46,462 bases of DNA, from positions 1-46,462 of the forward strand of contig CAIVKC010000003.1 in NCBI GenBank assembly GCA_903906365.1, in the 5' to 3' direction. The notes beneath the pieces are model-generated. The model saw only the letters and a program-made list of their open reading frames with translations, ran no database searches and was not told where the DNA came from. Below, piece after piece: positions 1 through 46,462 of the stretch. The position numbers were made by a program, and so were the translations under genes. The number at the start of each line of letters is the position of its first letter. The first letter of the stretch is position 1. Source of the stretch: an uncultured Bacteroidota bacterium (lineage in GTDB: Bacteria; Bacteroidota; Bacteroidia; Chitinophagales; Chitinophagaceae).

Positions 1-144
1 CATAAAGTTTAGAGAAATGGTGATTTAGGATGTACGCATATAATCAAGCCCCTAGCAGGTATTAATATACCTATTCATGAAGAAACAGTTTGGATTATTG
101 AATCCCCCTTGTCCTTTTCAAAAGGTCGAATCAAGGAGAAAAAA

Positions 145-2212
<2,068 letters not shown>

Positions 2213-2222
2213 TACTTATTTT

Positions 2223-3062
2223 ATGAATAGTAAATCAGTTATTGTTGTTATTGGTGCCGGCTCCATTGGCCAGGCCATTGCACGGAGAATCAGTGCAGGC
2301 AAACATGTATTGCTTGCTGACCTGCGGCTGGAAAATGCCACTACTGCAGCCATAATATTGCAGGATGCAGGCTTTGAAGTGAGTACCGCTGTTGTGGATG
2401 TTTCATCAAGGATATCCGTGCATGCTTTGGTGGAAACGGCTACGGCAATTGGAGGAATTACCGGGCTTATTCATGCTGCCGGAGTCTCTCCTTCGCAAGC
2501 TTCTCCATCCACTATCTTTAAGGTGGATTTGTATGGTACCGCGTTGGTACTGGAGGAATTTGGTGACGTTATTGAAAGCGGTGGTTCTGGCGTGGTGATT
2601 GCTTCGCAGTCAGGGCATCGCCTGCCGTCTTTACTGCCTGAACAGGATAAAGCGCTTGCTACTGCGCCAACGGAGGAATTGTTGTCACTTTCTTTCCTGC
2701 AGTCTGAATCCGTAGATAATTCGCTGCACGCTTATCAGTTATCCAAAAGAGGAAATTCATTACAGGTGAAAGCAGAAGCCGTACGTTGGGGTAAACGTGG
2801 CGCAAGAATTAATACCATCAGTCCGGGTATTATCATGACACCGCTTGCCCATGATGAACTGAGCGGGCCAAGGGGGGAGGGATATAGGAACATGATTCAT
2901 AAATCAGTGGCAGGCAGGGCGGGAACTCCCGATGAAGTGGGAGCGGTGGGTGCCTTGCTGATGGGAGCAGATGGGTCCTTTATAACAGGTAGCGATTTTT
3001 TAATGGATGGCGGTGTTACCTCTGCCTATTTTTATGGGGACCTTGCACCGCAAGCTAAATAA
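2223..3062 (+). CDS. Short-chain dehydrogenase/reductase (SDR)
   Basis: A 279-residue NAD(P)-dependent oxidoreductase. The dinucleotide-binding loop at residues 10-20 is VIGAGSIGQA, without the Thr of the classical TGxxxGxG form. The catalytic Ser lies in VIASQSGH and the YxxxK pair in HAYQLSKRG. The NTISPGIIMTPL segment and the C-terminal SFITGSDFLMDGG are typical SDR signatures. It starts 10 bp after the aldo/keto reductase stop, which suggests one transcript. Substrate unknown. The two redox enzymes plus the AraC regulator look like an inducible detoxification or carbonyl-metabolism module, which is inference. Confidence 0.92.
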   Translation: MNSKSVIVVIGAGSIGQAIARRISAGKHVLLADLRLENATTAAIILQDAGFEVSTAVVDVSSRISVHALVETATAIGGITGLIHAAGVSPSQASPSTIFKVDLYGTALVLEEFGDVIESGGSGVVIASQSGHRLPSLLPEQDKALATAPTEELLSLSFLQSESVDNSLHAYQLSKRGNSLQVKAEAVRWGKRGARINTISPGIIMTPLAHDELSGPRGEGYRNMIHKSVAGRAGTPDEVGAVGALLMGADGSFITGSDFLMDGGVTSAYFYGDLAPQAK

Positions 3063-4300
3063 TATCCTTGAACTGCATTTTGAATCAAGAAACGAACATG
3101 CATTGGGCTGATTTTGGTGGGTTACAATCAACAGTGAAGTGCAAATAATTATTTCTCCAATAATCAGGCTGTGATATTCACCCGTGTTGCCCACTAACGC
3201 TTATTTTGGATAAATGACATAACCGCTCAACCAGGATTTTTAAATTCGTAATTATTTCTGTTTTCATTCCTCCGTTTACGGGTTTCTTACCAGTTTTTTT
3301 AAAAGTATCTTTAAATAGCAATATTTGTTCTGGTTGTGAATACTCACTGTCAAAATAATAGCAGTCATTATTTATTGAACCGGCGAAGTGACTGAAAAGA
3401 AATGTACTTTATTTATGGAATTTGGCAGAATACATTTCTGTTAAAAGGGTTCGGCTATCTCGTTTGCATGAGATATTAATTTAGGTTCTTTCGTTTTTTT
3501 CCGGGGTGATTGCTATCGCCAATGAGACTGTAAGGCCGATATGCAAGGTGCTCCTGGTCTATAATTACTAAACTGGAATTCAGCCGCTTTTCAGAGGTCT
3601 CCCGACCATATGGAATAAATAGGCCCCGGATCCGGTAAGATAGTGAAAGACACCTGCCGGCTTTTTTTCAGCTTATTGCAGGCGCTTAACTGTCCCGGCT
3701 CCTGATGCATAACTGAAAAAACCCCCGCTGCCCTCCCATTTTGCTCGGTAATCGATCCTTAAATAGGATGGCTACTGCTTTTTCCACCAGACGCCCAAAC
3801 GCCAACATCCTCATAGCTCATTCGAATACGATAGAAACTACCTTTGCTGCACCCCAATACTATACAGTCCACTGATAGGTATCCGATTTACCCCCCTCAG
3901 GTCAACAGCCCTATTTTAGGCAGGCTTTAAGAAGATATACTTACTGACACATTGGCAATTTGACTTATATAATCTGTCTTTTTAAATCTGAGTCCGTGTA
4001 AGGAGGCAAAACGTTAAAACAAGCGGGTTCATTCTCGGGTTGATCCTCTTTAGCTGTCTGTGCTTTCTACGGTGTAAAAAACAGATCATACGGCGCCATA
4101 AATCGGTTGGCACCAATCCTTGGCTTTTTCAATCACGGTTAAACAACCATCAGCGCTTGTGGTTCCTAACTTTGGGAAGAACAATATTATAAAGGCTATT
4201 GGGGACATTCTCATTTTGCCTACGAAAATCCTCAATTAGGCAACCTCTGGCAATTGGCTTCTGCTGAATTTTGTAGTATCATCTATAAAAAATTATAATC
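3063..4300. other. Long intergenic stretch without a convincing gene
   Basis: About 1.2 kb between two dehydrogenase genes. The frames are broken by stops. On the minus strand one frame is open from 3408 to 3178 (about 77 codons, containing FDSEYSQPEQILLFKDTFKK) but has no start codon near its beginning, and I do not recognise it. A short plus-strand frame from 3767 (about 35 codons, MATAFSTRRPNANILIAH) also resembles nothing known to me. TAACTTTG at 4167-4174 resembles the Bacteroidota -7 box but has no good -33 partner. The stretch is probably eroded coding sequence. Confidence 0.5.
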
Positions 4301-5155
4301 ATGATGCATCAAAATGAAAACACAAGGGCAAATAAAGTTTGGTTTATTACAGGTACTTCCCGGGGGTTTGGACGCATTTGGGCCGAAGCGGCCCTCAAAC
4401 GGGGCGACAAGGTAGCAGCTACCGCCCGTTCGTTGAAAAGTATCTCCGATTTGAACGAAAAGTATGGTGGTAACGTGCTGACTTTGGAACTCGATGTGAC
4501 TAATCCAGAACAAGTAAAATCCGCAGTGGCAAAAGCGCACGCTCATTTTGGAAGGCTTGATATTGTCCTTAACAATGCCGGGTATTCTCTGATCGGTACA
4601 ATAGAGGAAGCCAGCGCTGATGAGGTGCGGGCAATTTATGAGACTAATATTTTTGGTGCGCTTGCTGTAATCCAGTCGGCGTTGCCGTTGCTGCGCAAAC
4701 AGGGGGGAGGCCACATTATTGGTACCTCCAGTAACCTTGGTCATATAACCTTACCGGTGATAGGCTATTACTGTTCTTCGAAATGGGCCTTCGAGGCCCT
4801 CCATGAAAGCCTTGCCGCAGAAATTAAAGCTTTTGGCATCAAAGTGACTATCCTGGAGCCGGGTGCTTATGCAACCGAATTCGGTAGCCCGCAGTCTTTA
4901 AAATTTGCAGCTGGCCTTGATGTTTATTCGGATCTTAAAGCTCACTTTGCAGAAGGTTTAAAAAAAATCGAAAGAGGCGATCCCGAAGCTACACCTCAGG
5001 CTCTTTTTCAGATTGTTGATACTGAAAATCCACCGCTTCGATTCAATCTGGGTAGTCACAATTTGACAGGTATTCGCGATGCCTACGCCCAACGCCTGGA
5101 AACATGGGAGGCGTGGGATTACCTGTCCAGATCAGCGCAAGGGAATCTCAAGTAA
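4301..5155 (+). CDS. Short-chain dehydrogenase/reductase (classical SDR)
   Basis: A 284-residue oxidoreductase. It has a textbook TGTSRGFG cofactor loop near residues 18-25, NNAG (LNNAGYSLIG), the catalytic Ser in IIGTSSNLG, and YxxxK as YCSSK. The PGAYATEF segment follows, as usual. ATG codons at 4301 and 4304 are both possible starts. An AT-rich segment lacking a Shine-Dalgarno site precedes it, as is common in Bacteroidota. It resembles SDR proteins often annotated only as SDR family NAD(P)-dependent oxidoreductase. The AraC regulator downstream, a paralogue of the one at 145-1041, is a likely partner. Substrate unknown. Confidence 0.92.
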   Translation: MMHQNENTRANKVWFITGTSRGFGRIWAEAALKRGDKVAATARSLKSISDLNEKYGGNVLTLELDVTNPEQVKSAVAKAHAHFGRLDIVLNNAGYSLIGTIEEASADEVRAIYETNIFGALAVIQSALPLLRKQGGGHIIGTSSNLGHITLPVIGYYCSSKWAFEALHESLAAEIKAFGIKVTILEPGAYATEFGSPQSLKFAAGLDVYSDLKAHFAEGLKKIERGDPEATPQALFQIVDTENPPLRFNLGSHNLTGIRDAYAQRLETWEAWDYLSRSAQGNLK

Positions 5156-5175
5156 TTTATTGGTAAAAAAATGCG

Positions 5176-5210
5176 TGATAGCCGGTAAGTTTAAACCCTA
5201 TCGGCTATCA
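5176..5210 (+). terminator. Hairpin between SDR and AraC genes
   Basis: Nine-bp inverted repeat TGATAGCCG / CGGCTATCA with a 17-nt loop, 21 bp after the dehydrogenase stop and 20 bp before the AraC start. There is no strong T-run after it, so it may be a weak terminator or an operator for the AraC protein. Confidence 0.35.
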
Positions 5211-5229
5211 TTGTAGTAAATTATAAAAT

Positions 5230-6153
5230 ATGAAAAGGGAAAAAAATATACCTATTAAATTTAATTCTTTGTCAGATGCACATCGGGCATTTGGATTACC
5301 TAGGCCACTACATCCTCTTATCAGCCTGATCAATAGTGCAAAAATTCATGCTGAAATTACCAGACCTCAGCAGGCTCATGTGCTTAACTTTTATAAAATC
5401 TCGTATAAACCTAAACTCAGCGGAAAATTAAGGTATGGGCAGGATTATTACGATTTTGACGAAGGCGGCTTATTGTTCGCTGCGCCTAATCAAATAATCG
5501 GCAATAATAACCAGGACGAAAACCGGGAATGTTCCTTATTTACTTTACTCGTTCACCCGGATTTTTTGTGGAACTACCCTTTGGCCAAAAAGATTAAACA
5601 GTATGATTTTTTTTCCTATTCGGCCAATGAAGCTTTACATCTGTCAGAGGCTGAAAAAGAAAAAATTATTTCTCTTTTTACATTGATGGAGGAAGAACTT
5701 AACTGCAGGATAGATGATTTTAGCCAGGATATTATGATATCCCAGATCGAGTTATTATTGAATTATGCCAGTCTTTTTTACAGGCGTCAATTCATTACCC
5801 GCAAAGCAGAGAGCAGTGACTTATTACTTAAACTGGAAGAAATACTGGAAGAATTCTTCAACAATGAAAAAACATTAAGCCAGGGTATACCGACAGTTCA
5901 ATACCTTTCAGAAAATCTTAATATATCACCCGGTTATTTAAGTGATATGCTTCGCTCCCTGACAGGGCAAAATGCACAGCAACATATACACCAGAAGTTG
6001 ATAGAAAAAGCCAAGGAAACATTATCCACCACTAGTTTATCTGTAAGCGAAGTTGCTTACAGGTTAGGTTTTGAACATCCGCAATCGTTCAGTAAGCTAT
6101 TCAAAATTAAAACCAATGTTTCACCTGTTGAATTCAGAAGATCATTTAATTGA
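5230..6153 (+). CDS. AraC-family transcriptional regulator
   Basis: A 307-residue regulator with a sensing N-terminal half and a C-terminal AraC double helix-turn-helix: LSENLNISPGYLSDMLRS, then SVSEVAYRLGFEHPQSFSKLFK, closing with NVSPVEFRR. It lines up along its length with the regulator at 145-1041, sharing YG--YYD--EG, FFSY-ANEALHLSE and YRRQFITR, so the two are paralogues. It follows the dehydrogenase at 4301 in the same direction, 74 bp apart with a hairpin between, and that gene is a likely target. The start ATG at 5230 is preceded by AT-rich sequence. Inducer unknown. Confidence 0.9.
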   Translation: MKREKNIPIKFNSLSDAHRAFGLPRPLHPLISLINSAKIHAEITRPQQAHVLNFYKISYKPKLSGKLRYGQDYYDFDEGGLLFAAPNQIIGNNNQDENRECSLFTLLVHPDFLWNYPLAKKIKQYDFFSYSANEALHLSEAEKEKIISLFTLMEEELNCRIDDFSQDIMISQIELLLNYASLFYRRQFITRKAESSDLLLKLEEILEEFFNNEKTLSQGIPTVQYLSENLNISPGYLSDMLRSLTGQNAQQHIHQKLIEKAKETLSTTSLSVSEVAYRLGFEHPQSFSKLFKIKTNVSPVEFRRSFN

Positions 6154-6289
6154 GAATCTACAAGGGTGGCATTATTATTAAAAAGCCATTACGTAATCTC
6201 GATTCATGCCAATTTTAATATGGTAGATGAGGCCTTGGTGCAATCACATAGTTACAAATCTATTTCCATAAGCTTTCGCCCTTAGCAAA

Positions 6290-6600
6290 AGATATAAAAT
6301 TGATTAGCATTTGGCTTTTGGAAAATGTTTTGTATTGATTTTGGGGGAAATTTTGCAAAGGCAGATAATTGAAGAATATATACGGATTACCTGCCATATT
6401 TTTCAGGGGATTGCTTCATCCGGATTTGTTTCTGGGTAATAGCAGCCAGCATAACTACAGATCATTCATTCCATATTGGAGCTTTTTGTGCCTTCCCTGA
6501 TCACCCTTTAAACGATTGAAGTTTTAGATGCTGTTTGATCCATTTAAAGAAGGGTTCAGTTTTCTATCTATACTTTTAGAGGTGTATACTGTGTGGCTTA
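6290..6600 (-). pseudogene. Decayed IS4-type transposase C-terminal fragment
   Basis: On the minus strand a single frame reads FFKWIKQHLKLQSFKG, a stop, SGKAQKAPIWNE, a stop, then SVVMLAAITQKQIRM and, after a further stop, YILQLSAFAKFPPKSIQNIF. This follows the C-terminus of IS4/IS1182-like DDE transposases (FFKWIKQHLKIK-F-GTSENAVKTQIWIA---LLVAI--K), in which the Glu of the DDE triad lies just upstream of this motif. Three in-frame stops and no recognisable N-terminal part or terminal repeats show it is a relic. Its exact borders are uncertain. Confidence 0.6.
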
Positions 6601-7060
6601 GGACTTAACAAACCGGATGGGGCCTGGAAGAGGGGCGCCTTCCAAGTCCGATGCCTTGGAGAATGTTTTTAGCAGGGTGACCGAACGTGTAAGGATAGCT
6701 CCCGTCAGGAAACATGACCGTAATTTCCTCTCTCACCTGAAACTGCCCGGGTAAGCTCTAAGGACTTTTACAAGGCTTAATACGCATACCAACAGATTGC
6801 CAAATGAACCAGAAGGGGGGCGAAATTAGTGAACCCGATGATGGACAAAGCCCTTGTATCATGTTACCAAAGGGATGGGATATAGGACCAGGCGGCTACA
6901 AAGTTCAGGGGCTGGAAACAGGATAAATTCAGGAAAACCGATTAATCTGATGTAGGGCCGTTTGAATAGGCCGGTTTAACGCTTGAAATGTAATAATTAC
7001 ATTATCAATAAGTTGTATTAATCCTTTTCATGTGAACCGCCTATTCAATTCCGGGTTCTT
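6600..7060 (+). other. Possible group II intron fossil (RNA-like, no ORF)
   Basis: This stretch has no usable frame. It does carry strings that I associate with the region around the ORF of bacterial group II introns: a GTGTAAGG segment (6688), GTAAGCTCTAAGGAC (6751), CCAACAGATTGCC (6789), AAAGGGATGGGATA (6869), GGGCTGGAAACAGGA (6909), and, toward the end, GTGAACCGCC (7032), which resembles the sequence before domain V. No reverse transcriptase frame and no intact domain V hairpin are seen, so it would be a collapsed copy. This is pattern recognition from memory and needs a covariance-model search. Confidence 0.33.
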
Positions 7061-7120
7061 ACTTAATGGGTTTTTCGTTTATTTTTTAACAATATACTTC
7101 CCTGATTGTTATGGGACAGC

Positions 7121-8605
7121 ATGGCAAATGCTGTAACCATTATATTTCCGCATCAGTTATTTCAAAATCATCCGGCATTGGAGACAGGCCGCATGGTTTA
7201 CCTCATCGAAGAGTGGCTGTTTTTTCGACAGTATAAATTTCATCGCCAAAAATTGATATTACACCGGGCCAGCATGAAGTTTTATGAAAATTGGTTACAA
7301 CAGAATGGATTCACCGTTCATTATATTGACACAGGTACGAAAGAAAATGATGCCAGGGTATTGGTCGCCGCGCTTGCCAAACAACATATTACCGATATTC
7401 ATATGGCTTCGGTGGCTGATCGCTGGGCAGATATCCGAATGAAAGAGTCCTGTGTCAATAATGGAATTAAACTTCATATTTACGACAACCCAAATTTTAC
7501 AATTAGCAAACAGGACGGAGATGGGTATTTTCAGAAAAGTAAAGGGTATTTTCAAACAGATTTTTATATCTGGCATAGAAAGCATCGGAATATGTTGTTG
7601 GAAAAGGACGGAAAGCCAACGGGAGGGAAGTGGACTTATGATGCAGATAACAGGCGCAGGTTACCTAAGAATGAAAAATTACCTGTATTGGAACTACCTA
7701 AATCAAACGAGTATATAGAGGAAGCTATAGGGTATGTGGCACATCATTTTTCCGGAAATTACGGGTCCCTGCATGGCCCTTATCTATTTGGAGTAACATT
7801 TTCAGATGCACAACAATGGCTGGAGGGCTTTTTGGAGAAGAGGTTTGAGAAATTTGGCATATACGAAGATGCTATAATCGACAGAGAAAAGGTTTTATAT
7901 CATTCGGTGCTGTCGCCCATGCTCAATATCGGTCTGCTCAGTCCCCAGCAGATTATGGATGAGGCCTTTGCAGCAGAAAGGAAATATAGTATCCCTTTAA
8001 ATTCCATGGAAGGCTTTTTACGTCAAATAATGGGTTGGCGGGAATTCATCCATTTGGTATATGAGCGGGAAGGCGGCAAACAACGTACTGCCAATTTTTG
8101 GAAATTTAGTCGAAAGATTCCACCCTCTTTTTGGGCCGGACATACGGGTATTCCACCCGTAGACATCACAATTAAAAAGATTCTTCAAACCGGATATTGC
8201 CACCATATTGAAAGGCTCATGGTTCTGGGAAATTTTATGCTCCTGTGTGAGTTTGATCCGGATGAAGTGTACCGGTGGTTTATGGAGATGTTTATTGATG
8301 CCTACGATTGGGTAATGGTACCCAATATATATGGTATGTCTCAATTTTCGGATGGTGGACTAATGACAACAAAACCATATATAAGTGGAAGCAACTATCT
8401 GATGAAGATGAGTAATTATGAGAAGGGCGATTGGCAGCAGGTATGGGATGGTTTATTCTGGCGATTTATGCATACTCACCGTGATTTCTTTGTAAAAAAC
8501 CCGCGTCTAGCTATGCTGGTTAATACCATGGATAAAATGCCGGCTGAAAAGTTGCTGGCTCACTTAAACCATGCTGAGCAGTTTTTAAATGGGATGGATA
8601 AATAA
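7121..8605 (+). CDS. Cryptochrome/photolyase-related protein (DPRP/PF04244 family)
   Basis: A 494-residue flavoprotein of the prokaryotic photolyase-related group (PhrB/CryB relatives and plant photolyase-like proteins). The N-terminal alpha/beta domain starts with ITIIFPHQLF-like sequence. The C-terminal FAD domain holds FLRQIMGWREFIHL, HHIERLMVLGNFMLL, DAYDWVMVPNIYGMSQFSDGG and TKPYISGSNYL. The [4Fe-4S]-binding members carry a Cys cluster right after the NY--MS-Y motif. Here that stretch is MSNYEKGDWQQVWDG, with no Cys, so a cluster is unlikely. The frame opens at a TTG at 7106, but the ATG at 7121 fits the family start. Its neighbours are a DUF2256 protein and a second photolyase domain. 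Probable role: light-dependent DNA repair or blue-light sensing. Confidence 0.9.
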   Translation: MANAVTIIFPHQLFQNHPALETGRMVYLIEEWLFFRQYKFHRQKLILHRASMKFYENWLQQNGFTVHYIDTGTKENDARVLVAALAKQHITDIHMASVADRWADIRMKESCVNNGIKLHIYDNPNFTISKQDGDGYFQKSKGYFQTDFYIWHRKHRNMLLEKDGKPTGGKWTYDADNRRRLPKNEKLPVLELPKSNEYIEEAIGYVAHHFSGNYGSLHGPYLFGVTFSDAQQWLEGFLEKRFEKFGIYEDAIIDREKVLYHSVLSPMLNIGLLSPQQIMDEAFAAERKYSIPLNSMEGFLRQIMGWREFIHLVYEREGGKQRTANFWKFSRKIPPSFWAGHTGIPPVDITIKKILQTGYCHHIERLMVLGNFMLLCEFDPDEVYRWFMEMFIDAYDWVMVPNIYGMSQFSDGGLMTTKPYISGSNYLMKMSNYEKGDWQQVWDGLFWRFMHTHRDFFVKNPRLAMLVNTMDKMPAEKLLAHLNHAEQFLNGMDK

Positions 8606-8613
8606 TCGGGGAG

Positions 8614-8751
8614 ATGAAAAAAGTTAAAAAAGGAGAGTTGCCTTCTAAGATTTGTCTGACCTGCAACAGACCATTTACCTGGCGAAAAAAGTGGAGTAAA
8701 GTATGGAATGAAGTTAAATACTGTAGTGATGCGTGCCGGAAAAAACGATAG
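8614..8751 (+). CDS. DUF2256 zinc-ribbon-like mini-protein
   Basis: A 45-residue protein beginning MKKVKKGELPSKICLTCNRP. It has a CxxC pair (CLTC) followed by FTWRKKW and a closing YCSDACRKKR, giving four Cys that fit a small zinc site. This is the DUF2256 pattern, a family commonly encoded next to cryptochrome/photolyase genes. It starts 8 bp after the photolyase stop, so it is probably cotranscribed and translated with it. Function is unknown. A nucleic-acid-binding or accessory role for the photolyase is inference from position and the basic, Cys-rich composition. Confidence 0.88.
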   Translation: MKKVKKGELPSKICLTCNRPFTWRKKWSKVWNEVKYCSDACRKKR

Positions 8752-8897
8752 AATAAAAAAGTGGGCTGGGAAAACATTTCAGGCTGACACCTTACCAGGG
8801 ACCTTTCAAATTATACCCCTATTTTCAAAGTAATGTCTGGCCATAGGCCGGCGATTAACAGAAAGACTTTCTATACAGAATTTAAAGATTACCCCCA

Positions 8898-9947
8898 ATG
8901 GATTTTACTACTGACTATGATTTAATAATGCAAAGGGTTCGGCTTATTAATCCGCTTGAGTATGCCCAGACCAGAAATTATCTTCATGGTGCGGTTACCT
9001 ATTTGTCTCCCTATATTTCCAGGGGTATTATAAGTGGCCGGCAGGTTCAGTCTGAAATGCTGGTTCGAGGCTACAAATACCAGGAGATTGAAAAATTACT
9101 GCAGGAACTGGCCTGGCGGGAATATTATCAAAGGGTATGGCAATTTAAAGGTGATTTGATATGGGAAGATTTGAAGCAACCCCAGCCAGAGGTATTGCAT
9201 ACTAAAATGGTTTCCGCTATAGCAGATGCAAAAACCGGTATTTCTGCCATCGACAAGGGCATAGAGGATTTGTATGCAACAGGTTATATGCATAATCACC
9301 TGAGAATGTATGTGGCTTCCATTGTTTGCAATATCGCTAAAGCGCATTGGCTCCAGCCCGCCAAATGGCTATACTACCATTTATTGGATGGTGATTTAGC
9401 GAGTAATAACTGCAGCTGGCAGTGGGTGGCCGGCGCTTTTTCTTCCAGGAAATATTACTGTAATCAGGACAATATCAATCGGTATACTCATAGTAATCTG
9501 CGTAATACCTTTTTAGATAAGCCATACGATGTATTACCCGGAATGGCTATGCCGGCTGTTTTGGAATCCAGGGTCGTTTTAGATCTGCAAACTGTACTCC
9601 CCGTTACACCCTTACCGGATATAGATGTATCAAAGAAAACATTAATTTATAATGGATACAACCTGGATCCGCTTTGGAGAAGGAGTGAAGACGTGAACCG
9701 GATTTTATTATTGGAACCCTCCCATTTCAATAAATACCCTGTTTCAAATGCTGTGATAGATTTTATTGTAAGCCTTGCCAGGAACATCGATGGGATTCAG
9801 ATTTATAGCGGCGAGATGGATACGCTTCTGTCATTATATGAAAACAGCCCGTTTTCCACCGGAGAAGCTTTTATTGCTAAGGGGATCCGGCATTTCGGCA
9901 TTATCCTGGCATTAAGGATAGTCGGGATTGGATCTATCCCCAGGTAA
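8898..9947 (+). CDS. Photolyase FAD-binding domain protein, frameshifted near the C-terminus
   Basis: The frame encodes 349 residues of the photolyase FAD-binding fold without the usual N-terminal antenna domain. Visible motifs are NYLHGAVTYLSPYISRG, LAWREYYQRVW, GYMHNHLRMYVAS, LLDGDLASNNCSWQWVAG and QDNINRY. Relatives of this short type end in RHY-G--D-RDW-FP-V-GYYPSFF-YWKKCE. Here that tail lies in another frame from about 9884 to 10015 (RHYPGIKDSRDW, then YYPSFFNYWKRCE). Adding one G to the GGGG run at 9881-9884 restores the fusion. The present frame therefore ends with about 20 wrong residues. It is either a recent frameshift or a base-calling error. If real, the C-terminal helix of the FAD domain is lost. 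Confidence 0.88.
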   Translation: MDFTTDYDLIMQRVRLINPLEYAQTRNYLHGAVTYLSPYISRGIISGRQVQSEMLVRGYKYQEIEKLLQELAWREYYQRVWQFKGDLIWEDLKQPQPEVLHTKMVSAIADAKTGISAIDKGIEDLYATGYMHNHLRMYVASIVCNIAKAHWLQPAKWLYYHLLDGDLASNNCSWQWVAGAFSSRKYYCNQDNINRYTHSNLRNTFLDKPYDVLPGMAMPAVLESRVVLDLQTVLPVTPLPDIDVSKKTLIYNGYNLDPLWRRSEDVNRILLLEPSHFNKYPVSNAVIDFIVSLARNIDGIQIYSGEMDTLLSLYENSPFSTGEAFIAKGIRHFGIILALRIVGIGSIPR

Positions 9948-10015
9948 ATGGGTATTATCCTTCCTTTTTTAATTATTGGAAGCGCTGTGAAGTACAGCTC
10001 AAATCCATCATGTAA
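9882..10015 (+). pseudogene. Out-of-frame C-terminal tail of the photolyase FAD domain
   Basis: Read in the frame starting at 9884, this segment encodes DPAFRHYPGIKDSRDWIYPQ and continues through GYYPSFFNYWKRCE to a stop at 10013-10015. This is the conserved end of the short FAD-domain photolyase family. It is the missing part of the gene starting at 8898, displaced by a single-base indel at a G homopolymer. Confidence 0.75.
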
Positions 10016-10163
10016 GCCGGGTTAAGCTATCATAGCTGTGAGTGGCCCTAGGCTTGGGCATTATAGGTTCTAATACAATGGCATTTGGTTTGACTAAACA
10101 CCGTTTATTATTTTACAAAAGTTTGGTCCAAATTATGGCAAATCTTTATAGGTATTCTGCAAG

Positions 10164-10220
10164 GCAGGAATAGCCCTTTGTAATCCCTGGAGGAAAGCGT
10201 CCGACGCTTTCCATTCCTGC
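10164..10220. repeat. Nested inverted repeats (cruciform-like)
   Basis: Outer arms GCAGGAAT (10164-10171) and ATTCCTGC (10213-10220) enclose a near-perfect palindrome, GGAAAGCGTC / GACGCTTTCC (10192-10212), with a single C at its centre. The element sits 2 bp past the stop of the desaturase relic and 149 bp after the photolyase tail. It could be a terminator-like structure or a small repeated element. There is no T-run. Confidence 0.55.
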
Positions 10221-10222
10221 AT

Positions 10223-10503
10223 TTAAGAAACATTGGCAACAGGAGACCAGCCCAATTCTTTCAGGCGGTGCGCATGAGCATGAACTGCCCCGCGAAACCG
10301 GGTTTTAAATGATGGGTACATCCCAATTCTTTGGCAGTCTTTTCAACAGGGGGAGCAATCTTCCGGTAGTGAATATGACAGATATTGGGAAAGAGGTGAA
10401 GTTCCATCTGGAAATTCAGTCCTCCCACATAATAATGTAGGAATAGGGTATTTCTTGCAAAGTCCGAATTGGTCCGGGTTTTCAAATTCCTTTCAGCCGG
10501 CAA
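10223..10503 (-). pseudogene. Fatty-acid desaturase C-terminal remnant
   Basis: The minus-strand frame reads RTNSDFARNTLFLHYYVGG and then LNFQMELHLFPNICHIHYRK, the C-terminal region of membrane acyl-CoA/acyl-lipid desaturases (PF00487). In this family the third histidine box is QxEHHLFP. Here it is QMELHLFP, so an iron-ligand His has become Leu through a one-base change. The TGA at 10261-10263 ends this frame early. The family-like tail (AVHAHAHRLKELG) continues in a shifted frame to a stop at 10223-10225. The N-terminal three quarters are absent, because the frame runs into the end of the sigma factor gene. Altogether this is a dead fragment. Confidence 0.8.
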
Positions 10504-11767
10504 AAATGTTTTTTAAAACACCGTCTTTTGCCGCTGTGTTTTCAAGGCGGTTAATATGGGTCTGTAAAGTATTCCTGTCGTGCATCGTTTTGGCCAGCGC
10601 AATGGCCCGCTGATAATATGCTCTGGCTTTTTGATTATCAATGCCTGAGTACAATTCTCCCAGTAAAGTGCAATAAAACTGGTTATTGGCCAGCCGCAGT
10701 TTTTCCGTTGCTGCGATGGCAGCCATTTTCCCTTTTACCTTATAAATGGCATAACCCCTGTTAAGGGCGGTTATGGGTGAATTATTTATTTCCAACAGGA
10801 TATTATAGAGGCGGAGTATATTCTCCCATTTTTCCGGGGTGTCGTCTTTAATGGTATTATAGTAAGCAATGCAGGCCTCCAGATGGAATCTGGAGATTCG
10901 ATCACCCCCACTTGCCTCTTTAAGGAAATAGATTCCCTGGCTGACCAGTTCCATGTTCCATTGTTGGGGATCCTGCTCTTCATAGGGAACCGTTTCCCCG
11001 CTGGCGGTTACCCTTGCTTCCAACCGGGAGGCCTGAAAGCACATCAGGGACAAAAGGGCAAATACATCCTTTTTTTGTGGAGATTGAGTTTGCAGCAGGG
11101 AATTGGCCAGCAGCATGGCTTCCAGGCAAAGTTCCTTTCGGATGGCAGGGTCCTTGCTGATCGAATAATATCCTTCAGAAAACAGCAGGTAAAGGGTGGT
11201 TAAGACATTTTCCATTCGACCGGCTATTTCCGCGGGGCCTGGCGCTTCCAGTAAAGCGGGCTGGGAGCGCAGTTTTTGTTTGGCTCTCAGTAGCCGCTTG
11301 TTGATGGTTTCTTTGTTGGTCAGGAATGCGGCCGCTATTTCTTCTATACCAAAACCGCAGAGGATACGCAGGGAAAGCGCAATCTGCGATTCGGGGGCCA
11401 TGCTGGGATGACTGATGGCAAACATCATACGGAGCTGGCTGTCCCGGATTGAATCCACCGATAGGTCTAAATCCGGCTGTTCTGACGCATCCAGGCGGTT
11501 CCTGATTTCAGGGTAAACGTCCGATCTGAATATCTGTTCCCTTTTCAGGTAATTCCTCGCCTTATTTTTGGCCACCTGGTACAGCCAGGCTGCTGGGTTT
11601 ACAGGTATTCCCCTGTAAACCCAGGTTTGTACGGCAGTCACAAAGGTTTCGCTGGCAATGTCTTCTGCGGCTTCGAGGTGATTTATTCCCCAATACCTGA
11701 CAAGTACAGAGACAATTTTTCCGTACTCCTTTCGGAACAGATGCGGTATCAGATCTGGCTGGTTCAA
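10493..11767 (-). CDS. RNA polymerase sigma factor, ECF42-like (SigI/SigJ type with TPR-like C-terminus)
   Basis: A 424-residue extracytoplasmic-function sigma factor of the long type. Region 2 lies near residues 10-80 (AAEDIASETFVTAVQTW, then NPAAWLYQVAKNKARNYLKR). Region 4 is near 125-175 (SLRILCGFGIEEIAAAFLTNKETINKRLLRAKQKLR). Region 4 is followed by about 230 residues of helical, TPR-like sequence (ALNRGYAIYKVKG, AYYQRAIALAKT). ECF42 sigma factors have this C-terminal extension and are encoded beside DGPF-motif proteins, and such a gene sits 52 bp upstream here. No ATG is available in frame. The TTG at 11767-11765 is the only plausible start. No anti-sigma factor is nearby. The 3' end overlaps the desaturase relic. 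Confidence 0.88.
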   Translation of the reverse strand: MNQPDLIPHLFRKEYGKIVSVLVRYWGINHLEAAEDIASETFVTAVQTWVYRGIPVNPAAWLYQVAKNKARNYLKREQIFRSDVYPEIRNRLDASEQPDLDLSVDSIRDSQLRMMFAISHPSMAPESQIALSLRILCGFGIEEIAAAFLTNKETINKRLLRAKQKLRSQPALLEAPGPAEIAGRMENVLTTLYLLFSEGYYSISKDPAIRKELCLEAMLLANSLLQTQSPQKKDVFALLSLMCFQASRLEARVTASGETVPYEEQDPQQWNMELVSQGIYFLKEASGGDRISRFHLEACIAYYNTIKDDTPEKWENILRLYNILLEINNSPITALNRGYAIYKVKGKMAAIAATEKLRLANNQFYCTLLGELYSGIDNQKARAYYQRAIALAKTMHDRNTLQTHINRLENTAAKDGVLKNIFAG

Positions 11768-11819
11768 GCAGTATTGCCTATTTGTCCGTGTAATTGAATA
11801 CGCGATAGGTCATGGGATT

Positions 11820-12173
11820 TCAATGCCCGCCGTCCCTTTTTGCAATCTTTCTGACCTCCACGCTGTTTCCCTCGCCCTGCAGCACAGGGCTTCCTTTGGC
11901 AAAGGCTACGGCTTCATCCACAGATGCAGCCTTTACAATGATATATCCGCCAATGGTTTCCTTAATTTCCCCAAATGGGCCATCGGTAACAACATGGTTG
12001 TGCCCCACCACGCGGCTGTCCTCAAAGAGCAGTCCGTTGCCCCCGCTGAATTTATTTTGGGCGGTTATTTGTCCGATCCAGTCCATGGTCTGTTTCATCC
12101 AGATTTGAAGTTGCTCCGGGGAGGCAATTTTAGTGCCATCCTGGTGCCTGAAGATGAGCATAAATTCGTCCAT
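11820..12173 (-). CDS. YCII-related DGPF-domain protein
   Basis: A 117-residue protein of the YciI-like superfamily (dimeric alpha/beta barrel). It begins MDEFMLIFRHQDG and carries the diagnostic DGPF motif in VVTDGPFGEIKETIGGYIIV. The frame is open to 12206, but the ATG at 12173 fits the family start. It lies 52 bp upstream of the long ECF sigma factor in the same direction. In ECF42 systems the DGPF gene is the usual neighbour and target of the sigma factor. Its biochemical function is not established. A role in stress or metabolite handling is only a guess. Confidence 0.9.
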   Translation of the reverse strand: MDEFMLIFRHQDGTKIASPEQLQIWMKQTMDWIGQITAQNKFSGGNGLLFEDSRVVGHNHVVTDGPFGEIKETIGGYIIVKAASVDEAVAFAKGSPVLQGEGNSVEVRKIAKRDGGH

Positions 12174-12450
12174 GCGTTTGGTTTTTTGATTGAAAAAAAT
12201 GATCATTCCATGGTTTAAGACAACCGGAATCGGCAGAATTGGACATTACCTAGTGTAAATTTAAAAAATAACTTCATCTTTTAAGCCTGCAAGGTCAAAC
12301 CCTTTGCCATGGACTAACCACGATAATCCCCATAATCCCGATATGGGGAAACAATTCCACTGGAAGGGGCGTGGTCGGGGAAATTTATGGTGATTTTCAA
12401 TTTCACGCCAATGTCACTTCAGCTGACCTCTTTAATGATACAACATCCAA

Positions 12451-13545
12451 TCAATAATGGTTTGAACGGTATTTTTTCCGCAGGCTCCACAGCTGACCTT
12501 TGTGCCTGGTCGGTACTTCTGTCCCCAGGAACCTGCCCCAGGGTTTGAGATCCGGAATCTGGTCAAAAATGATTTTCAGGATTCCGATGAAAGGGATCGA
12601 TAAAAACATTCCGGAAACCCCCCAGACCATCCCTCCCAGTAAAACAATGATAATGGAAGCGAGGGCATTGATCTTTACCCTGGAAGAAACAATATACGGC
12701 ACCAGAACATGGTTGTCAATAAATTGAATAATTATATAGGAAGCCATGATAAAAAGCTGTGTTTGAAATCCCTGATGGGTGACAGTGGCAATGATTACGG
12801 GCAATATCACGGCAAGTATGCCCCCGATAAAGGGAAGAACATTCAGTATGGCTCCCAGTATCCCCAGCAGGATCGCGTAATCAACGCCAATGATGAGAAG
12901 AGCAGCAGCGTTCAGGCTGGCTACAATAATGGCTTCCAGCAGAATACCGAAGGTATATCGCTGGATGGCCCCCCTTGTCTGGTTCAGGACTTCACTGAGG
13001 TTGGTGGAATTCTCTTCCGCAAAAACCTCGTATAAAAAATTAATTATTAGTGTCTTATAATATAACAACAGGAATGTATACACCGGCAGCAGGAAAACGA
13101 TCCCCAAAGTTCCCATGACCGTACCGACCGTTTCTCCTAAGAGTGGTTTCAGCCCATCTTCGGCTTCATTCAAATATTGATTTTGCCTTTGCATGTTGAT
13201 GCCAAATTGTTGTTTCACACTATGTTGAAACTCTATGGAAAGTTCTGCGAATTTCTTTTTCAGTGCGGGCAACTGATCCGAAAATCCGGCTATTTCAATC
13301 GATAGAAAATAGCCAATGGAGGCAATCAGCAAAAAAGCGGCGGTGATGGACAGCAGGATAGCCCAGGTTTTCGGAATATGCCAGCGTTGCAGTTTATTGG
13401 CCAGGGGGTTGAGTAATATGGCCAGCATCATGGCAAAGGAGAGGGGCACCAGTACCTCCCTTAGATAAAACAGGATGTACACTAAAAGGATGAGACCGAA
13501 TAATATAACGGTGCTTTTTAAGTAAAAGGGGTATTTTCTGTTCAT
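12451..13545 (-). CDS. AI-2E family transporter (PF01594 permease)
   Basis: A 364-residue polytopic inner-membrane protein. The layout is typical of the AI-2E/YdiK/TqsA family: two hydrophobic helices at the N-terminus (YPFYLKSTVILFGLILLVYIL, then LVPLSFAMMLAILLNPLANKL), a third (TWAILLSITAAFLLI), a long amphipathic segment with QHSVKQQFGI, and a C-terminal helix bundle including GVDYAILLGILGAILNVLPFIGG and the conserved P-G-I region. Members export autoinducer-2 or act as Na+/H+ antiporters, and the substrate cannot be assigned here. It is divergent from the LysR gene at 13771 with 225 bp between. Confidence 0.92.
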   Translation of the reverse strand: MNRKYPFYLKSTVILFGLILLVYILFYLREVLVPLSFAMMLAILLNPLANKLQRWHIPKTWAILLSITAAFLLIASIGYFLSIEIAGFSDQLPALKKKFAELSIEFQHSVKQQFGINMQRQNQYLNEAEDGLKPLLGETVGTVMGTLGIVFLLPVYTFLLLYYKTLIINFLYEVFAEENSTNLSEVLNQTRGAIQRYTFGILLEAIIVASLNAAALLIIGVDYAILLGILGAILNVLPFIGGILAVILPVIIATVTHQGFQTQLFIMASYIIIQFIDNHVLVPYIVSSRVKINALASIIIVLLGGMVWGVSGMFLSIPFIGILKIIFDQIPDLKPWGRFLGTEVPTRHKGQLWSLRKKYRSNHY

Positions 13546-13770
13546 TCATTGGGAATTTTATGCGTATTGCCCTAGTGGGTTACCAGATCGAAACCCGGAC
13601 ATCGCTCCCTATCCCTTGCAAATGTTTTGCCGCAAACCTGCCAGCCAAAGTCAAATTCGCGGGTTTGTTTCAAGGAAAGGGCCAGCCGGGATATTTACCC
13701 CTGACCTATTTTACCGGAAACAGCAATTATGACTTAATTTTCGGGAAATTAATAAGCCCAAAGGCATCCG

Positions 13771-14682
13771 ATGTTTGATTTCAGGTTACAGGTATTCCGG
13801 GCAGTTGCCCGTCGTCTTAGCTTCACTAAAGCAGCCGCTGAATTGTTCATTACCCAGCCCGCTGTCACCAGGCATATTCATGAACTCGAAAACCAATTCA
13901 AACTAAAATTATTTGAGCGCAGCGGAAGCAGGATTTCCCTGACAGTTGCCGGAGAAACATTGCTGCAGCATACAGAAAACATTTTTGCGATGTATCATAG
14001 CCTGGAATTTGACATGAACAACCTGGCCGACAAGCATAGTGGCCTCCTTAGGATAGGAGCCAGCACGACGGTTGCCCAATATGTGATTCCCCCCGTACTG
14101 GCGGATTTTCATAAAAAATTCAAACAGGTGAATCTTACACTGGATAACAGCAATACCGAACATATTGAACAGGGGCTCCTTCAAAAAGGATATGATTTGG
14201 GAATCGTGGAGGGACGGACAAGAAGCCCTTCCATCCGGTATACGGAATTCATCATGGATCACCTGGTGCTGGTATGTAATCCATCCCATCCCCTTGCCAA
14301 AAAGGACCAAATCCGTCCGGAGGAGCTAAAAAAGATACCCCTGTTGCTGCGGGAACCCGGCTCAGGTACGCTCGAAGTGGTTTTACATGCCCTGAAAGGC
14401 TGCCAGATTAAACGCAGCGAGCTGCAGGTGGAAATGCAGCTTGGCAGCTCAGAAAGCATAAAATCCTACCTGAAGCACAGCAACTGCATGGCCTTTTTAT
14501 CCGTTCATGCCATACAGCAGGAAATGCGGGGCCATGAATATAGTATACTTCCCGTTAAAGGGTTGGTCATTCAAAGGCCCTTTTATTTCATACAGGCTCA
14601 AGGCAGCCTGGATCAACTCGCAACCCTGTTCATCCGTTTTGCCAAGTATCATAGCGGCAGCTTCCCGGCAATGCCATCCTGA
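13771..14682 (+). CDS. LysR-family transcriptional regulator
   Basis: A 303-residue LysR-type regulator. The winged helix is at residues 1-60 (FRAVARRLSFTKAAAELFITQPAVTRHIHELE), followed by the RSGSRISLTVAGETLL hinge and a periplasmic-binding-protein-like effector domain (LRIGASTTVAQYVIPPVLADF). It starts at ATG 13771. It precedes a YeiH-type exporter, an arrangement typical of CysL/YeiE-like regulators that control YeiH, often in response to sulfur or cysteine-related compounds. A 15-bp palindrome in the gap to the exporter gene (14726-14740) is a candidate operator. The effector is unknown. Confidence 0.92.
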   Translation: MFDFRLQVFRAVARRLSFTKAAAELFITQPAVTRHIHELENQFKLKLFERSGSRISLTVAGETLLQHTENIFAMYHSLEFDMNNLADKHSGLLRIGASTTVAQYVIPPVLADFHKKFKQVNLTLDNSNTEHIEQGLLQKGYDLGIVEGRTRSPSIRYTEFIMDHLVLVCNPSHPLAKKDQIRPEELKKIPLLLREPGSGTLEVVLHALKGCQIKRSELQVEMQLGSSESIKSYLKHSNCMAFLSVHAIQQEMRGHEYSILPVKGLVIQRPFYFIQAQGSLDQLATLFIRFAKYHSGSFPAMPS

Positions 14683-14725
14683 ACCCTGTTGGGCCTGTAA
14701 AAAAGGACGGTTTCCATAACCTCCG

Positions 14726-14740
14726 GTAATGGGCCATTAC
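14726..14740. promoter_or_regulatory. Palindrome between lysR-type gene and yeiH-type gene, candidate operator
   Basis: GTAATGG-G-CCATTAC is a perfect 7-1-7 inverted repeat, about 45 bp after the LysR stop and about 100 bp before the likely exporter start. A partial repeat, GGTTTCCATAACC, sits just upstream. LysR proteins bind imperfect palindromes of this size, so it may be the regulator's site, which is inference. Confidence 0.4.
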
Positions 14741-14842
14741 TTTTTGCCATGAAAGCCCATAGCCGGATTGGCGGAACTTTGTGTCTTCAAAATGAGAATC
14801 ATGAAAGGAAGATTTCAAAACAGAGGCATGGTGCTGGCATAT

Positions 14843-15787
14843 ATGAAGACTTGGCTGGACCGGAGTATTACAACCAGGGAACTGTTTTTTTTGCTTACCC
14901 TTATTTTTTGTTTTTCTCCGCTGATTTCCCCGCCGGGGGCCCTGCTGCTCGGGCTGGTGTTTGCCCATCTGATTGGTCATCCTTTTTTACATCTCAATCA
15001 TAAAGCGACGCACTACATGCTACAGCTCTCTGTTGTTGGCCTGGGATTTGGAATGAACCTCGCCGGTGCCTGGAAGGCCGGAAGCCAGGGCTTCCTGTTA
15101 ACCCTGTTTTCCATAGCGGTCACCCTGGCCGGGGGATTCCTACTCGGGCGGGTTTTTCAAACTGAAAAAAAGGCTTCCTTCCTTATTTCGGCAGGCACTG
15201 CCATCTGCGGCGGAAGTGCCATAGCGGCTATTTCACCGGTCATTCAGGCCGAAGAAAAACAGATATCAGTGGCGCTGGGAACCGTATTTATACTGAATTC
15301 TGTGGCTCTTTTTGTTTTCCCCATTTTAGGCCACGCATGGCATTTGAGCCAGTCCCAGTTTGGGCTTTGGTGTGCTATTGCCATTCATGATACCAGTTCG
15401 GTGGTTGGGGCTGCGGGCAGATATGGCCCGGAAGCCCTGCAGGTTGCCACCGTCGTAAAGCTGGCCAGGGCGCTCTGGATCATCCCCGTAACCGTGGTAT
15501 CCGCATTTGTATTTAAGCGCAAAGCCTCCAAAGTGAAGATTCCCTATTTCATTGCGTGGTTTGTATTGGCGATGGTTGCCAATACCTATATTCCTTTTGT
15601 AGGGCATTATGGGCATTTCCTGGTGGATTTTTCCAAAGGGGGACTTACGGTGACCTTGTTTCTGATCGGCTGTGGTCTCAACCGCCGGGTATTGGGTTCT
15701 GTGGGTTGGAAGCCTTTTTTTCAGGGTGTGCTGCTGTGGATCCTGATTGGAGTATCTTCCCTGGTAACCATACGCTGTTTTTTGTAA
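14843..15787 (+). CDS. YeiH-family putative sulfate/sulfite-type exporter (PF03601)
   Basis: A 314-residue inner-membrane protein with about ten hydrophobic helices. Family signatures include FSPLISPPGALLLGLVFAHL near the start, LQLSVVGLGFGMNL, the ISAGTAICGGSAIAAISPVI motif with AICGGSAI, and AIAIHDTSSVVGAAG. The C-terminus has GGLTVTLFLIGCGLNR. The frame is open back to a TTG at 14768, with ATGs at 14792 and 14828. The ATG at 14843 (MKTWLDRS) best matches family N-termini, but the start is not certain. It follows a LysR gene in the same direction. The YeiH substrate is not firmly established. Export of sulfate, sulfite or a related anion is the usual guess. Confidence 0.9.
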   Translation: MKTWLDRSITTRELFFLLTLIFCFSPLISPPGALLLGLVFAHLIGHPFLHLNHKATHYMLQLSVVGLGFGMNLAGAWKAGSQGFLLTLFSIAVTLAGGFLLGRVFQTEKKASFLISAGTAICGGSAIAAISPVIQAEEKQISVALGTVFILNSVALFVFPILGHAWHLSQSQFGLWCAIAIHDTSSVVGAAGRYGPEALQVATVVKLARALWIIPVTVVSAFVFKRKASKVKIPYFIAWFVLAMVANTYIPFVGHYGHFLVDFSKGGLTVTLFLIGCGLNRRVLGSVGWKPFFQGVLLWILIGVSSLVTIRCFL

Positions 15788-15907
15788 ACGAACCTGTATA
15801 AAAGCCATCCTGGTTCTGTCCGGGCAAAGCAACAATTTGGAGGAAGGTTTGTATTATAAGGAGATTTGTTTATTTTAGAAAGGGTCCTTCTGCTTAATCA
15901 GACAATT

Positions 15908-17002
15908 ATGTTGATTTTTCTATCCGTAACGGTTATCCTGATATCTGCTGTCTATTTGTTTATGCATCAGCCCAAATTCGGCAGGCAAGCCTCAGGGGAG
16001 CGTTTGCGGCGAATGGAGGCTTCCCCCCATTTCAGGGATGGTAAATTCTGGAACCTGCATCCCACTCCTGACCTGGCAGAGGGAGTGGGCATGCTCACGG
16101 TGCTCAGGGAAATTATTTTTGAAAAGAGCAAAAGGAACAAACCGGCCGGGCCGCTTCCTTCCCGGAAAACAAACCTCCTGAACCTGGATCCGGAAAAGGA
16201 TGTATTTATTTGGTTCGGCCATTCTTCCTACTTCCTTCAAATCGACGGCAAAAAGATACTGGTAGACCCCGTGTTGAGCGGGTCTGCCTCTCCCATCCCC
16301 GTCACGACCCGGAGTTTTCCCGGATCCGATATTTATACGCCTGCCGACTTCCCTTTCCTGGATTACCTGATCATTACCCATGACCACTGGGACCATCTGG
16401 ACTACGAAACCATCCGGCAGCTTAAATCCAACATCGGCCTGGTAATCTGCCCCATTGGGGTTGGGGCTCATTTTGACCATTGGGGTTTTGGAAAGGGTGT
16501 CATCCACGAATTGGATTGGTATGAGAAAACCGAGCCGGACCCCGGCTTTGTTATACAGGCCACACCTGCCAGGCATTTTTCCGGCCGCGGTTTTAAAAGG
16601 AACATTTCATTATGGACCTCTTTTGTCCTTCAGACACCAACCTTAAAACTATTTCTGGGGGGCGATTCAGGATATGATACCCATTTTAAGGAAATCGGCA
16701 ACAGATTCGGACCCTTTGATTTTGCCATTCTGGAATGCGGCCAGTATGACAAGAACTGGAAATATATCCATATGATGCCCGAAGAGGTTGTTCAGGCTGC
16801 CCTGGATCTGCATGCAGTCAAATTAATTCCGGTCCATTGGGGTAAATTCTCCCTTTCCCTGCATGCCTGGGATGACCCCGTGATCCGGGTGTCTGCCTCA
16901 GGCAGTCTGGCTGATCTCAGGCTGGTAACTCCCCTGATCGGGGAGGAGATCAACCTGAAAAATACGGGAGAGTCCCGACCCTGGTGGCTTGATATCAGGT
17001 GA
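15908..17002 (+). CDS. Membrane-anchored metallo-beta-lactamase-fold hydrolase (UlaG/NAPE-PLD-like)
   Basis: A 364-residue hydrolase. An N-terminal hydrophobic helix (MLIFLSVTVILISAVYLF) suggests a membrane anchor. The catalytic fold has FIWFGHSSYFLQIDGKKILVDPV, the metal-binding HxHxDH motif as THDHWDH, then ATPARHFSGRG, LFLGGDSGYD and the late VHWGKF histidine. This order matches the beta-lactamase-like group that includes UlaG and NAPE-hydrolysing phospholipase D relatives. The frame opens at a TTG at 15866, but I chose the ATG at 15908 because the helix starts there. The gene is convergent with GH3, with only 15 bp between the stops. Substrate unknown, possibly a phospholipid or lactone. 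Confidence 0.88.
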   Translation: MLIFLSVTVILISAVYLFMHQPKFGRQASGERLRRMEASPHFRDGKFWNLHPTPDLAEGVGMLTVLREIIFEKSKRNKPAGPLPSRKTNLLNLDPEKDVFIWFGHSSYFLQIDGKKILVDPVLSGSASPIPVTTRSFPGSDIYTPADFPFLDYLIITHDHWDHLDYETIRQLKSNIGLVICPIGVGAHFDHWGFGKGVIHELDWYEKTEPDPGFVIQATPARHFSGRGFKRNISLWTSFVLQTPTLKLFLGGDSGYDTHFKEIGNRFGPFDFAILECGQYDKNWKYIHMMPEEVVQAALDLHAVKLIPVHWGKFSLSLHAWDDPVIRVSASGSLADLRLVTPLIGEEINLKNTGESRPWWLDIR

Positions 17003-17017
17003 CCACAATAGCCCGGT

Positions 17018-19690
17018 TCACGGCCTCACCCGCAGCGTCTGCTCTAAGCGAATGTCCCTGGAGGATGAACCGATCATGAGCTTGTAATTTCCCCCTTCCA
17101 CCACCTGTTCCATTTTACCATTGAGTATGCTTAGCATGGCCGGCGTAATGGCAAAGGCCACCTTCCTGGTTTCCCCCGGCTTCAGGTGAATCCTGGTGAA
17201 ACCCTTCAATTCCATGACCGGCCTGGAGACCGAGGCGATCATATCCCTGATATACAGCTGCACCACCTCATCGGATTCATAGTTACCCGTATTGGTAATG
17301 TTGCAGGTCAATTCTGTTGAATCCGAAACAGATATGGCGTTATTGCGGAGTTCCAGGTTATCGTAATCAAAATGCGTGTAACTCAACCCAAATCCAAAGG
17401 GAAAAAGCGGAAGGCCGCTCAGGTTATTGTAGTCATCCCCCCGGCCGGTAGGCTGATGGTTATAAACCAGCGGCAGTTGCGCCTCATGGACGGGGAATGT
17501 AACCGGCAACCTGCCGGCCGGTGAATAGTCCCCGAAAAGCACATGTGCGACGGAGTGACCTCCTTCTTCTCCGGGATACCAGACATCAAGCACTGCGCTT
17601 ACCTTTTCCAGCCAGTGGTTCATGGTTATGGCGCTTCCCCCGACCAGCAAAACAATGACGGGTTTTCCGGTGGCGGCCACTCTTTCAATAAGTTCCTCCT
17701 GGTGACCCGGCAGACCAAGCATGGCCCGGTCCTGAAACTCCCCTTCGGTGATACCGGCAACCACCACCGCCACATCGGCGCTCCGGGCCGATTGGACCGC
17801 CGCCTCAATTTTCTGATCCCATTGGCTATCAGCACCCTGGTCCCAGATAAGCCTGATATGGGCATTTCCCAGCGGTTCATAAAATTCAACCCTGATGGCA
17901 TAGGTAGTGCCTTTTTTCAGGTTAACCGGAGCAAACAGGGTATGATAGGACAATTTCTGCCAGTTGTCAATGACCAGCGTATTATCAATGTATAGCCTGA
18001 ACCCATCATCACCATCCAGCCCGATTTTGTAGGTCCCCGTACCGGGCGACTGCAGCAGTCCCTCCCAGCGGGCGGAAAAAAAGGCGGAGTTGACGCTTGG
18101 GTCAGGGGATGAAAGGGTCCAGCTGAAGTCTATTTGACGGTCCGTTCTGCCAAAGACCGGTTTACCCTGCAGAGCCAGGTTGTTGAAATAATAGGCGTTT
18201 AACCCGCTGCTTTCTGTGCCTGCCTGCAAAGGGCGCAGCGCACCGGAGGGAATGACCATCCATTCCGGGGTTTTCCTGCCGCATCCCGGTTCATAGGTTA
18301 TTTCCACCTGGCTGCCCGCTTTCTGGCGAATCCCTTCCAGTATGCTGACCTTATGATTACCGGGCCCACTGTATCCCCCCAGCCTTGCTTCCACAGCATC
18401 CTCTCCGATGACGGCCAGTTTCTTAATGGTTGAAACTGAAAGCGGAAGGGTATTATGTTCATTTTTGAGCAATACCATGGATTCAAAGGCGGCATGCCTG
18501 GCCAGGTATTTGTGGGAGTCCTTTTCCATCCATTCCTTTGCCTCCTCCAGGGAAGTATAAGGGTGTTCAAAGAGTCCCAGTTCAAATTTGGCCCTCAATA
18601 CCCGGCTTACCGCATCATTGATCCGGTTGCTGTCCACGCTGCCATTTAGAAAGGGAGGCATGAAGAGTTTATGGTGCTCAAAATCCGTCTGAAATATAAC
18701 ATCCAGCCCGTTTCCGACTGCATGCTCACCGGACTGGGCATAATCCTTGGCGGTCAGATGCAGTACCACATCACCCCCCACCGCATTGGCATCTGAAATC
18801 ACAAATCCTTTGAAGTTCCAGTCGCCTTTCAGTTTTTTTTCCAGCAACCATTTATTGGAAGAGCAGGAGACCCCGTTGAGTGAATTGTAGGCGGTCATGA
18901 CCGAACGCGAGCCGCCTTCCTGAAAACAGGCCCTGAAGGGAGGAAAGTAGAGCTCGTCCAGCAATCGTTCGTTAAAGTTGATCGGGTAACTATCCCTTCC
19001 TCCATCCCCCTGGTTTGCAATAAAATGCTTGGGCGTGGTGATGATGCCTTTTTGTTCAAAGGCCTTTACATAGGCCACTGCCATTCGCGAAGTCAGGAAC
19101 GGATCTTCTCCAAATGTTTCCTCCACCCGGCCCCATCGAACATCGCTGGCGATATTGATTACAGGACCCAAAATATCCCTGATGCCCCTGGCCTTTGTTT
19201 CGGTGGCAATCGCCTCGGCCACCTGGCGCATCAGGAGGGTATCGAAACTGGCTGCCAGCCCGATGGATTGGGGAAAAACAGTCGCGCCTTCCCTGACCAG
19301 CCCGTGCAGGGCCTCGTCAAATGCTATGATGGGTATGCCCAGCCGGGTTTTTTCCATAAAGAAGTGCTGGATTCCGTTTATTTTTTGGGCGACCAGCAGG
19401 GCATTATCGGTGGCACTGTAATTCAGCAACTGTCCGGCCGGGTCGCCTTTGGCCGAGGCGCTTACCTGGAAACCAAAGATTCCGTGTATGTATTTGCCTG
19501 AATCCCCGCCGTCCAGTGACCCCGGAATCATAAAAAGTTGCCAGAACTTCTCTTCGGGGGTCATTCTGCTGACCAGGTCTTTCACACGGACTTCAATGGG
19601 TAAAGCCGGGTTCCGGTAAGGCAGCAAGGTTTGAGCAGTCCCAGGGAAAAACATGCTCAGGAGCAGGACAGAAACAGTTAGTTTTTTCAT
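17018..19690 (-). CDS. Glycoside hydrolase family 3 beta-glycosidase with inserted PA14 domain
   Basis: An 890-residue secreted enzyme. It has a signal peptide (MKKLTVSVLLLSMFFPGTAQ), a GH3 N-terminal barrel (PIIAFDEALHGLVREGATVFPQSIGLAASFD, ETFGEDPFLTSRMA, TPKHFIANQG) and the nucleophile Asp near residue 300 in GFVISDANAVGG. The second GH3 domain is interrupted at roughly residues 480-620 by a PA14 module (YKIGLDGDDGFRLYIDNTLVIDNW), then resumes with VVVAGITEGEFQDR. A C-terminal fibronectin III-like domain follows. Such PA14 insertions help shape the active site in some GH3 beta-glucosidases. The frame is open to 19756, but the signal peptide fixes the start at 19690. It lies downstream of SusD beyond a terminator. 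Likely activity: beta-glucosidase, xylosidase or related. Confidence 0.93.
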   Translation of the reverse strand: MKKLTVSVLLLSMFFPGTAQTLLPYRNPALPIEVRVKDLVSRMTPEEKFWQLFMIPGSLDGGDSGKYIHGIFGFQVSASAKGDPAGQLLNYSATDNALLVAQKINGIQHFFMEKTRLGIPIIAFDEALHGLVREGATVFPQSIGLAASFDTLLMRQVAEAIATETKARGIRDILGPVINIASDVRWGRVEETFGEDPFLTSRMAVAYVKAFEQKGIITTPKHFIANQGDGGRDSYPINFNERLLDELYFPPFRACFQEGGSRSVMTAYNSLNGVSCSSNKWLLEKKLKGDWNFKGFVISDANAVGGDVVLHLTAKDYAQSGEHAVGNGLDVIFQTDFEHHKLFMPPFLNGSVDSNRINDAVSRVLRAKFELGLFEHPYTSLEEAKEWMEKDSHKYLARHAAFESMVLLKNEHNTLPLSVSTIKKLAVIGEDAVEARLGGYSGPGNHKVSILEGIRQKAGSQVEITYEPGCGRKTPEWMVIPSGALRPLQAGTESSGLNAYYFNNLALQGKPVFGRTDRQIDFSWTLSSPDPSVNSAFFSARWEGLLQSPGTGTYKIGLDGDDGFRLYIDNTLVIDNWQKLSYHTLFAPVNLKKGTTYAIRVEFYEPLGNAHIRLIWDQGADSQWDQKIEAAVQSARSADVAVVVAGITEGEFQDRAMLGLPGHQEELIERVAATGKPVIVLLVGGSAITMNHWLEKVSAVLDVWYPGEEGGHSVAHVLFGDYSPAGRLPVTFPVHEAQLPLVYNHQPTGRGDDYNNLSGLPLFPFGFGLSYTHFDYDNLELRNNAISVSDSTELTCNITNTGNYESDEVVQLYIRDMIASVSRPVMELKGFTRIHLKPGETRKVAFAITPAMLSILNGKMEQVVEGGNYKLMIGSSSRDIRLEQTLRVRP

Positions 19691-19862
19691 ATTTGAAACA
19701 ATATATACAGAATAGCACATGAAAGCGCCCCAGCGCCTTAACCAGTTTAATGGCATGCCCTATTCCCGATGGGATAAAAATATTCAATACCCGTTTAATT
19801 TTGTCACCGGCGGGCAGATTTTTCAAAAGCCCGCATTCCCAGTTTAAGCCGGCGGACCCGGT

Positions 19863-19896
19863 AAAAAAAAGGGTGCTGTCTGTGCAGCACCCTTTT
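19863..19896 (-). terminator. Terminator downstream of susD
   Basis: Twelve-bp stem (AAAAGGGTGCTG at 19867-19878 with CAGCACCCTTTT at 19885-19896) and a 6-nt loop. On the minus strand it is followed by a run of eight T. It lies 37 bp past the SusD stop, so it should end or reduce the sigma-SusCD transcript before GH3. Confidence 0.85.
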
Positions 19897-19933
19897 GGGG
19901 GAATAAATCCTCCCATTGAATATGGGAAAGCGC

Positions 19934-21556
19934 TTACTTGGCTATCCAGATTTTGCCGCTGATCAGGTCGCTTCCGTTTGTTTCTGCATACCAGTTGGTA
20001 TAATTGAAGGTAGGCTCTGATACCGGATACTGGTATCTGTTGTAGCCTCCATAGGTCTGGGTGTATCCCGCTGCATTATTGGGATCTGCCGGCGTCAGTC
20101 CTCCGGTTCTTTTCATCAGGGTCCAGGCATCCCATGGCTGCCGGATCATATCAATCCATTCCTGGGCATAGATTTGCTTGATGGCATGGGTTGCATCGGT
20201 TTCATCGTAGCTTACAATGGGATTATTTTCAAGAGCCTGGATGGTTGCTTGGTCCGGCAGTCCGGTGGGTTTGTTGACTACCCAAACCGGTGAGCTGATG
20301 GCCATTTGTGTCCAGAAATTCAAGGATGCCTCAATGCCTGCATTATATTCTGACTTGGCGGTGGTTGTACTGGCTGCTATACCGCCCATTCCACGGGTAT
20401 AAATCTCGGCTTTGAGAAAATGCACTTCGGCTGCCGACATAAATAATTCGGGTATGGTTTTATCCCTGCTCCAGTAGTAATTGAAATTGGCATATAGGTT
20501 TACTGAGTTGCCGTTCCCGTTTTTATTGGCCCAGTCATTATCCCTGAGGGTATTATAGGGGTCTCCTCCTTCAGCAGGGGTGCCGGTGGTGGGGTTTTGA
20601 GGAAAGGGGTTCCATTCACCAGCATTGTTGGGTTCAAAGAAGATGGTACACCTGGGGTCAAAAATCCCGCTCCCGTCGGTGTTGTTGTTGGATGACATCA
20701 TCTGCCACATGGTTGTTCCCATGCGGAGCCGGCATTCCGTGCCAAAAGTGTAGGCCCTCGCACCCAGGTCCATATTTACAATATTGGAAGGGTAGAGGCC
20801 GATATTGTCCACCGTATAATCGGTGAGGAGTGGTTTGGTAAGTGCATCCGCTATCTGCGGGGTGGCGTCAGCGGGGTCTTTGTCATATATGTTGACGGCA
20901 AGGCGAAGCCGCAGGGAATTGGCGAATTTTATCCATTGAGAAATATTATTCAGCAGGACATAGTCCGCGTTTCCCAGCGAATACTGATGGGGATCGGTAG
21001 CGTTCAGATTGGCGATGGCCCACTCCAGGTCCTTGAGACAGGAAGCATAGATGGCCTGCTGTTTGTCATAGGCAGGCTTATAATTAGCCGTTCCGTATTC
21101 AATAGCCTTGCCTGCGGCAAAATAGGGGATATCCCCGAAGAAATCCGTCACTTTGATGGTCTGGTAGGCCTTCAATATACGGATCATGGCTTTGACATTG
21201 GTATAAATGGTTGTATCGGGGCTTGCCGCTATCAGGTTCATGAAAGCATAATAATTACTCAGGTTATGGTAATAATTGCTCCAGATACTGGTGGAGGCAT
21301 AGGGGAAATCCGGGTGCGCATACACCATTCCCTGCTGTGTAATCGGGTACAGCCAGCCATTATCATCATTCTGGTCTCCGCCTGAAAGCTGCAGGTTACT
21401 TAGAAAGGCAACATAGAGTTGGGGCAGCGTGGCTGTTGGAGATCCGTTCCATGGTTTATTGATGGTATTGAAATTTTTGGTGCAGGAAAAGAAGATCAGG
21501 CTAAAGAAAAGTATCATCACTGCAACCGGCCATTTACATTTTTTATAATTGGTCAT
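19934..21556 (-). CDS. SusD/RagB-like outer-membrane glycan-binding lipoprotein
   Basis: A 540-residue surface lipoprotein. The signal peptide ends in a lipobox (LIFFSC, Cys25), followed by TKNFNTINKPWNGSP. The helical SusD fold is visible in VKAMIRILKAYQTIKVTDFFGDIPY, ADYVLLNNISQWIKFANSLRLRLAVNIYD and, near the end, QIYAQEWIDMIRQPWDAWTLMKRTG. This is the SusD-like type typical of Bacteroidota loci other than starch. It starts 38 bp after the SusC stop and forms the outer-membrane pedal-bin complex with it, capturing oligosaccharides. No Shine-Dalgarno site is seen. The ligand is probably the glycan degraded by the adjacent enzymes. Confidence 0.95.
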   Translation of the reverse strand: MTNYKKCKWPVAVMILFFSLIFFSCTKNFNTINKPWNGSPTATLPQLYVAFLSNLQLSGGDQNDDNGWLYPITQQGMVYAHPDFPYASTSIWSNYYHNLSNYYAFMNLIAASPDTTIYTNVKAMIRILKAYQTIKVTDFFGDIPYFAAGKAIEYGTANYKPAYDKQQAIYASCLKDLEWAIANLNATDPHQYSLGNADYVLLNNISQWIKFANSLRLRLAVNIYDKDPADATPQIADALTKPLLTDYTVDNIGLYPSNIVNMDLGARAYTFGTECRLRMGTTMWQMMSSNNNTDGSGIFDPRCTIFFEPNNAGEWNPFPQNPTTGTPAEGGDPYNTLRDNDWANKNGNGNSVNLYANFNYYWSRDKTIPELFMSAAEVHFLKAEIYTRGMGGIAASTTTAKSEYNAGIEASLNFWTQMAISSPVWVVNKPTGLPDQATIQALENNPIVSYDETDATHAIKQIYAQEWIDMIRQPWDAWTLMKRTGGLTPADPNNAAGYTQTYGGYNRYQYPVSEPTFNYTNWYAETNGSDLISGKIWIAK

Positions 21557-21594
21557 AAAAAGTTTTTATTGTTGTTAAATTGTATTTATCACGA

Positions 21595-24500
21595 TTAAAA
21601 CCCTGCCCTTATGGAAAACCCAAATGAACGGACACTTGGCAGGGCACCGAACTGGATTCCTTGCACATTGGTGGTTCCGCTCACACTTTCCGGATTGATA
21701 TGATCGGGCAGCGTGGTAAATAAATAGAACAGGTCACGACCTATTAGTGAAACAGATAAGTTCTGGAAAATTTTGGTCTTGCTTACCAGGGTTCCAGGCA
21801 GCCTGTAGGTAAGGTTTAGTTCGCGGAGTTTTCCCCAGGAATTGGTAAAAATGCTGTTGGTACGTACAATGGGCACATTATCCCAGGATTGATAGTTTCC
21901 CGCATATTTCCACCAGGAGTTGACAACCGCTGTATTTGTCTTTCCGTCCGGAGTGACGCCAGGAAGTATGACCCCCACATTGCCGGTTGACCCATCCGGG
22001 AAGGTGAACGGTAAGCCGTGGCCGTCCCGCTCCCTGACCGTCTCAGGCGCTTCACCCTGACCCATTATGGTGGCATAGTCTCCAGACCAGATTTGCCCGC
22101 CAATCTTAAAGTCAGTAAGTATGTACAGGCTCAGGCTTTTGTACGTGAAGGTATTTGATATACCTCCTGTAATTTTGGGAGTCGCGTTGCCGATTTTTAC
22201 AAAACCGGGTGAGGTGGCATATTGAGACCCGATGACCTGGCCGTTTCCTGTATTTACCGTGCCATCTGCGTAAAGGAGGTTTACTACCCGTTGACCGTTC
22301 TTATAGAGGTAATCGTACCCGTAAATGGAGCCATAATCATCCCCGACACGGGCATTCATATTCACCCCGTCACCGCCTGAGCCGCTGCCGTCACCGGCAA
22401 ACCAGCTACCCAGGGGCAACTGATCAATGCCGGGTGCCAGAGAGACCACTTTATTGCGGTTGTGAGCCCCGTTAACCGCTATATCCCATGTGAAATTCTT
22501 TTTGCTGATCACTTTGGCAGACAGGATGAATTCAATTCCCCTGTTTCTCAGGGCGCCCGTATTAATGGTAAGCTGGTCTGCGCCAGAGGAAGTGGCGATG
22601 GCAACTGGCAGGATCTGCCTGTATGAATAAATATCGTAATAAGTGAAATTAAGATTCACCCTGTTATTGAAGAAGCCGAGGTCGGTTCCGGCTTCAAAGG
22701 ACCTGGATTGCTGTGGCTGGATGGAAAGGGAAGGAAGGGTCCCCGGAACGGCCAGTCCGGTCGTGAATCCGCCATTGGACACAGGACTGTAACTAAAGAC
22801 CGTTTGGTAAGGCACATATCCGTTGGCACTTGATGCTGCGGCCAGGCGCAGTTTACCGTAACTAAGCCAGTCTTTTATTCCATTGAGCTTCAATGCATCT
22901 GTAAATACGAAACTCAGGCTTGCCGAAGGATAGAAGAAGGACAATTTGGAGGCAGGCAGTGTGCTCGACCAGTCGTTTCTTCCGCTGAGTTCCAGGAACA
23001 GGTATCTTCTGAAAGAAAGGTTTACAATACCATACACACTGTTGAGTTCACTTTCTGACCTGTTTTCCGAAGGTATGGGGAAGGGGTTGGTGCCTGCGTA
23101 ATTGGTAATGTTGTAGGTAAAGGGATAATTGAAAGGACCGGGATTTTGTGCGGCAAGATCATAGAGTTTGTAATGATAGTAACTGGCTCCCACGGCCACA
23201 CTGGCATCAAAATCCTTCAAAACATCTTCCTTGTGTGCCGTCAGGATCCCATCTATATTCTGGGTGGAAACCGTGGAAAGGTCATTAGAATAGAATCCTT
23301 TCACGCCCTGAGGGTCATAAGGCTTGGCCTTTGTTTCAAACTGGTTGGTCAGGTAATCTTCCCCCACATGCCCGGTTGCATTAAGCCAGGGCAGGATTTC
23401 GGCGGTCAGCTTAATGGATCCAAGCAGCTGGTTATGGGTGAAGGTGGTGTTGTTATTGAGGGTATTCCACCAATAGTTTCCTACACTGGAACTCGGATAA
23501 GGGCTGTTGTCAGAAACCAGTTGTTTGTTGAAAGATCCATCCGGATTATAGGTAAGACCTCTTTCAATGGCTTTGTAATCGGCCGGTAAATGATAGGTGG
23601 TGATGTATCCGACACCGCTGGTTGGCAGGGGTGAATTGCTGGTGCTGTTCTCAGCGAGGATATTGGTTGCATTCAGCCTGTTTATATTGGTATAACTGGC
23701 CGTTACTTCAGCCTTGACTTTCTTGCTGATATTGATGGAGGAACCTACATTGAATACATTCTGTGTATAGTTGCTGTTGTAGGTAATGGCTTCATTGGAG
23801 GTCCGGGAATAGGAGGCACGCAGGGTACCCACATCACCACCGCCGGAAAAGGATACGTTATGGGTAGTGGTGTTGCCCGTTTTATAGAAGCTTTTGAAAA
23901 TATTGGGATTGGCATCGTAGGGGCGGGTTTTTCCGTCCCACCATACCAATGGCTGGCCAAGCATTTTTGGACCCCATGAGGCGCCGTCACCGGGAAATCC
24001 GATGATATTGTAAAAGGGAATGGAAGTGCCGGGAAGATTCTGGTGGGCCCCGTACTGGTCCCCTTCATTAAACTCCCTGTCATTGTTATTGGCATCCTTG
24101 TTGAAAGCGGGATTTGCCGAATAAAGGGTTTCTGTCATGCCGCTTCCGTATTCATGCTGCATTTGCATATACCGGTAGGGATCGTTCCAGCGCTGGGAAA
24201 AATTATAGCTCAGTCCGAGTCCTTTTTCCTTGCTGCCCTTCTTGGTGGTGATCAAAATGACCCCGTTTGCACCCCTTGCGCCATATAAGGCTGCAGCGGT
24301 TGGCCCCTTCAGGACATTCACGCTTTCCACATTATCGGCATTGACGGTATTTAGGAAGGATCCGTAATCGGAACTCTGGCCCTGGCTTACATCCCTTGAA
24401 TTATTCTGGTTCAGCAATACGCTGTTGGAGAGATTTTGCCCGCCGGGCAGCATGGGTTCATTATCAACGGTCACCCCGTCCACCACAATCAAAGGCTGGT

Positions 24501-25383
24501 TGTTGCCAAACAGGCTGTTATTTCCGCGGATGACTATCCGGCTGGAACTTCCTTCTACCCCATTGGGAATGGTTACATTGAGCCCCGCAGCTTTGCCAAT
24601 GAGTCCATTGGCAATATTGGGCGGATCCGCCTTCAGTACATCGGATCCCGATATTTTCTGGTTGGAATAACCCAGTGACCTGGCCTCCCGCTTGATCCCC
24701 AGCGCCGTTACAACTACTTCGCCCATGGCATTGTCTGCTCTGGACAGGGTTACGTTTATGACCGCGGATGCACCCACCTTGACCTTGGAAACGGTATATC
24801 CGACAGAGGAAAAAACCAGTATATCCCCTTCATTGGCCTGGATCTGGAAATGCCCCTTTTCGTCGGTGGTGGTTCCCTTGGTGGATCCGGCGATCGTGAT
24901 ACTGACCCCTTGCAACGGGGAGCCGTCGGCCGATACCACGGTCCCGGTTACACCCTTGAAAAGAACGTCCCTCAGATTGGAGGGGCTGTCCTGGTTATCG
25001 GCTGTTTTCTTCAGAATAATCTGTTTACCAATTACTTCAAAAGAAATATTGAATGGGCTGAACAACCTGTTCAATACGTCTCCGAGTCTTTCTTCATTGG
25101 CTACCACACTGATTTTCTTCCTGGAAGGAAGAATATTGTTGCTGTAGGTAAATCCAACTTCGGCCGAAGCGGCAATGGTCTTAAGAACCATTTTCATCTC
25201 CCTGGCCGGCAGATTAAGCGACACTCTTTTATCTAATATTTCCTGCCCGTCTACATGGTTGGCGAACGAATAGCTTATAAAGCTGATTGTGAGGAAAATG
25301 TGAAGCAGTGTGACTTTCATAATGAATAAGACAGCATGTTTAGGTTTTCCGTTTTTGTTCATAACTTTAAGCGGTTTTGTCAT
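21595..25383 (-). CDS. SusC/RagA-type TonB-dependent transporter with N-terminal STN domain
   Basis: A 1262-residue outer-membrane transporter. After the signal segment (FIMKVTLLHIFLTISFISYSFA) comes an STN domain at about 50-125 (VSLNLPAREMKMVLKTIA, IISFEV-like end). Next is a carboxypeptidase-regulatory-like fold (GVTGTVVSADGSPLQGVSIT) and the plug (IVIRGNNSLFGNNQPLIVVDG, ARGANGVILITTKKG). A 22-strand barrel fills the rest and ends in SFGFSIRAGF. The STN domain is the part that contacts an anti-sigma factor, so this transporter should also act as a signal transducer to the FecR protein encoded upstream. ATGs at 25383 and 25362 are both possible starts. It pairs with the SusD gene 38 bp downstream. 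Confidence 0.96.
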   Translation of the reverse strand: MTKPLKVMNKNGKPKHAVLFIMKVTLLHIFLTISFISYSFANHVDGQEILDKRVSLNLPAREMKMVLKTIAASAEVGFTYSNNILPSRKKISVVANEERLGDVLNRLFSPFNISFEVIGKQIILKKTADNQDSPSNLRDVLFKGVTGTVVSADGSPLQGVSITIAGSTKGTTTDEKGHFQIQANEGDILVFSSVGYTVSKVKVGASAVINVTLSRADNAMGEVVVTALGIKREARSLGYSNQKISGSDVLKADPPNIANGLIGKAAGLNVTIPNGVEGSSSRIVIRGNNSLFGNNQPLIVVDGVTVDNEPMLPGGQNLSNSVLLNQNNSRDVSQGQSSDYGSFLNTVNADNVESVNVLKGPTAAALYGARGANGVILITTKKGSKEKGLGLSYNFSQRWNDPYRYMQMQHEYGSGMTETLYSANPAFNKDANNNDREFNEGDQYGAHQNLPGTSIPFYNIIGFPGDGASWGPKMLGQPLVWWDGKTRPYDANPNIFKSFYKTGNTTTHNVSFSGGGDVGTLRASYSRTSNEAITYNSNYTQNVFNVGSSINISKKVKAEVTASYTNINRLNATNILAENSTSNSPLPTSGVGYITTYHLPADYKAIERGLTYNPDGSFNKQLVSDNSPYPSSSVGNYWWNTLNNNTTFTHNQLLGSIKLTAEILPWLNATGHVGEDYLTNQFETKAKPYDPQGVKGFYSNDLSTVSTQNIDGILTAHKEDVLKDFDASVAVGASYYHYKLYDLAAQNPGPFNYPFTYNITNYAGTNPFPIPSENRSESELNSVYGIVNLSFRRYLFLELSGRNDWSSTLPASKLSFFYPSASLSFVFTDALKLNGIKDWLSYGKLRLAAASSANGYVPYQTVFSYSPVSNGGFTTGLAVPGTLPSLSIQPQQSRSFEAGTDLGFFNNRVNLNFTYYDIYSYRQILPVAIATSSGADQLTINTGALRNRGIEFILSAKVISKKNFTWDIAVNGAHNRNKVVSLAPGIDQLPLGSWFAGDGSGSGGDGVNMNARVGDDYGSIYGYDYLYKNGQRVVNLLYADGTVNTGNGQVIGSQYATSPGFVKIGNATPKITGGISNTFTYKSLSLYILTDFKIGGQIWSGDYATIMGQGEAPETVRERDGHGLPFTFPDGSTGNVGVILPGVTPDGKTNTAVVNSWWKYAGNYQSWDNVPIVRTNSIFTNSWGKLRELNLTYRLPGTLVSKTKIFQNLSVSLIGRDLFYLFTTLPDHINPESVSGTTNVQGIQFGALPSVRSFGFSIRAGF

Positions 25384-25454
25384 TAATTAAAATGAGTGGC
25401 AAAATGAATCCTTTAAGGGCATTTACTAATTGACTCAAGAAGGGTGATTTAAGA

Positions 25455-25489
25455 AGTGGTGGTGTTCCCGCACTACCACTCTTTTTTTT
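25455..25489 (+). terminator. Strong hairpin with T-run, antisense to the susC leader
   Basis: A 10-bp stem (AGTGGTGGTG with CACTACCACT, one G-U pair) and a 6-nt TTCCCG loop, followed on the plus strand by CTTTTTTTT. This is a canonical intrinsic terminator for plus-strand transcription, yet no plus-strand gene ends here. It lies between FecR and SusC, both on the minus strand. On the minus strand the T-run would precede the stem, so it should not terminate efficiently there. It may end an antisense RNA that begins inside the susC 5' region. Confidence 0.65.
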
Positions 25490-25544
25490 AGTCTATTTAA
25501 TTCATAATTATTTTGTTTAATGTTATTTTATAGAGCACCGGCTT

Positions 25545-26636
25545 TTACCGGCAACCATTTCCTTCGATATATACCTGGTTATTTTCAATACGGTAGGTAG
25601 AACCGATTGCTTCACAGATAATTTTTAACTTCTCTTCAAAAACCTCATCTGTCAGGGAGGTCGTTACCACGCAACGTGAAAACAGCGGTTCATTGTAGTT
25701 AATCCGTATTCCATAGGCCTCCTGGAGGGTGGCAAAAATTTTGGCAACGGGCATCTCCTCAAAATTGAATGCGATATCGTGCCCCAGCGGCTTAACATTT
25801 ATCTGAATTTTCGCAGAGTCCAGTTCTGACTTAACAATGCTTTGGGTTTGTGCGCTATAGAGGATACGCTGGTTAGGCGTAAGGATGTATTCGGCGCGTC
25901 CGGGATTGGTCTTTTTATAAACCGATACCCTTCCTGTCTTCACAATGACAGTAATATTCCCATTATGCTTGTTGGTGGTGACGTTGAAGCTCGTGCCAAG
26001 AACCCGCAGGACGATATCATGGGCGAAAACATAGAAGGGTCTTTTGGCATCCTTGGCCACTTCAAAAAAACCATCCCCTTCCAGGAAAACCTCTCTTTTA
26101 TCTTTTTGCAGGAAAACAGTGTGTTTTATGGACGAACCAGGCTGGAGGGTTACTTTGGTTCCATCCACCAGGTATACCACCTGGTTTTGGGCTGTTCCAT
26201 TGGTATGTTTGAGGACATTGTTTTCAAGCACGGCTGCCACCGACTGTGGTGTGGGGCTTTTGGACAGGAGATTTTTTTTGCCGACCAGGTAATAGGCTGC
26301 GGTAACCAGCAACAACAGTGCGGCCATGGAAGCAGCGGCTTTCAGGAAAATTCTCCCGGAATACCAGGGGATCAGCACGCTCTGTGGTTCCTGGCCTGTA
26401 CCGGCCAAAATGCCCTGCCAGATATCCGCTGCCAGTTTTTCAGTATGGGGCGGTCTTTGTGCATCCTTCAATTGCAGGGCTATCTGCCTGGCTTTTTGCA
26501 GGTTCTCTGCCTGGTCGGGATTTTCAACCAGCCATCCTTCCCAATAAGCCATGCTTTGGTCGTCGGGATGATAGACCCAGGCCATAAACAGGTCGTTTGA
26601 GAAAAATGACAGTATTTGGTCATCAAATTGCTCCAA
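25545..26636 (-). CDS. FecR-family anti-sigma factor
   Basis: A 363-residue inner-membrane regulator. The cytoplasmic N-terminal part (about 1-95) holds the anti-sigma region with MAYWEGWLVENPDQAENLQKAR. A single transmembrane helix at about 97-119 (FLKAAASMAALLLLVTAAYYLVG) follows. The periplasmic FecR domain has VYLVDGTKVTLQPGSSIKH, REVFLEGDGFFEVAKDAKRPFYV and VLGTSFNVT. The C-terminal DUF4974-like domain (IAFNFEEMPVAKIFATLQEAYGI) binds the STN domain of the transporter. It lies between the sigma factor and SusC, the classic three-part signalling order. It should hold the sigma factor inactive until SusC senses glycan. Confidence 0.95.
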   Translation of the reverse strand: MEQFDDQILSFFSNDLFMAWVYHPDDQSMAYWEGWLVENPDQAENLQKARQIALQLKDAQRPPHTEKLAADIWQGILAGTGQEPQSVLIPWYSGRIFLKAAASMAALLLLVTAAYYLVGKKNLLSKSPTPQSVAAVLENNVLKHTNGTAQNQVVYLVDGTKVTLQPGSSIKHTVFLQKDKREVFLEGDGFFEVAKDAKRPFYVFAHDIVLRVLGTSFNVTTNKHNGNITVIVKTGRVSVYKKTNPGRAEYILTPNQRILYSAQTQSIVKSELDSAKIQINVKPLGHDIAFNFEEMPVAKIFATLQEAYGIRINYNEPLFSRCVVTTSLTDEVFEEKLKIICEAIGSTYRIENNQVYIEGNGCR

Positions 26637-26743
26637 AATAGATAGTTAGGTATTAAAGAATCGGTTTCAGGAACCTCTTATATAGGAGTTAAGTGTAGCC
26701 GGACCGGCTTTTATACTCAAAAAAAGGAAAAAATATTTTTTAC

Positions 26744-27349
26744 TCAGAAAAAAAGGAAAAAGGCTGCTGCCAGCGAGGATATAAGAGCAGGCGCTTTCAG
26801 GTTGTTCTTTATTCTGCTGAGCGCGCTGTGCATCAGGTTGCTTACAGACTGGTAATTGAGATTCATCAGATCGGCAATCTGTTCATTGGACAAGCCCTGA
26901 TAGAACCGCAGCTGTATTACCTCAGACTGCCTTTTGGAAAGTGACTTCATGGCCCTTCGAAGCAGGTACACCTTTGACTCCTGGATTTCTTTGTCTATGA
27001 TGGCCATTTCAACGGGAAGATCAAAACGGCTGGGATTGATTTCCGAACGAATGAGGTTAACCGGGTTTTGCTGGTTTCTTTTCTTTTCTGTTCTAATGAG
27101 TTTGTATCGTAGGGCTTTGAGCAGGTAAAATTTGACAGAACAGGGGCGGGAGAGCTGACTGCGGCTGTTCCACAATTCAATGAAGAGGTCCTGGATGCTG
27201 TCTTTGAGCAGGTCCGGGTCGCTGCAAACCCTTCTGCCATAAGAGATCAGGTCGGAGATGTAAATCTGATAGAGGCTGGCAAATGCATCTTTATCGCCAT
27301 TTTTAAATTGCGACCAAAGTGTATAAACGGCAACTTCTTCTCTTCCCAT
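26744..27349 (-). CDS. ECF-type RNA polymerase sigma factor
   Basis: A 201-residue sigma factor of the Bacteroidota FecI-like kind. Region 2 is at about 8-80 (YTLWSQFKNGDKDAFASLYQ, LLKDSIQDLFIELWNSR). Region 4 is at about 130-190 (LSKRQSEVIQLRFYQGLSNEQIADLMNLNYQSVSNLMHSALSRI). It starts at ATG 27349 and heads the minus-strand transcript sigma-FecR-SusC-SusD. The 198-bp gap to the divergent GH35 gene must carry both promoters. By analogy it drives the SusCD operon and probably the divergent hydrolase genes when FecR releases it. The last residues (ALISSLAAAFFLFF) are unusually hydrophobic for a sigma factor. Confidence 0.94.
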   Translation of the reverse strand: MGREEVAVYTLWSQFKNGDKDAFASLYQIYISDLISYGRRVCSDPDLLKDSIQDLFIELWNSRSQLSRPCSVKFYLLKALRYKLIRTEKKRNQQNPVNLIRSEINPSRFDLPVEMAIIDKEIQESKVYLLRRAMKSLSKRQSEVIQLRFYQGLSNEQIADLMNLNYQSVSNLMHSALSRIKNNLKAPALISSLAAAFFLFF

Positions 27350-27547
27350 AGCAGTTCAAAGCAACGTTTTTGGTAGTGCAGTCAGGTCTTAACAGGAATC
27401 AAGTTAGCGAAAAAATGATTATATAACCGACCTCTTAACAAAAAAGATGTAAACGGCCCAATGAATCCGGCCCGGCGATGGCGCAAACGATTGCCTATTA
27501 TTTTCCAGTTTACTCTTTATTATGCCATCTCTGATTATTTTTAGCCC

Positions 27548-29371
27548 ATGAAGCATGCAAAATGGGTTGTATCCCTATTGTTATTTGCGGCGGTATTCCT
27601 AATCACCCGTCAAGGGACCTATGCCCAGACAAGACACAGCTTTTCCTTCCGGAAATCCGAATTTCTGCTGGACGGGAAACCTTTCCAGATAATCAGCGGT
27701 GAAATGCATCCTGCGCGGATACCCAGGCAATACTGGCGCCACAGGATACAAATGGCCAAAGCAATGGGGTGTAATACGATAGCAGTCTATGTGTTCTGGA
27801 ATTACCATGAATCAGCCCCCGGCAAATTTGATTTCAAAACCGAAAACCGGGATATCGGGGAATTCATCCGAATCTGTCAGCAGGAGGGTATGTGGGTATT
27901 GTTACGGCCTGGGCCCTATGTTTGTGCTGAATGGGATTTCGGTGGCCTTCCGCCCTATCTGTTAAAGATACCCGGAATAAAACTGCGCTGCATGGACAGT
28001 AATTACATGGCAGCAGTTGGTCGTTATGTGAATCGTCTTTCCCGTGAAGTGGAATCCCTGCAATGCAGCAGGGGCGGCCCCATTTTAATGGTTCAAGTTG
28101 AAAACGAATATGGCAGTTTCGGAAACGACCGCAAATACATGGCGGCTTTGAGGGAAATCTGGCGGCAAAATGGGATTCAGGGTCCGTTTTATACCGCTGA
28201 TGGCCCGACAGAATATATGCTGGAAGCAGGAAGCCTGGACAGTGCTGCCATTGGCCTGGACAGCGGTGGAAGTGAGGAAGATTTTCAGCAGGCCAATAAA
28301 AAAAATCCGGACGTGCCATCCTTCAGCAGTGAAACCTATCCTGGCTGGTTGACCCACTGGAAGGAAAAATGGGCCAGGACTGATACCTCAGACATCAAAA
28401 AGGAACTTACCTATTTATTGGAGCATAAAAAATCCTTTAACCTGTATGTGGTTCACGGTGGTACCAATTTCGGCTTTACCGCCGGTGCAAACGCCTTTTC
28501 ACCCACCCAGTTTCAACCAGACCTGACCAGTTACGATTATGACGCACCCGTGGATGAGCAGGGGAGGCCAACTCCAAAATACTTCGCCATCCGTAATCTG
28601 CTGTCCAAATATGTGTCCTGGAAAATCCCGGATATTCCCAAACCGGTTTCCATCCTGGAGGTTCCTGCTTTTGAGGCAGTGCCCTTTTCCAGCATCTGGA
28701 CCAACCTGCCTGCACCCATACAAAGTGCACAGCCCAGACCCATGGAGGATTTTGATCAGGGCAGCGGATTGATACTGTATAAAACAACACTGATTGGCCA
28801 TAAAAGCGGAAAACTTACCATCACCGAACCACATGATTTTGCCATGGTTTTTCTCAATGGAAAGCTGGTGGATACCGTCTATCGTGATGGGGGAAAATGG
28901 ACCATTGACTTGCCCTCCACAGGGGTTGCCAATCCGGTACTTGAAATCCTCGTCGAGTCCATGGGCCATATCAATTTCGCACAATACATGACCGACCGCA
29001 AGGGAATAACAGAAAGGGTAACACTCAACGGTATGACCCTGATGGACTGGCAGATTTATTGCCTGCCGATGGACCCGGCTTATATTGGTTCATTACCGGC
29101 AGACAGACCCATCCCTCCCAAACAGGGCGTTTTCTTCAGGGGAAGTTTTGTATGGCATGAAAACGGGGATACCTATTTGGATTTGGGAAATTTTCAAAAA
29201 GGAATGGTCTGGGTAAACGGGCATAACCTGGGCAGATACTGGAATACCGGTCCCCAGTTCCGCCTGTATTGCCCTGCCGGCTGGCTGAAAAGCGGAAATA
29301 ATGAAGTTGTCATCTTTGATTTCCATCAACAAAAAGAGGCATCCCTGAAGGGGGTAAAGAACCTGGAGTAG
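27548..29371 (+). CDS. Glycoside hydrolase family 35 beta-galactosidase
   Basis: A 607-residue secreted exo-beta-galactosidase. The signal peptide (KWVVSLLLFAAVFLITRQGTYAQ) precedes a GH35 barrel with FQIISGEMHPARIPRQYWRHR, NTIAVYVFWNYHE and LLRPGPYVCAEWDFGGLP. The acid/base is Glu187 in QVENEYGS and the nucleophile Glu262 in SSETYPGWLTHW. VVHGGTNFGFTAGAN matches the family as well. The C-terminal beta domains include VWVNGHNLGRYWNTGPQ, a jelly-roll signature. The length is normal. It is the first gene of the divergent arm of the locus and is followed by a terminator. Expected role: removing terminal beta-galactose from the target glycan. Confidence 0.95.
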   Translation: MKHAKWVVSLLLFAAVFLITRQGTYAQTRHSFSFRKSEFLLDGKPFQIISGEMHPARIPRQYWRHRIQMAKAMGCNTIAVYVFWNYHESAPGKFDFKTENRDIGEFIRICQQEGMWVLLRPGPYVCAEWDFGGLPPYLLKIPGIKLRCMDSNYMAAVGRYVNRLSREVESLQCSRGGPILMVQVENEYGSFGNDRKYMAALREIWRQNGIQGPFYTADGPTEYMLEAGSLDSAAIGLDSGGSEEDFQQANKKNPDVPSFSSETYPGWLTHWKEKWARTDTSDIKKELTYLLEHKKSFNLYVVHGGTNFGFTAGANAFSPTQFQPDLTSYDYDAPVDEQGRPTPKYFAIRNLLSKYVSWKIPDIPKPVSILEVPAFEAVPFSSIWTNLPAPIQSAQPRPMEDFDQGSGLILYKTTLIGHKSGKLTITEPHDFAMVFLNGKLVDTVYRDGGKWTIDLPSTGVANPVLEILVESMGHINFAQYMTDRKGITERVTLNGMTLMDWQIYCLPMDPAYIGSLPADRPIPPKQGVFFRGSFVWHENGDTYLDLGNFQKGMVWVNGHNLGRYWNTGPQFRLYCPAGWLKSGNNEVVIFDFHQQKEASLKGVKNLE

Positions 29372-29407
29372 GGGCAGCCCGGAAAACTGTCCGGCAAAAT
29401 AAAGAAG

Positions 29408-29430
29408 GCCCGGTTTTCGGGCATTTTTTA
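29408..29430 (+). terminator. Terminator after the GH35 gene
   Basis: GCCCG-GTTTT-CGGGC stem-loop followed by ATTTTTTA, 36 bp past the GH35 stop and before the fucosidase. The stem is short (5 bp), so it may only partly stop transcription and allow read-through into the fucosidase. Confidence 0.55.
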
Positions 29431-29513
29431 TCCGTCCTATATTCAAAGCCCGCCGGGAGCCACCCGACCTTCGGGTAATGGCACTGAGGCAAGTAATAAA
29501 CCAACCAACTGAT

Positions 29514-31652
29514 ATGAAAAAGACCTGCGTCATCCTGCTTCTGTTTGCACTTCATGCCCATGGGCAACCCTACCAGCCTACCTGGGAATCCCTGGATAAA
29601 AGACCGGTACCCCAATGGTACCGGGATGTCAAATTTGGAATTTTTATACACTGGGGGGTATATTCAGTGCCAGGGTATTGTCCCAAAGGAGGTTATGCGG
29701 AATGGTACCAGAATGGCCTGGTGAGCGGAGACACGGCCAGGATTGCTTACCACCATAAAAAATTTGGCAATAAAACCTATTACCAGCTGGCCGATGATTT
29801 TAAGGCGGAATTATTCAATCCGGACGAATGGGCCCGCGTCTTTGAAAAATCAGGGGCTAAATATATTGTACTCACTTCAAAACACCATGACGGTTTTGCC
29901 AACTGGCCGAGCAGGGAAACCTCCCGAAACTGGGGCTTCCCCTGGAATGCCGCCGAGACAGGTCCGCATAGGGATCTTTTAGGCGATCTGTTCCAGGCAG
30001 TTCGGAAAACCAGTGTGCATGCAGGCATGTACTATTCGCTCTATGAATGGTACAACCCCTTGTGGCTGACAGATAAGAAGCGTTATGTCCAGGAGCATGA
30101 ATGGCCCCAGATCAAGGACCTGATTAATAATTACAAACCCGATGTGTTTTGGACAGACGGAGACTGGGATGCCACCGATACGCTTTGGAAAAGCAGGGAA
30201 CTGCTGGCATGGATGTATAACGAAAGCCCGGTTAAAGATAAGGTGGTTACTTTCGACCGCTGGGGGAGCGGGGTACGTTTTCACCATGGCAGCGTCTATA
30301 CACCGGAGTATCAGCCGGATCTTGACTTTGAAGATCATTACTGGGAGGAGAGCCGTGGCATGGGTTATTCATATGGCTACAACAGAGAAGAAGATTCCTG
30401 GGACTACAATTCCGCGCAATCCCTGGTATTGCAGTTAATCGACAAAGTAAGCCGTGGCGGGAATTTCCTGCTCGATATCGGACCCGATGAACACGGAAAA
30501 ATCCCTCCCATCATGCAGGAGCGGCTCCTTCAGATCGGGGACTGGATGAAGATAAACGGGGAGGCTATTTACGGCACGACGCGCTGGAGGACACCCGCCC
30601 AGTGGAGTGAGGGCAACAGAAATTACAAGCCTAAGGACGGCGGCGGGGATATCCTGCTGAAACTGACTATTGATCCTGATCCGGGATACGCGGTGAAAGA
30701 GTGTTTTTTCACCTACCACCCAGGCACCAACAGCCTTTATGCCTTACTGCCCAAGTGGCCTTCAAATGGTCATTTTACCATTCACGACCTTTCTGTAAAT
30801 ACGGGCACTTCCATTGAATTGCTGGAATCTCACACGATGCTGAAATGGAAACAGTCGGGCAACGATCTTATCATTGAAATGCCTTCTTTTGATCCCAACA
30901 AGATAAAGGGGCAATATGCGTATGTACTTAAAATTTCCAACACCGGGGCATTTGCTGCCAATCCAAAAATACTGGTGAATTATCCCTCCCGGTCATCCTA
31001 TAAACCCCTGGTGGATATCCAGCAGGCTGATGACGCAAAGACCTATTATACCCTGGACGGATCAATGCCCGATGAACATGCGGCGCTGTACTCAAAACCT
31101 TTCCTGGTAAACTCGGCATCCCTCCTGTCAGTTCGCTCCTATAAATCAGGCGCACTTCCTTCCAGGATTATACAACAGCAACTGCGTACCTATGAATGGA
31201 AGCCGGCCATAAAGGCTGGGACTGTTTCTCCTGGTCTGCTGGTCACCAAATACCTGCTAGAATCTCCCCGTTCAGTGGATGAGCTGACAAAAGCCACACC
31301 TGCCAAAAAAGAGGTGAGCAAGGGCATTTCCGTACAGGACACCCTCCGTCAGGAAAATACGGGCCTCCTCTATGAGGGGTATATTAAAATCCCGGCTGAC
31401 GGCATTTACAACTTTTTTCTGACCTCCGATGACGGCAGCAGGTGCTGGATAGATTTGGATCCCATTATCGACAACGACGGACTGCACGGTGATGAAGAAA
31501 AATCCGAAAGGACCTTTCTTAAAAAAGGCATGCATTCCTTTAAGTTATCCTACATACAGGGAACCGGCGGAGCCATGATTTCCCTGAAATATGGTATTGG
31601 CGGGGAAGGCCGCGAAAAAATGGATATTCCCCTGTCATGGTTCTATCATTGA
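29514..31652 (+). CDS. Glycoside hydrolase family 29 alpha-L-fucosidase (with CHB_HEX_C-like and PA14-like C-terminal domains)
   Basis: A 712-residue secreted fucosidase with signal peptide MKKTCVILLLFALHAHGQ. The GH29 barrel shows WYRDVKFGIFIHWGVYSVPGY, YIVLTSKHHDGFANWPS and GMYYSLYEWYNP. The nucleophile Asp215 lies in KPDVFWTDGDWD. The barrel is followed by a beta domain, then a chitobiase C-terminal-like module (YYTLDGSMPDEHAALYSKPF) and a PA14-like module at the end (YNFFLTSDDGSRCWIDLDP). The two added modules suggest binding to a complex glycan. The frame opens at 29478, but the signal peptide places the start at 29514. It leads a tight run of hydrolase genes on the plus strand. Linkage preference cannot be read reliably. 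Confidence 0.94.
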   Translation: MKKTCVILLLFALHAHGQPYQPTWESLDKRPVPQWYRDVKFGIFIHWGVYSVPGYCPKGGYAEWYQNGLVSGDTARIAYHHKKFGNKTYYQLADDFKAELFNPDEWARVFEKSGAKYIVLTSKHHDGFANWPSRETSRNWGFPWNAAETGPHRDLLGDLFQAVRKTSVHAGMYYSLYEWYNPLWLTDKKRYVQEHEWPQIKDLINNYKPDVFWTDGDWDATDTLWKSRELLAWMYNESPVKDKVVTFDRWGSGVRFHHGSVYTPEYQPDLDFEDHYWEESRGMGYSYGYNREEDSWDYNSAQSLVLQLIDKVSRGGNFLLDIGPDEHGKIPPIMQERLLQIGDWMKINGEAIYGTTRWRTPAQWSEGNRNYKPKDGGGDILLKLTIDPDPGYAVKECFFTYHPGTNSLYALLPKWPSNGHFTIHDLSVNTGTSIELLESHTMLKWKQSGNDLIIEMPSFDPNKIKGQYAYVLKISNTGAFAANPKILVNYPSRSSYKPLVDIQQADDAKTYYTLDGSMPDEHAALYSKPFLVNSASLLSVRSYKSGALPSRIIQQQLRTYEWKPAIKAGTVSPGLLVTKYLLESPRSVDELTKATPAKKEVSKGISVQDTLRQENTGLLYEGYIKIPADGIYNFFLTSDDGSRCWIDLDPIIDNDGLHGDEEKSERTFLKKGMHSFKLSYIQGTGGAMISLKYGIGGEGREKMDIPLSWFYH

Positions 31653-31695
31653 ATGAAGGAAGACCCCATACATCTTACAAAATAAAATTTCTCCA

Positions 31696-33990
31696 ATGAG
31701 ACCGCTTATACTGCTTTTACTCACGGGTTTGTTCCATGGCGCCGCTTTTTCCCAGCAGACCATTCCTGTTATTCCCGCGCCCAATGAAATGACTGTTGCT
31801 GCCGGAAATTTCACCTTCACCCCCCAAACGCACATTGTCTGCAGCAAGGCCCTGGAAAATGCCATACACCCCCTGGTAACCAAATTCAAAACCGCTGCCG
31901 GTTATGATCTGATAAATGGCCCGGGAAAAAACCACCCGGCAGACGTACTGGTCCAGCTTGACAGCAGCATTGGTAATACGGAGGGCTATAGCCTGGAAGT
32001 GGGTGTAACCAGGATTTCCCTAAAGGCCAGGTCAGCTGCCGGAGCCTTTTACGGGGTCCAAACCCTGCTTCAGTTACTACCCGCTGCGATTGAAAAAAAG
32101 GAGCTCAGCAACAATGTGTTATGGACGCTTCCCTGCGTGAGCATCCACGACCAGCCCAGGTTTGGATACCGCGGGGTCATGCTGGATGTGGCCAGACATT
32201 ATATGCCGCTGGATTTTATCAGGAAACTCATTGACCTGCTTGCAATGCAGAAGATGAACAGGCTGCATTTGCACCTTACCGATTCCCAGGGTTGGAGATT
32301 TGAGAGCAAGAAATACCCCAATCTTATCAAAGTGGGGGCTTTTCGAAAAGGCACCCCGCTGAATACTACCTATGATTTTGCCAGCAGACCCGCTGACACG
32401 GTATATGGCGGTTATTATACCCAGTTGCAGCTCAGGGAACTGGTCCGCTATGCCCAGAAAAGGTATATAACCATCGTACCGGAACTGGAAATGCCTTCTC
32501 ATTCGCAGGCGGCGCTGGCGTCCTATCCGGATTTGGCGTGTCTGGATAGCAACGGTAAAAAATTTGCCTATCCGCAGGATATCCAAAATGAGTTTTGTAC
32601 AAAGGACGCAACCTTCACTTTCTTGGAAAACATACTCGTTGAAATCATGGATGTTTTTCCCAGCAGGTACATACATGTTGCCGGCGATGAAGCCTCCAAG
32701 CAAAATTGGAAGAAATGTATTTACTGCCAGCGCAGAATGAAGCAGGAAGGCCTTCAAAATGTGGAGGAACTGCAGAGTTATTTTATAAAACGGATTGAAC
32801 GATTTGTCAATTCCAGGGGACGACAGATTATTGGCTGGGATGAAATTCTCCAGGGCGGGCTTGCGCCCAATGCAGCTGTCATGAGCTGGACTGGCATTGA
32901 AGGGGGTATCAAGGCCGCCCACCTGCATCACCAGGTCATCATGACACCCGGAGCTTTTTGTTACCTTGACCACTACCAGTCCGATGCCCCGGGAGAACCT
33001 GTTGCTATCGGAGGATATTTGCCACTTTCCACCGTATACGGATATGATCCTGTTCCGGCCTCCCTGCCGGAAGGGGAAAAATCGTATATTCAGGGAACGC
33101 AGGGAAATTTATGGACGGAATACATACCGGGTCCTGCCAAAGCAGAATATATGATTTTCCCCCGGGCAGTTGCCCTGGCAGAAGTCGCCTGGACCCAGCC
33201 TGCCAAAAAGAAATTTGAGGACTTTATTGCAAGGCTGGACCAGTATTGCAAGCGACTGGATGCCTATCAAGTGAATTACAGCCGTCACCTTTTCGAAATA
33301 AAGCTGCTCACCGCAAGGGATCAGCAGGGCAGGATACTTGCCTCAGTGGAAGGGGTGGCACCGGGAAGGGAAGTGAGGTATACTTTGGACGGAACCACCC
33401 CTACAGCGAATGCTGATATCTTAAGGGGCAGTCTGGCCATTGACAATGACAAAACACTGAGTGTCGCGGTTCTGACTGAGGGGAAAGTGACCGATCAGAT
33501 CGCAAAGACCTTCCGACTGCATAAAGCGGTCGGCAGGAAAATACAATTGGCCACCCAACCCGATGCGCAGTACAGCCGGGGTGGAAGCCATGCCTTAGTG
33601 GACGGAATCCTGGGCAACAACGAACATTTTGAGGATGATCAATGGCTGGGATGGGAGGGAAAGACCTTTGAAGGCACCATTGATTTCGAAAGCCCTGCTT
33701 CAACAAGCTCCCTTCAGACCAGGTTCTTTCATAAGCCCACCAGTTGGTTATGGGCCCCTAAATCCGTTACCGTGCAGGTTTCTGATGACAACCTGAATTT
33801 CAGGACCGTGGCAAAGACGGAGATCTCCGCACCCGCCCCGGAAGGTCCCATGACGTTTTCCATTTCATGGACACCGGTAATGGCAAGGTATCTGAAGGTC
33901 ATTGTTGAGCCCGTGGGAATTATTCCTGCCGGTGCCATAGGGGCAGGTGACCTGGGATGGCTGTTTGTGGATGAGGTGGTCATTGAGTAA
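31696..33990 (+). CDS. Glycoside hydrolase family 20 beta-N-acetylhexosaminidase
   Basis: A 764-residue secreted hexosaminidase with a signal peptide (LILLLLTGLFHGAAFSQ). The N-terminal GH20b domain (IPVIPAPNEMTVAAGNF, AAGAFYGVQTLLQLL) is followed by the barrel (RGVMLDVARHYMPLDFIRKLID, NRLHLHLTDSQGWRFE). The catalytic Asp331-Glu332 pair lies in YIHVAGDEASKQNW, and EIAEVAW-like sequence appears later as AVALAEVAWTQP. A CHB_HEX_C-like module (VRYTLDGTTPTANADIL) and a discoidin/F5-8C-like C-terminal domain follow. It starts 43 bp after the fucosidase stop, so the two are probably one transcript. Role: removing terminal GlcNAc or GalNAc. Confidence 0.95.
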   Translation: MRPLILLLLTGLFHGAAFSQQTIPVIPAPNEMTVAAGNFTFTPQTHIVCSKALENAIHPLVTKFKTAAGYDLINGPGKNHPADVLVQLDSSIGNTEGYSLEVGVTRISLKARSAAGAFYGVQTLLQLLPAAIEKKELSNNVLWTLPCVSIHDQPRFGYRGVMLDVARHYMPLDFIRKLIDLLAMQKMNRLHLHLTDSQGWRFESKKYPNLIKVGAFRKGTPLNTTYDFASRPADTVYGGYYTQLQLRELVRYAQKRYITIVPELEMPSHSQAALASYPDLACLDSNGKKFAYPQDIQNEFCTKDATFTFLENILVEIMDVFPSRYIHVAGDEASKQNWKKCIYCQRRMKQEGLQNVEELQSYFIKRIERFVNSRGRQIIGWDEILQGGLAPNAAVMSWTGIEGGIKAAHLHHQVIMTPGAFCYLDHYQSDAPGEPVAIGGYLPLSTVYGYDPVPASLPEGEKSYIQGTQGNLWTEYIPGPAKAEYMIFPRAVALAEVAWTQPAKKKFEDFIARLDQYCKRLDAYQVNYSRHLFEIKLLTARDQQGRILASVEGVAPGREVRYTLDGTTPTANADILRGSLAIDNDKTLSVAVLTEGKVTDQIAKTFRLHKAVGRKIQLATQPDAQYSRGGSHALVDGILGNNEHFEDDQWLGWEGKTFEGTIDFESPASTSSLQTRFFHKPTSWLWAPKSVTVQVSDDNLNFRTVAKTEISAPAPEGPMTFSISWTPVMARYLKVIVEPVGIIPAGAIGAGDLGWLFVDEVVIE

Positions 33991-34103
33991 AATACATGCA
34001 TAGCAGGGAGGAGCATGCATGGCCGGAATCCGGAAAAAGCGCCGGGATGGGTTACTGACTGAGGAAGGCAGCGCTTAATTTCAGTCCGAAGTGATTTACT
34101 CCC

Positions 34104-34136
34104 TTTGAATGTACATAACAGGTATTTCGTATTTTG
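34104..34136 (+). promoter_or_regulatory. Candidate Bacteroidota-type promoter
   Basis: TTTG at 34104-34107, then 22 bp, then TATTTTG at 34130-34136, a partial match to TTTG / TAnnTTTG. It lies about 50 bp upstream of the start of the unclassified hydrolase. The spacing is slightly long and one base of the -7 box is missing, so the call is weak. Confidence 0.3.
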
Positions 34137-34188
34137 TATCCTCGATAGAGCGTTTTGGGGAGATTATCATTGTAAAATTAATAACTGC

Positions 34189-36411
34189 ATGATGCGTGAC
34201 GGCAAGGCGTTTTTGGGGAAGCTGCTTCCTGTTTTGATACTGTGTATTGGCATAACCTACCGGGGGCAGGCCCAGGAATCCGTGATTCCCGCCTGGGACC
34301 CTGCCATGGAGGTTGCCCCGGCCCAGGACTGGCTCATAACGCCGGTTTTAACCAGGGCGGGGGTTTATAAAACTGCCGACGGTGGAGATTGGATCCTTTT
34401 TAACGGCCTGGTCAAGCGGGCTTTTCATCTGTCACCCAATGTTGTTTGTACCGACTATAAGAACCTCATTACAGGTCAGCAGTTGCTGCGCGCTGTTAAA
34501 CCGGAAGCAAGGGTAGTCATCGACGGAAAGTCCTATAATGTGGGTGGCTTATACGGGCAGCGGGAAAATGCCTATTTCATGCCTTCCTGGCTGCCGGAAC
34601 TAAAAGCTGGACGGGAAGATTTTACCCTGAAAAACTATGCTGTGGGGGATATTGCCCCCTATATTAGGTGGAAGCCGATGGCAAGGGGTATCCCTCCTTC
34701 CTTACCTGCTGGCAAAATGCTCAGTTTTTACTACCAGTCGCCACTGGCTGCCTTAAGCGGTATTACCGTAACGGTTGTGTATGAAATTTATGACGGGATC
34801 CCATTAATCGTAAAATGGATCGCTATTGAAAACAAAAGCACCAGATCAATTACCATCAACCAGGCTGTGAATGAACAACTGGCTTTGGTGGAAGAAGAGA
34901 GCGCTGTGGTAGGCAGCCCGGAACAGATGAAAAAGCAGCATGGAATCTATGTGGAGACAAATTATGCCTTTAACAATGCCATGCGCTATGACATCAGTGA
35001 CCAGACCACCCATTGGAAAACAGATTCTGCCTACACCTCTCAGGTCAATTATAATTTTCAGACTCCCTGCCTGCTTGAAGTGTATCCTGAAAAGGTCACG
35101 GGGGTGGACCTCGCTCCGGGAGGCACCATGCGTTCGGTAAGAACCTGTGAACTGCTGATGGATTCCTATGACAGGGAAAGACGGGGCCTGGCCATCCGGA
35201 AAATGTACCGTTGCCTGGCTCCATGGACCTCTGAAAACCCGGTCTTTATGCACCTGGTAAGCAGCAATGATGAGCAGGTCATGCGGGCCGTTGATCAGTG
35301 CCGCCAGACGGGATATGAGGCACTTATTCTTAGTTTTGGAAGCCATTGTGATATGGAAGACACTTCCGCGGCCAATATCGCCCGCTGGAAAGGACTTTCA
35401 GATTATGCCCATCGCAGCGGCATCAAGATCGGGGGCTATTCCCTATTCAGTTCCAGGAGAATCAGTGACCAGGACGATGTGATAGATCCTGTCACCGGAA
35501 AGCCAGATGCCGCGGCCTTTTTCGGGAGTGCCCCCTGCCTGGGCAGCATCTGGGGTCTTGATTATCTGGAAAAATTGAAATTCTTCATTACCCGTGCCGG
35601 ATTTGATTTATTTGAAAATGACGGGCCTTATCCCGGGGATGTATGTGCCTCGACCAAACATCCGGGCCATAAGGGGCTGGATGATTCGCAATGGCGGCAG
35701 ATGGAATTGCAGAAAGGTTTTTATCACTGGTGCAGGGAAAATGGAATTTATGTCAACGCGCCGGACTGGTATTTCCTGGACGGCACCAATAAAATCGGAA
35801 TCGGTTACCGGGAAGTTAATTTTTCACTTCCCCGTGAAAACCAGAAGATGTTGAACCGACAGAACATTTATGATGGTCTATGGGAAAAGACACCTTCCAT
35901 GGCCTGGGGATTCGTGCCCCTGACCGTTTACCAGGGCGGTGGCCCGGAGGCTGTTTTAGAACCCCTTTCAGAACATGTAACGGATTACAGGCAGTTGATG
36001 GTGGAATATTATGGATCGGGGGTACAGGCCTGTTACAGGGGCCCCCGCCTCTTTGACAACGATATCAGCAAGGAGGCCGTGGTAGATGTTGTCAGCTGGT
36101 ATAAAAGATACAGGGACATTCTCAATTCTGATATCATTCACCTTCGGAGACCGGACGGCAGGGACTGGGATGGAATCATGCACGTAAATCCCCTGCTAAA
36201 GTCCAAAGCACTCCTCATGCTCTATAACCCCCTTAAAGAGGCCATTACCCGAACCATCCGGGTGCCGTTATATTATACCGGGTTATCAAAAAAAGTCAGG
36301 TTGCGTCAGGGTGAAGGAAAACCAGTGACCAAGACAGTTGACCGGAATTATGAAATTGAATTAACATTCCGCATCGAACCGGAAAGCTTCACCTGGTTTG
36401 AACTGGAATAA
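34189..36411 (+). CDS. Putative glycoside hydrolase, clan GH-D-like (alpha-galactosidase-like), unclassified
   Basis: A 740-residue secreted protein with a signal peptide (FLGKLLPVLILCIGITYRGQA). About 300 residues of N-terminal beta-sandwich are followed by a barrel from about 365 (EALILSFGSHCDMED) and a C-terminal beta domain (ALLMLYNPLKEAITRTIRVPL). The layout matches GH36/GH27 alpha-galactosidases. The GH36 nucleophile motif KWD is replaced by FDLFENDGPYPGD, where Asp478 is a nucleophile candidate, and NAPDWYFLDG holds another (Asp526). Close homologues in my memory are annotated only as hypothetical or alpha-galactosidase. The start is ATG 34189 or 34192, and the upstream extension to 34105 is not family-like. 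It overlaps no neighbour and is 10 bp from the next fucosidase, clearly in the same operon. Specificity unknown. Confidence 0.72.
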   Translation: MMRDGKAFLGKLLPVLILCIGITYRGQAQESVIPAWDPAMEVAPAQDWLITPVLTRAGVYKTADGGDWILFNGLVKRAFHLSPNVVCTDYKNLITGQQLLRAVKPEARVVIDGKSYNVGGLYGQRENAYFMPSWLPELKAGREDFTLKNYAVGDIAPYIRWKPMARGIPPSLPAGKMLSFYYQSPLAALSGITVTVVYEIYDGIPLIVKWIAIENKSTRSITINQAVNEQLALVEEESAVVGSPEQMKKQHGIYVETNYAFNNAMRYDISDQTTHWKTDSAYTSQVNYNFQTPCLLEVYPEKVTGVDLAPGGTMRSVRTCELLMDSYDRERRGLAIRKMYRCLAPWTSENPVFMHLVSSNDEQVMRAVDQCRQTGYEALILSFGSHCDMEDTSAANIARWKGLSDYAHRSGIKIGGYSLFSSRRISDQDDVIDPVTGKPDAAAFFGSAPCLGSIWGLDYLEKLKFFITRAGFDLFENDGPYPGDVCASTKHPGHKGLDDSQWRQMELQKGFYHWCRENGIYVNAPDWYFLDGTNKIGIGYREVNFSLPRENQKMLNRQNIYDGLWEKTPSMAWGFVPLTVYQGGGPEAVLEPLSEHVTDYRQLMVEYYGSGVQACYRGPRLFDNDISKEAVVDVVSWYKRYRDILNSDIIHLRRPDGRDWDGIMHVNPLLKSKALLMLYNPLKEAITRTIRVPLYYTGLSKKVRLRQGEGKPVTKTVDRNYEIELTFRIEPESFTWFELE

Positions 36412-36421
36412 ATACAACAAC

Positions 36422-37783
36422 ATGAAAAAAATATCAGTGCTCCTGTTTTTGGCCCCTGTTTTTTTTACAACCCTCATTGCACAGAAGATATTGCCATATG
36501 GCCCCGTGCCCTCTGTCAGGCAGATGAAGTGGCAGGAAATGGAATTTTATTTATTCATGCATTTTGGACCGAACACATTTACCGATTTGGAATGGGGGAA
36601 GGGAACCGAGCATGAAGAGGTCTTCCATCCAACGGCACTGGATTGCCGCCAGTGGTGCAGGATTGCCAAGGCAGCCGGTGCCAAAGGAATTATTATTACC
36701 GCCAAGCACCACGACGGTTTTTGCCTGTGGCCCACTAAATTCTCCAAGCATACCATTGCCCAGAGTAGCTGGAAAGACGGCAAGGGCGATGTATTGCAGG
36801 AACTCAAAGAGGCCTGTATGGAATACGGTTTAAAAATGGGGGTGTACTTATCTCCCTGGGACAGGAACCATCCTTCCTATGGCACCCCAGCCTATAATGA
36901 TGTATTCGTAAATATGATGCGGGAAATTACAGCCAGGTATGGTCCCTTTTTCGAATTCTGGTGGGACGGGGCCAACGGGGAAGGGCCTAACGGGAAAAAG
37001 CAGGTCTATGACTTTCCCCGGTTTGAAAAGGTGATGAGGGCCATTGCCCCCAATACGGTTGTATTCAGTGATATTGGCCCCGATATCCGGTGGGTGGGAA
37101 ATGAAAACGGAATAGCTGGGGATCCAAACTGGAATTTGCTGGATACAGCCGGATTCAGCCGGGGATCCGGCGGTCCTTCTGAAGATTCACTCAACCATGG
37201 CAATATAAATGGCCATAACTGGATTCCGGCTGAATGTGATGTAAGTATCAGGCCGGGATGGTTCTATCATTCCCAGGAGGACACCCTGGTTAAGAGTCCA
37301 GAAACATTATTTCAGCTGTACCTCAAATCGGTGGGCCGGGGATCTTCCCTGCTACTCAATGTCCCACCGGACAGGAGGGGTCTGATCAATGAACATGATT
37401 CCCTCGCCCTGGTCGGGTTTGCCAAACTCAGAAAGGAAAGCTTTTCAAAACCAGTGGTGTCAAAGAAATTTCCGATCAATGCCCAGGGTTCCTCCGAGGT
37501 TTATAAGGTTTCTGTGGGGTCACGCAGGAAAATCAACTGTATAGTGCTGAAAGAACCGGTTGAACTCGGACAGCGAATCGAAGCGTTTTCTGTGCAATTA
37601 ATCAGGGACGGCAAGACGGTCGGGGAGCTGAAGGGTTCCACCATAGGCCATAAACGGATACTGACCTTCCCGGAAGCCGCTGTAGATTCCTTTAACATTG
37701 TTATCCTGCAGCAGAAGACCAACGCCCTACTGAGGGAGGTGTCAGCCTACCTGATAAGCGGGGCCCTGTTGGAAAGGAATTAG
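36422..37783 (+). CDS. Glycoside hydrolase family 29 alpha-L-fucosidase (short form)
   Basis: A 453-residue secreted fucosidase with signal peptide MKKISVLLFLAPVFFTTLIAQ. The barrel shows FYLFMHFGPNTFTDLEWGKG, GIIITAKHHDGFCLWPT and GVYLSPWDRNHPSYG, with nucleophile Asp182 in FFEFWWDGANG. AECDVSIRPGWFYH is typical of the second group of GH29 (1,3/1,4 fucosidases). It lacks the extra modules of the fucosidase at 29514. A short beta domain follows the barrel. The start at 36422 is set by the signal peptide, 10 bp after the preceding stop, so translation is probably coupled. Two fucosidases of different type in one locus suggest two fucose linkages in the glycan. Confidence 0.93.
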   Translation: MKKISVLLFLAPVFFTTLIAQKILPYGPVPSVRQMKWQEMEFYLFMHFGPNTFTDLEWGKGTEHEEVFHPTALDCRQWCRIAKAAGAKGIIITAKHHDGFCLWPTKFSKHTIAQSSWKDGKGDVLQELKEACMEYGLKMGVYLSPWDRNHPSYGTPAYNDVFVNMMREITARYGPFFEFWWDGANGEGPNGKKQVYDFPRFEKVMRAIAPNTVVFSDIGPDIRWVGNENGIAGDPNWNLLDTAGFSRGSGGPSEDSLNHGNINGHNWIPAECDVSIRPGWFYHSQEDTLVKSPETLFQLYLKSVGRGSSLLLNVPPDRRGLINEHDSLALVGFAKLRKESFSKPVVSKKFPINAQGSSEVYKVSVGSRRKINCIVLKEPVELGQRIEAFSVQLIRDGKTVGELKGSTIGHKRILTFPEAAVDSFNIVILQQKTNALLREVSAYLISGALLERN

Positions 37784-37919
37784 GCCTGAAAATATGGTAA
37801 AACAGGGATTTTTTTCAGGTCATGTTAATTTATTGACCTTTTTGATATTTTTATGCCATCATTTCCCCCTGGCCCGGTAAAGGGCAAGCTCTTTTTATTT
37901 TTATAAATACTTATTATTT

Positions 37920-38693
37920 ATGAAAAAGCGAACCTTTTATGCAGCAAGTCTGAGTGGCTTATTCATCCTGTTTGGTCCCCGGCTGGCAGCCCAGACCCTT
38001 TACTGGGGTCTCAACGCCGGGATCAGCCTGCCCAGCATCAGCGGCGGCAACAATGAACTCAGTCAGGGATATACAACCCGCCTGGCTCCCAATTTCGGCA
38101 TACAGGCCGAAAGATCCATCTCTGAGAGGTTTTCCCTGCAGGCTGAGCTCAACTTTGCTGGACAGGGAGGTAAACGCAAGGGCATTCAGCCTATTACCGA
38201 TCTGCCTCCCCAGTTTTCCTCCTTCCTTCCTTCAGGCCAATACCTGTATGCGGATTTTAAAAATGTTTCGGAACTCAATTACCTGGAGCTGCCCATCCTT
38301 GCCAAGTGGTATTGGGGTCAGAGGTTCAGGGTCTACGCTGTCGGAGGGCCGTATGTCGGCTACCTGTTGAGTGCAAGACAGAAACTCAGCGGTTCCAGTG
38401 ACATTTATGCGGATAAGAACAGGGATCCCTTCACCATTGGCGGACAGCCATTGCCTTCCCAGTCATTTGACACCACCATAAATGTCATCAGTGATATCCA
38501 CCGATTCAATTTCGGCATTACAGCCGGGGCCGGGGTGGTTTATCCGGCCGGCAAAAAGGAACAATTATTTTTCAATGTCCGCTTTGAATACGGGCTGATA
38601 AATATTCAGAAGAATTCGGAAAACGGCAAGAACAATACGGGTAATGTCCTCTTAACGGTGGGATATGCCCGCAGATTTGGTCAAAACAAATAG
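37920..38693 (+). CDS. PorT-like outer-membrane beta-barrel protein
   Basis: A 257-residue outer-membrane protein with a signal peptide (MKKRTFYAASLSGLFILFGPRLAAQ). The eight-strand barrel pattern fits OMP_b-brl_2/PorT-like proteins: LYWGLNAGISLPSIS, GIQAERSISERFSLQAELNFAGQGGKRKG, NYLELPILAKWYWGQRFRVYAVGGPYVGYLL, and a closing VLLTVGYARRFGQ. The start ATG is at 37920. It comes 136 bp after the last hydrolase and may be a separate unit. No function can be assigned. A link to the glycan locus is possible but not shown. It is convergent with homoserine dehydrogenase, with a hairpin between. Confidence 0.88.
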   Translation: MKKRTFYAASLSGLFILFGPRLAAQTLYWGLNAGISLPSISGGNNELSQGYTTRLAPNFGIQAERSISERFSLQAELNFAGQGGKRKGIQPITDLPPQFSSFLPSGQYLYADFKNVSELNYLELPILAKWYWGQRFRVYAVGGPYVGYLLSARQKLSGSSDIYADKNRDPFTIGGQPLPSQSFDTTINVISDIHRFNFGITAGAGVVYPAGKKEQLFFNVRFEYGLINIQKNSENGKNNTGNVLLTVGYARRFGQNK

Positions 38694-38702
38694 CCGCAGG
38701 AT

Positions 38703-38731
38703 CCGGTCCTTTTAATGAGGCAAAGGACCGG
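38703..38731. terminator. Hairpin between convergent genes
   Basis: Ten-bp stem CCGGTCCTTT / AAAGGACCGG with a 9-nt loop, between the barrel protein (stop 38693) and homoserine dehydrogenase (stop 38762). No T-run follows on either strand, but the position fits a shared terminator. Confidence 0.45.
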
Positions 38732-38761
38732 TTGGAATTATGTCCGGTAAAAGGTGCCGTC

Positions 38762-40018
38762 TTACATGATTCCGGCCAGTTCCAGGCTTTTTTTCTTTAG
38801 TTTTCTGATTTCGATGTCTTCAATAATGGGCTCGGGTGAAAGGATAAGGGAGGTGTTGTTTTCCCTCCACCAGTTACTTTCCCTTAATTCGTTGAAGGGC
38901 AGAACGCCCACCAGGTATTTGCGCTGGCTTTCTGCATGCCATTCTTCTATCCATTCAAATTTTTCCCTGGGAATGTATTTCCAGTCATCAAAGCTGAGGT
39001 AGGCCTTCACATAGAAGTCATTGGTCAGTTCGTGGGGAATATGATGATAGAGTTTTTTGTATTCATATTTATACTGGTAGCGAAGTGCAGACAGATCGCT
39101 TAATACAGCCGATGCAGTTGGGAAACTTCCCGCACCCTTACCATAGAAGAACTGTTTATCCGCAAAACCGCTCTCAATGACCACTCCATTGTACTCGTTT
39201 TTAACAAACGCCAGATGGTCGTCATGCCGGATGAACTGTGGCAATACAAAGGCGGCTACCTTGCCATTAAGGAGTTTTTTGGCCTGGCCCACCAGTTTAA
39301 TGTCATAATTCTTTTCCCTGGCTACCAGGGAGTCGCCAGCCTGTATGTTTTGAATGCCGGTGAATACCAGTTTTTCCGGGTGGGTAAGGATACCGTATGC
39401 GTGTGTAAGCAGAATGGTCCATTTGTTCACGGCATCATAACCTTCCACGTCGAGTTTTGGGTCAGATTCGGCGAATCCCAGCTGCTGGGCCATCAGGAGC
39501 GCTTCATGGAAGTCCAGTTTTTCCTCAAACATCTTGGTAAGGATGAAGTTGGTTGAACCGTTCAAAATGGCCTTCATGGAGTGCAGCAGGTCATTGTCAT
39601 AGTATTCCTCCAGATTCCTCACCACGGGGATGGAGGCACATGCTGAAGCTTCATACAGCAGGGAACCGCCCGTCTCCTGTTCAAGCCTGAGAAGCTCCGG
39701 TAAATGTTCAGCAAGCATTTTTTTGGAGGCGCTTACCACGGATTTACCATTCCTGAGGGCCGTTGTGACGATCTGAAAAGCGGGTTCTGATTCATTGATC
39801 ACTTCGACGATCACATTGATATCAGGGTCCGACAGTAATTCATTCCTGTCGGTGGTAAATAGTTCAGCGGGCGCATCCCTTTTTTTACCCTTGTTTTTGA
39901 TGCAGACTTTCTTGATGGATGCTTTTAGTGAGGGAGTATGCTGCAATATTTTATAAAGTCCTTCTCCAACCACCCCAAATCCAAATAGCCCGATAGTTAA
40001 CTGTTTGTGTGCTTCCAT
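38762..40018 (-). CDS. hom: Homoserine dehydrogenase
   Basis: A 418-residue enzyme that reduces aspartate semialdehyde to homoserine. The N-terminal Rossmann loop is IGLFGFGVVGEGL. NKKMLAEH-like sequence appears as VSASKKMLAEHLPEL. The substrate-binding signature reads AILNGSTNFILTKMFEE, and GFAESDPKLDVEGYDAVNKWTIL is the family hallmark. It is monofunctional, with no aspartokinase domain and no clear ACT domain. It starts 2 bp after the stop of homoserine O-acetyltransferase, so the two are translationally linked. It is the last gene of the methionine block, supplying homoserine for MetX. Confidence 0.95.
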   Translation of the reverse strand: MEAHKQLTIGLFGFGVVGEGLYKILQHTPSLKASIKKVCIKNKGKKRDAPAELFTTDRNELLSDPDINVIVEVINESEPAFQIVTTALRNGKSVVSASKKMLAEHLPELLRLEQETGGSLLYEASACASIPVVRNLEEYYDNDLLHSMKAILNGSTNFILTKMFEEKLDFHEALLMAQQLGFAESDPKLDVEGYDAVNKWTILLTHAYGILTHPEKLVFTGIQNIQAGDSLVAREKNYDIKLVGQAKKLLNGKVAAFVLPQFIRHDDHLAFVKNEYNGVVIESGFADKQFFYGKGAGSFPTASAVLSDLSALRYQYKYEYKKLYHHIPHELTNDFYVKAYLSFDDWKYIPREKFEWIEEWHAESQRKYLVGVLPFNELRESNWWRENNTSLILSPEPIIEDIEIRKLKKKSLELAGIM

Positions 40019-40020
40019 TA

Positions 40021-41172
40021 TTATGTTGTTATTGCAAATGTATGATGCGCTTTTTCTTGTCTTGTAATAAATTCCTTAATCAGGCTGCCGATCGATTCAA
40101 ATTCGAGCAAAAAGCCGTCATGCCCATATGCCGAATCTATCAATTCAAAACCTGCACCGGGAATATGTTCTGCAATCAGGCGTTGTTCCATGGCCGGAAA
40201 CAGCATGTCCGTTTTTATTCCGATGGCAAGGGTCCTGGCAACGATGGTATGGAGGGCTGCTTTCGCAGAGGTCCTGTTTCGGCCCAGGTTATGGGAGTCC
40301 ATACTCTGGCTGAGGGTATAATAACTGAAAGCGTTGAAGCGCCGGGCAAGTTTTTCACCCTGGTGCCGCTGGTAAGAAGCCGCACCATCCCAGCCGTTTC
40401 CAAAGGGAAAGGAATTGGAACGGGGCTGCCTGCTTTCATAGGTGTCATAATGCCTGTATGAAACAAGGGCCATTGCCCTGGCGGCCTTCATGCCCTCCAG
40501 CCCGGCACGCTCGTTTTTATCTTTCCAGCTGCTGTCAGCCTCTATGGCCATACGCTGGGAGGTATTGAATGCAATGCCCCAGGGAGAATGCGCGGCGTTT
40601 GTAGCGATGGGGAAAATATATTCGAACAGGGTTGGATCTTCCACCGCCCATTCCAATAGCTGCTGACCTCCCATGGAACCGCCTATTCCTATGCGTATCC
40701 TGTCGATTCCCAGGAATGTTTTAAGCGGCTGGTAAGATCGAATCATATCCCTTGGGGTGAAAAACGGAAAATCATGAAAATAGGGCCTTCCTGAAGCCGG
40801 ATTCAAATCCAGCGGCCCAAGGCTTCCATAGCAGCTTCCCGGCATATTTACGCAAATGATAAAATGGGACGCCGGATCAAAAAGCTTCCCCTTTCCCACC
40901 AGTCCTGGCCACCATTCCTCCGGGTTGCTGTTGGCAGTGAGGGCATGGAAAATCCAGACCACATTATCTTTGGCCGCATTGAGTTCGCCCAATGTGTTGT
41001 ATGCCAGGTGATAACCAGGCAGCGTGACCCCAGATTCCAATTCAAACGGGTGGGGATATGTGAACGTTTTTAAAGGCAATATGAATGAATTTTTAATTTC
41101 TTCAGCCCTGCGACAGTCTACTAAGATAATTAAATAACCAAAACCAGCGGTATGAGCCGTTCCGGATATCAT
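40021..41172 (-). CDS. metX: Homoserine O-acetyltransferase
   Basis: An alpha/beta-hydrolase-fold enzyme that acetylates homoserine. Motifs are WIFHALTANSNPEEWWPGLVGKG, the GxSxGG nucleophile elbow as IGGSMGGQQLLEWA, and the closing DSAYGHDGFLLEFE with the catalytic Asp and His. The family N-terminus begins at about LPLKTFTYPHPFELESG. The only in-frame starts are the ATG at 41172 (which adds about 31 non-family residues and lies within a hairpin) and a TTG at 41079. The TTG may be the true start, giving 352 residues. It is followed 2 bp later by homoserine dehydrogenase. The long structured leader suggests post-transcriptional control. Confidence 0.93.
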   Translation of the reverse strand: MISGTAHTAGFGYLIILVDCRRAEEIKNSFILPLKTFTYPHPFELESGVTLPGYHLAYNTLGELNAAKDNVVWIFHALTANSNPEEWWPGLVGKGKLFDPASHFIICVNMPGSCYGSLGPLDLNPASGRPYFHDFPFFTPRDMIRSYQPLKTFLGIDRIRIGIGGSMGGQQLLEWAVEDPTLFEYIFPIATNAAHSPWGIAFNTSQRMAIEADSSWKDKNERAGLEGMKAARAMALVSYRHYDTYESRQPRSNSFPFGNGWDGAASYQRHQGEKLARRFNAFSYYTLSQSMDSHNLGRNRTSAKAALHTIVARTLAIGIKTDMLFPAMEQRLIAEHIPGAGFELIDSAYGHDGFLLEFESIGSLIKEFITRQEKAHHTFAITT

Positions 41173-41214
41173 GCTGGTCCCGGAAACGCACCAATGGATC
41201 CCCGCTGGTTTTGG
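41138..41214 (-). promoter_or_regulatory. Long structured leader of metX (nested hairpin)
   Basis: Thirteen-bp perfect outer stem (CCAAAACCAGCGG at 41138-41150 with CCGCTGGTTTTGG at 41202-41214) enclosing an inner 6-bp stem TTCCGG / CCGGAA (41160-41165, 41180-41185). The ATG at 41172 lies in the inner loop. A 22-codon frame (41237-41169, MESSVTSGQNQRG...) ends in TGA overlapping that ATG as ATGA. It does not match the SAM-I or SAM-II patterns I know. Possibly a new regulatory RNA or a coupling device. Confidence 0.5.
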
Positions 41215-41259
41215 CCGGACGTCACGGATGATTCCATAACAGTCTGGTCATTATTTTGT

Positions 41260-42588
<1,329 letters not shown>

Positions 42589-42676
42589 TTAAAGTTTAAA
42601 ATGTGAATAATGGAAAGATTATTGACTCAGTAAAAATTTCAATGAAAACGGCAAATGCCAGGTATGGGTAATAAGA

Positions 42677-42760
42677 TTATTGTATGCCGCAAGGCATACA
42701 ACAAGCGCAGAAAAAGCCTTGCTGGGGAAGAAAAAGTCCTATTTCGTTTTTATGATTCAT
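42677..42760 (-). CDS. Cys-rich leader peptide upstream of metY
   Basis: A 27-codon frame beginning ATG AAT CAT at 42760 and ending TAA at 42679-42677. The product is MNHKNEIGLFLPQQ followed by GFFCACCMPCGIQ. Four Cys and one Met lie within seven residues near the end. The last codons are built into a perfect 9-bp hairpin with a GCAA tetraloop on the plus strand (42680-42701). It is 94 bp upstream of the metY start. Leader peptides rich in the regulated amino acid are a hallmark of attenuation, so ribosome stalling at Cys or Met codons could control metY. The T-run of a classic terminator is missing, so the mechanism is open. No homologue is known to me. Confidence 0.55.
   Translation of the reverse strand: MNHKNEIGLFLPQQGFFCACCMPCGIQ
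42680..42701 (-). promoter_or_regulatory. Perfect hairpin overlapping the leader peptide codons
   Basis: TTGTATGCC (42680-42688) and GGCATACAA (42693-42701) form a perfect 9-bp stem with a 4-nt loop. On the minus strand it covers the codons for CMPCGIQ. Downstream on the minus strand, GGCATTTGCC (about 42650) could pair with the same ATGCC arm, giving a possible alternative structure. Confidence 0.55.
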
Positions 42761-42839
42761 GAATTCTCGTATACCCAACAAATTTAGTAGGGTTTTTCTG
42801 AATTTCTGCATTCCGGATGGTTTTTTTTATAAAGAATTG

Positions 42840-44018
42840 TTAATTGAAACTGAACTCAGTGCGTATTTTCACCTTCTCCTGTTTCTCAAGTGCCTCTGCG
42901 AGGTCCGCCAGAAGATCATCGGTTTCCTCTAGCCCTACGGAGAGTCTGATTAAACTGTCTGAAACGCCTGCAGACCGGCGCTGCTCGGCGGGAATGGACT
43001 TGTGGGTCATGGTGGCAGGATGACTTAAAAGGCTTTTGATTCCGCCCAGGCTCTCGGCCAGCCTGAAAAGCCGGGTATGGCCAATGAGCTGGTGGGCAGC
43101 TTCCTCAGAGTCTGTTTTAAGGCTGAATGATACGATGCCGCCAAATCCCGAAGATTGTCTGCAGGCAACCTGATGATTGGGATGGGAGGGCAATCCGGGA
43201 TAAAAAACCTTGTCGACTGCGGGATGCTGCTGCAGGAAATTGGCAATGCGCAGGGCACTTGCGCAGTGCTGGCGCATGCGAAGGTGGAGGGTTTCAATAC
43301 CCCGGATCAGCAGCCAGCTGTCAAAAGGGGCCAGTATGCCCCCTGTCGCATTTTGGAAAAAACGGATTTGTTCCCCCAGTTCCTTGTTTTTGGTAACCAC
43401 CAGCCCGGCTATGAGGTCGCTATGTCCACCCAGGTATTTGGTGGCACTGTGCACCACCAAATCCGCTCCCAGCAGGAGGGGTTTCTGGAGGGCAGGCGAA
43501 GCGAAGGTGTTATCCACGCAGAGCAAACAGCCATTTTCGCGGGCAATGGCAGATATCGCCTCGATGTCAGCAATTTTGAGGGTGGGGTTGGTAGGGGATT
43601 CCAACCAGATTAACCGCGTGTGGGGCGTAATTGCCCCGGAGATATTAGCCACATCTGTGGCATCCACATAGGTCACATGGATACCGAATTTCTTATAGAC
43701 TTTTTCAAAAAGGCGGTATGCCCCGCCATAGATATCATCAACGGCGATGATTTCATCGCCGGATTTAAGAAGCCGGATGACTGCATCGATGGCTGCCAGG
43801 CCACTTCCAAATGCAACGCCGTCACTTCCGTTTTCAAGTTCTGCCATGATTTGTTCAAGGGCTGCCCTGGTGGGATTATTGCTCCTGGCATAGTCAAACC
43901 CCTTGTTGATTCCGGGGGCCTCCTGGATAAAAGTGGAAGTTTGATAAATGGGTACTGAAATAGCTCCTGTTAAAGGGTCAATGGGAATACTGTGGATGAG
44001 TTTTGTTGCCGGATGCAT
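42840..44018 (-). CDS. Cystathionine gamma-synthase / gamma-lyase-type PLP enzyme
   Basis: A 392-residue transsulfuration enzyme. MHPATKLIHSIPIDPLTGAISVPIYQTSTF opens the family fold. YARSNNPTRAALEQIMAELENG and the PLP-lysine motif LVVHSATKYLGGHSDLIAGLVV are clear. The C-terminus has LAESLGGIKSLLSHPATMTHKSIP, shared by MetB, MetC and gamma-lyases. Sequence alone does not separate these activities, but the SAM riboswitch upstream and the metY/metX/hom neighbours favour methionine synthesis. The start is ATG 44018. The 5' leader is about 300 nt and contains the riboswitch and its terminator. Gene symbol left blank because metB and metC remain possible. Confidence 0.92.
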   Translation of the reverse strand: MHPATKLIHSIPIDPLTGAISVPIYQTSTFIQEAPGINKGFDYARSNNPTRAALEQIMAELENGSDGVAFGSGLAAIDAVIRLLKSGDEIIAVDDIYGGAYRLFEKVYKKFGIHVTYVDATDVANISGAITPHTRLIWLESPTNPTLKIADIEAISAIARENGCLLCVDNTFASPALQKPLLLGADLVVHSATKYLGGHSDLIAGLVVTKNKELGEQIRFFQNATGGILAPFDSWLLIRGIETLHLRMRQHCASALRIANFLQQHPAVDKVFYPGLPSHPNHQVACRQSSGFGGIVSFSLKTDSEEAAHQLIGHTRLFRLAESLGGIKSLLSHPATMTHKSIPAEQRRSAGVSDSLIRLSVGLEETDDLLADLAEALEKQEKVKIRTEFSFN

Positions 44019-44122
44019 GTTGAAGGATTTAATAATTAATAATTAATAGCAGTTCATTGACACGCTTATCCTAAAAAACAATCCGGGGAGAAACCTGCAT
44101 TGTCCCTCCGATAAGGTAGGGG

Positions 44123-44156
44123 CAAAAAAAAGCTCTTCCGAAAGTCAGAAGAGCTC
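44123..44156 (-). terminator. Riboswitch-controlled terminator
   Basis: Stem AGCTCTTC (44131-44138) / GAAGAGCT (44148-44155) with a 9-nt loop, followed on the minus strand by TTTTTTTT. It lies about 40 nt after the riboswitch aptamer and about 105 nt before the cystathionine gamma-synthase start, the place of an expression platform. Confidence 0.85.
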
Positions 44157-44195
44157 AAGTATTTAAATAGTGGTATAAATAACAGCAATTAATCT

Positions 44196-44310
44196 GACTT
44201 ATCTGTCACGCTATTTCCAGCGTGATGGAGTTGGCACCTTTTTCCGACGGATCGAAACAGGTTGCCAAGGCTTCAACGGGCCATATCCCTCTGCCTTTCT
44301 TGATAAGAGT
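44196..44310 (-). ncRNA. SAM-I (S-box) riboswitch
   Basis: On the minus strand the sequence follows the SAM-I consensus: CTTATCAAGAAAGGCAGAGG, then GATATGGCCC and GTTGAAGCCTTGGCAACC, later GGTGCCAACTCC, then GAAATAGCG and a closing GATAAG that pairs with the opening CTTATC as stem P1. The CAACC and GGTGCCAA segments are the usual core. A terminator hairpin follows at 44123-44156 and a promoter precedes at 44327-44356. SAM binding is expected to favour termination and so lower methionine synthesis. Confidence 0.95.
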
Positions 44311-44326
44311 TGTTAAAGAACTGTTG

Positions 44327-44356
44327 CAAAGATATTGCCGAAAGCAGAAAACCAAA
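44327..44356 (-). promoter_or_regulatory. Bacteroidota-type promoter of the SAM riboswitch transcript
   Basis: On the minus strand TTTG (44356-44353), 18 bp, then TATCTTTG (44334-44327). This matches the TTTG / TAnnTTTG consensus of the Bacteroidota primary sigma factor. Transcription would start near 44320, just before the riboswitch. Confidence 0.75.
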
Positions 44357-44498
44357 AAAATATTTTTTGTTTTTCCCCGATAATAATCAACCATTCCTGT
44401 CAAGTCCTGCGATTTCCCATGGAAATGAGCTCAATAGACGAACAAAATATTTTGAGCGGACAGGCAACTCATATAAAAAAAGGCAATGATATATCTGT

Positions 44499-44846
44499 TT
44501 ACACTAAAGTTGAAATATCAGCATTGGCTTCCTCAATTTTTGCACGCACATTGGCTGCTGCATAAACTGCCGCTTTAAGTTTTTTCCCAATTTCTTTTTG
44601 AATATCTTTAGAAGGTAAAATAATGCGTATATTTTTAAGGTCAGAAGAACGAATACTTTGCAAGATAGACCCGCTTGATATTCTTTCCAATTGCATTTGC
44701 CCAAATTCAGAGTTTAAAAATGAAACTATATAATATGGGTCAATACCAGATTTTAATTTCATATTTATCATAAACCCAGATGCAACACCGCCGACTAAAT
44801 CTGGTGGTATATTTGCTGCAATACCAGATGTACCAGCCCTATTCAT
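44499..44846 (-). CDS. Restriction-modification specificity (HsdS-like) domain, frameshifted from the methylase
   Basis: The minus-strand frame encodes 115 residues (MNRAGTSGIAANIPP, then VGGVASGFMINMKL, SFLNSEFGQMQLERISSGSILQSIRSSDLKNIRIILPSKDIQKEIGKKL). This is the second part of a type I S-type target recognition domain with its coiled helix (KAAVYAAANVRAKIEEANADI). The frame continues without a stop upstream to about 44988 and there reads GIPYILVKSVTKEG, the start of such a domain. It joins the methylase frame if one base is added to the T7 run at 44982-44988. It is therefore the C-terminal part of the gene at 44948-46345, not a separate gene. The ATG at 44846 is probably not a true start. 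Confidence 0.8.
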   Translation of the reverse strand: MNRAGTSGIAANIPPDLVGGVASGFMINMKLKSGIDPYYIVSFLNSEFGQMQLERISSGSILQSIRSSDLKNIRIILPSKDIQKEIGKKLKAAVYAAANVRAKIEEANADISTLV

Positions 44847-44947
44847 AACTATACTGTTTTCATCTACAGTATTTTTTATTACATCTCTGTCAGATATAAG
44901 AGACTTCTTAATGTATTTAAGGTTCTCAAAGTTTATTCCTTCTTTAG

Positions 44948-46345
44948 TTACACTTTTAACCAGTATATACGGAATACCTTGTTTTTTTCTACATAAATAG
45001 AAGAATCATCTATATTGGCTCCATTATGAACCTTTGAAATAATACTACCGAATGACACAACAGGATGACTTGATTTTTCTATTACTTTGAGATTATCAAT
45101 GTACTTTTTCAAATACCTCTTAGCAACAAAACTCTTTTCTAAAAAAGAATGTTTTATGAAAAAATTATTGGTATTTGATTTTTTGTTAAGATAAAGTTCA
45201 GATACTTTAGATATATCATCTTTTTCGGTAGGTCTGCCTTTCTTATCATGACCACAGTATTCGTTTATTGAAATAAATAAATCCTCTTGCTTCAATTTGC
45301 TCTTCCCCTTTTGAATAAATAAAACACTCGTGTTAATACTAATATTAGGGCTAAAAGTTTCAAAAGGCAATTCTACTATAGCAAATAAATTGCCTCTGTC
45401 TAATAAATATTGACGCAGATATTCCTCTTGTTGATTCCCTAATATTCCGCTGGGCAATACCATAGCCATCTTACCACCATCTTTTAAAAGAGACAAACAT
45501 CTTTCAATAAATAAAACCTGTGGCTCTTCCTGTTCCTTTAACTTATTGCCCTTTTCCCATACTCCCGTTTCATCATCAAACTTCCATTTATATCCTACAT
45601 CAAATTGTTTCATTTTATCCGCTCCAACAACGGGTATTTTGCTTCCAAAGGGAGGATTAGTCAATAATATATCAAACTCACCAAGTTTAATTTTTGCTTG
45701 CGTTTCAGGTTTCCAATTACCAGGATTTTCTAAACTGTCCTCACAAAAAATACCTGTTGTACCATCACCAATTAAATTCATGTAGGCTTTAGCAACTTTA
45801 CTTAAAAAGTAATCTTTATCAAGCCCTCTAAAATTTTTGGTAGCTATTTCAATTTTTTTCTTTTCAATTTGTCCATCCTTCCATCCAAGTTTTTGATATT
45901 TTGGAGTTGCTTTATCCCAAACATATTTCAATGCATCTATTAAAAAACCTCCGCTACCACAAGCTGGATCAATTATTTTATCTGTTTCAGTCGGTTGAAT
46001 GACATCAACCATCATTTTAACTACATTTCTTGGCGTAAAAAATTGCCCTTGTCCGCCTTTTAAAGCATGTCCTATAAAAGTTTCAAATGCATCAGCGATA
46101 ACATCTCTCTCGCTATTCATTAGCGAATAATTCTGAAGTTCACCAACTACATAGACTATTGAGTTCGTATCTAATATTATTTTATCTTCTTCGGCTATAA
46201 CCTCTGGCATGTTATTTTTAACTTCTGTAAAAAGATCAATTATTCTTTTTTCAATGTCTTTTGATTTCTCATTTAATCCAGCCCTAAAGGTTACTATATC
46301 TGTAGGGGCTGTAAATTTTTCATCATAGATTTTACAGAATATCAC
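44948..46345 (-). CDS. N6-adenine DNA methylase of a restriction-modification system (partial, frameshifted)
   Basis: A 465-residue N6-adenine methylase of the HsdM type: GHALKGGQGQFFTPRNVVKMMVDV, the SAM motif DPACGSGGFLIDAL, and the catalytic NPPF in DILLTNPPFGS. After about residue 390 a specificity domain begins (VVSFGSIISKVHNGANIDDSS) and is cut by a frameshift at 44982-44988, so the frame ends in the wrong residues FRIYWLKV. The frame begins at a GTG (46345) right after an in-frame TAA at 46358-46360. NVIFCKIYDEKFTAP is an internal family motif, so the N-terminal domain is missing or out of frame upstream. The region is strikingly AT-rich compared with the rest of the window, a sign of transfer. 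No nuclease gene is in view. Confidence 0.88.
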   Translation of the reverse strand: MIFCKIYDEKFTAPTDIVTFRAGLNEKSKDIEKRIIDLFTEVKNNMPEVIAEEDKIILDTNSIVYVVGELQNYSLMNSERDVIADAFETFIGHALKGGQGQFFTPRNVVKMMVDVIQPTETDKIIDPACGSGGFLIDALKYVWDKATPKYQKLGWKDGQIEKKKIEIATKNFRGLDKDYFLSKVAKAYMNLIGDGTTGIFCEDSLENPGNWKPETQAKIKLGEFDILLTNPPFGSKIPVVGADKMKQFDVGYKWKFDDETGVWEKGNKLKEQEEPQVLFIERCLSLLKDGGKMAMVLPSGILGNQQEEYLRQYLLDRGNLFAIVELPFETFSPNISINTSVLFIQKGKSKLKQEDLFISINEYCGHDKKGRPTEKDDISKVSELYLNKKSNTNNFFIKHSFLEKSFVAKRYLKKYIDNLKVIEKSSHPVVSFGSIISKVHNGANIDDSSIYVEKNKVFRIYWLKV

Positions 46346-46462
46346 ATTAGTGTCTCGTTAAAACAATAAGCAGTTCTTTGAAAGTCTTGATGTGCTTGTA
46401 TTTCAGGCGATTTTAGGTGCGTGACGATTTGAAATTGCCAAAATCATAACTTTCTGAAAATC

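Follow-up and report, generated by a model that had tools for sequence, protein, structure and literature searches.

What does a 27-codon, cysteine-rich reading frame do just ahead of metY, the gene for O-acetylhomoserine sulfhydrylase, in an uncultured member of the Chitinophagaceae? The frame lies in a minus-strand gene block in which a SAM riboswitch is followed by a cystathionine gamma-synthase/lyase-family gene, a 257-nt gap, metY, metX and hom (Table 1; the window is the whole stretch of 46,462 nucleotides that was analysed). The original prediction read it as a device for amino-acid attenuation, here for sulfur amino acids. Our comparison of sequences indicates that this is a real, conserved Cys-codon leader and very probably a ribosome-mediated attenuator, through which cysteine shortage would switch metY on.

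The leader frame and its hairpin

The translated frame ends in FFCACCMPCGIQ and contains the seven-residue stretch CACCMPC, in which, as predicted, four residues are Cys and one is Met. Its stop codon lies 94 nt from the metY ATG, in agreement with the predicted spacing of about 94 bp, and the identity of metY is backed by TIGR01326. A longer in-frame start is available at 42811, and the promoter-like motif sits between this start and the one at 42760. The leader peptide has no NCBIfam match.

Hairpin 1, which covers the last Cys codons and the stop codon, consists of 12 consecutive pairs, one of them G-U. Its inner nine pairs are all Watson-Crick and enclose the loop TTGC, which is the perfect 9-bp stem with a tetraloop that had been described. 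Folded alone, hairpin 1 reaches -15.1 kcal/mol (z -4.4), a value equalled by 0 of 200 shuffles. The fold of the entire 257-nt gap is not outstanding (z -1.7, with 13 of 200 shuffles equally good), and the window's U tail after hairpin 1, TCTTATTACC, is weak.

The SAM riboswitch that had been proposed for the same gene block was recovered as an Rfam match one gene further up. It is the sole RF00162 match in the window, so that no such aptamer above the gathering threshold was found in the gap before metY; other Rfam families gave no window match at gathering scores. The hairpin after the riboswitch is one of four terminator-like sites found in the region, where 4.0 were expected. Near the contig end, the minus-strand frame at 44948-46345 carries an NPPFG motif and, judged by eye, has the look of a type I restriction-modification N6-adenine methylase.

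Table 1. Features of the metY region in the window
Feature	Position	Strand	Basis or remark
Terminator-like hairpin after SAM riboswitch	44130..44156	-	12 pairs and a run of T
SAM riboswitch aptamer RF00162	44196..44309	-	Rfam match, one gene further up than the leader
Cystathionine gamma-synthase/lyase-family gene, upstream of leader	42840..44018	-	best match NF005810, 522.1 bits, below cut-off 594
Promoter-like motif AACCCTACTAAATTTGTTGGGTA	42772..42794	-	42786-42779 TAAATTTG fits Bacteroidota -7 box TAnnTTTG
Leader frame MNHKNEIGLFLPQQGFFCACCMPCGIQ, then stop	42677..42760	-	27 residues by translation; counterparts in relatives
Leader Cys codons	42709-42707, 42703-42701, 42700-42698, 42691-42689	-	stop codon 42679-42677
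Hairpin 1, TTGTTGTATGCC-TTGC-GGCATACAATAA, over last Cys codons and stop codon	42677..42704	-	homologous hairpin in relatives
Weak terminator-like hairpin 2, TGGC-ATTT-GCCG then TTTT (42648-42645)	42649..42660	-	4 bp; candidate only
metY, O-acetylhomoserine sulfhydrylase	41260..42582	-	NCBIfam TIGR01326, 688.4 bits, cut-off 495.1
metX-like homoserine O-acetyltransferase	40021..41172	-	TIGR01392, 315.6 bits, below cut-off 500
Homoserine dehydrogenase (hom)	38762..40018	-	NF004976, 314.6 bits, above cut-off

Conservation before metY

The leader frame, its Cys run and its hairpin are conserved and tied to metY. We collected the DNA upstream of metY from 150 genes, including the window's own; 149 were usable. 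The sample is non-random, combining the best-matching genomes with picks that span numerous genera of the family and order. With a loose filter, 85 Cys-rich frames were found that end 45-140 nt before metY, and removal by hand of two false leaders (L106 and L088) gave 83 positive loci; under the filters used, no Cys-rich leader was found in the other 66 of 149. Those scored negative include one locus with a hairpin and a Cys frame but no ATG (L043) and one whose frame ends in CGRCMP (L159). Locus L041, in which the metY start was not located, was left out, and a CCCCCMSKDIN frame is visible there.

Runs with at least four Cys in eight residues occur in 65 of 149 metY upstream regions; the reverse strand gives 2 of 149, and shuffling 1 of 1,490 (forward versus reverse strand, Fisher p 6e-21, with kinship ignored). 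Common endings, each followed by a stop codon, are CCICCCCCMPQGIL, CCCICCMP, CCCCCCMP and CCMCCMPQGIL. The original prediction had staked itself on conservation of the frame and of its Cys codons in related genomes; both the frame and the Cys run are kept before metY across many genera. Leader length, the N-terminal half and the number of Cys differ widely among relatives. Within the peptide, conservation is confined to the Cys run, which favours the sensing of codons over a role for the product.

Codon choice bears on the hairpin as well. Across the 83 leaders, the Cys codon directly before Met is TGT 56 times and TGC twice, against 235 to 100 for the other Cys codons (Fisher p 3e-6). The last base of this codon pairs in the stem, so that both the stem and the amino acid are kept. 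A hairpin near the leader end was detected by a scan in 77 of the 83 leaders. Its inner stem is ATGCC/GGCAT in 43, the compensated ATGGC/GCCAT in 3 and some other sequence in the remainder; GTAA (20) and GCAA (17), both of the GNRA type, are found among its loops. The stop codon lies in the loop in 27 of these hairpins, 3' of the hairpin in 38 and in an arm in 12. Covariation of the stem, another check put forward with the original prediction, came out in part: the three compensated stems speak for it, but all three belong to a single genus and the counts give related sequences full weight, which leaves the covariation suggestive only.

Exact matches to the Cys-Cys-Met hairpin (pattern TGYTGYATGCCGYAAGGCAT) were sought in 84,980 species genomes. 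Of the 55 found, 51 are followed by a metY start on the same strand, at a distance of 79-121 nt. Three others (L186, L197 and L215) lie on sequences that end too early to place metY; L186 is from the same metagenome-assembled genome (MAG) as L220, which sits on another contig and is counted among the 51. The last match (L200), inside an open frame of a betaproteobacterial MAG, looks like chance. Isolates that carry a hairpin match include Terrimonas ferruginea, Terrimonas ginsenosidimutans, Lacibacter luteus, Lacibacter cauensis, Parafilimonas terrae and Flavisolibacter ginsengisoli, and the leader is therefore directly testable.

A promoter-like motif before the leader

A motif near YCTAYTANNTTTGTAGRGTA, which includes TAnnTTTG, lies at most 70 nt from the leader ATG in 64 of the 83 leaders, as compared with 8 of 147 reverse-strand control windows. 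According to the accessible text of PMC9723704, the Flavobacterium psychrophilum -7 box TAnnTTTG is located at -12 to -5. That spacing would put the start of the window's transcript near 42774, which is 14 nt ahead of the leader ATG. The distance from the end of the -7 box to the ATG is 7-10 nt in 23 of the 64 motif-bearing relatives and 18 nt in the window.

The window's TAAATTTG lies inside an imperfect dyad, CCCTAC...GTTGGG, which appears as CTAC...GTAG in some relatives. The dyad is longer than a -7 box requires and may therefore be bound by a regulator, conceivably as an Rrf2-type operator. It has one site in its own genome at up to 3 mismatches.

Terminator and antiterminator candidates

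When 48 sequences are aligned on hairpin 1, the 12 nt that follow it are rich in A/U and hold hardly any G; C comes next, then G at about +20 to +29 and then U. Of these 48 loci, 14, the window among them, have a second hairpin with a U tail, against a mean of 2.9 and at most 8 over 200 shuffles; reversed sequences as a control gave 8 of 48, which makes the support for a second hairpin moderate only. Over all 83 leaders, a terminator-like site follows the Cys run in 28, compared with 3.8% of shuffles, and was not found by the scan in 55.

The original prediction named a downstream GGCATTTGCC as an arm that could compete with hairpin 1. The sequence is present at 42659-42650, but the competition is unsupported: a duplex test with the 5' arm of the window's hairpin 2 was no better than shuffles (p 0.69). 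Nor is this candidate kept in the two closest relatives, which have CGGCTATTGCCG (L032) and TGGCGTTGACCG (L033). In single, uncontrolled folds, GCGGCA is freed and pairs with TGCCGT of hairpin 2 when the ribosome occupies the run's second Cys codon, and hairpin 2 forms when it is at the stop codon.

Among 15 loci, pairing of an antiterminator strand with the 5' arm of the terminator beats shuffles in L165 (p 0.014), L170 (0.008), L171 (0/500), L086 (0.012) and L126 (0.002), and is no better than shuffles in the other 10, including the window and five of six loci of genus g30, a genus of the family. L165, L170 and L171 belong to other families of the order, in which 5 of 13 metY loci have the leader. 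All three have strong U-tailed hairpins (in L165, AATGCCTTTC-GTACGA-GAAAGGCATT-TTTTATACCA), and the g30 terminator, as seen in L104, reads CGGGC-TTA-GCCCG-TTTTT. For 59 family hairpins, pairing with the downstream stretch has a mean z of -0.35 (SEM 0.17) for the 3' arm, slightly better than shuffles, and of -0.58 (SEM 0.20) for the whole hairpin, the latter value being driven by a few loci. A general antiterminator in Chitinophagaceae is weak overall across these 59 hairpins, and we set it aside.

Strong downstream pairing is found where the stretch complements the whole hairpin (L071, L074, L079, L090 and L126) or nearly does so (L086). The downstream complement of the whole of hairpin 1 in the first five, for example GCCGTAAGGC with GCCCTTACGGC, could be a separate switch.

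Further afield, metY has Cys frames ahead of it in other orders of the class (L268, with MQQPCCMCICCPCC before the stop codon, L270, L274-L279 and L281) and in another class of the phylum (L298, with MKFSIQHTICKPACNCMCMCMMCT before the stop codon, L316-L319, L322, L324-L327, L329, L301 and L297). The 13 leaders of the other class have Met codons mixed among their Cys codons (MCMCMMC) and are followed by a U-tailed hairpin of -12 to -20 kcal/mol. Their antiterminator strand begins at -3 to +4 of the stop codon in 10 of the 13, and antiterminator pairing beats shuffles (p at most 0.05) in 9, the exceptions being L319, L322, L329 and L301. A ribosome at the stop codon of classical attenuators covers the antiterminator strand, and in these loci it would do the same. 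As far as sequence can tell, complete terminator/antiterminator attenuators exist in more distant relatives. Many other loci in the phylum-wide samples have no such Cys frame, and no metY start was obtained for L315 and L330; the loci were hand-picked, so that no frequency for the phylum follows.

Proposed mechanism and alternatives

We consider it likely that a ribosome-mediated attenuator governs metY-metX-hom and that the leader frame serves it as a sensor of charged tRNA-Cys, perhaps of Met as well. Transcription would start just upstream of the leader, at the TAnnTTTG box, and a ribosome would translate the leader behind RNA polymerase. With enough Cys-tRNA, the ribosome would read on past the Cys codons and reach the stop codon where hairpin 1 ends; transcription would end before metY. 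When Cys-tRNA is scarce, it would stall on the Cys codons, which are the 5' arm of hairpin 1, and thereby block the hairpin; the freed 3' arm would prevent downstream termination, and metY would be made. Because hairpin 1 overlaps the region of the stop codon, a terminating ribosome would also mask it briefly. The attenuation logic put forward in the original prediction is backed by the conserved Cys-codon leader and by the complete attenuators predicted in distant relatives, but not by its competing arm, GGCATTTGCC.

The output of the switch may be simpler than this scheme. Hairpin 1 could itself be the terminator, an alternative that we regard as less likely than not: a stalled ribosome would occupy its 5' arm, alternative pairing and an antiterminator would be unnecessary, and the input and the sense of regulation would be unchanged. 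A U-rich stretch directly follows hairpin 1 in L034, L054, L032 and L071 (in L034, GTATGCC-GCAA-GGCATAC-TTTAATTTTT), the scarcity of G in the 12 nt past the hairpin in the 48 aligned loci points the same way, and the leader of cysS in the same genome likewise overlaps a terminator-like hairpin. Yet the window's own tail is weak, the ribosome ending at the stop codon would mask this terminator too, and a ribosome that stalls early in a long Cys run would fall short of it. Less probable still, and in our view unlikely, is an output through Rho-dependent termination or through the initiation of metY translation, in which the leader merely sets the position of the ribosome. Positions +13 to +18 past hairpin 1 are rich in C and poor in G, 55 of the 83 leaders lack a detected terminator-like site, and mycobacterial Cys leaders have likewise been reported without conserved terminators in the available portion of PMC1262725; against this stand the clear U-tailed terminators of the order relatives and of genus g30, and the terminator-like hairpin before cysS of the same genome.

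Readings that dispense with sensing altogether fare much worse. That the product is a functional small Cys-rich peptide, for example a metal-binding one that stands before metY by chance, would account for the strong conservation of the Cys run, but length, N-terminal half and Cys count vary widely, NCBIfam has no match, and the frame goes together with metY and, in relatives, with terminator/antiterminator structure, all of which makes this explanation very improbable. Least credible is an accidental frame over an ordinary intergenic terminator or operator hairpin; the hairpin does lie between two genes and scores as terminator-like, but the shuffle and reverse-strand controls, the Cys runs of mixed TGT and TGC codons and the genome-wide scan contradict it.

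A SAM riboswitch in series

The most unusual trait of the metY leader is the SAM riboswitch in series with it. RF00162 was detected in 20 of 20 phylum- and class-level leader loci searched with Rfam; in 13 it separates the leader from metY, and in 7 it precedes the leader. The leader of the other class lies upstream of the SAM riboswitch, and the order is reversed in seven loci of the window's class. Within the family, 8 of 20 leader-positive loci searched (of 83) have RF00162 within 600 nt. RF00162 was also found in 26 of 59 leader-negative loci searched and in the false-leader locus L106. Thus, leader and riboswitch occur together, alone or not at all, and the two may replace each other between genera. 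In L055, L062, L082, L087 and other leader-negative loci, metY stands behind a SAM riboswitch.

We would give an even chance to a joint reading in which many Bacteroidota metY genes are read through two RNA sensors in series, one a SAM riboswitch and the other an attenuator built on Cys (or Cys/Met) codons, so that full transcription would occur only when SAM and charged tRNA-Cys are both low. The order of the two sensors would have been swapped between classes, and in Chitinophagaceae the attenuator would have been reduced to a compact hairpin whose GNRA loop contains the stop codon or lies next to it.

Relation to known leader peptides

The regulatory codons of trp/his-type attenuators lie in the 5' arm of the first hairpin, and their stop codon in or near its loop. 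The predicted metY attenuator is alike in the regulatory codons of its 5' arm and in a stop-codon ribosome that would cover the antiterminator strand; it differs in amino acid and phylum, and the window's second hairpin is weak.

Leaders built on Cys codons have been described elsewhere. Mycobacterial polycysteine leaderless short ORFs are mentioned as a case of translation attenuation (Canestrari 2020, as cited in the accessible text of PMC13236596). They share with the present case a Cys-codon leader before sulfur genes and cysteine as the signal, which is a predicted signal here; a start at or near the 5' end is a feature of those ORFs that may recur here. Unlike them, the present leaders belong to Bacteroidota and to metY, and some relatives have U-tailed terminators and antiterminators. 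According to the part of PMC1262725 that was available, leaders with a run of Cys precede the cys operons of Mycobacterium and Propionibacterium acnes, as well as cbs of Bifidobacterium longum. These are likewise short frames with a run of Cys codons near the stop codon, reported there without conserved terminator hairpins, whereas here a hairpin lies inside the Cys codons and terminators occur in relatives. By its description in the available text of PMC8632094, the uORFC-8-2 motif before cysS in Rhodobacterales is a Cys-Cys attenuator with Cys codons inside the first stem and a U-tailed terminator downstream; the genome of the window also has a Cys leader before cysS. That motif belongs to Alphaproteobacteria and to cysS only, as against mainly metY and Bacteroidota here.

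Within the phylum, operons for amino-acid biosynthesis in F. psychrophilum have been suggested to be under leader-peptide attenuation. The main text of PMC9723704 gives no detail on this; it makes no mention of methionine and mentions cysteine once, for a protease. Long 5' untranslated regions of B. thetaiotaomicron contain short frames that have been likened to leader peptides (PMC7366714, accessible text). A 2010 survey, in the portion available, knew leader-peptide systems only from Proteobacteria and Actinobacteria besides its own Firmicutes case (PMC2965389). The original prediction knew of no described system of this form in Bacteroidota. No cysteine leader-peptide case from the phylum was found among the matches listed, in a literature mostly without subscription papers and supplements, but leader-peptide attenuation as such had been suggested there (PMC9723704, main text), and the novelty is narrowed further by the Cys-run leaders of Actinobacteria and Rhodobacterales (PMC1262725 and PMC8632094, as far as available). 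The metY leader adds predicted cysteine attenuation to a phylum in which RNA-level control of amino-acid genes is little described in the accessible literature, and offers a concrete case of a leader peptide and a riboswitch placed serially on one gene.

Cys leaders before other genes

The pattern TGYTGYTGYTGY has 58 matches in the window's own genome. Thirty of the 58 were translated and most of the frames have no ATG, those with one being L240, L243, L255, L260 and L265; no long intact frame lies closely downstream of L260. The pattern misses the window's own leader and is therefore a weak search. No Cys leaders were found before cysKM (0 of 25 loci) or cysD (0 of 23), mostly within a fixed 1500-nt flank and with a few loci at contig ends possibly misplaced. 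All cysE matches are below the family cut-off.

Upstream of cysS, the gene for cysteinyl-tRNA synthetase, we found Cys leaders in 4 of 24 loci and 0 on the reverse strand. One is a second leader in the window's own genome, MKSFRYFCLYSCCRSI (L374, where cysS begins at locus position 1501). Its stop codon lies 101 nt upstream of cysS, inside the terminator-like hairpin ATAGGCG-CTGAA-CGCCTAT-TTTTG, whose U-run may also serve as the -7 box of cysS itself. Three genomes of the same genus have the cysS leaders MNPSLLPRFSSQHCCCCKVHVG (L368), MPFLYHPCYCCSVC (L370) and MKFISKTSFSCCCPC (L379), each followed, as in L374, by a stop codon. At the cysS locus L376, a frame with two Cys codons is visible by eye.
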